Positions 1 through 34,216 of a stretch of 34,216 nucleotides of DNA are shown here, in pieces. The notes beneath the pieces were generated by a model that did no database searches, was not told the DNA's origin, and was given only the letters and a program-made list of their open reading frames with translations. Position 1 is the stretch's first letter; the number at the start of each line of letters is the position of its first letter. The translations under genes and the position numbers were made by a program. The stretch comes from Frankia sp. R82 (GTDB taxonomy: Bacteria > Actinomycetota > Actinomycetes > Frankiales > Frankiaceae), in the NCBI RefSeq assembly GCF_023716925.1, contig NZ_JAMQQG010000046.1, forward strand, positions 1-34,216, written 5' to 3'.

Positions 1-2
1 CC

Positions 3-926
3 GACCCGGCCGACGGGCTCGCGGCCGTGCTGCGATCCGACGCCACCCGGACCACCCTCGCCGCGGCGACGAACACTGGCGGCGGCCTCGCGGACCACCT
101 CGACCCGGTCACGGACTGGCTCGGACGGCTCCTGCTGCTGTACCCCGTGCCGTTCACCCCGCTGGTGCCCGACGAGCGGATGCTGCCACGGGAGTCGCTG
201 CGGTTCTTCCACCTCGACCCCAGCTGGCTGGACGCCCTGGTCTCCGGTGCGCTCAGCATCGGCGCGCAGTCCAGTCGGGACACCGCGCAGGACCAGATCG
301 TCGCCGCCACCATTCGGGCCGCGGCGGCGGCGAAGGCGGCCGGCTACCGCGCGACGCAGCGCGCCACCGCACCACCGGACACCACGTCCGGCGACCCGTC
401 AGGGGGCGATGCTGTCCTCGGACCGGTCAGCGGTCTGCTGCTGCGTTCGGCGCTCGTCTCCGGCTGGCCGAACCTCGCCGTCCGGGCCAGCGACCCGGCG
501 GGTGCACCGCTGCCCCTGCTGCGGATGGACCGTCTCTCCCCCACCGTGCTGCTGTGCCTGTTCGACGGCCTGCCCGCGGTCGTCGAACTCGCCGAGCCCC
601 AGGAGGGCTTCCGGTTCGGCGTGCAGGACCACGGCCTGATCCCGCTGCGCAACCTGCTGGCCCCACCGCACCCGTCCGGGGGCCGCCCGCTCGGCGAACA
701 GTTCGGCCCCGACGTCACCTTCCCCGTCCTGGACCATCTGCGGGCCGGTGCCGGTGCCAGCGGCCGGATCCTCGACCTCGGTTCGCTCGTCCCCGCGCTG
801 ACGACGGCGCTGGGCTCCGCGCACGGCACCGCCGTCGGCCCCCTCGGCCCCGCCGACCTGGCTCTGCAGATGGTCAGGGTCCCCGAGGCCATCCGCTTCA
901 CCGGCCCGAACGGAGACCCAGGTTGA
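3..926 (+). CDS. Uncharacterised protein, 5' end cut by the window; first gene of a three-gene cassette
   Basis: The frame is open from base 3, so the true start lies upstream of the window and at least 307 residues are present. I do not recognise a named domain. A distinctive conserved-looking stretch near the N-terminal third reads PFTPLVPDERMLP followed by SLRFFHLDPSWLDAL and SGALSIG. I have a recollection of similar wording in uncharacterised proteins of diverse bacteria, but no function. There is no signal peptide or membrane segment in the visible part. The TGA stop (924-926) overlaps the TTG start of the next gene (923), so the two are probably translationally coupled and work together. 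The antisense frames over this stretch are Arg/Gly-rich shadows. Confidence 0.8.
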   Translation, partial: DPADGLAAVLRSDATRTTLAAATNTGGGLADHLDPVTDWLGRLLLLYPVPFTPLVPDERMLPRESLRFFHLDPSWLDALVSGALSIGAQSSRDTAQDQIVAATIRAAAAAKAAGYRATQRATAPPDTTSGDPSGGDAVLGPVSGLLLRSALVSGWPNLAVRASDPAGAPLPLLRMDRLSPTVLLCLFDGLPAVVELAEPQEGFRFGVQDHGLIPLRNLLAPPHPSGGRPLGEQFGPDVTFPVLDHLRAGAGASGRILDLGSLVPALTTALGSAHGTAVGPLGPADLALQMVRVPEAIRFTGPNGDPG

Positions 927-3900
927 CCACCCGCCCCGCCCTCGTCGTCCCCGTGGACCTCGACGTCCTCGTGGTCAACCGGGCCCTGCAGGGCCGCGAC
1001 GCCTTCCGGAGCTGGCAGCACACCTACCTGGCGCTGGACGACTACCTGAGCCCGGAACCGGACGGGGGCGACCGCCAGAGCAACGATCCGGTGCACAGCC
1101 ACACCGGCGTCCACCTGCACTGGACCCTGCCCCGGGGGCTGCGCCACGGCGTCCAGGATCCGGTGACAGGTGAGATCCGCTACCCGCTGGTGCCCAACCG
1201 CTGGCTGGTGATCCGCGTCAGCGGTACCGGCACCCGCCTCGCCCGGGCGTGGGTGATCGAAAGCGACTGCCCGTGCAGCCCGCACGCGCAGGACGACGGA
1301 CACGACCTCGTGCGCTCCAGCCCCTACCTGGTCGACGCCGCCACCCTGCGCGCCTGGCAGGCCAGCTCCGACCCCTACCGCAACACCATGGACCCCGACG
1401 TCCGGCAGGTCCAGATCGGGCTCGCCTTCGCCCACACCGACACCCCGTGGACGGAACGCGCCGGCCGGGACCCGCTGTTCGTCACCGCCCTAGCCAGCGG
1501 CGACCCCTACTTCACCACCTACACCCCGCACAACACCAACGTCTTCTCCTTCCTCGACGACCTCGCCGACCTCACGTCCGCCACCACCCTCGGCTACCGG
1601 GTCATCGGCTGGTACTCCGATCCGGACGCCGACGTGCTCGCCACCCGCCCGCCCGCCGTCTCCTACCCGGACCACCTCGCGCACCTGGACTGGCAGGATC
1701 CCCGCCTGACCGGCGAGGCCGAACACGATGCCACGGTCAGCCCGATCGCCCGCAGCCTGTACGCCGGGACGGCCCTGGCCGTCGGCTGGGATCCCGCCGC
1801 GAGCGCGGCGCCCGTCCCGGACCCGCTGGACACGATCGGCGACAACGGTGCGCTCAGCGTCGCCCTGGGCAACACCACCGAGGACGCCTTCACCGCCCTC
1901 GCCGGCCAGGCCCTGCACGCGACCGGCGCCACGCCGTCGGCCGCCGACGTGGCACTGCTGCGGGCGTTCCTGCACGACCTGCTCGCCGTCGCCGAGGAGA
2001 CCGGCGGCGACGAGCGGGTCCGCCGCCACGTCCGCGACGCCTCGTTCGCCGCGTCGGGCGGTGGCCACCGGTGGACGGTCACCCCGCCCCCTGTCGACAC
2101 CGCGTCCACCGACACCACGTCCACCGACACCGCACCCACCGACAGCCCGTCCACCGGCCGCCCGTCCACCGAGGCCGCGGTGCCGCCCGTCTTCGTCCCG
2201 CCGGCCTGGCTGGCCACGCTCAACGACGACCAGCGTCAGCTCGACGCGCACCTCGGCGAGCTGGCGGACCTGCAGTGGCAGCTCAACGCCCTGTGGCTGA
2301 AGAACGGGATCGCCGGGCAGGCGATGTTCCCGCCCGACGACGTCCCCGACCAGGACCAGCTGGTGCGGGAACTCGACGCCGACCGGGCGGGATCACTCGC
2401 CCACACCGTGCGCGTGCGCACCGCCGAGGTGCGGGAGCTGGCCGCGAAGGTCCCCCAGCCCGACCGCACCCAGGCCCACGCCAGCGCCCACGACGCGTTC
2501 CTCGCCGGAATCGGCGCCTTCGCCGCGGCGAAGGGACTCGGCGGGGGCGCCGAACTCAAGGCCGTCCCGCGTGCCCCGTTCGCGCAGAGCAACAACCCCG
2601 TGGTGAGCCTGTCGGGGGTCCTGCCCCCGGCGGACGCCACCGTTGCCGACCAGCCCGTTCCCGTCCGGCCTCTCACCGCCGACGGCGCCGCGCTGATCAG
2701 CGCGGTCACGGTCGCGGGCACGACGATCACCGCGGTACCCGGGCGCGGCCCGGTGCCCGCCATCACGGGTCTCGACGCCTTCCCACCCGAGGTACCCGGC
2801 CTGCTCGCGGAGTACTTCCTGCTCGATCCCGGCAACGCCGCCGCACTGGCCACCACCGGTGGCCTGTCGGCGGAGCAGGTCGGGGCCGTCCTGAGCGCCC
2901 ACCCACCCGCCGCCTACACCGGCACCCTCCCGCAGCTGGGCCTGGAACCCTGGGCCCAGCCCTGGGAGCCGCTGTTCATGGACTGGAAGATCTCCTACCG
3001 GCACATCCCGCACACCGTGGGCGCGCAGCGCTGCTGGACCTTCGACGGCACCGACTACCGCTTCACCCCGCAGGGCGCGGACGTTCCCGTCGATCGGGTC
3101 ACCGTCACGGGTGTCAGCGCGCTCGGCCCGCACCCCCGGTCCCTGTTCGCCGCCCGGCTGACGGAGTACGTCGCCCAGCACGGCACCGGCAACCAGCGCA
3201 ACCAGCTCGACGCCTGGCTCGCCGCGATCGGCGACTGGGGGCTGCTCGCCCAGGAGCTCACCGGCTTCAACGCGCGCCTGGCCGCCCGCGACCTGCGGGC
3301 CTTTCGCCGCCCCACGACCGACGACCCCGACTTTCCCACCGTCGCCGACCTCGCCGGCTATCCGGACGCCGCCACCGCGGACGGCCTGCCCACGCGCTAC
3401 CGCGGCCGGGTCAGCAGTGTCCCGTACCTGCCCGGCAGCGCCAGCGCCCCCTTCCACGAGACCCGCCAGGGGCAGATCTGCATCGAGGAGCTTTTCCTCT
3501 ACGACAAGTTCGGCCGGGTCCTGACCGTCGTCAGCGGCGACACCCAGAGCGGCGGCCTGCACGACTACCGCAACTTCCCGCTCACCGTCGACACCGCCCT
3601 CGTCGCCCGGACCTCGCTGACGCCCACCATCGCCTCCGTCGCCCAGCTACCCCCGCGTCCCCTGCAACCCGCCCGCCTCGACTTCGACCTCCTGGACGCC
3701 CAGACCGGCACGCGCGTCGTCGGCACCGCGGCCGACCCCAGCCCCCTCTGCGGCTGGATCCTGCCCAACCACCTCGACCACAGCCTGCTGCTCTACGACC
3801 CGGCAGGGCTCCTGCTCGGCACCTACCGGCTGCTCGCCGGGGCCGACGGTCGGCGCACCGGCCAGTGGGAACCCCCACCCGGCAGCGCCATCACCACCCT

Positions 3901-4858
3901 GGCCCAGCTCGCCGCCCACGCCCCCGAGATCGCGGCCCTCATCGGCTCGGCGAGACTCGCCACCGAAGCGAACGTCACCGCCTTCCTCGACGTCATCGAC
4001 TCCACCCTGTGGACCACCGACCCGCTCGGTCGGCGCGCCGACCAGAACCTGTCCCTGCTGCTCGGACGTCCGCTGGCCCTCGTCCCCGCGCAGCTGCGGC
4101 TGACCCTCGAGGGACCCCCCATCCGCGACACCGGCTGGTCCGCCACCCTCGACCCGCCACCGCCGGCCTTCACCGGCGACCGGTTCGAGATCCGCCTCGG
4201 TGACGTGGCCGCCCGCGACGACGGCCTGATCGGCTACTACGCCACCGGCCCGGACGGGTCCTACGACTACGACCGTTTCCACAGCGTCACCGCACCCGAC
4301 GAGCAGCAGGACTACACCGTCCAGATCGGGCCGCCCGACCCGGCCGAGGCCGCGGGTACCGAATCCGGGCCGGCCGGAGCTGGGCCGGCCGGAAACTACG
4401 TCCCACTGACGTTCGGCGACCCGGCGCCCACCCGGCTGCTGCTGCTCCTCGATCCGCGTGCCCCCGTCCACGCCACCAGCGGCATCGTGCCCACCGCCAC
4501 CGTCACCGTCGCGCCCCGGCACACCGACGAGGCCCTGCGTCGCCTGCAGGCGCTGTTCCACGTCGGCCCCGTCCTCACCACCGAACACGTTCCGGCCAGC
4601 CCGCCCGGCTCCGGCTCAGCGGCCGGTCCCGACGCCGACCACGGCTCCGAGGTCGATCACGGCTCCGAGGCCGGCACCCTCGCCTTCCCCCGGCCGGCCG
4701 AGAAGAACGGCTCGTGGTCCTGGCTGCGCCCCGCGCCGCGGGAGGCGCCCTGGGTGTCGTACAGGCTGGTCCCGGCACCGCTGGAGGCGCAGTTCCCGGA
4801 CAGCCCCGTTCTGCTCGAAGACGGTCTGCTCCGTTTCCTCGCCGACCCGGAGCAGTAG
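923..4858 (+). CDS. Giant uncharacterised protein (1311 aa), second gene of the cassette
   Basis: The start is TTG at 923, inside the stop codon of the preceding gene (TTGA overlap); the frame is open further upstream but that part is a shadow of gene 1. The N-terminal part contains HSHTGVHLHWTLP and YPLVPNRWLV, well-ordered motifs that suggest a folded domain. Around residues 390-415 there is a Thr/Ser/Pro/Asp-rich linker built from ACC-rich DNA repeats. A probable coiled coil follows (about 433-463, DQRQLDAHLGELADLQWQL). The middle has a Trp-rich patch (PWAQPWEPLFMDWKISYRH), and near the C-terminus come DDGLIGYYATG and WSWLRPAP. No signal peptide, membrane helix, nuclease or ATPase motif is visible. 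Size, tight coupling to gene 1 and the fibre-like gene downstream suggest a structural or surface assembly, but that is inference. Confidence 0.85.
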   Translation: MTTRPALVVPVDLDVLVVNRALQGRDAFRSWQHTYLALDDYLSPEPDGGDRQSNDPVHSHTGVHLHWTLPRGLRHGVQDPVTGEIRYPLVPNRWLVIRVSGTGTRLARAWVIESDCPCSPHAQDDGHDLVRSSPYLVDAATLRAWQASSDPYRNTMDPDVRQVQIGLAFAHTDTPWTERAGRDPLFVTALASGDPYFTTYTPHNTNVFSFLDDLADLTSATTLGYRVIGWYSDPDADVLATRPPAVSYPDHLAHLDWQDPRLTGEAEHDATVSPIARSLYAGTALAVGWDPAASAAPVPDPLDTIGDNGALSVALGNTTEDAFTALAGQALHATGATPSAADVALLRAFLHDLLAVAEETGGDERVRRHVRDASFAASGGGHRWTVTPPPVDTASTDTTSTDTAPTDSPSTGRPSTEAAVPPVFVPPAWLATLNDDQRQLDAHLGELADLQWQLNALWLKNGIAGQAMFPPDDVPDQDQLVRELDADRAGSLAHTVRVRTAEVRELAAKVPQPDRTQAHASAHDAFLAGIGAFAAAKGLGGGAELKAVPRAPFAQSNNPVVSLSGVLPPADATVADQPVPVRPLTADGAALISAVTVAGTTITAVPGRGPVPAITGLDAFPPEVPGLLAEYFLLDPGNAAALATTGGLSAEQVGAVLSAHPPAAYTGTLPQLGLEPWAQPWEPLFMDWKISYRHIPHTVGAQRCWTFDGTDYRFTPQGADVPVDRVTVTGVSALGPHPRSLFAARLTEYVAQHGTGNQRNQLDAWLAAIGDWGLLAQELTGFNARLAARDLRAFRRPTTDDPDFPTVADLAGYPDAATADGLPTRYRGRVSSVPYLPGSASAPFHETRQGQICIEELFLYDKFGRVLTVVSGDTQSGGLHDYRNFPLTVDTALVARTSLTPTIASVAQLPPRPLQPARLDFDLLDAQTGTRVVGTAADPSPLCGWILPNHLDHSLLLYDPAGLLLGTYRLLAGADGRRTGQWEPPPGSAITTLAQLAAHAPEIAALIGSARLATEANVTAFLDVIDSTLWTTDPLGRRADQNLSLLLGRPLALVPAQLRLTLEGPPIRDTGWSATLDPPPPAFTGDRFEIRLGDVAARDDGLIGYYATGPDGSYDYDRFHSVTAPDEQQDYTVQIGPPDPAEAAGTESGPAGAGPAGNYVPLTFGDPAPTRLLLLLDPRAPVHATSGIVPTATVTVAPRHTDEALRRLQALFHVGPVLTTEHVPASPPGSGSAAGPDADHGSEVDHGSEAGTLAFPRPAEKNGSWSWLRPAPREAPWVSYRLVPAPLEAQFPDSPVLLEDGLLRFLADPEQ

Positions 4859-4936
4859 CGGACTTCTTTCCCCGAAGAACGCCAGCACACTCCACGCCGC
4901 CACACATCACACCGCCGCACACCAGGAGACTTCGCC

Positions 4937-6394
4937 GTGCCCGAAAACCCGCTGTTCGACTACAGCCCCGCCACTCATCCCTCGCCACTCGAGGCCGGCG
5001 GCGACCCCGAGAAGGGCACCGAGGCCCGCATCAACATCTCCGTCATCCACGGCAACCAGACCATCTACGCCGACCGGATCGCGGTCTCCGTACCGGTCAA
5101 CACGCAGAGCGGTACCGCCTACTTCACCGAGAATCCGCGCGTCGCGGTGAACGACGGCAACTGGCAGCCGGTGGCACTGGCAGCGGACGCCGACCAGGAA
5201 CTCATCCTGGCCGGCACCGATCACCAGGTGCTCACCTTCCACAACGCCAACCCCAAGAATCCGGTCACCTACCCCCTGACCTTCAGTATCAGCGGCCTGA
5301 TAGCCACCGCCACCGGAGACCCGCTCCTCATCCAGATCGCCGAATCCTCCAGCCTGAAACCACAGGGATTCACCCGCAAGAATCCACGAACCCTGACCCT
5401 GCCCGTCATCGAACCCATCTTCTACCTGCGCAACTTCCTGTCCCGCAGCTCGTACCGGCCGACCATCCCCCAGACGAGGATCGACGCCGGCGATCCCCTG
5501 CAGCTGTCCTGGGAGAGCAACGGCACCTACTTCTGGCTGTACGACGGCAGCGGGAACGAGTCCCCCGTGTACGAGGGCACCGGCACCTCGTGGTCCGTTC
5601 CCTCCGGCACGATCCACAACGACACCACCTTCGTCCTGAAGGCGTCCGCGGCGTCCGACGGCACGCCGGAAGCCGTGGCGGCGGAAGCGGCGGCGACGGC
5701 GAACGGCTTCGCATCGGTCGAGCAGTACGCCAGCCTCACCGTCACCGTCAACAACCCCACCCTGACCGGACTCACCGTCTCCGGCCAGGTCACCGTCTCC
5801 GGCCAGATCACCGCCGAATCCACACTCGACCTGTACGGCTCGCTGTACGCCCGCGACGACGTGACGGTCCGGGGGGAGCTGACGGCCGAGGGCACTGTTT
5901 CCGCCCAGTCCCGGGTCACCGTGGACGGGCTGCTCAACGCCAACGACGACCTGACGGTCGGGTCCAAGCTGACCACCGTGGGCATCAACGGTGCACGGCT
6001 GGGAGAGGACATCGAGGTCGGCGAGAAGATAAGCACCTACGGCCACAACGGGCTGAAGGTGCTGCACGACCTCTCGGTCGACGGTGACGTCTCCGGATCC
6101 GGCAGCGTCGAGTTCGTCGCGAGCGACAAGATCGTGCGAATCCGTGAACTGCGCGGGCCCTACGGCGACGCACTGACCATCAACAGCGTCGTCAGGATCC
6201 TCGAGAACTGTGGCCTGTCCGTCGCCGGCCACGAGGTGATCCGCCACGGCGACTCCGTCGGCCTGTGGAACGACGACAAGAGCGGCTGGCTCTACGCACC
6301 CGTCTACAACTACGACTCCGACCGCAAGTACGCGTTCATCTGGAACCCGGGCGACCGCGTCGGCGGCTCCAGCTGGTGGGTCTCCCGCGACTAG
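4937..6394 (+). CDS. Protein with fibre-like repetitive C-terminal half (485 aa), third gene of the cassette
   Basis: The GTG start at 4937 has an AGGAG ribosome-binding site at 4923-4927 and sits 78 bases after the giant gene, so the three genes are likely one operon. Residues 1-170 form a beta-rich globular region (ISVIHGNQTIYADRIAVSVPVN). A second part of roughly 175-280 (LQLSWESNGTYFWLYDG) looks like an Ig or fibronectin-type fold. Residues about 280-385 are short repeats of the kind LTVSGQVTVSGQI, DVTVRGELTAEGTVS, RVTVDGLLNANDDLTV, which resemble the stacked beta-strands of trimeric phage tail fibres or beta-solenoids. The C-terminal 80 residues (SGWLYAPVYNYDSDRKYAFIW) form an aromatic-rich domain that could be a binding tip. 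No secretion signal is seen. A fibre or receptor-binding role is inferred from architecture only. Confidence 0.85.
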   Translation: MPENPLFDYSPATHPSPLEAGGDPEKGTEARINISVIHGNQTIYADRIAVSVPVNTQSGTAYFTENPRVAVNDGNWQPVALAADADQELILAGTDHQVLTFHNANPKNPVTYPLTFSISGLIATATGDPLLIQIAESSSLKPQGFTRKNPRTLTLPVIEPIFYLRNFLSRSSYRPTIPQTRIDAGDPLQLSWESNGTYFWLYDGSGNESPVYEGTGTSWSVPSGTIHNDTTFVLKASAASDGTPEAVAAEAAATANGFASVEQYASLTVTVNNPTLTGLTVSGQVTVSGQITAESTLDLYGSLYARDDVTVRGELTAEGTVSAQSRVTVDGLLNANDDLTVGSKLTTVGINGARLGEDIEVGEKISTYGHNGLKVLHDLSVDGDVSGSGSVEFVASDKIVRIRELRGPYGDALTINSVVRILENCGLSVAGHEVIRHGDSVGLWNDDKSGWLYAPVYNYDSDRKYAFIWNPGDRVGGSSWWVSRD

Positions 6395-6398
6395 GAGC

Positions 6399-6645
6399 TC
6401 AATTCACGCCGCAGAACCGGTGCGGCGCCGAGCCGCTCGCCTTGAGATCCAGGGTGCCCTGCGCCGTGCCCGGATTCCGCCGCCACCCTGGCGCTGCCCG
6501 TTGGGTCAGTGGTGCTCGACCTCGACGCGTCGGAGAACGTCGTCGATGGCGTTGTCCAGCGTCGCGCCGCTGTCCTTTAAATCGGTGGCGGGCCGCCCGA
6601 ACCCTCTGCTAGCGTCGGTCGCGTCCGAAGCGAAGACCGCGGGTT
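6399..6645 (-). pseudogene. Short coding debris on the minus strand between the cassette and the Y RNA
   Basis: Two stretches on the minus strand translate into protein-like sequence but lack starts. One ends at 6399 and reads NPGTAQGTLDLKASG then APHRFCGVN before a stop. The other ends at 6506 and reads FGRPATDLKDSGATLDNAIDD then VLRRVEVEHH before a stop; it is preceded by an in-frame TAA near 6645. They look like C-terminal ends of lost genes. The parent families are not recognisable, and chance in GC-rich DNA cannot be excluded. Confidence 0.3.
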
Positions 6646-6699
6646 ACTTCCTCCTGCAAAGAGAAACCTGCGGCCGTCCGGGTACTCGGATACGAAAAC

Positions 6700-6850
6700 C
6701 TGACAGCGGCGCCGAAGCGCAGAGGCGGCATACTTCACTGGAATCAGCGGTCGCGGGTTCGACTCCCGCCCAGGCGGTGCGAGCCGCCTGGTAGCTCAGT
6801 CCGGCAGAGCACTGATATAAGAGCTTCCTCGATCTGGTACTCGGCGTCAC
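6700..6850 (+). ncRNA. yrlA: YrlA-type bacterial Y RNA with a circularly permuted tRNA-like domain
   Basis: The core (6743-6816) folds as a tRNA read in permuted order. ATCAG (6743-6747) pairs with CTGAT (6812-6816) as the anticodon-stem equivalent. The T-stem is GCGGG/CCCGC (6753-6757, 6765-6769) around the loop TTCGACT. An eight-pair acceptor hairpin joins CCAGGCGG (6770-6777) to CCGCCTGG (6784-6791) through a six-base loop. Then come TA, the D-stem GCTC/GAGC (6794-6797, 6807-6810) and the D-loop AGTCCGGCA. Outside it, GGCGCCGA (6708-6715) pairs with TCGGCGTC (6841-6848), one G-T pair included, which fits the terminal Y stem that Ro binds. Known biology: YrlA RNAs carry this permuted tRNA mimic and are encoded beside rsr, as is the case here (36 bases before the rsr start). 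The RNA ends are estimates; promoter and terminator were not identified. Confidence 0.85.
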
Positions 6851-6885
6851 TCAGGTTCGTGTCCCCGGTCAACCGGGAGGATGGG

Positions 6886-8478
6886 ATGGGCAAGCTCGCC
6901 AGGGCCGCCGCAACACAGGCCGAACAGGGCCCGATCCGCACCGCCACGGCCACACTGACCGCCGAAGGCGGCGCCGGCTGGTCCCGTGACGTCAGAAGCG
7001 AGCTTTTTCTCTTGGCGGTCACCACCATGGTGGGCGAGAACGCCTTCTACGAGCAGGCCGACGACCGCGACAACCGGTTCGTCGCCCTCATCCACGCCGC
7101 CGTCCACGAAGACGCCGCCTGGGTCGCCCGGTTCATCCCGTGGCTTCGCAGCGGCGCGAACATGCGCACCGCGTCGATCATCGCTGCCGCCGAGTACGCC
7201 CGGGCCGTCCGGACGCTTCCCGAAGGCCGGCGGGCCGGCGTACCGGGCGTCCGCGGTGTCATCGGCGGCGCGTTGCAGCGTCCGGACGAACCGGGTGAGT
7301 TCTGCGCCTACTGGACCGGACCCAGGTCGAACTCGACCCTGCCCGGTGGTGTGCAGCGCGGGGTCGCCGACGCGGTGACCCGCCTGTTCACCGAGAAGGC
7401 CGCGTTGAAGTACGACGGGCTGTCGCAGCGTTGGCGGCTCGCGGATGTCATCGAGCTGGTGCATCCGAAGCCGTCCGCCCCCTGGCAGGCAGATCTTTTC
7501 CGGTACCTTCTCGACCGGCGCCACCACGGCGACGGCGCACCGTCGCCGCTGCTCCCGGTGCTGCGCGCCCGCGCCCGGCTGGACGCCATCCCCACGGCGC
7601 AGCGGGCCGCCGAGCTGCACTCGTGGGGCGCCGCCGCGCCCGGTTTCCTCGCCGAGGCCGGGATGACGTGGGAGGCGCTGTCGGGCTGGCTTGACGGCCC
7701 GATGGACACCGCCGCCTGGACGGCGATGATTCCGTCGATGGGGCTGCTGGCGCTGACACGCAACCTGCGCAACATCGACGAGGCCGGCGTGCCGGACGCC
7801 GTCGCGCTGCAGGCGGCGGCGCGGTTCACTGATGCGGAGCAGGTGCGTCGCTCCCGGATGTTCCCGCTGCGTTTCCTGTCCGCGTTCCGGGCGGCGCCGT
7901 CGTTGCGCTGGGCCTGGCCGTTGGAACAGGCGGTGCAGCACAGCCTGGCCAACGTGCCGTCGCTGCCGGGCCGAACCCTGGTGCTCGTCGACCAGTCCGG
8001 GTCGATGTACGCCCCGCTGTCGCGGCGGGGAACCGTCACCCGGGCCGAGGCCGCCGCCCTGTTCGGCTTCGCGATCGGCCTTGCGGCCGAGAATGCCGAT
8101 GTCCACGTCTACGGCTCGACCGGTGGTTGGGGGGAGCAGTCCGCGCACCACCGGCGGATCGACCTTCCCCGCGGCGCATCCGTGCTGCCGTTGGTCGCCG
8201 AGCACGGTCGGGCGAACCTGGGTGGCACCCTGACCTGGACCACGTTCGAGGAGACCTACGCAGGCCATGACCGGGTAGTGATCGTGACCGACGAGCAGTC
8301 GCAGGACTCCCCCACCAGGCTGCCGCAGGTACCGGTCGTCACCTTCAACCTGGCCGGCTATCCGGCTGCCCACATGCCGTCGGCGGCGAACCGGGTGACG
8401 GTCGGCGGACTGTCGGACGCGGGATTTCAGCTGTTGGCCCAGCTCGACGCCCGCTCCCGCGGCGACTGGCCGTTCTGA
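6886..8478 (+). CDS. rsr: Rsr, TROVE-domain Ro60 orthologue (530 aa)
   Basis: This encodes a bacterial Ro60 protein, a ring-shaped RNA-binding protein that holds Y RNA on its outer surface and misfolded or single-stranded RNA in its cavity; in other bacteria it works in RNA quality control and decay with exonucleases such as PNPase. The N-terminal two-thirds is the alpha-helical TROVE region (NRFVALIHAAVHEDAAWVAR, then GANMRTASIIAAAEYARA). The C-terminal third is a von Willebrand A-like fold with a MIDAS motif, DQSGS at residues 369-373, and a later VTDEQS. ATG at 6886 is chosen because GGGAGG (6875-6880) sits five bases upstream; an in-frame GTG at 6859 has no such site. The Y RNA gene lies just upstream on the same strand and may share its transcript. 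Confidence 0.93.
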   Translation: MGKLARAAATQAEQGPIRTATATLTAEGGAGWSRDVRSELFLLAVTTMVGENAFYEQADDRDNRFVALIHAAVHEDAAWVARFIPWLRSGANMRTASIIAAAEYARAVRTLPEGRRAGVPGVRGVIGGALQRPDEPGEFCAYWTGPRSNSTLPGGVQRGVADAVTRLFTEKAALKYDGLSQRWRLADVIELVHPKPSAPWQADLFRYLLDRRHHGDGAPSPLLPVLRARARLDAIPTAQRAAELHSWGAAAPGFLAEAGMTWEALSGWLDGPMDTAAWTAMIPSMGLLALTRNLRNIDEAGVPDAVALQAAARFTDAEQVRRSRMFPLRFLSAFRAAPSLRWAWPLEQAVQHSLANVPSLPGRTLVLVDQSGSMYAPLSRRGTVTRAEAAALFGFAIGLAAENADVHVYGSTGGWGEQSAHHRRIDLPRGASVLPLVAEHGRANLGGTLTWTTFEETYAGHDRVVIVTDEQSQDSPTRLPQVPVVTFNLAGYPAAHMPSAANRVTVGGLSDAGFQLLAQLDARSRGDWPF

Positions 8479-8490
8479 ACCGCACCCCGA

Positions 8491-8536
8491 AACGGCGCCG
8501 GACGTCAGCAGGGAACGGCGTCGGACGTCAGCAGGG
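8491..8536 (+). repeat. Two tandem 23-bp repeats after rsr
   Basis: Two copies (8491-8513 and 8514-8536) of a unit beginning AACGGCG and ending GACGTCAGCAGGG, differing at one position (C/T). They occupy the gap between rsr and the kinase gene. No function can be assigned. Confidence 0.8.
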
Positions 8537-8641
8537 AACGCCAGGCGGCAAGCCGCGATCGGCTATCCGACAGGTTGGCAACGCATGCACGCGGGCCGGC
8601 GTCTTGTTGATGACGGCGTCGGCGGAGGGGAACGGGTTGCC

Positions 8642-10456
8642 ATGGTCGAACCCCTGCAGGACGGCGATCCGCGGCAGGTCGGCGGCTACGCGCTGCACCA
8701 GCGGATCGGGTCCGGCGGGATGGGCATCGTCTATCTCGCCTACGGGCCGCAGGGGCAGCCGGTCGCGGTCAAGACCGCGAACCCGCGGGCCGCGTCCCGG
8801 CCGGATTTTCGCCGGCGGTTCCGCGCCGAGGTGGACGCGGTCGGCCGGGTGCACAGCCGGTACGTCGCCGCGCTGGTCGACGCCGATGCCGATGCAGAGC
8901 AGCCCTGGTACGCCACCGAATACGTCGAGGGACGTACCCTCGCCGAAGCCGTCGACGAACACGGGCCGCTGACCGGCCGGGTGCTCGACGGCTGCGTGTC
9001 CGGGCTCGCCGAGGCGCTGGTCGCGATCGGTGCGGCCGGCGTCGTGCACCGCGACCTCAAACCCGCCAACATCATCCTGGCCTGGGACGGCCCGAAGATC
9101 GTCGATTTCGGGATCGCCCGCGCGCACGACGCCACCCGCCACACCCGGACCGGCACCACGATCGGCACCGTCGCGTGGATGGCCCCCGAGCAGATCCGCG
9201 GCGAGCCGGCCGGTCCGGCCAGCGACGTCTTCGCCTGGGCCGCGTGTGTCAGCTTCGCCGCGAGCGGCCGCTCCCCGTTCCACGCCGAGACGATCGAGGC
9301 CGTCGGCCTGCGCATCCTGCACGGCCAGCCCGATCTGGACGATCTGCCCGCGCGGCTGGCTCCCGTCGTCCGCCGCGCGCTGGCGAAGCACCCGACGGAC
9401 CGGCCGAGCACCACACAGCTACGGGATGCTCTCGCCGCCGCCGGCATCACCGCCGACAGCACGCCGTCCCTCGCCTCCGCCCACCCCGCCGACGCCGAAG
9501 CCGGTGATGACGGCGACGAAACCAAGATCACATCTCTGGCGCCCGGTGCGCCCGCCAGCTCACCGGGCGGTGGCACCGGGCCACGTCACCCGCTGGCCGG
9601 CGAGCCTGCGACCAGCGGCCACCCGGTCCAGGGACGGCGCTGGGCGCGGCGGGGGGTGCTCGCGTCGATGGCCCTGGCCCTGGTCGTCGCGGCCGGCGCA
9701 GTGGCCTGGGCGGTGCGGCCCACCGGCGCAAAGACCGTGGTGACACCCGCCGGCCCCACCGCAGTGACGGCCGAGCGTTCCCCGACCCATCAGTCGTCCC
9801 CCAACACCCCCACCGCTCTGAACAGCCCGAATGGCCTGAACAGCCCGAACGGCCCGAACAGCCCGAACGGCCCGAGCCATTCGAGGACTGGCGACGCGTC
9901 GACCGACACCTCGGCGAACGGCGGCCCGGGCGGCACCACCGCTGTCAGCGACGACAGTGCCCAGCCGGGCGGCGGCGCCCAGCCAGGCGGCGGCGCCATC
10001 AGCGGCACGCAGCAGAACGGCCCGTCCCGCTCGCGCTGCGGCATCCGATCGGTCTTCGACGCGGAGGCCTACCTTGAGGCCGACGGCATGTCCGTGAGCG
10101 AGTCCCGCGGCTACGATCAGGGACGCAGTCTCAACGTGCTGCTCGGCATGGTGCAGCAGCCAACCGGAACGAACCTCGTCCGCGCCTACTTCTTCGTCGG
10201 CGACTGCTTCGTGGGCTACGACGCGCCGGAACCCAGCAGCGCCGTCACCCTCGTCCAGGCGGCAACCGCCACCAGCCCGAGCGTCGTCCTGCGGTACGCC
10301 GGATACGCCCCCGGCGACGACTACTGCTGCCCACACGGCACCACCGTCAACGTCACCTTCACCGCCGCTGGCCCCTCGGGCCCCGTCACCAACGACGGGA
10401 CGCTACCCCCGGCCAGCCGCACCGCCGCGTCAAGCCGCGTGTGGCACGCACGTTAG
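8642..10456 (+). CDS. Membrane receptor-like Ser/Thr protein kinase with LppP/LprE-like extracellular domain (604 aa)
   Basis: A PknB-type (Hanks) kinase. The glycine loop IGSGGMGIVY starts at residue 22, the ATP-binding lysine is K44 (VAVK), the catalytic loop HRDLKPAN is 136-143 with D138, and DFG begins at D155, followed by APEQ; all key residues are present. After about residue 265 comes a flexible linker, a single membrane helix near 338-359 (RGVLASMALALVVAAG), then an Asn-Ser-Pro-Asn-Gly repeat stalk encoded by short DNA repeats at about 9822-9880. The last 140 residues have four or more cysteines and resemble the LppP/LprE lipoprotein fold (VRAYFFVGDCFVGY...SVVLRYAGY), so it probably senses something outside the cell. 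ATG 8642 follows GGAGGGG; an in-frame ATG at 8585 would add 19 residues. No phosphatase or FHA partner lies beside it. Confidence 0.9.
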   Translation: MVEPLQDGDPRQVGGYALHQRIGSGGMGIVYLAYGPQGQPVAVKTANPRAASRPDFRRRFRAEVDAVGRVHSRYVAALVDADADAEQPWYATEYVEGRTLAEAVDEHGPLTGRVLDGCVSGLAEALVAIGAAGVVHRDLKPANIILAWDGPKIVDFGIARAHDATRHTRTGTTIGTVAWMAPEQIRGEPAGPASDVFAWAACVSFAASGRSPFHAETIEAVGLRILHGQPDLDDLPARLAPVVRRALAKHPTDRPSTTQLRDALAAAGITADSTPSLASAHPADAEAGDDGDETKITSLAPGAPASSPGGGTGPRHPLAGEPATSGHPVQGRRWARRGVLASMALALVVAAGAVAWAVRPTGAKTVVTPAGPTAVTAERSPTHQSSPNTPTALNSPNGLNSPNGPNSPNGPSHSRTGDASTDTSANGGPGGTTAVSDDSAQPGGGAQPGGGAISGTQQNGPSRSRCGIRSVFDAEAYLEADGMSVSESRGYDQGRSLNVLLGMVQQPTGTNLVRAYFFVGDCFVGYDAPEPSSAVTLVQAATATSPSVVLRYAGYAPGDDYCCPHGTTVNVTFTAAGPSGPVTNDGTLPPASRTAASSRVWHAR

Positions 10457-11160
10457 GCCACTCCTCGTGGATCTTGGTTAATCCTCATCGTTCGCGAAAC
10501 ATAACTACGTCGCTACCACGCGTCCACATGACGGCCCGTTCGCTGCCATGCCCGGGCCACTCCACGAACCGTGGTCGCTCAGCCCGACAACCACCGGGCC
10601 CAGCAACCGCGTTTCGCACCCTGACCGCAGCAGCTTCTTGATCCACGAAAAGCTGCCGCGGTTCCCAGTGCGCCCGGTGGGTCTGTCCGTGCTCCGGCGG
10701 ACCTCCTGCCGCGTCCGTCGGCCGTCGGCCGTAGCCACCCCACGATCCGCGGGTCCGCCGGCCCCGACCGGTGACCCTGGCTCGTCGAGATGTAGGCGTG
10801 TCGTCACGTTCCGCGCAGAGATGTCGGAGAGTGACCGCCCTGGGGGCCGGTGGACGTCCCGCCGGAACACTCTCGCACCCAGCCACCCCCGACACCCGTC
10901 GACCGATACCTTCCGTGCCACCAACGCCACTCCCTGTGGCGAAACCGGGTCCGGTGCGGACGCCCGAAAGCCATGATCCGTTCTTGCCGAGGCCTGGTGA
11001 AGGATCGGCGGGCCGGAACCTTCACTCCGCCTCGGCAGGAATCCGTGACTTGGCGGAACGGTCGCTGTCCACGGCAGACACGGAGACACGGGCCCGCTGA
11101 GACACGGGCCCACGGAGACACGGAGGCACGGGCCGGCTGACCACCTGGTGCGGGGACGTC
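10457..11160. other. Noncoding stretch of about 700 bases
   Basis: Open frames exist on both strands but read as low-complexity Arg/Gly/Pro/Ser sequence without domains, credible starts or ribosome-binding sites. The first 60 bases are less GC-rich than the rest. Only the 16-bp tandem repeat near its right end stands out. No RNA gene was recognised. Confidence 0.6.
11083..11130 (+). repeat. Three tandem 16-bp repeats
   Basis: Units start at 11083, 11099 and 11115, each beginning GAGACACGG; the first two share GAGACACGGGCCC and the third diverges at its end. A partial copy (CAGACACGG) precedes them at 11075. The array lies just downstream of the small Clp-like gene, which runs the other way. 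It is too short and lacks spacers, so it is not a CRISPR. Confidence 0.8.
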
Positions 11161-11481
11161 TCATGCCGGCCAGACGAGTGACACGGTCCAGGTGCCGTAC
11201 TCGCGGGCCACGTCGGACACCGTCAGGGTGCCGGACCGCGCCGCCGGTTCGCGCGTGCGCAGGGCCTGGTCGAGCGGGTCGATCAGCATGTCCTCGAGCG
11301 CGCGGTGGACGCGGTGGTCGTCGAGGGGCAGATCGGCGGTGAGCTCGACGAGCAGGCGGGCGCGGGCGCGCGGGCCGAGGGTGAGCTCGATGCCCTGCTC
11401 GGTGCGCAGGCGGGCGGCGAGCCGACCGACGAGCAGGTCGACGATCCGCTCGATGTCGGCACGCTCATGATGGTTCGGCAC
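11161..11481 (-). CDS. Small protein resembling the Clp/HSP100 ATPase C-terminal (D2-small) domain (106 aa)
   Basis: The frame begins MPNHHERADIERIVDLLVGR and continues with LAARLRTEQGIELTLGPRAR, then VHRALEDMLIDPLDQAL and GTLTVSDV. Order and spacing match the C-terminal domain of ClpB/ClpC (IVDLxLxRL, GIxLxVTxxA, LRRxIQxxVEDPLxxALL, then a final beta strand). In full-length Clp ATPases this domain mediates hexamer contacts after the second AAA+ module. Here nothing of the ATPase is encoded upstream, and the usual GYDPxxGARPL segment is replaced by ELTADLPLDDH. It may be a stand-alone adaptor-like protein or a surviving remnant. The intact frame and conserved helix register argue for a real gene; the family match is from memory of the motif, not a search. 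Confidence 0.6.
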   Translation of the reverse strand: MPNHHERADIERIVDLLVGRLAARLRTEQGIELTLGPRARARLLVELTADLPLDDHRVHRALEDMLIDPLDQALRTREPAARSGTLTVSDVAREYGTWTVSLVWPA

Positions 11482-11603
11482 TACACAAGTGTCGCCGAGG
11501 GTCGTGAGCGTCCGGCCGGTTCAGGCCGGGGGTACCGATCGCGGCCGCCCGCTCCGGCCGCGCGGGGCATCGTCAGAAATGCTGCGTGGTGCTGGATCCG
11601 ATC

Positions 11604-11770
11604 CTCAGGTGTACGAGTACACCTCCAGGTGGAAGAGAAAGCCTGCCGCGGTGTTTCCCCAGCCCGGATTCCCCGGACACACCCCGGTTCGGCTGGTATC
11701 CAGCAAATAGAGCGAGCCGCCCGGGTAGTAGAGACGCCACGCGCTCCGGTAATGGTGCGCCCCTCGAACT
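11604..11770 (-). pseudogene. C-terminal remnant of an unidentified protein
   Basis: Read on the minus strand, an open stretch of about 50 codons without a start gives HHYRSAWRLYYPGGSLYLL then DTSRTGVCPGNPGWGNTAAG then FLFHLEVYSYT before TGA. The composition (aromatics, Gly, one Cys) is protein-like and unlike the Arg-rich shadows around it. An in-frame stop lies at about 11775, so the gene has lost its front part. Family not recognised. Confidence 0.35.
11607..11624. promoter_or_regulatory. 18-bp palindrome AGGTGTACGAGTACACCT
   Basis: Two perfect 8-bp arms, AGGTGTAC and GTACACCT, flank a central GA. This shape is typical of a dimeric-repressor operator. It overlaps the stop codon of the minus-strand remnant and is about 390 bases upstream of the lipoprotein gene, so its target, if any, is unclear. 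Confidence 0.35.
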
Positions 11771-12015
11771 CACGCCCGCGCCGCCATGGACGACGGTACT
11801 CTCACCATCGACCGATCGGACCCGAAAATCGTTTTCCTGACCGATTTACGACAGGATTCGCACGTGCGGACCCGTGGTTCTCCGCAGAGGCCGGAGATGC
11901 ACGTCATATGGGGGTCGTCGGGTGTCGGACAGGGGCGGAAAAAGCCACCGACCGGCGATTACAGTCCGCTGGTCGGGTCATCTGGCGCCCCGGCGGGACC
12001 TGATGGGAGGCAGAC

Positions 12016-12876
12016 ATGTGGGCAGGCAGGCTGGGTTGGCGAACGGCCGGCGTCCGCAGGTGGACGATCGTCCTCGGGGTCGCGTCGGTGACGGCGCTCG
12101 CAGGCTGTGGCAGCGCGGGGCAGACTGACGCACAAGCGGCGGCGACAACACCGCCCATGGTGTCCACCGCGACGACAGTCCCGGCTGCGACGACGACAAC
12201 CGCCACAACGACAACGGCCACAACGACAAGGGCCACGACGACAAGGGCGGCTGCGGGGACGGGTACCGGGAGGGGGAGCTCGGGAACGGCCGGCACCCGC
12301 GGCGGCCAGGCGACCCGGCTGGTCAATCTGGCGCCGGTCGACCGCCATGGGCAACCGGCCAGGGGCTGGACCGTCGAGGGAAGCGAAGATCCGAACTCGC
12401 CCATCGACTGTGGCGACACCAGTCAGGCGTTTCCGTCGCCGGCCGCCGTCAGCGGCGACATCTACTACTGCTCCCCCAGTGCCGCTGCCGCCGACGCCTG
12501 CTGGCCGACACCCCAGCCCCGCCGGATGCTCTGCCTGCGCGACCCGTACTCGACCATCCTCACCGCACTCACCGCCGGGTCGCTCGTCGCCAAGGTCTCC
12601 CCGCCCCGCCATCCCGCCCCGCTGCGTCTGGACCTGGCCAACGGGGAGCACTGCCGGCTGCGCGACGGCGGCGCCTGGGGCGCCCCGCAGAACCATCCGG
12701 ACTACGTCGGCTACTACTCCTGCGGCCCGCGCGACATCGTGTGGGCGCGGCCGGACTCGCCCACCGGCGGCATCGACCGAACCGGCACCCGCTGGACCGT
12801 CCTGGTCGGCGACCTCACCGGTCCGCTGTCCACCGTCGCCGTCGCCACCGCCGGCTTCGTCACCACCGCCCCCTGA
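12016..12876 (+). CDS. Thr-rich secreted lipoprotein of unknown function (286 aa)
   Basis: The N-terminus is a lipoprotein signal: basic start, hydrophobic core (WTIVLGVASVTALAGC) and a lipobox LAGC with the acylated cysteine at residue 31. Residues about 45-80 are a Thr/Ala repeat stalk (TTTTATTTTATTTRATTTR) encoded by ACGACA-type DNA repeats. The remaining part is a folded domain with at least six cysteines (IDCGDTSQAFPSP, YYCSPS, CWPTPQPRRMLCL, HCRLRDGG, YYSCGPR), suggesting disulphides outside the membrane. ATG 12016 has GGGAGG six bases upstream. No partner genes are adjacent. The function is unknown; the domain is not one I recognise. Confidence 0.85.
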   Translation: MWAGRLGWRTAGVRRWTIVLGVASVTALAGCGSAGQTDAQAAATTPPMVSTATTVPAATTTTATTTTATTTRATTTRAAAGTGTGRGSSGTAGTRGGQATRLVNLAPVDRHGQPARGWTVEGSEDPNSPIDCGDTSQAFPSPAAVSGDIYYCSPSAAAADACWPTPQPRRMLCLRDPYSTILTALTAGSLVAKVSPPRHPAPLRLDLANGEHCRLRDGGAWGAPQNHPDYVGYYSCGPRDIVWARPDSPTGGIDRTGTRWTVLVGDLTGPLSTVAVATAGFVTTAP

Positions 12877-13249
12877 ACGACCGCGGACGGACGAACCGCG
12901 CCAGCCATACGTCAGTGCCGCCGGACATCGGTGCCGGCCAGACATCAGTGCCGCCAGACGTCAGCGGCCGGGTGCCCACCGCGGGATCCGGCGCGGTGAG
13001 ATCGGCCAGCTGGCGCCACAGGTCACGTTCGACCCTGGACATCCGCCGGACGGACGGTCGCCGGTCGGCGCAGTCCGCCGCGGCGGCCGAAGCCTCGTGC
13101 CCGAGGACGAGGAATTCGGCCCGGGTGCCGGTCTCCACGAACGCCGCGGTTACCGCGATCTGGCCCAGCTCGCGGACGACCGCCCGTAGCCAGCGCCATA
13201 CCACGCCCTGACGACGAGCCACGCCCTGACGACGAGCCTGGATATACAT
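12860..13249 (-). CDS. Doubtful hypothetical protein (129 aa)
   Basis: An open frame between the lipoprotein and the TetR gene, convergent with the lipoprotein and overlapping its last 17 bases. Its middle (VVRELGQIAVTAAFVETGTR then AEFLVLGHEASAAAADCADR then MSRVERDLWRQLADLT) reads like real protein, but both ends are built from DNA repeats: ARRQGV twice at the N-terminus and SGGTDVW twice near the C-terminus. No ribosome-binding site precedes ATG 13249. It may be a fragment of an older gene. No family recognised. Confidence 0.3.
   Translation of the reverse strand: MYIQARRQGVARRQGVVWRWLRAVVRELGQIAVTAAFVETGTRAEFLVLGHEASAAAADCADRRPSVRRMSRVERDLWRQLADLTAPDPAVGTRPLTSGGTDVWPAPMSGGTDVWLARFVRPRSFRGRW
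13201..13236 (+). repeat. Perfect tandem duplication of an 18-bp unit
   Basis: CCACGCCCTGACGACGAG occurs twice without a gap (13201-13218 and 13219-13236). Being a multiple of three it keeps the minus-strand frame open and encodes the ARRQGV repeat. Confidence 0.9.
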
Positions 13250-13357
13250 TCGGCGATGGTCACCGGGAGCGCTAAAGCCCGTCTTGCGGCTGGGTAAACC
13301 GCTCGGAGGTCGCGGCCCTGCTCGCCGGGACGCACCGGGTGGGTGACGCCCTCCCCG

Positions 13358-14152
13358 TCAGGGCTGGCCGAAGAAGCGGCTGGCCACGCCATCGAGAACG
13401 AACGCCATGCCCTGGGCGAAGACACTGTCGGCGCTGGCAGCGAGGAAGGCCGGGCCGGCGGTGCGCAGCGCCGTGTACTGGTCTCCCGGCAGGGTTTCCA
13501 GGAACGTCCTGATGCTGTCGCCGTCACCGGCTCCGTGCAGTCCGCGACCGCCGCTGCCACGTTGGATCGAGACCGCGCCGAAGACGAAGTCGATGATCGC
13601 GGCCGTCGCGAAGCTGGCCTGGTCGTTCGTCAGTCCGGCGGCCAGGAACAGGCCGAGGGCGGCGTCGACGATCCGGAGCGTGCCGGGCCCCCAGATGGCC
13701 CGGTCGGTCGAGGCCGACGGGGGCAGTGGCGCTTCCAGCAGGATGCGCCGTATCTCGCGGATCAGCTCCTCGACATCCGTACGCCAGTCCGCGCCGCTGC
13801 CCGGGCGCAGCCGCGCCTGCCCGAGATAGTGATCGGCGACCAGCACGATCAGCTCGTCGCGGCTGGCGATGTGCTGGTAGAGGGCGCCGCTGCTGGTATC
13901 GAGCCGGTCGGCGACCGCGCGCACCGTCAACGCCTCGAAGCCGCGCTCGTTGAGCACCTCGATCGCCGCCTGCACGATCCGCTGCGTCGACAACCCGCCC
14001 GCGCGGGGTCGGCGCCGCGCCGCCGCGCCGACCCGGTCGGCCCACCAGCCCATCGATCCCGGCCGGCGGGCGTAGCCGCCCGACCCGCCGCCTGCCCGCC
14101 CCGCTGAGATCTGCACGTCACCGTCCACTACAGCCTTGACCTGCGCGAGCAT
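13358..14152 (-). CDS. TetR-family transcriptional regulator (264 aa)
   Basis: A DNA-binding repressor. The helix-turn-helix lies at about residues 55-105 (TQRIVQAAIEVLNERGFEAL then VRAVADRLDTSSGALYQHIA), after an unusually long Gly/Arg-rich N-terminal tail of about 50 residues. The C-terminal ligand-binding region (about 120-260) resembles the TetR_C class with a hydrophobic core. GTG 14155 and ATG 14152 are both possible starts and neither has a well-spaced ribosome-binding site; an internal ATG at 14053 would remove most of the odd tail. It is divergent from the SGNH hydrolase gene and a perfect palindrome sits between them, so it probably represses itself and the hydrolase. Confidence 0.9.
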   Translation of the reverse strand: MLAQVKAVVDGDVQISAGRAGGGSGGYARRPGSMGWWADRVGAAARRRPRAGGLSTQRIVQAAIEVLNERGFEALTVRAVADRLDTSSGALYQHIASRDELIVLVADHYLGQARLRPGSGADWRTDVEELIREIRRILLEAPLPPSASTDRAIWGPGTLRIVDAALGLFLAAGLTNDQASFATAAIIDFVFGAVSIQRGSGGRGLHGAGDGDSIRTFLETLPGDQYTALRTAGPAFLAASADSVFAQGMAFVLDGVASRFFGQP

Positions 14153-14176
14153 CACCTAGAAAATACACCGGCGCGC

Positions 14177-14197
14177 TATACGAGCAGCGCTCGTATA
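14177..14197. promoter_or_regulatory. Perfect palindromic operator candidate between tetR and the SGNH hydrolase gene
   Basis: Arms TATACGAGC (14177-14185) and GCTCGTATA (14189-14197) are exact reverse complements separated by AGC. The site is about 25 bases upstream of the TetR start and about 55 upstream of the hydrolase start, within an AT-rich divergent promoter region (TATTTT toward tetR, TAGCAATAT toward the hydrolase). Size and position fit a TetR-family operator. Confidence 0.75.
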
Positions 14198-14252
14198 TCT
14201 GACCGGACATCTAGCAATATTCCAGTTTCGTACCGCCGGAGAGGCAAAATTG

Positions 14253-15188
14253 ATGCGTCCAGCAATGAAGGCCCGCTTGGTCGCTTGTGGACTTGCCGGG
14301 GCGATCTCGATCGTCGGCTGCAGCTCGAGTTCGGGCTCCCCAGCTCCCACCGCCACCCGCGCCGCCGCGCGCACCGCTACGCTCACCACCGCGCTCACCT
14401 CGTCAGCCACCCCGATAAAGGGCCGTTACGTCGCGATGGGCAGCTCCTTCGCTGCCGGCACCGGCATCGGCCCCGACATCAGCGATGGCTGCCTGCGCTC
14501 CGCCCAGAACTACCCCCACCTGCTCGCCAGCCGGCTTCACCTCGACCTCGTCGACGTCACCTGCGGCGGCGCGACCGTCCTGAACCTGCTCAACACCCCT
14601 CAGGGCGACCATCCCGCCCAGATCGACGCGCTCACCGCGGACACCCGGCTGGTCACCATCACCGCCGGCGGCAACGACCTCACCTACTCCCTGAGCACGC
14701 TGATCTGCGCGAACTCGGCGAGCGCCGGACAGCCGTGCACCAATCTGCCCACCCCCGAGGCCACCAAAACCGCCTCGGCGACGCTGCGTACCAACTTCAC
14801 CAAGCTGTTCGCCGCGATCAAGGCCAAGGCCCCGCGGGCGCGCATCCTCCTGGTCGCCTACCCGCGGGTGTTCCCGAACCCGCCGACGACCTGCCCGGGC
14901 AACGTCATCAGCACCGCTGACAGCGTGGCGCTCGCCGACATCGGCACCACCCTGCAGAACACCTCCCGGCTCGCCGCCGCCGATTCCCACGTCACCTTCA
15001 TCGACGCCTACACCGCCAGCGCCGGACACGATGTCTGCGCCCCCGACGCCGACCGCTGGGTCGAGGGCTCGAACGCGACCGGCACGCCCTACCACCCCGA
15101 CGCGACCGGCACCGCCGCACTCAGTGCTCTGATCGCCAAGGCCCTCCCCCGTCCCGCCAGCCAGCCAGCCACCGCGTCACAGGGGTAA
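14253..15188 (+). CDS. Lipoprotein SGNH/GDSL-family esterase or lipase (311 aa)
   Basis: A secreted, membrane-anchored hydrolase. The signal (KARLVACGLAGAISIVGC) ends in a lipobox IVGC, followed by a Ser/Ala/Thr-rich linker. Family blocks are in order: block I MGSSFAAG with the likely nucleophile S65, block III GGND, and block V YHPDATG with the catalytic His near the C-terminus; a Cys-containing loop (ICANSASAGQPC) follows GGND, as in the two-Cys actinobacterial SGNH hydrolases. ATG 14253 (with TTG just before it) follows GGAGAGG. Substrate is unknown; lipids or acylated glycans outside the cell are likely. The divergent TetR and shared operator suggest induction by a small molecule. Confidence 0.88.
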   Translation: MRPAMKARLVACGLAGAISIVGCSSSSGSPAPTATRAAARTATLTTALTSSATPIKGRYVAMGSSFAAGTGIGPDISDGCLRSAQNYPHLLASRLHLDLVDVTCGGATVLNLLNTPQGDHPAQIDALTADTRLVTITAGGNDLTYSLSTLICANSASAGQPCTNLPTPEATKTASATLRTNFTKLFAAIKAKAPRARILLVAYPRVFPNPPTTCPGNVISTADSVALADIGTTLQNTSRLAAADSHVTFIDAYTASAGHDVCAPDADRWVEGSNATGTPYHPDATGTAALSALIAKALPRPASQPATASQG

Positions 15189-15207
15189 CCCGAGGTCGGA
15201 CCAGCCC

Positions 15208-15250
15208 GTTCGACTCCCGCGTCGCCACCCGGTCGATACGGGAGTCGAAC
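15208..15250. terminator. Long hairpin downstream of the SGNH hydrolase gene
   Basis: GTTCGACTCCCG (15208-15219) and CGGGAGTCGAAC (15239-15250) are perfect 12-bp inverted repeats around a 19-base loop, 20 bases after the hydrolase stop and before the convergent broken hydrolase. There is no U-tract, so it would be a bidirectional, non-canonical terminator. The arms also look like a tRNA T-arm sequence. Confidence 0.5.
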
Positions 15251-15272
15251 AGCAGACCCCGCCCTGGCAGGC

Positions 15273-16071
15273 TCAGGTAGTACCCAAGCCGCGGCACAGG
15301 GCCACAAGCTGCTCGTCGCGGGCTCGCCGCTCGGTCGGTGCGTCCAGGCCGGCGAACCCGTGCAAGGCGTCTGCGAAGGTGTGCAGCTCGGGCGGGAGCC
15401 GCGTACGGACTGGCCTCGGTCGCCCCGTCACCGAGGTAGAGGCGCCAGCTCTGGACGGCCAGCGGTCGGGCTCCATACCGGGGCGTCCACCGCGGCCAGC
15501 ATGGACGGCGTCTGCAGGCGGTCGTCGAGGGCGGGCATGGTCAGGCTCAGGAACCGCGGTGACGGACCACCGGTGTCGCGGGTGCGTAGCGCCACCCCCA
15601 GTGCCAGGGTCGCGCCGGCGCTGACGCAGTCGTCCAGGCCGGCAGGGAAGGGATGTTCGGGGGCCAGCCGGTAGGCGACCGACATCACCACCGCCTCGGC
15701 GCCGAGGGTGAGCGCGGCGACGTTGTCGTGCACCAGGTCGAGGCTGCCGAGCACGAACGCGCCGCCATGCAGATAGACCGCCAGCGGGAGCAGGGACCCG
15801 CTGTGCGGGCGATGGACCCGCATCCGGATCCGCACGTCCTCGCCGGTGCCCTGCAGGACATGGTCAGCGATGGTCAGTCTCCCGGTACCGGGGGCGGTGT
15901 GTCGGCATGGAACGCCACCTGCTCGGCATGGTCCCGGCGGATCGCCGCGACGAGGTCGGTGATCGTTCCCGTCCTCGGCGCCGCAGCCCCGCCCGGCGTG
16001 GTGCCGCCCCCCGGCGCCCGGCCCGCGGGCAGTCGAGCTGCGTTGGCGCTCTCCCGTCCGTCCATGAGCAT
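15273..16071 (-). pseudogene. Decayed alpha/beta-hydrolase (hormone-sensitive-lipase type)
   Basis: Homology to one gene is spread over several frames. The start MDGRESANAARLP and DLVAAIRRDHAEQVAFHADT lie in one frame from about 16071; the frame shifts near 15880 to one carrying ADHVLQGTGEDVRIRMRVH and the oxyanion-hole motif YLHGGAFVLGSLD. There DDCV joins directly to SAGATLALGVALR: the family normally has about 30 residues here ending in GDSAGG, so an in-frame deletion has removed the glycine before the nucleophile. After DRLQTPSMLAAVDAPVWS the frame is lost again, and the C-terminal end (ALHGFAGLDAPTERRARDEQ) appears in a further frame to 15273. The gene cannot make an active enzyme. It is divergent from the MFS gene and was probably once its partner. 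Confidence 0.8.
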
Positions 16072-16095
16072 ATGCTACCGTCCGACTCACCAAGT

Positions 16096-16111
16096 TGAAA
16101 CGATTGGTTCA
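16096..16111. promoter_or_regulatory. Imperfect palindrome upstream of the MFS exporter
   Basis: TGAAACGATTGGTTCA has TGAA/TTCA ends with further internal symmetry, 34 bases before the MFS start and between it and the divergent broken hydrolase. It is a reasonable operator for the TetR regulator encoded after the MFS gene, but the symmetry is incomplete. Confidence 0.4.
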
Positions 16112-16144
16112 GTTTTTGTCGAGAGCCGTTTCACAGGGGGTTTC

Positions 16145-17605
16145 ATGGCTTACCCGGACGCGGCGGCGGACGCCCCTACGGGGCTTGATCGCGCCCTGTT
16201 GGTCCTGGTGGGGGTGATGGTCCTCGGCGGGATGATGTCCTACCTGGACGCGACGATCGTCAACGTCGGGATCAGCACCCTCGGTGCGCGGTTCGACGCC
16301 TCGCTGGCCACCGTCGAGTGGGTCACCACCGGTTATCTGCTGGCCGTCGCGCTGGCCATCCCCCTGGCCGGCTGGGCGACGGTCCGGTTCGGCGCGAAGC
16401 GCATGTGGCTGCTCGGCCTGTCGCTGTTCCTCGTCGGCTCGGCGCTGTGCGCGGCGGCCTGGAACGCCCCGAGCCTGATCTCCTTCCGGGTGGTGCAGGG
16501 TCTCGGTGGCGGCATGGTCGATCCGATCATGATGGCCGTGGTGGCCGACGCGGCCGGCCCGGCCCGCATCGGGCGGGTGATGGGGCTGATCTCGTTCCCG
16601 ATCACCCTCGGGCCGGTGCTCGGCCCGGTCGTGGGTGGTCTGCTGCTGGAGAACCTCGCCTGGGAGTGGATGTTCCTGGTGAGCGTTCCGTTCGCGGTCG
16701 CCGCGATCGTGCTCGCGATCCTCGTGCTGCCCCCCGACCCTCCGCGGGACGCCACCCCGGTGCCGCTGGACGCTCTCGGCATGGCCACGTTGTGCCCAGG
16801 CTTCGCCGCGCTGGTCTTCGCCCTGTCCCAGGCCGGCAGCCACGGCTTCAGCAGCATCCGGGTCCTGGCCGGCCTGCTCGTCGGCACCGTGCTGTTCGTC
16901 GTCTACGCGGCGCACGCGCTGCGCACCGCCGCCATCCCGCTGCTGGATCTGCGGCTGTTCGCCAGCCGGGCCTTCGCCGCCGCGATCACCGTGATGTTCC
17001 TGGTCGGCGGCGGCCTGTTCTCGTTGCTGTTCCTACTCCCGCTCTATTACCAGCAGGTCCACGGCCACACCGTGCTGGAGTCCGGCCTGCTGCTGGCACC
17101 GCTGGGGCTCGGCGCCATGATCGGCATGCCGGTGGCCGGTAATCTCGCCGACCGGATGGGCGCCCGGGTGCTGGTGCCCACCGGAGCCCTGCTCGTCTGC
17201 GCGGGCGCCCTGCTGTTCACCCGCTCCGATGCCGGCACCTCCCAGGTGCCGCTGACCATCGCCCAGCTCGCCATCGGCTTCGGCCTGGGCCTGGTCGGCG
17301 CGCCCACGATGGGCTCGGTCTATCGCACGGTTCCCCCCACCACGGTGGCCGCCGCGACCGGGGCGGTGTTCATCCTCAACCAGCTCGGCGCCTCGCTGGG
17401 CGTGTCGGTGGTCGCGCTGATCCTGCAGGACGGCGGCGTACACACCGCTGCGACGACCGCGTCGTTCGGCCACGCCTTCTGGTGGCCGTTCGCGGCCGGA
17501 CTGGTCGTGTTCGCCGCCGGTTTCCTGCTGCCCGGCCGGCCAGCGCCGGCGGCTGGCCGGGTTCCGGCCACCGAGGCCGTGCCGGGGTCCACGGCGAGCG
17601 GCTAG
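16145..17605 (+). CDS. DHA2-type MFS multidrug exporter (486 aa, 14 predicted membrane helices)
   Basis: A proton-driven drug exporter of the EmrB/QacA type in the cytoplasmic membrane. Helix 1 carries the family signature LDATIVNVGIS; the conserved motif A region is ATVRFGAKRMWLLG, and motif C is in ITLGPVLGPVVGGLL. The length and 14 hydrophobic stretches match the family. ATG 16145 follows AGGGGG; the frame is open far upstream but that part opposes the broken hydrolase. The TAG stop overlaps the stop of the convergent TetR gene (CTAG). The regulator-exporter pairing suggests efflux induced by a toxic compound; the substrate is not deducible. Confidence 0.9.
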   Translation: MAYPDAAADAPTGLDRALLVLVGVMVLGGMMSYLDATIVNVGISTLGARFDASLATVEWVTTGYLLAVALAIPLAGWATVRFGAKRMWLLGLSLFLVGSALCAAAWNAPSLISFRVVQGLGGGMVDPIMMAVVADAAGPARIGRVMGLISFPITLGPVLGPVVGGLLLENLAWEWMFLVSVPFAVAAIVLAILVLPPDPPRDATPVPLDALGMATLCPGFAALVFALSQAGSHGFSSIRVLAGLLVGTVLFVVYAAHALRTAAIPLLDLRLFASRAFAAAITVMFLVGGGLFSLLFLLPLYYQQVHGHTVLESGLLLAPLGLGAMIGMPVAGNLADRMGARVLVPTGALLVCAGALLFTRSDAGTSQVPLTIAQLAIGFGLGLVGAPTMGSVYRTVPPTTVAAATGAVFILNQLGASLGVSVVALILQDGGVHTAATTASFGHAFWWPFAAGLVVFAAGFLLPGRPAPAAGRVPATEAVPGSTASG

Positions 17606-18294
17606 CGCTGCGTCGCGGCGTCCGTCGGGGCCGCGGCGAACGCGCGGAGAAACGTGCTGGTCGCAGCCTCCGCGGTACGTCGCTGCTGGGCCTGGTCGAA
17701 CGGGCGGGTGCCAAGCGCCGACCGACCCGCGACCGGGCCGGTGAGCAGCGCGAGGAACTGTTCCGCGGCCTCGACCGGATCGCTCAACTGCAGCCGGCCG
17801 GCCAGCGTGAGCCGGGCGAGCCGGTCGGCGAACAGCTCGCTCACCTGCTCGGGGCCGCTGGCGCCGAGCAGGTCGAACAGATCCGGGAAGCGGGTGATCT
17901 CGGCGTACAGCAGGCGGCGCAGCGCCCACGAGTCATCGGCGCAGTAGCACGCCAGCAGGGCGCGGCCGACGTCCACGAACGCGAGCCGGACGTCGGCCAC
18001 GTCGGCCGACAGCCGGCCGACCGCGGCGATCGTCTTGACCGAAGCCCGGTCGGCGGTAGCCGTCATCGCGTGGCGGAACAGGCTCTCCTTGTTCTCGAAA
18101 TGGTTGTAGATCGTGGGCTTGGCCACGCCGGCCTCGCCCGCGATCAGGTCGATACTCGCCTGCGAATAACCCTCACGCGCGAACACGGCGAAGGCCGCAT
18201 CCAGAATCGCCTGCCGCTTGTCGATCCGCCCTCGCGCCCCGACCGCACCGGACCTGCCGGCCGCCCCGGCCGCGGTAACCCCCGGTCTGCGCAT
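17602..18294 (-). CDS. TetR-family regulator, AefR-like C-terminal domain (230 aa)
   Basis: The N-terminal helix-turn-helix is at about residues 25-72 (KRQAILDAAFAVFAREGYSQ then AGVAKPTIYNHFENKESLF). The C-terminal domain, with RRLLYAEITRFPDLFDLL and SALGTRPFDQ, matches the AefR-like TetR C-terminal type. ATG 18294 is preceded by GTAGGAGA, which is close to the start codon. It is convergent with the MFS gene (4-base overlap) and is its likely regulator. It is clearly related to the TetR at 23527-24246, which sits beside the other MFS exporter and shares the SALGTRP motif. Confidence 0.92.
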   Translation of the reverse strand: MRRPGVTAAGAAGRSGAVGARGRIDKRQAILDAAFAVFAREGYSQASIDLIAGEAGVAKPTIYNHFENKESLFRHAMTATADRASVKTIAAVGRLSADVADVRLAFVDVGRALLACYCADDSWALRRLLYAEITRFPDLFDLLGASGPEQVSELFADRLARLTLAGRLQLSDPVEAAEQFLALLTGPVAGRSALGTRPFDQAQQRRTAEAATSTFLRAFAAAPTDAATQR

Positions 18295-18321
18295 TCTCCT
18301 ACGTTACCGGGAGTCGGCAGG

Positions 18322-18555
18322 TCAAGACCGCTCCACCGCGGAGCGGCGCCCGGTGAGCGGCCAGGGGCACGGCGAGTCGTAGTCGCCACCCACGGGCCGC
18401 GACCACTCGGCTTCGGTGATCGACGTGCCGACCTGGTCACAGATCCGTTCAGCCACCGCGTCCAGGTCGGTGCCGGCGATCACGATGGTTGATTCGGCGC
18501 CGGGGGTGGCAACCCGTCGGTCGTCAACGAACACGTTGGTGAGGACCTCGAACAC
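18322..18555 (-). CDS. Doubtful small hypothetical protein (77 aa)
   Basis: The frame reads MFEVLTNVFVDDRRVATPGA, then ESTIVIAGTDLDAVAERICD and ends with a Pro/Arg-rich tail. Composition is protein-like and it ends just upstream of the TetR gene on the same strand, but the GTG start has no good ribosome-binding site. Family not recognised; it may be a fragment. Confidence 0.35.
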   Translation of the reverse strand: MFEVLTNVFVDDRRVATPGAESTIVIAGTDLDAVAERICDQVGTSITEAEWSRPVGGDYDSPCPWPLTGRRSAVERS

Positions 18556-19069
18556 CCGGCTGACGGAGCCGCTCGGTGTCGTCGTTCTGCGACCAGACCG
18601 AAAGTCGTGATCTCATCACCGGCACGGTATCCGCTGTTCCTCTCCTCGTTTCCGCGCCGGTTTCCGCACGGACCGGGACAACAATCGGGACTTTGCAAGG
18701 AGCTACCGTCGGCGCGAGCCGACAGTTCCGGGATCCATGCCACGCATCGTTTTCTCCACTTCTTCACGGTCACCGCCGCACGGCCGAGAAACCGGTCTGC
18801 CGGCCAGTGAACCGGACGGGAGAAGACCTACCGACGCTGGCTGTCTGCGACCTGACGCGAGCGCCAGCCCCGCGCCCTCCCGCTGGAACACCCCACCGAT
18901 ATATCCATGATCATTCCATGGTTGATGCGGTGCTGATGGTTCCCTCCAACACACCAAGGCAGAAAAAAGTGCCCTCTTCCGTGGCTCCGTGACGTCGCCC
19001 AGACTCGGGGAACGCACCTGCAGGCCCGCACCATCCTCCACCTGATCCCCGCACTCCGAAAGGACGACG
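18556..19069. other. Noncoding stretch of about 510 bases upstream of the LUD gene
   Basis: Frames here give low-complexity translations without domains. A somewhat AT-richer patch (about 18898-18965) contains CCATG...CATGG dyad symmetry at 18906-18922 and may hold the promoter of the LUD gene. Nothing else was recognised. Confidence 0.5.
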
Positions 19070-19702
19070 ATGACCGTCGAAGCCCCACCTCTCGACGAGA
19101 CGTTCTCCCTGCCGGCCGGCACGGAACAGCTCGACCGGGCTGTTGCCGCCCTGCAGGAACACGGCTATACCGTGTATGTTGTCGACACTGTCGAGCAGGC
19201 CCGCGAGCTTCTCGGCGACCTGCTGCCCACCGACGGCCAGAGCATCTTCACCGCCTCCAGCGAGACGCTGCGCATTTCCGGCATCCTCGCCGACATCGAC
19301 GAGTCCGGGAAGTACACCTCGGTGCGGTCGAACGCTCCCGCGCCCGGCGACGACGTTTACGCGACGATCCGGCTCGGGGCCAGCCCCGACGTGGTCGTCG
19401 GCAGCGTGCACGCGGTGACCGAGGACGGGTCACTGGTCGTCGGCTCGGCCAGTGGCAGCCAGTTCGCGCCGTACGCGTCGGGTGCGCGGCGGGCCATCTG
19501 GGTGGTCGGCTCACAGAAGATCGTGGCCGACCTACCGACCGCCCTGCGCCGCATTCGTACGTACAGCCTGCCCCGGGAGTACCAGCGGCTGACCGACCTC
19601 TACAACCAGCCGTCGTTTCTCGGCCGGTTCCTGATCCTGGAGCGCGAGGCGTTCCCGGACCGCGGCGTCGTCGTTCTCGTCCGCGAGACCATCGGCTTCT
19701 GA
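19070..19702 (+). CDS. LUD-domain protein, LutC/YkgG-like (210 aa)
   Basis: The LUD fold (DUF162) is found in LutB and LutC of the lactate-utilisation system and in stand-alone proteins. Here the whole protein is one such domain: an N-terminal helix pair (AVAALQEHGYTVYVVDT, then EQARELLGDLLP), a central TASSETLRISGI, and the C-terminal family region GSASGSQFAPYASGARRAIW followed by VVGSQKIV and ALRRIRTYSLPREYQRL. ATG 19070 has AAAGGA five bases upstream. No lutA or lutB neighbours exist and no Fe-S cysteine motifs are visible, so a role in lactate oxidation is not supported. It is convergent with an HxlR regulator. Confidence 0.85.
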   Translation: MTVEAPPLDETFSLPAGTEQLDRAVAALQEHGYTVYVVDTVEQARELLGDLLPTDGQSIFTASSETLRISGILADIDESGKYTSVRSNAPAPGDDVYATIRLGASPDVVVGSVHAVTEDGSLVVGSASGSQFAPYASGARRAIWVVGSQKIVADLPTALRRIRTYSLPREYQRLTDLYNQPSFLGRFLILEREAFPDRGVVVLVRETIGF

Positions 19703-19727
19703 GCGCCCTGACTCTGAGCGCCCTGAG

Positions 19728-20156
19728 TCAGCCTTCGGCCGGGGCCCGGCGGGCGTCGTAGCGCCGCCGGGCCTCGTCGATGCCGTCGACGTTGCGCTGG
19801 GCCCAGTCCAGCAGGGACGACACGGTGTCCAGCATCGCCCGGCCCATGTCGGTCAGCTCGTAGTCCACCCTGGGCGGCACCTCCGGATACACGGTGCGGG
19901 TCACCAGCCCGTCCCGCTCGAGCACCCGCAGCGTGCTGGTGAGCATCCGCTGGTTGATGCCGGGCAGGCACCGTTTGATCTCGGAGAAGCGCCGGGGGCC
20001 GCCGCTGATCTCGTTGACCACCGCCACCGACCACTTGTCGCCGACCCGGTCCATCACAGCCCGGACGCGACAGTCCGCATCCGCCACCGGTTGCACCACC
20101 CGCAGCGCGGACAGTTCCTCGCTGCTGTACCGGCGCCGGTTCTCGGCTACTGTCAC
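19728..20156 (-). CDS. HxlR-family transcriptional regulator (142 aa)
   Basis: A small winged-helix regulator that binds DNA as a dimer. It has the family arrangement: an N-terminal Cys (DADCRVRAVMDRVGDKWSVA), the recognition region FSEIKRCLPGINQRMLTSTL, and the wing with RVDYELTDMGRAMLD. The two cysteines (in DADC and RCLP) could make it redox- or aldehyde-sensitive, as in other HxlR/YodB proteins; that is inference. GTG 20156 is chosen because GGGAGG lies five bases upstream; a longer start at 20171 would begin within that site. The adjacent Nudix and LUD genes are candidate targets. Confidence 0.9.
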   Translation of the reverse strand: MTVAENRRRYSSEELSALRVVQPVADADCRVRAVMDRVGDKWSVAVVNEISGGPRRFSEIKRCLPGINQRMLTSTLRVLERDGLVTRTVYPEVPPRVDYELTDMGRAMLDTVSSLLDWAQRNVDGIDEARRRYDARRAPAEG

Positions 20157-20228
20157 AGCCACCTCCCGCACCCCGTGTCACCCGCCTGCGACGTACTCTA
20201 CGTTTCTCCCCGGATGTATCGGGATGCT

Positions 20229-20690
20229 TCAGGCCTGAGCGGCCCACAGCGCGCGGCGTCGCAGGAAGTCGGCCTGTTCGGTGATGGTGTTCGGGGGGAT
20301 CTCGGCGAACCAGCCGACCTCGCGGCCCTCGCCGCTGCCAACCGGTTGGCCACCCGCCAGCGTCGCCTCGAACGCGACACCGATCGGCCAGCCGCGGTAG
20401 CCCGCCGCCGCCATCAGCGGATATTCGATGTAGCCGAGCAGGGCGCCCACCGTGACCGCAACCCCGAGCTCCCGCGCGGCCACCCGTTCCACCGCAGCCG
20501 GCAGCGACTCGCCGAAGAACACCGTGCCCCCCGGCAGATGCCACTGCCCCAGACAGGGCTCGATGTCCCGTTTCGTCAGCAGCAGACCGGCCGGACCGGA
20601 AATCACCACCTCGACGCACAGCCGCGGCACTCTGCCGTAGATGGCGTCGAAATCGCGCTGACTGAGCGGAAAACCGGTGGATGCCGACAC
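20229..20690 (-). CDS. Nudix-fold protein with a degenerate Nudix box (153 aa)
   Basis: The frame has the Nudix layout: a beta strand (LCVEVVISGPAGLLLTKRD), WHLPGGTVFFGES, then the Nudix helix. The box should read GX5EX7REUXEEXGU. Here it runs GTVFFGE, seven residues, then RVAARELGV: the Glu after the Arg is Val and the first Glu of the metal-binding EE pair is Arg. Metal-dependent hydrolysis may be weakened, or the protein may be one of the atypical sugar-nucleotide hydrolases (GDP-mannose hydrolase-like proteins also depart from the consensus). The GTG start has no evident ribosome-binding site. It lies upstream of the HxlR gene on the same strand, 72 bases away. Confidence 0.82.
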   Translation of the reverse strand: MSASTGFPLSQRDFDAIYGRVPRLCVEVVISGPAGLLLTKRDIEPCLGQWHLPGGTVFFGESLPAAVERVAARELGVAVTVGALLGYIEYPLMAAAGYRGWPIGVAFEATLAGGQPVGSGEGREVGWFAEIPPNTITEQADFLRRRALWAAQA

Positions 20691-20915
20691 GGGGAAAGAC
20701 TAACAGCGACCGTCCGAACCCGGCCGTAGGCGACCCGCCGGCCGCACCGTCGCTCATCCAGGGCGCGCTCTGCCCGGCAGGCGGCACGCCAATGTTGCCG
20801 AAGTATGTCCTGTTCTTTTCGCTCGTACCGGGAAGGATTGCCGGGCCACACGGGTGGGGTTAACGTCGGGCCGACCGATGTGTCCGACGTCGCATCCCAC
20901 GCAGAGGGGGACACG

Positions 20916-21707
20916 GTGACCGTCATCCGTACCGCACCCTACGAGGTCCGCCCGGCCAGTCCCGTCCTCGGCGCCGAGATAGTCGGTGTGAACCTGGCCG
21001 ACGGTGTCGACGACGCCACCGCCGAGGCATTGCGCGCGGCCTTCTGGGCGCACAAGGTTCTGGTGTTCCGTGGCCAGAACCTCTCCCCCGATACCCACGT
21101 GCGGGCCGTGCAGATCTTCGACGAACCGTTCGACCATCCCAGCTGGCTGCTCCGCCATGCGGACAACCGGCTGGTCTACACCTTCGAACTCGAGAAGGCG
21201 GGTGCAGCCTCGGCCTGGCATGTCGGCGGTACCTGGCGCACCCCGCCGTTCCACCTCGAGTCGCTGACCTACCAGGTGGTACCGGACATCGGCGGTCGCA
21301 CCCTGTGGGCGGATCTGCAGGCGGCCTACGACGGCCTGTCCGAACCGTTTCGCCAGTTGCTGGAATCGGTCAGTGCCGTCTACAACGCCTATCCCGGCGA
21401 CGGCACCTACAAGCGACCGCCGGTGACCGAGACCGTCGAGCATCCCGTGGTGCGCACCCACCGCCACACCGGCCGTAAAGGGCTGTTCCTCAGTTCCTCG
21501 GCGTTGCGACTGACCGGTGCCATCAGCGCGGCGGAGGGCGCGGCGCTGATGCCGTTCCTGCTGGCCCACGCCTCCTCGCCGAACTACACGGTGAGCTTCG
21601 GCTGGCAGCCGGGTGACTTCGTCGTCTGGGACAATCTCGCCACCTGGCACTATGCGGTCAACGACTACGACGGCCCACGGGTCTACCGCAAGGTGATCGG
21701 CGGCTGA
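20916..21707 (+). CDS. TauD/TfdA-type Fe(II)/2-oxoglutarate enzyme with HxG in place of HxD (263 aa)
   Basis: The family hydroxylates a substrate using Fe(II), O2 and 2-oxoglutarate, with iron held by His-X-Asp...His. Here the first motif is WHVGGTW: H102 is present but position 104 is Gly. The distal His is H245 (WDNLATWHYAVNDY) and a 2-oxoglutarate-binding Arg follows (R255 or R258 in GPRVYRKV). An Asp-to-Gly/Ala change frees an iron site and is the hallmark of 2-oxoglutarate-dependent radical halogenases (SyrB2, WelO5, BesD), but could also mean lost or altered activity. The N-terminus (VRPASPVLGAEIVGVNLAD) and length fit the family. GTG 20916 has GAGGGGG five bases upstream. The CPWA-type transferase follows after 72 bases, probably in the same operon. 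Confidence 0.87.
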   Translation: MTVIRTAPYEVRPASPVLGAEIVGVNLADGVDDATAEALRAAFWAHKVLVFRGQNLSPDTHVRAVQIFDEPFDHPSWLLRHADNRLVYTFELEKAGAASAWHVGGTWRTPPFHLESLTYQVVPDIGGRTLWADLQAAYDGLSEPFRQLLESVSAVYNAYPGDGTYKRPPVTETVEHPVVRTHRHTGRKGLFLSSSALRLTGAISAAEGAALMPFLLAHASSPNYTVSFGWQPGDFVVWDNLATWHYAVNDYDGPRVYRKVIGG

Positions 21708-21779
21708 CCGACGCACCACACCCCCGGCAGCATGCCCGCCCAGGAGCACGCACCCCCACCGGAACAGGGAGGACAAGCC

Positions 21780-22658
21780 GTGGCCCAGACGACGAGTGCC
21801 AGCTACGCCAGCCCCACCGACGTCGCCACGTACGGCGCGTACACGATCAACCAGGATCCGGCGGACCCACGGCCGCTGTACCGGTTCACCGGACGGCTCA
21901 CCGCGGACGGATCGAGCGGCTACCGGGCCGAGCCGGGGCGGTACCACGTCTATTCCGGCTGGTTCTGCCCGTGGGCACAGCGGGTCACGCTGCAGATCGC
22001 CCTCAACGGGCTCGATGACGTCATCAGCGTCTCCTACGTCGACAACAGCCGGGACGCCCGCGGCTGGGCGTTCCGGGAGACCTACGGCCCGGACCCGGTG
22101 AACGGGTTCACCCTGCTGCGCGACGCCTACGAGGCAACCGAACCCGGCTTCGACGGCCACGTCTCCGTGCCCACCCTGTGGGACCGCGAGACACAGCGGG
22201 TCGTGAGCAACGACTTCGCCACCCTCGGCATCGATCTCGCCACCCAGTTCACGGCCTGGTCGAACGGCGCCGACCTCTACCCCGAGCAGCTGCGCGCCGA
22301 GATCGCCGAACTCGACTCCTGGATCGGCCCCGCGGTGAACCGCGGCGCCCACCGGGCCGCGCACGACGAGACGGCCCGCGCCGCGCTGCTCGACGCGTTC
22401 GCCCGGCTCGACCGCCGGCTCGCCGACACCTCCTACCTGGTCGGCGGCCAGCTCACCGAGGCGGATCTCCGGCTGTGGGTCACCCTGGCCCGCTACCCCG
22501 GCCGCGCAAACGGGCAGGAGCAGCTCGACCACCCGAACCTGTGGGCGTACGCCCGCCGTCTCTACCAGCTGCCCGCTTTTCGGGCGACGACCGACGTCAC
22601 CACCTTCGCCGACCCCACCGTCCCGCCCGGCTGGGACACCCCCACGGCGACCGGCTGA
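21780..22658 (+). CDS. Xi-class glutathione-transferase-like protein (glutathionyl-hydroquinone reductase type, 292 aa)
   Basis: Xi-class enzymes remove a thiol from glutathionyl-hydroquinones using a catalytic Cys. The N-terminal thioredoxin-like domain carries the class motif CPWA at residues 63-66 (GWFCPWAQR), preceded by a long family-specific N-terminal extension (GAYTINQDPADPRPLYRFTG); the VPTLWD cis-Pro motif follows. The C-terminal helical domain has the N-capping region LVGGQLTEADLRLWVTLARY. The length is near the usual 300-330. GTG 21780 follows AGGGAGGA. Actinomycetes generally use mycothiol rather than glutathione, so the thiol substrate is open. Its pairing with the HxG TauD-like gene suggests a two-step modification or detoxification of an aromatic or halogenated compound (inference). 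Confidence 0.88.
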   Translation: MAQTTSASYASPTDVATYGAYTINQDPADPRPLYRFTGRLTADGSSGYRAEPGRYHVYSGWFCPWAQRVTLQIALNGLDDVISVSYVDNSRDARGWAFRETYGPDPVNGFTLLRDAYEATEPGFDGHVSVPTLWDRETQRVVSNDFATLGIDLATQFTAWSNGADLYPEQLRAEIAELDSWIGPAVNRGAHRAAHDETARAALLDAFARLDRRLADTSYLVGGQLTEADLRLWVTLARYPGRANGQEQLDHPNLWAYARRLYQLPAFRATTDVTTFADPTVPPGWDTPTATG

Positions 22659-22773
22659 CTGTCCGGCCACCCCACGGCTCGCCCGGCCGGCGCGACGAAC
22701 TCGCGGCGGGCGCCGGGAGCCATCCTCGGCTGAGATGGGACGTCCGGCGCCGGCAGCAAGCGCCGCACATGAC

Positions 22774-23210
22774 TCACCGAGTACGGAGAAGGCCATGGCT
22801 CGTCGGTGTGGCGCACGCCGATCCGCTGCGGTTCTCGCCGAGTCGCATCTCGCCGAGTCGCAGGGTGGGTCCGTACCCGACCAGGACGATGAGGTGGAGC
22901 AGGAAAAGCCAGAAGCCGACCGCGACGGCCGCGCCCACCGGTGAGAAACCGCCGAACGGCAGTCCGAGATCCAGGGTGAACGACAGGAAGAGCACGAATC
23001 CCTGCAGGAACCCCGCGACGAAGGATCCGGTCGCTCCCGCCGCGCACAGCGTCGCGGTCCAGGCTGGCCGGCCTGGGCCGACCACCCGGTAGACGAAGGT
23101 CAGGAGCGAGCGGCCGAGTTCGCGGGTGTGTGCCTCGCCGAGGAGCAGGTCGATCAGTCTGATGGCAACCAGCACGCCCGGGACGATCGGGGTGGCGGCG
23201 TAGTAGGCGA
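22774..23210 (-). pseudogene. Membrane protein remnant, N-terminal part missing
   Basis: On the minus strand a membrane protein C-terminal part is intact: AATPIVPGVLVAIRLIDLLL, then WTATLCAAGATGSFVAGFLQ, then VLFLSFTLDLGLPFGG and VGAAVAVGFWLFLLHLIVLV, giving about four hydrophobic segments, and a short charged tail. The frame continues upstream to an ATG at 23331, but that part is antisense to the monooxygenase remnant and is not membrane-like. So the real N-terminus has been lost at about 23205. Family not recognised; no charged transport motifs. Confidence 0.65.
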
Positions 23211-23475
23211 GTTCCTCGGCACTCCCGAACAGATCGCCGACCGACTGGCGCACTGGTTCGAAACCGGCGCGACAGACGGCTTCATGCTGCTCGAGGCGAT
23301 GCCCCAGGGGCTGCGCACCTTCGTCGACCACGTCGTGCCGATCCTGCAGGAGCGAGGGCTTGTGCGGCGGGAGTACCCGGACGGGACCTTCCGCACCCCG
23401 CTCGGCCTGCCCGTTCCCCCCAACCGCTTCACCAGGATCGAGGAGGCGGGCCCGACGACAGTGACACCGCGCTAG
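23205..23475 (+). pseudogene. C-terminal remnant of a luciferase-like (NtaA/SnaA-type) flavin monooxygenase
   Basis: From about 23205 the plus strand reads EFLGTPEQIADRLAHWFETG, then ATDGFMLLEAMPQGLRTFVD, then VVPILQERGLVRREYPDGT and RTPLGLPVPPNRF. This is the C-terminal signature of the nitrilotriacetate monooxygenase (NtaA/SnaA/DszA) group of luciferase-like proteins, whose full length is about 440 residues. The upstream three-quarters, including the flavin site, is absent; the same position is where the opposite-strand membrane gene loses its start. The frame upstream has an ATG at 23128 but its sequence there is a shadow. Confidence 0.8.
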
Positions 23476-23526
23476 GCCACCTCCCGCGGATCCTCTCCCT
23501 TCGAAACCGCCCAGTTCACGGTCTGC

Positions 23527-24246
23527 TCAACCGACGGTGGACGGGCCCGCGGAGGTGGCCGGCGGGCGGACCTGGACCGCCCGGGACCTGCGGCGGGGCG
23601 CGAAGGCGCGCAGGAACGTGCGCACCCCGCCGTCGACCGCCGCGACCAGGGCGGACCGGCTGATGGGACGGGTACCCAACGCGCTCATCGCGGGCAGGTC
23701 GCCGGCGATGAGCGCCATGAACTGGGAGGCGGCGACCTCCGGGTCCTCGATCTCGAGCAGCCCGCGGTTGGCCAGCCGGGCGAGCCAGCCGGCGAGCGCG
23801 TTGCGCACCGGCACCCCGCCGAGCCCGACGACCTCGTCGTACAGGTCGGGCATCCGGGCTGCCTCGGCGTACAACAGCCGTTGCAGCGTCCATCCCTCAT
23901 CGCTGAGCTGGCAGTCCAGCACGAGAAACGCGACCTCGGCGAGCTGCTCGGCGATATCGGGCCGGCCGGCCGGGTCGTCGGCCGCCCCGAACCGCGTGTC
24001 GAACGCACTGGTGATCTTGGTGGCCGATCGACGGGCGCCGTCGCGCATCACGGTGCGAAACAACGACTCCTTGTCGTCGAAGTGGTTGTAGACCGTCGGC
24101 TTCGAGACTCCGGCCAGGGTCGCGATCCGGTCGATCCCGGCAGCCGGGTAGCCGTCCTGGGCGAACACCCGCATCGCAGCCTCGAGGATCGCCTCCCGCT
24201 TGGCGACCCGCCCCCGCGAGATCGGGCGGTGCTCGGTGCCGGCCAT
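23527..24246 (-). CDS. TetR-family regulator, AefR-like C-terminal domain (239 aa)
   Basis: The helix-turn-helix is at about residues 15-62 (AKREAILEAAMRVFAQDGYP then LAGVSKPTVYNHFDDKESLF). The C-terminal region RLLYAEAARMPDLYDEVVGL and SALGTRPISR matches the TetR at 17602-18294. ATG 24246 (MAGTEH) is preferred over the in-frame start at 24261; no ribosome-binding site is visible for either, so the transcript may be leaderless. It is divergent from the MFS gene with a strong operator-like palindrome between them, and probably represses both. Confidence 0.92.
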   Translation of the reverse strand: MAGTEHRPISRGRVAKREAILEAAMRVFAQDGYPAAGIDRIATLAGVSKPTVYNHFDDKESLFRTVMRDGARRSATKITSAFDTRFGAADDPAGRPDIAEQLAEVAFLVLDCQLSDEGWTLQRLLYAEAARMPDLYDEVVGLGGVPVRNALAGWLARLANRGLLEIEDPEVAASQFMALIAGDLPAMSALGTRPISRSALVAAVDGGVRTFLRAFAPRRRSRAVQVRPPATSAGPSTVG

Positions 24247-24285
24247 GCCGCGATCGTACAACGTCCCCTGGTAATCCAGACCAAG

Positions 24286-24311
24286 AAAACTACACCAGAG
24301 GGTTTAGTTTT
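24286..24311. promoter_or_regulatory. TetR operator candidate in the divergent tetR-MFS promoter
   Basis: AAAACTACACC (24286-24296) and GGTTTAGTTTT (24301-24311) are inverted repeats matching at 10 of 11 positions around AGAG. The AT-rich arms stand out in this GC-rich sequence. A possible -10 (TAGATT, 24327-24332) for the MFS gene lies 15 bases downstream, so binding would cover its -35 region; the site is also about 40 bases from the regulator's start. Confidence 0.8.
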
Positions 24312-24395
24312 CGGCGAGTCTCGGTGTAGATTTCGCGGGACGAGACCGGTCGGAGTCGCCGACCCCTCACGACGTCACAGGGCAAGGAGATGCGG

Positions 24396-25880
24396 ATGAC
24401 CACCGATGCCGACGCGTCCACCGCGGGTGCGCGCAGCACCGACCCGACCTCCGTCGTGGATACGGCCCCCACGGGGAAGACGGCCCGACCCACCGGGCTC
24501 GGGCTCGTGCTCGTGGCCATCGTGGGGGCCGAGTTCGTCCTGCAGCTCGACGGCACGATCATGGCCGTGGCGCTGCCCGACGTGCAGAACGCGCTGGGGC
24601 TGTCCACCGGCTCGCTGTCCTGGGTGGTCAACGGTTTTCTGCTGGCCTTCGGCGGTCTGCTGCTGTTCGGCGGCCGACTCGGTGACGTGCTCGGCTACCG
24701 CAGCACGTTCCTCGCCGGCCTGACCCTGCTGTTCGGCGGTTCACTGCTGGCCGGTCTCGCCACGGACTTCGGCGTGCTGCTGGCCGGCCGGGTCGTGCAG
24801 GGCTGCGGCGCGGCACTGGCGGGGCCGGCGGGTCTGGCGCTGCTGGCGACCAGTTTCACCGGTGCCCGCCAGCAGCGGGCGTTCGCGACGTACTCCACGG
24901 TGACGGGCCTGGCCGCGTCCGCCGGCATGATCCTCGGCGGTGTGCTCACCGACCTGACCTCCTGGCGCGCGACGCTGCTCATCAACGCGCCGATCAGCCT
25001 GCTCGTCGGCCTGCTCGCGCTGCGCGTACTGCCCGTGGTCCCCCGCCCCGGGCAGCGCCGGCCGCTCGACCTGCCCGGGGCGGTGCTGTCCGTCGTGGGC
25101 ATGACCGCGCTGGTGTTCGGCTTCGTCCGGGCCGCCGACGCCGGGTGGGGCGACCTCGGCGCGCTCGTGGGTCTGGCCGGGGGTGCCGCCGTCCTGGCCG
25201 GTTTTGTCCTACGGGAATCGCAGGCAGCGTCGCCGCTCCTACCGCTGCGGGTCCTCACTCACCGCAACCGCGCCGGCGCGTTCGTCACCCTGCTGCTGAT
25301 GGCGTTCACCCTGACCAGCTTCCTGTTCTTCCTGACCCAGTTCCTGCAGCGCGTTCTGGACCTCACGCCGCTGGTCACCGGGCTTGCCTTCCTGCCGTTC
25401 GGCGTGGCGCTGCTGATCACCGCCCGGTTCGTGCCGCAGCTTCTCACCAGGGTGAACCCGAGGGCCCTGGCCATCATCGGCTTCGTCGTCATGGGCCTGG
25501 CGATGCTCTGGCTCACCCGGCTCGACAGCGCCAGCGGATACGCCACCGACATCCTCGCGCCGATCATCCTGCTCGGCGCCAGTGCCGGCGCCGCGGTCGT
25601 GCCGTTGAACCTGATCGTGCTCGGCGAGACGGCGCCCGAGGAGATCGGCATCACCTCGGCCGTGCTCCAGTCGGCCCTGTCGGTCGGCGGTTCGCTGGGC
25701 CTCGCCGTGCTGCTGACCCTGTTCACCCGGGGAGATGACGTGGCCGAAGGCGTCACCTACGCTTTCCGGGGCGGTGTGGGCATCGCGGCCGCGGCCGCGG
25801 TGATCGGCATCCTGGTGTGGTACATCCCGCTCGGGAGGTCCATCACCACTACTGCCATCGGCACGGACGCCGACGCCTGA
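24396..25880 (+). CDS. DHA2-type MFS exporter (494 aa)
   Basis: A 14-helix drug:proton antiporter of the EmrB/QacA/actinorhodin-exporter type. Helix 1 has LQLDGTIMAVALPDVQNALG, motif A is GGRLGDVLGYRSTFLAG, and motif C falls in TGLAASAGMILGGVLTDL. ATG 24396 is chosen because AAGGAG (24384-24389) is six bases upstream; the in-frame ATG at 24390 directly abuts that site. The first 35 residues are a charged cytoplasmic tail. It is divergent from and presumably controlled by the TetR at 23527-24246. Substrate unknown. Confidence 0.92.
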   Translation: MTTDADASTAGARSTDPTSVVDTAPTGKTARPTGLGLVLVAIVGAEFVLQLDGTIMAVALPDVQNALGLSTGSLSWVVNGFLLAFGGLLLFGGRLGDVLGYRSTFLAGLTLLFGGSLLAGLATDFGVLLAGRVVQGCGAALAGPAGLALLATSFTGARQQRAFATYSTVTGLAASAGMILGGVLTDLTSWRATLLINAPISLLVGLLALRVLPVVPRPGQRRPLDLPGAVLSVVGMTALVFGFVRAADAGWGDLGALVGLAGGAAVLAGFVLRESQAASPLLPLRVLTHRNRAGAFVTLLLMAFTLTSFLFFLTQFLQRVLDLTPLVTGLAFLPFGVALLITARFVPQLLTRVNPRALAIIGFVVMGLAMLWLTRLDSASGYATDILAPIILLGASAGAAVVPLNLIVLGETAPEEIGITSAVLQSALSVGGSLGLAVLLTLFTRGDDVAEGVTYAFRGGVGIAAAAAVIGILVWYIPLGRSITTTAIGTDADA

Positions 25881-25923
25881 CCGACCCGGCCCAGCCGTGG
25901 GCGCCGGATCAGGGAGGGTTCGC

Positions 25924-26480
25924 ATGGCCGACCAGGCGGAGACCGCGCCACGGCAGCTGCGCTCACACGCCCGCCGCCACCGCGACCGCATCCTCGCGGT
26001 GGCCAGGGATGCGTTCGCCAACCGCAACGGCGGCATCTCCCTGAACGAGGTGGCCCGCCGGGCCGGCGTGGGCGCCGGCACCCTGTTTCGCCACGTCCCC
26101 AACCGGGACGCGCTGCTCGGGGTTCCCGCCGACGCCGCGGGCGGCGCGTTGTTCGACTGGCTGACCGATCTCGTCGACCACGTCGCCGCCTACCACGGCG
26201 TCTCGGCGGCGCTGCTCACCGAACAGGACGCGGACTCCGCGCTGCACGCCGCCTGCCACGCCGTCGCCCAGGCCGCCACGTCCCTGCTGCGACGGGCCCA
26301 GCAGACCGGCGCGGTCCGGGCGGACCTCGCCCCGGACGAGCTGATCTCGCTGATCGGCGCGATCTCCTGGGCGAAGGAACAGGCCCCGAACGCGATGCCC
26401 ATGTACGCGCCCTGCTCACCATCATGATCGACGGCCTGCGAACCGCCCCGCCGCAGGCACGCACCGCATCTTTGCAGTGA
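25924..26480 (+). pseudogene. Damaged TetR-family regulator gene
   Basis: ATG 25924 has GGGAGG six bases upstream. The helix-turn-helix is intact (LRSHARRHRDRILAVARDAF then ARRAGVGAGTLFRHVPNRDA). Right after DALLGV the usual helix 4-5 segment appears shortened (GVPADAAGGALFDWLTDLVD), suggesting an internal deletion of about 20-25 residues. Near 26388-26395 the frame shifts: the read frame ends NAMPMYAPCSPS at 26427, while another frame continues correctly as DAHVRALLTIMIDGLRTAPP to TGA at 26480. So the last ~29 residues are lost. It follows the MFS gene by 43 bases and may have been its second regulator. A sequencing error could explain the frameshift but not the shortened middle. Confidence 0.75.
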
Positions 26481-26656
26481 GAGGACCGGGTGGCTGCCGC
26501 CCCGGACAGAAAACACGCCAGTTCGGCTCGCTACGGCTGACTGGCTTCAGGCTTCCACCAAACCCAGGGCACCCCCCGTGGACCGCGGGCAGATGGTGGG
26601 TGTCTATCCTCCTCAACGAGATGTGTCACGAGTGGTGGCGCAGGTTGGGGGCGACA

Positions 26657-27694
26657 ATGGTTTCGAACACGGCGGCGCGGTTATACGCGGAGATCTACGA
26701 GAAACCGTCGAACTGCGGCCCACTGCGCAAGCGGCTCGGGATGAGCGACGCCTCGTTCACCAACGCTGTCGACGAGTTGATTGACGCCACCTACGCAGTG
26801 ATGGACGGGCGTCGTATCCGACGTTCTTCGACGGGCCGGGTCGCGGAGGCGGGACTGTCCGCGGAGGCGGCACAGATTCTTGACCGTCTTGTACCAGACG
26901 GCACGGCTATCGGTGGGCTACAGCTGCGCAGCGTTGTCCGGCTGACGAATGACCGCTACCAGAGTGGTCTTGCTGAACTCAGGGGCGCCGACCTCGTTCG
27001 TCTCGGCCGCGGCCGTGGCGGCACCGTTGCCCGCGTCGCCCTGGACCCGCTGCCAGCGGAGCCCGAGTTTCAACCGGTCGAAGTCTCCGTCTCCGGGTCA
27101 GCCTCTCCAGAGCCCCGTCTGTTTTCCCCCTGCCCTGGGCAGCTGGCCAGCCGAGAAACGGAGCTGTACCAGCCCTTCGTCGACTGGTACCAGGCCGAAA
27201 TGGACACCATGTCGCCCACCTTTGGGCGCGTGCGAGTGACGGCGTCGCCCCGTGGCTATGCTCGCGGGAGCGGGCAGTGGACGCGTCCCGACGTGGTCGC
27301 GGTCGAAGTGCGTTCCTACGATCTACTTCCCTCGGTCGACCTCGCGGTCTCTTCTTTCGAAATCAAACGTGCGGTGGAGGCCCACCGTCTGCAGTCCGTC
27401 TACGAGGCGGTGGCTCACGGCCGCGTAGCCCAGTTCCCGAACCTGGTCATCGAGGTGGACACGGACGACAACGACGACCTACCGCTTCCCGCTGGCATGA
27501 TCTCAGAGGCGACCCGCCACAAGATCGGTCTGTACACGATGTACAACGCCGGCGATGGGACATTCCGAATACGCCAACACCTCGAACCATACTCGCAGAA
27601 TCCCGATCCGGGCGATCTCCAGGCGTTGCTCGAGTATTTCTTCCACCAGGATGACACCGGGTTGAAAGAGTATCGGCAGGCAGCCAGACTCTAA
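26657..27694 (+). CDS. Winged-helix plus PD-(D/E)XK nuclease-like protein (345 aa)
   Basis: The N-terminal 150 residues hold two probable winged-helix units (LYAEIYEKPSNCGPLRKRLG with MSDASFTNAVDELID; IGGLQLRSVVRLTNDRYQSG with the wing LGRGRGGTVARV). After a Ser/Pro linker comes a restriction-endonuclease-like core: D212 in TRPDVVAV, then E235-I-K237 in SSFEIKR, and a following helix HRLQSVYEAVAHGR and strand FPNLVIEV. D...ExK matches the metal-binding residues of the fold. ATG 26657 is a choice; ATG 26621 is in frame upstream, and neither has a strong ribosome-binding site. Codon use is less GC-biased than the neighbours, which suggests transfer. There is no methylase partner. Role in defence or DNA repair is inferred. 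Confidence 0.75.
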   Translation: MVSNTAARLYAEIYEKPSNCGPLRKRLGMSDASFTNAVDELIDATYAVMDGRRIRRSSTGRVAEAGLSAEAAQILDRLVPDGTAIGGLQLRSVVRLTNDRYQSGLAELRGADLVRLGRGRGGTVARVALDPLPAEPEFQPVEVSVSGSASPEPRLFSPCPGQLASRETELYQPFVDWYQAEMDTMSPTFGRVRVTASPRGYARGSGQWTRPDVVAVEVRSYDLLPSVDLAVSSFEIKRAVEAHRLQSVYEAVAHGRVAQFPNLVIEVDTDDNDDLPLPAGMISEATRHKIGLYTMYNAGDGTFRIRQHLEPYSQNPDPGDLQALLEYFFHQDDTGLKEYRQAARL

Positions 27695-28236
27695 CTGCCT
27701 GCTACTACCGCGAGTGTCCTCCAGCATCACCCCCACCCGCCCATCCGTTTGCCGAAGTCGTCGAAGCTGCCCGCCTCGCCCAGCGCAACCAGCACGTCGG
27801 CGCGGTCCGCCGGCCCGGCAGACCGGCCCGGCAGCGTCGTCGACGGCGATGACGGCTCGCAGCCGCTGTACGCGGTCCATACACCAGCGGCCGACGGGCG
27901 CTGACCTGCAGGCTCGCTCGCGCATCCGCACCATCGCGACACCAGTGGCCGGTAGGTAGGTGCGGTGTCGCTGTCCAGGATGGGGGTGGCGACGGTGGGC
28001 TGCTCGGTTTACCGCTCCCGGTCAGCCACGGCGTAACCGAAGGATCATGATCCGGCCCGCGCTCTAGTCGGGGTCGGTACCGGCGGCTTCTTCGCCGCGG
28101 CGGCCGGCCAGGAGGCGATTCGCGCGTTCGCGAACGCCGGTGCCGGCCACCGCCGACGTCAGCTGACCGGGATCTCCCACGGCTGCCTCGGCCGGCCCCA
28201 CCTCTGTCCTCCTCGGCTTCCTGACCTACGGGCGGC
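27695..28236. other. Region of about 540 bases without an intact gene
   Basis: On the minus strand a short protein-like end (RADVLVALGEAGSFDDFGKR then MGGWG) terminates at 27727, and a different frame just upstream of it reads MDRVQRLRAVIAVDDAAG. Together they look like a frameshifted fragment of one lost gene at about 27727-27900. The remainder gives only low-complexity translations. No RNA or repeat was recognised. Confidence 0.4.
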
Positions 28237-29529
28237 TCAGCGGTGCAGGTAGGCGGCGAGGCCGCCCAGGTCCTCGTCGGCGATGAACGCGGAGCGCACG
28301 TTGAGGATGGCTTCCTCGGCGTGGGAGAGGCAGCCCCACGCGGAGTCGCCCCACGGGTCGGCGACCTTGAGCTCGGCTGGCGCGCTGCATCCGTGGGTGC
28401 CGCCGAGCTGGCAGTGCTTCGGGTGTGGTGCGCTGGCGTGGGTTGCCGCGGCGGCGCGGATCTGGGCGGCGAGTTCCGTGGCGGCGGTGGCGCGCTGCTC
28501 CGCCTCGGCGCGCAGCTGTTGTTCCGCCTGTACCGCCCTGGCCAGCTCGGCATGGGCCGCTTCGGCGTGTGCCTCGGCGGTTCGGCGGGCCTGCTCGCTG
28601 TGGTGGCGTTCGATGGCCAGGGCCGCGGTGCCGGCGAAGACCCGGGTCAGGGCGAGGTCGCTGTCCTGCGGGACGCGGGGGGTGCGGTGGTACATGGCGA
28701 ACGTGCCCAGCAGGCTGCCGTCGCGGGCCAGGATGGGGGTGGACCAGCAGGCGCCGAGACCGGCCCGCTTGGCCAGGTCCCGGAAGTCGTCCCACAACGG
28801 GTCGGTGGCGATGTCGGTGACGGTGACCGGTTCGCGCCGGTGGGCGGCGGTGCCGCAGGAGCCGACGCCCTCCCCGGTGGCGATCCCGTCGATGGCCCGG
28901 TTGTAGAAGTCGGGGAGGCTGGGCGCGGCGCCGTGGCGCAGCTGCGCGCCGTCGGGGTCGGCGAGCAGAACGGAGACGAGCACCTCCTGCGGGGCCAGGT
29001 TCTCGATGCAGCGGGCCATCCCGTCGAGCACCTCGCGCAGGGGTGCCTGGCGAGCGATCTGTTCCAGCAGGGCGCGCTGTTCGGCCATCAGCTGTTGCGT
29101 GTGCCTGACCTGGGTCGTCTCCACGCCGATGACCAGGATCCCGGTCACGGTGCCGGCGGCGTCCCGTCGCGGCTCGTAGGTGACGTCGAAGAACGCCTCC
29201 TGCTCGTGCGCGCCGGAACCCCGCACGACCCGCACGTCCCGCTCGGTGTGGGGCTCGCCGGTGCGGTGGACCCGGTCGAGCGGAGCGAGGAAACCCTGCC
29301 CGGCCAGGTCGGGCCCGAGCTCGGCGAGAGTTGTTCCGATGCCCACCCGTTCGTCGCCGATCACGGCGAAGAAGGCCGGGTTCGCCGTCTCGACCACGTG
29401 GGCCGGGCCCGCCAGCGACGCGAACACAGCGGTGGACGGCCCGAACAGATCCCGCAGGTCTCCCTGCACGGCCTGCCCGGCAGTCGCCGGACCCGCCGCC
29501 ATGGACTGCTGGTGCGAGACCTCCGTCAT
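28237..29529 (-). CDS. PAS-GAF sensor protein with Cys/His-containing C-terminal tail (430 aa)
   Basis: Domains in order: a PAS domain at about residues 20-140 (VETANPAFFAVIGDERVGIG and FFDVTYEPRRDAAGTVTGIL), a GAF domain at about 155-320 (RQAPLREVLDGMARCIENLA, GEGVGSCGTAAHRREPVTV, ARDGSLLGTFAMYH), and an Ala/Glu/Gln-rich coiled coil at about 320-370. The last 60 residues (HCQLGGTHGCSAPAELKVAD then WGDSAWGCLSHAEEAILNVR) contain three Cys and several His that could bind a metal. PAS-GAF proteins usually end in a kinase, GGDEF, EAL, PP2C or ANTAR domain; none is seen. ATG 29529 has GGAAGGAG about 11 bases upstream. It stands alone, so its partner is not evident. Confidence 0.85.
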   Translation of the reverse strand: MTEVSHQQSMAAGPATAGQAVQGDLRDLFGPSTAVFASLAGPAHVVETANPAFFAVIGDERVGIGTTLAELGPDLAGQGFLAPLDRVHRTGEPHTERDVRVVRGSGAHEQEAFFDVTYEPRRDAAGTVTGILVIGVETTQVRHTQQLMAEQRALLEQIARQAPLREVLDGMARCIENLAPQEVLVSVLLADPDGAQLRHGAAPSLPDFYNRAIDGIATGEGVGSCGTAAHRREPVTVTDIATDPLWDDFRDLAKRAGLGACWSTPILARDGSLLGTFAMYHRTPRVPQDSDLALTRVFAGTAALAIERHHSEQARRTAEAHAEAAHAELARAVQAEQQLRAEAEQRATAATELAAQIRAAAATHASAPHPKHCQLGGTHGCSAPAELKVADPWGDSAWGCLSHAEEAILNVRSAFIADEDLGGLAAYLHR

Positions 29530-29629
29530 GGCGTGACTGTCTCCTTCCGGGAACCGGGAGGATGCGTTGATGGTGTGCCCGCCGGTGACGGATGGCCAGC
29601 CTACGGGAAGGGGACGAACCTGCCGATGT

Positions 29630-29833
29630 GACGAGCAGCTCCACCGGTTCGGCGATGGCGTACGCACCACTGGTGTGCAGGCGAAGGTGAGCTCCGTGGC
29701 CGCCCTCGGTCTCGACACCGGAGCCCTCATCATGTTCGACCGCCGACCCTCCGCCCCCGACATCACCGAACGCACCGACCTGGACGCCACCACCACCCCG
29801 TCCGGCCGACTCGTGACCCTTCTGCGAGCCTGA
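29630..29833 (+). pseudogene. C-terminal scrap of an AAA-ATPase/PD-(D/E)XK-type gene
   Basis: The last part of an open frame reads LGLDTGALIMFDRRPSAPDI then TERTDLDATTTPSGRLVTLL and ends RA-stop at 29833. I recall this ending (LGLDTGxLVIFDRR...ATTPSGRxVTxxRA) from the C-terminus of large proteins with an AAA ATPase part and a nuclease-like tail. Nothing else of such a protein is present, and the preceding 50 codons are only vaguely similar, so this is a remnant. The family name is from memory and uncertain. Confidence 0.5.
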
Positions 29834-29880
29834 GCCGTCGCCGCTGGACAGCGTGAGCGACGGATTCACCCACCTGTGGC

Positions 29881-31197
29881 TCACGGCTGCCCACCGCGGC
29901 GGTGGCCGTCCCTGGCAGTCAGAGCGGGGGCCAGAAATACGATCATGGAGAGGAGCAGTGGAACGGCGAGCATCGCGGCGTGCAGGCCGAGCAGCGCGGA
30001 CAGGGCGCCGACCAGGACGGGGCCGGTCAGCCAGCCGAGGTAGCCGAAGGTCGCGTAGGCCGCGACGGACGTCCCGGCGGCCCGTCCGACCCGGGCCACG
30101 GCCGACATGCCGGACGGGTAGACGCAGGCCGCGCCCGTGCCCACCGCGGCGAATCCGAGGATGCCGGTGGCGGTCCCCGCGCCGGTGGTGCCGGTGGCCA
30201 GGGCCAGCCCGAAGAGGACGGCCGCGATGCCGGCCAGGGTGCGCACGAGCCGGTCCGGCCCGAACCGGACGGCCGCGCGGTCGCCGATGGTCCGGGTCGC
30301 CAGCATGCAGCCGCTGAACACCACATAGCCCACGCCCGACACTCCGGCGGCGGCCCCGGTCACCTCCTCGAGGTACAGCGCACTCCAGTCGGCGGCGACC
30401 CCCTCACACAACAGCGAGCCGAACGCCATCGCGCACAGCGCCACCAACGTCCGAGAAACCCGCCCGACCCGGACCCGAACGCCCATCCGCTCCGAGGAGC
30501 ATTCCGACGCCGGTCGGCCAGAGCTCTGGGCGCGCGAGGCATCCGACGCGGGCGGGGGCGGAGGCGGGATGTCCGGTGTGAACCGGTCGGTGGGGAGCAT
30601 GGCCAGAGTGGCGGGCAGGATCGTGACCAGGGAGAACGCACCGACACCAAGAAGCTGGACGGCCAGCGGGATGCCGAGGCCGGCCGCGGCCGAACCGACG
30701 CCGGCGCCCAGCAGCGCCCCGGCAGCCCAGGCGGCATGGGCGGACGTCATGATCGGCCGGCCGTAGCGCCGCTCGACCTGGGCGATCTGGGTGTTCAGCG
30801 CGACGTCCAGGGCGCTGCTGGCCGCGCCCCACAGCGCGAGGACCGCGAACAGTTCACCGACGTCGCCCGCGACCGCGAGCAGAAGCCAGACCGTGCAGGT
30901 CACCACGAGCGCCGCCCGCACGACGACCCGGCTGTCGAGGCGGCCGAGTACCCGGCCGGTCAGCCAGATGGTCGCGACCGCACCGAACGGCGCGCCGAGC
31001 AGGGCCGCCCCGAGCGCGCCGTTCGAAAGACCCAGGTCGGCGCGCACCCCGGGGATCCGCGGCGCCCAGGACCCGGCCAGCAGTCCGAACGCCACCATCG
31101 CGATCATGCAGGCCACCCGGGCCCGCCGGGGCGCCGCGTCCGGCCGTCGGGCCCTGACGCCGGTCAACGGCAACGCCCTGTCATCACCCGAGCCCAC
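29881..31197 (-). CDS. MFS transporter, YbjJ-like (438 aa, about 12 membrane helices)
   Basis: The first helix region (MIAMVAFGLLAGSWAPRIPG then LGLSNGALGAALLGAPFGAV) has the Trp-Ala-Pro-Arg-Ile-Pro motif typical of the YbjJ-like MFS group. About 12 hydrophobic segments follow, with a Pro-rich cytoplasmic loop in the middle (PDIPPPPPPASDASR). The start is taken as GTG 31197, with GAGGA ten bases upstream; an ATG at about 31107 just before the first helix is the alternative. The same frame is open over 1440 codons because it runs antisense through the peptidase gene; that extension is not real. It is divergent from the peptidase, 111 bases apart. Substrate unknown. Confidence 0.88.
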   Translation of the reverse strand: MGSGDDRALPLTGVRARRPDAAPRRARVACMIAMVAFGLLAGSWAPRIPGVRADLGLSNGALGAALLGAPFGAVATIWLTGRVLGRLDSRVVVRAALVVTCTVWLLLAVAGDVGELFAVLALWGAASSALDVALNTQIAQVERRYGRPIMTSAHAAWAAGALLGAGVGSAAAGLGIPLAVQLLGVGAFSLVTILPATLAMLPTDRFTPDIPPPPPPASDASRAQSSGRPASECSSERMGVRVRVGRVSRTLVALCAMAFGSLLCEGVAADWSALYLEEVTGAAAGVSGVGYVVFSGCMLATRTIGDRAAVRFGPDRLVRTLAGIAAVLFGLALATGTTGAGTATGILGFAAVGTGAACVYPSGMSAVARVGRAAGTSVAAYATFGYLGWLTGPVLVGALSALLGLHAAMLAVPLLLSMIVFLAPALTARDGHRRGGQP

Positions 31198-31240
31198 CGC
31201 ACTGTGGTCCTCGCCCCCTCCGGATCGGCAACGTGACGTT

Positions 31241-31307
31241 GCCCAAGTCCGCACTCCTGGCCGCCCGCGCACGGGCGTGTGGGCTCGCGGCTCGGGCAGA
31301 CTTGGGC
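31241..31307. promoter_or_regulatory. Spaced inverted repeat in the MFS-peptidase divergent promoter
   Basis: GCCCAAGTC (31241-31249) and GACTTGGGC (31299-31307) are perfect 9-bp inverted repeats separated by 49 bases, one at each side of the divergent region and the second ending two bases before the peptidase GTG. This could be two half-sites of a looping regulator or a long RNA hairpin leader. Confidence 0.45.
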
Positions 31308-31308
31308 C

Positions 31309-33519
31309 GTGGCTGACGACGATGCGTACCGATTGCTCGACGATCCGTACCAGTGGCTCGAGGACGTTCTCGGGGACGAGGCGCTGACCTGGGTGCGGGA
31401 ACGCAACGCCGAGACGTCCGCCGAACTGGCCGAATCCGACACGTTCACGGCCCTTCGCGCCGAGATCCGCGAGGTGCTGGACGCCGACGACCGTATCCCC
31501 TACCCGGTGCGCCGCGGCGAGCACCTGTACAACTTCTGGCGGGACGCGACGCACCCTCGCGGCCTGTGGCGGCGCACGACGCTCGAGTCCTACCGCACCG
31601 CCGAGCCGGACTGGGAGATCGTCCTCGACGTCGACGCGCTCGCCACCGCCGAGGACGAGAACTGGGTGTGGCACGGCGCGCAGGTGCTGCGACCCGGCTA
31701 CCGGCGGGCGCTGGTCAGCCTGTCGCGCGGCGGCGCGGACGCCAATGTGATCCGCGAGTTCGACCTGGTCGACAAGGCCTTCGTGGCCGGCGGCTTCACG
31801 CTGCCCGAGGCCAAGAGCTCGGTCGGCTGGATCGACCAGGACCGCATCTACGTCGGCACCGACGTCGGCGAGGGTTCGCTGACCTCGTCCGGCTACCCGC
31901 GGATCGTGCAGGAGTGGCGCCGCGGTACCGACCTTTCCGAGGCCGTCACCGTGTTCGAGGGCAAACCGGAGGACGTCTCGGTCGGCGCCTACCACGACCC
32001 GACCGAGGGCCACGAACACGACATCGTTCACCGCAGCGTCGACTTCTACCGGGACGAGACCTACCTGCGCACCCCGTCCGGGCTGGTTCGACTGGACGTT
32101 CCCGACGATGCGCACAGCTCGATCCACCGCACCTGGCTGCTCGTCACCACTCGCTCGCAGTGGGCGGTGGACGGGCACGTCTACCCGTCGGGAGCGCTGC
32201 TCGCCCTCGAGCTGGCCGCCTTCCTCACCGGACGGCGCGATTTCGAGGTCCTGTTCGAACCGGACGAGCACACCTCGCTCGAATACCACGCGTGGACGCG
32301 CCACCATCTGATCGTCGGCACCCTGCGCGACGTCCGCACCGAACTCACCGTCCACACCCCCGGCCCGGACGGCTGGACGAAAAGCCCGCTGACCGGCCTG
32401 CCGGACACCGGCGCGGTCTACGTCAGCGACACCAACCCGGACGACGACGACGAATATCTCCTCACCGCCAGCGGTTACCTGCAGCCCGCCACCCTCTACC
32501 GTGCCGAGCTCGGCCCCGGTTCCGGTTCCGGCTCCGGCTCCGGCTCCGCAGCCGGGGCCGGCGCTGCCGGCGGAGCGGATTCCGGTGGGCGACCGGAGAT
32601 TCTCAAACAGGCGCCGGCGTTCTTCCCCGCCGAAGACCTCACCGCCCACCAGTACTTCGCGGTGTCGGACGACGGCACCCGCATCCCGTATTCCGTCATC
32701 GGCCCGAACACCCGCGGGCAGGCAGACGCCTCCGGGCAGGCAGGCGCTCACGGACCGGAAGACGCATCCGGGCAAGCGGGCGAGGCCGGGCGGACAGCCC
32801 GGCCGGGGCCGACACTGCTCTACGGGTACGGCGGTTTCGAGGTGTCGCTGACCCCGGGGTACAGCGGGACGATCGGCCGCTCCTGGCTGGCCCGCGGCGG
32901 TACCTATGTGGTCGCGAACATCCGCGGCGGCGGGGAGTACGGCCCCCGGTGGCATCAGGCGGCACTGCGGGAGAACCGGCTGCGCGCCTACGAGGATTTC
33001 GCCGCCGTCGCCCGGGATCTCGTCGCCCGGGGCATCACGACGCCGCAGCAGCTCGGCATCGAGGGCGGTTCCAACGGTGGCCTGCTGATGGGCGTGATGC
33101 TCACCCGCTATCCGGAGCTGTTCGGCGCCGTCGTCTGCTCGGTGCCGCTGCTGGACATGCGCCGCTATCACCAGCTGCTGGCCGGCGCCTCCTGGGTGGC
33201 CGAATACGGCGACCCCGACGACCCGGCCGACTGGGCGTTCCTGCGTGAGTACTCGCCCTACCAGAACGCCCGCGCTGACCGGCGCTATCCCGCCGCGCTG
33301 GTCACCACCTCCACCCGGGACGACCGGGTGCACCCCGGGCACGCCCGCAAAATGGTGGCCAGGCTGCGGGAGTTCGGTCAGAACGTCCGCTATTTCGAGA
33401 ACATCGAGGGCGGCCACGGCGGTGCCGCCGACAACGAGCAGCTCGCCCACATCACCGCGCTGACGTATGAGTTCCTCTGGCACACCCTCGGCGCCGAGCG
33501 GGCCGTCATGACGCCATAG
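31309..33519 (+). CDS. Prolyl oligopeptidase family serine peptidase (736 aa, S9A-like)
   Basis: Cleaves short peptides, usually after proline, in the cytoplasm. The N-terminus DPYQWLEDVLGDEALTWVRE is typical; the beta-propeller covers about residues 75-450. The alpha/beta-hydrolase domain has GGSNGG with Ser588, TRDDRVHPGHA with the triad Asp (671 or 672) and GGHGG with His703. The usual GYGGFEVSLTP and NIRGGGEYG are present. Two low-complexity insertions are unusual: Gly-Ser-Gly-Ser and Ala-Gly stretches at about 403-430, and GQADASGQAGA/EDASGQAGEA at about 463-495, just before the catalytic domain. GTG 31309 gives the standard N-terminus; GTG 31279 is possible, and ribosome-binding sites are weak for both. 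No signal peptide. Confidence 0.93.
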   Translation: MADDDAYRLLDDPYQWLEDVLGDEALTWVRERNAETSAELAESDTFTALRAEIREVLDADDRIPYPVRRGEHLYNFWRDATHPRGLWRRTTLESYRTAEPDWEIVLDVDALATAEDENWVWHGAQVLRPGYRRALVSLSRGGADANVIREFDLVDKAFVAGGFTLPEAKSSVGWIDQDRIYVGTDVGEGSLTSSGYPRIVQEWRRGTDLSEAVTVFEGKPEDVSVGAYHDPTEGHEHDIVHRSVDFYRDETYLRTPSGLVRLDVPDDAHSSIHRTWLLVTTRSQWAVDGHVYPSGALLALELAAFLTGRRDFEVLFEPDEHTSLEYHAWTRHHLIVGTLRDVRTELTVHTPGPDGWTKSPLTGLPDTGAVYVSDTNPDDDDEYLLTASGYLQPATLYRAELGPGSGSGSGSGSAAGAGAAGGADSGGRPEILKQAPAFFPAEDLTAHQYFAVSDDGTRIPYSVIGPNTRGQADASGQAGAHGPEDASGQAGEAGRTARPGPTLLYGYGGFEVSLTPGYSGTIGRSWLARGGTYVVANIRGGGEYGPRWHQAALRENRLRAYEDFAAVARDLVARGITTPQQLGIEGGSNGGLLMGVMLTRYPELFGAVVCSVPLLDMRRYHQLLAGASWVAEYGDPDDPADWAFLREYSPYQNARADRRYPAALVTTSTRDDRVHPGHARKMVARLREFGQNVRYFENIEGGHGGAADNEQLAHITALTYEFLWHTLGAERAVMTP

Positions 33520-33605
33520 CCGGCCCAGGCCGGCGTTCTGCCCGGGCGAGCGAGGGCGGTCAGGACCCGGCCGACCCCCTACTCGACCGGGCAGCGGAGC
33601 AGTCG

Positions 33606-34151
33606 CTACTCCGGGCGCATGATCAGGCAGCTGCTGGAGGCGGTGGCGTACACCTTGCCGGCGGCGTCGGTGATGCGCCCCTCGGCGAGGGCCGTACGCC
33701 GACCGAGGTGGACGACGCCGGCCTGCGCGGTCACCGGACCGGTGCCGATGGTGACCGGCCGCAGGAATTTCAGCGACAGATCGAGGCTCGTGTAGAAGAC
33801 GCCGGCCGGGAGCATGGAGTGCACGGCGCAGCCGCAGGCGGTGTCGAGCAGCGTCGCGAGCACGCCGCCGTGCACGGTGCCGAGCGGGTTGTAGTGAAAC
33901 TCCTGCGGCGTCAGCTGGAAGGTGGCGCCGCCCTCGTCGATGGCGAAGCTGTCGAAGTCGAGGGTCTGCGCGATCGGCGGTAGCGGGATGGTGCCGTCGC
34001 GCATCGCGGCGAAGACCTCCACTCCGCTGCGGCCCGCTGCGGCGGCCACGATGGCGCTCGGATCGTCCCAGGTGAACGTCCGCTGCCGCCGCTGGTCCCC
34101 CGTCGTCGGCGCCGCCGGCGGCGCCCCCGCCGGAGTCTCCCGATTCGCCAT
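33606..34151 (-). CDS. PaaI-type hotdog thioesterase (181 aa)
   Basis: A hotdog-fold acyl-CoA thioesterase, active as an oligomer in the cytoplasm. The family core is clear: FHYNPLGTVHGGVLATLLDT with the HGG motif and Asp, then CAVHSMLPAGVFYTSLDLSL and KFLRPVTIGTGPVTAQAGVV, ending ATASSSCLIM. The first 50 residues are a poorly conserved extension. ATG 34151 is preferred, although GGAGGG touches it; an in-frame GTG at 34196 lies further upstream. It is convergent with the peptidase gene. Natural acyl substrate unknown; aromatic acyl-CoA is common in the family. Confidence 0.9.
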   Translation of the reverse strand: MANRETPAGAPPAAPTTGDQRRQRTFTWDDPSAIVAAAAGRSGVEVFAAMRDGTIPLPPIAQTLDFDSFAIDEGGATFQLTPQEFHYNPLGTVHGGVLATLLDTACGCAVHSMLPAGVFYTSLDLSLKFLRPVTIGTGPVTAQAGVVHLGRRTALAEGRITDAAGKVYATASSSCLIMRPE

Positions 34152-34216
34152 CCCTCCAGCCCCCGCCCCCTCGGGTGGGTTCGTGATAGGACCCACACAA
34201 CACGACTGGCTGCGAT

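Follow-up and report, generated by a model that had tools for sequence, protein, structure and literature searches.

The stretch of DNA analysed here (the window; 34,216 nucleotides of Frankia sp. R82, on contig C22 of a 6.9-Mb genome) contains a Ro60 ribonucleoprotein locus at positions 6586–8478 of the forward strand. Quite probably, one promoter serves two tandem Y RNAs and perhaps also rsr, the gene of the Ro60-related protein. In order of position, the locus comprises a promoter-like motif (6586–6615), a minimal Y RNA that consists of a stem and has no tRNA-like module (6620–6694), a YrlA-type Y RNA with a circularly permuted tRNA-like module (6707–6849) and rsr (6886–8478), all on the + strand. 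The first-pass annotation had described a complete system starting at 6700. The YrlA-type RNA and rsr are indeed present, but the stem-only Y RNA and the promoter-like motif had been overlooked and the array begins at about 6620. The locus is thus a new case of an already known kind, whose earlier reading was right but incomplete. Two long ORFs lie before the array (554–4858 and 4937–6394) and have no Pfam match, and no RNA-repair (rtc) gene is found among the six neighboring ORFs that were scanned.

The YrlA-type RNA, assigned by a match to the core of the Rfam family RF02553 (YrlA) and by covariation, is closed by an outer stem of 7 bp including one G-U pair (6708–6714/6842–6848). Further inward follow a Ro-side helix with 7 of 8 possible pairs (6722–6729/6823–6830) and, just past this helix on the 5′ strand, the motif UACUUC (6731–6736), which is conserved in all three Y RNA alignments with A or C in second place. 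The tRNA-like module (6743–6816), delimited from the sequence and alignment A2, is framed by a 5-bp equivalent of the anticodon stem (6743–6747/6812–6816) and holds a variable region of 5 nt (6748–6752), a T arm (6753–6769) with a stem of 5 bp (6753–6757/6765–6769), an acceptor hairpin (6770–6791) with 8 bp (6770–6777/6784–6791) and a D arm (6794–6810) with a stem of 4 bp (6794–6797/6807–6810). All helices drawn earlier between 6700 and 6850 are found in the sequence, and the length once put at about 150 nt is about 143 nt according to the alignment. The description of the RNA as a tRNA mimic rather than a tRNA holds as well: in the 6707–6849 RNA, a stem leading into the Ro-side helix replaces the anticodon arm, and ARAGORN finds no tRNA gene in the window. 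Compared with the tRNAs of the genome, the D arm scores 36 for Met and 32 for Thr, so that no distinctive tRNA type emerges.

RF02553 matches 6745–6815 with 43.5 bits (E = 1.8e-8 in a search of 481 nt). In a search of the entire genome (6.9 Mb), the YrlA-type RNA is the best match (E = 6.2e-8), followed by a runner-up with 20.8 bits (E = 0.22). The match covers model positions 23–86 of 114, which indicates that the outer stem and the Ro-side helix diverge from the family. Because the score stays under the gathering threshold of 69, Rfam run at gathering scores reports no RNA in the window; the Rfam check proposed in the first-pass annotation hence succeeded for the core and fell short of the family threshold. 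MFE folding of 6690–6870 and of each RNA speaks neither for nor against the drawn structure (z = −1.39 for the YrlA-type RNA, with the D and anticodon helices not recovered; an unremarkable z = −0.79 for the short Y RNA). Models of tmRNA and tRNA-like RNAs in Rfam show a weak overlap with the T arm, as might be expected if the sequence were a degenerate tRNA gene or resembled a tRNA by chance. Such an origin has next to no probability in view of the permuted order of the arms, the conserved stem that is foreign to tRNAs, a covariation score reached in 0 of 500 shuffles and the strong concentration of such elements upstream of rsr, both described below.

Alignment A2 contains 38 of 55 type-B candidates, with the window as the first row and the structure taken from a Streptomyces row. 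The L003 row was re-bounded by hand, and 17 candidates whose tRNA module is of a different type, contains long inserts or is poorly delimited were excluded manually, which favors the structure. In A2, 97.6% of the cells are paired and 19 of 36 pairs are changed on both sides, as opposed to 1 to 6 pairs in slid controls, in counts where a single inherited change recurs in many of the mostly Streptomyces rows. The covariation score is 0.301 compared with 0.111 in shuffles, none of the 500 shuffles being as high. Changes on both sides affect all five pairs of the anticodon-stem equivalent, 5 of 7 acceptor pairs and 4 of 7 pairs of the outer stem, and the outer helix is paired in 98.9% of its cells. 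The D stem and four of the five T-stem pairs never vary, and covariation therefore says nothing about them. In the orthologous loci of A2, pairing is thus kept by compensatory changes, and the loss of pairing that the first-pass annotation had named as a refutation did not occur. Apart from the gathering score, the RNA shows the hallmarks of YrlA, namely a permuted T arm, acceptor hairpin and D arm with covariation as well as a terminal stem that closes the 5′ and 3′ ends beside a Ro60 gene.

The Ro-side signature of the YrlA-type RNA (CCGAAGCG...UACUUC...GGUACUCGG) recurs at 6620–6694, where it forms the stem-only Y RNA. Its outer stem (6620–6627/6687–6694) has 7 of 8 pairs, its inner helix (6637–6645/6665–6673) has 9 bp, and UACUUC occupies 6645–6650. 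Y RNAs without a tRNA domain exist, and short Y RNAs of this kind are present in 31 of 73 rsr loci, mostly ahead of or between YrlA copies. Alignment A4, which consists of 31 rows and includes all candidates of its list, has 84.8% paired cells and changes on both sides in 10 of 17 pairs (2 to 6 in slid controls). Its covariation score is as high in 0 of 500 shuffles; the measure of further pair types is less clear (7 of 500).

Model R2, which was built from A4, matches exactly the six genomes with rsr among the 35 of the family and none of the 29 others (Fisher p = 6e-7), and among 196 genomes of the class it matches 19 of the 26 that have rsr but none of the 170 that do not (p = 6e-21); since the training rows of R2 stem in part from the same or related genomes, the empty half of these tables is the informative half. 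The window sequence was in the training sets of R2 and of the YrlA model R1, and its own matches are given by construction. The R2 matches in G029 and G030 are contained in no training row. In all 19 positive genomes of the class, the match lies upstream of and near rsr by its coordinates, and the remaining 7 of the 26 have no R2 match. Some R2 matches are 90–125 nt long and hence not strictly of the short type.

More than 250 species of bacteria and phages have likely Y RNAs near Ro60. Five of the other 34 family genomes encode homologs of Rsr, as do 67 loci in named genomes, mostly of Streptomyces; the set of relatives comprises 72 loci (73 with the window). The combination of a T arm and UACUUC, with one mismatch allowed, occurs 94 times in 71 kb upstream of rsr compared with once in 1.2 Mb elsewhere (72 loci, both strands). 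It is found in 64 of 73 loci, and Y elements of any type are found in 67 by the T-arm and short-stem rules. Among the loci without a Y element by these rules (L043, L058, L060, L062, L066, and L071), L043 is matched by other patterns, L062 has a short Y RNA by eye and L058 includes only 408 nt upstream. The 123 candidates of the element finder come from 66 of 73 loci and include at least two spurious ones (L039 3232 and L049 3582); L004 fell outside its search range and was missed. Up to seven Y RNAs precede rsr in relatives. In a Streptosporangiaceae MAG (L057, 3057–3900), seven Y-like elements, stem-only and tRNA-like ones mixed, are arranged in tandem; each has CCGACGCC, UACUUC and a CGCGG end, and one has a D arm of the Pro/Ala type. 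Y RNA arrays are carried by phages, too, and some jumbo phages encode TROVE proteins with a tRNA-like partner (PMC7824862).

The promoter-like motif of the window consists of TGGC (6586–6589), a spacer of 20 nt and a −10-like TAGCGT (6610–6615), and ends 4 nt ahead of the first Y RNA. Its position is conserved among loci: TANNNT stands just upstream of 46 of 65 first Y elements but only 1 of 57 later ones, and the full TGGC-N18-21-TANNNT precedes, at a distance of up to 60 nt, 22 of 65 first elements, the window included, and 0 of 57 later ones. As the motif precedes first elements and hardly ever later ones, the array, perhaps together with rsr, probably forms a single transcription unit that would start at the short Y RNA.

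A single promoter-like motif in front of co-directional elements, the last of which ends 36 nt ahead of the rsr start, would likewise suit a cis-acting leader that controls the translation or transcription of rsr instead of releasing a free small RNA. We regard a leader as very improbable, because the array is made of several complete and separable tandem elements and its tRNA modules are conserved in detail. Moreover, the array in G030 (L004) ends 891 nt from rsr, compared with about 44 nt in L003 and L006, so that something lies between array and gene, and Y-like elements also occur far from rsr in four genomes. These distant elements of rsr-bearing genomes (L126–L129) are about 100 nt long. 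The one in L127 is located downstream of metK, three of the flanks have the same next-gene start, which we take to be that of priA, and in L128 a further tRNA-like element can be seen by eye behind the Y-like one.

In the family, R1 has strong matches in five of the six rsr genomes (E below 1e-13); the sixth, G020, has no YrlA but two Y RNAs that lack both T and D arms. Four of the 29 family genomes that lack rsr have weak matches (34–41 bits, E = 9.6e-5 to 0.003), which in three of these four correspond to another permuted RNA. At seven places, the weak R1 matches are this other RNA beside DUF7873 genes; further weak matches lie in G014 and G032:C88. The explanation of weak matches outside rsr loci as tRNA clusters was discarded, as ARAGORN finds no tRNA in the stretch that was checked (L130). 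The second kind of permuted tRNA-like RNA has neither UACUUC nor the Ro stem (L133 in G030, L134 in G028, L135 in G033, and L137–L143) and comes as a tandem pair with T arm, acceptor hairpin and D arm inside an outer stem. Of the 35 family genomes, seven have a DUF7873 (PF25283) gene, and in all seven the pair is found downstream of it, on the same strand; three of the seven lack rsr (G028, G033, and G034). DUF7873 and its permuted RNA are possibly a new RNA-protein pair.

Searches for rsr, R1 and R2 gave no match in any of 12 genomes of the same genus (G001–G012). Hence, the distribution of the locus is patchy and it may have been acquired. The yrlA genes of some mycobacteria are considered horizontally acquired (PMC9569102).

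The product of rsr is a protein of 530 amino acids with a TROVE ring and a vWA domain, identified by Pfam, an AlphaFold model and its MIDAS. Translation likely starts at the ATG at 6886, which follows GGGAGG (6875–6880). The Pfam TROVE model matches above its cut-off (39.7 bits) over 59 residues only, and neither NCBIfam nor PADLOC has a match to Rsr. The AlphaFold model, based on 19 sequences, reaches a mean pLDDT of 82.8, and all 13 Foldseek matches in the PDB with E up to 0.001 are Ro60/TROVE structures. According to VIA-align, the closest is 9KOP (Z = 25.7), ahead of other Ro60 entries with Z of 20.4–21.5 and of the phage and Deinococcus radiodurans proteins discussed at the end. The MIDAS residues D369-x-S-x-S373 (with S371), T448 and D469 are the same in all 29 aligned rows, phage and plasmid homologs included; L066 was left out of this alignment owing to a stop within its stretch. 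Fold and MIDAS are thus those of a bacterial Ro60, and two further claims of the first-pass annotation, that a YrlA-type RNA adjoins a TROVE/vWA gene and that the MIDAS of its product is intact, are borne out by the RF02553 core match and covariation, by the predicted fold and by the invariant residues, respectively. The PNPase expected for RYPER, the machine made of Rsr, a Y RNA and PNPase, is encoded elsewhere in the genome (PF03726 match).

That a bacterial Y RNA can take the shape of a permuted tRNA is already known from the structure 6CU1 (PMC11472068). Both Y RNAs of the window close with a common type of stem, composed of an outer helix, a conserved internal loop, an inner helix and UACUUC, which is the expected grip site of Rsr. 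The YrlA-type RNA is presumably transcribed and bound by Rsr. The short Y RNA, being a stem alone, might do no more than cap Rsr or compete for it, without bringing a partner. The permuted tRNA body of the YrlA-type RNA, in turn, may be recognized by tRNA-acting proteins or PNPase, one of which would then be tethered to Rsr. The tRNA-modifying enzymes DusA and TruB have been described as accepting YrlA as a substrate (PMC8394870). In D. radiodurans, a Y RNA is reported to tether Rsr to PNPase and thereby to direct PNPase to structured RNA (PMC8394870, PMC7790460), and by homology the YrlA-type RNA of the window should tether in the same manner.

In the relatives, the Ro-side stem can carry a further module. 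One Y RNA in 37 of 73 loci, though none in the window, has an anticodon arm, built as a stem, a 7-nt loop and a 5-nt variable region that leads into the T arm. All five stem pairs are present in 36 of these 37, and four in L057. As the anticodon arm is kept, these RNAs can be interpreted as entire tRNAs with the permutation point between positions 26 and 27, that is, cut between the D arm and the anticodon arm. In alignment A3 (31 rows, all its candidates, 30 of them distinct), the anticodon arm is paired in 100% of cells; three of its pairs are constant and two show changes on both sides, including a switch from C-G to G-C in 9 rows. A literature search covering titles and abstract openings, to which the central Y RNA papers did not belong, returned no description of anticodon-bearing Y RNAs or of such arrays, and they may be an undescribed variant.

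These RNAs give rise to another reading, in which tRNA-like Y RNAs are decoys or baits for tRNA-cutting or tRNA-modifying enzymes and Rsr holds or passes on the product. The enzymes could be anticodon nucleases from rivals or phages, with the growth of arrays and the changing loops as traces of an arms race. For the window, we consider this reading rather unlikely. It draws on the presence of the anticodon arm in about half of the loci and of such arrays in phages, and on the pattern within the loop: all 30 distinct rows of A3 have C32, U33 and A38, and 29 have U36, while positions 34 and 35 vary. On a quick tree with 35 Rsr proteins, which lacks L057 and L073, 17 changes of the triplet are counted. 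A second quick tree, of 30 rows and without L067, shows 13 changes at position 35, more than at any other of the 143 columns (the next has 9, and position 34 has 7). However, several other unpaired columns change 7 to 9 times, and positions 34 and 35 may merely be unconstrained. At position 37, 23 of the 30 rows have A and 7 have C, and a C there is unlike real tRNAs. Furthermore, the RNA of the window has no anticodon loop at all and PADLOC has no match to Rsr, both of which speak against the decoy reading. Published views point both ways: Hughes et al. suggest that YrlA could competitively inhibit an anticodon nuclease, and according to the same source fragments of Salmonella YrlA went undetected when a RecA-dependent nuclease cut tRNAs (PMC7790460). 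The decoy or sensor reading fits the anticodon-bearing relatives better than the window, for which we retain the Ro60 locus with a tethering YrlA-type RNA and a stem-only companion.

Whether the modules copy particular tRNAs can be judged from the D arms, which were scored against 41 tRNAs of this genome, a comparison that is clear only for distinctive types. A Glu-type D arm (score 32–36, next Ser with 24–28) characterizes the second YrlA of L003, L004, L006 and L007, which, if a variable region of 4 nt is assumed, also has an anticodon arm with the triplets GCG, GCG, GUC and CGG, respectively. Leu-type D arms occur in L012, L045 and L072 (score 32; next 28, 20, and 18), and initiator-like ones in L041 (28) and L044 (32), where Pro comes next with 20 and 28, and weakly in L037. 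For most other D arms, several tRNA types score alike. A copying of real tRNAs by the triplets was considered as well: 28 of 37 arms share their 7-nt loop with tRNAs of this genome, which does not count as evidence because C-U-N-N-U-A-A is nearly fixed and many combinations would match.

Across actinobacterial and phage arrays, one Ro-side stem would then combine with three interchangeable payloads. It would carry nothing, a tRNA opened in the anticodon (YrlA, the type of the window), or a complete tRNA opened between the D and anticodon arms, with a fast-changing triplet and D arms that can copy Glu, Leu and initiator-like tRNAs. That these arrays are sets of Ro-held decoys or sensors for tRNA-cutting enzymes is a tentative idea that we hold to be doubtful. 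The third module makes a link between Y RNAs and tRNA-cutting enzymes testable anticodon by anticodon, and the window, with two Y RNAs at one locus whose main difference is a single module, is a natural experiment on the tRNA-like part. The arrays also call for caution in annotation. ARAGORN reports 25 tRNAs upstream of rsr, within 700 nt of the gene except in L004, and 24 of them sit on Y RNAs. Phage records contain tRNA annotations on Y RNAs upstream of Ro-like genes as well: the tRNA-Arg(tct) of Gordonia phage VanLee (L122, 2102–2173) is by eye an anticodon-bearing Y RNA, and the tRNA-Pro(tgg) of Streptomyces phage Frankenweenie (L123, 2152–2242) sits on a Y RNA.

Among known systems, the YrlA-type RNA resembles YrlA (RF02553; Salmonella YrlA, PDB 6CU1) in the order of T arm, closed acceptor hairpin and D arm, in an anticodon stem that runs into the Ro-side stem and in the adjoining rsr gene; unlike RF02553 members, it scores under the gathering threshold and is accompanied in tandem by a stem-only Y RNA. 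The locus has in common with the RNA repair operon rsr-yrlBA-rtcBA of Salmonella an rsr gene with two Y RNAs. Here, in contrast, the Y RNAs precede rsr, no rtc gene is adjacent and the single RtcB match of the genome is on another contig (C347). The predicted fold of Rsr matches D. radiodurans Rsr (2NVO) over 442 residues (Z = 21.6) at 20% identity and Ro60 of the Thermus phage phiLo (9L5Y) over 425 residues (Z = 23.3) at 24% identity. Many arrays of Streptomyces, a Rhodococcus plasmid and actinophages include an anticodon-bearing Y RNA, which the window does not, whereas the stem signature is common to all of them and the window, as is the promoter position in the bacterial loci.
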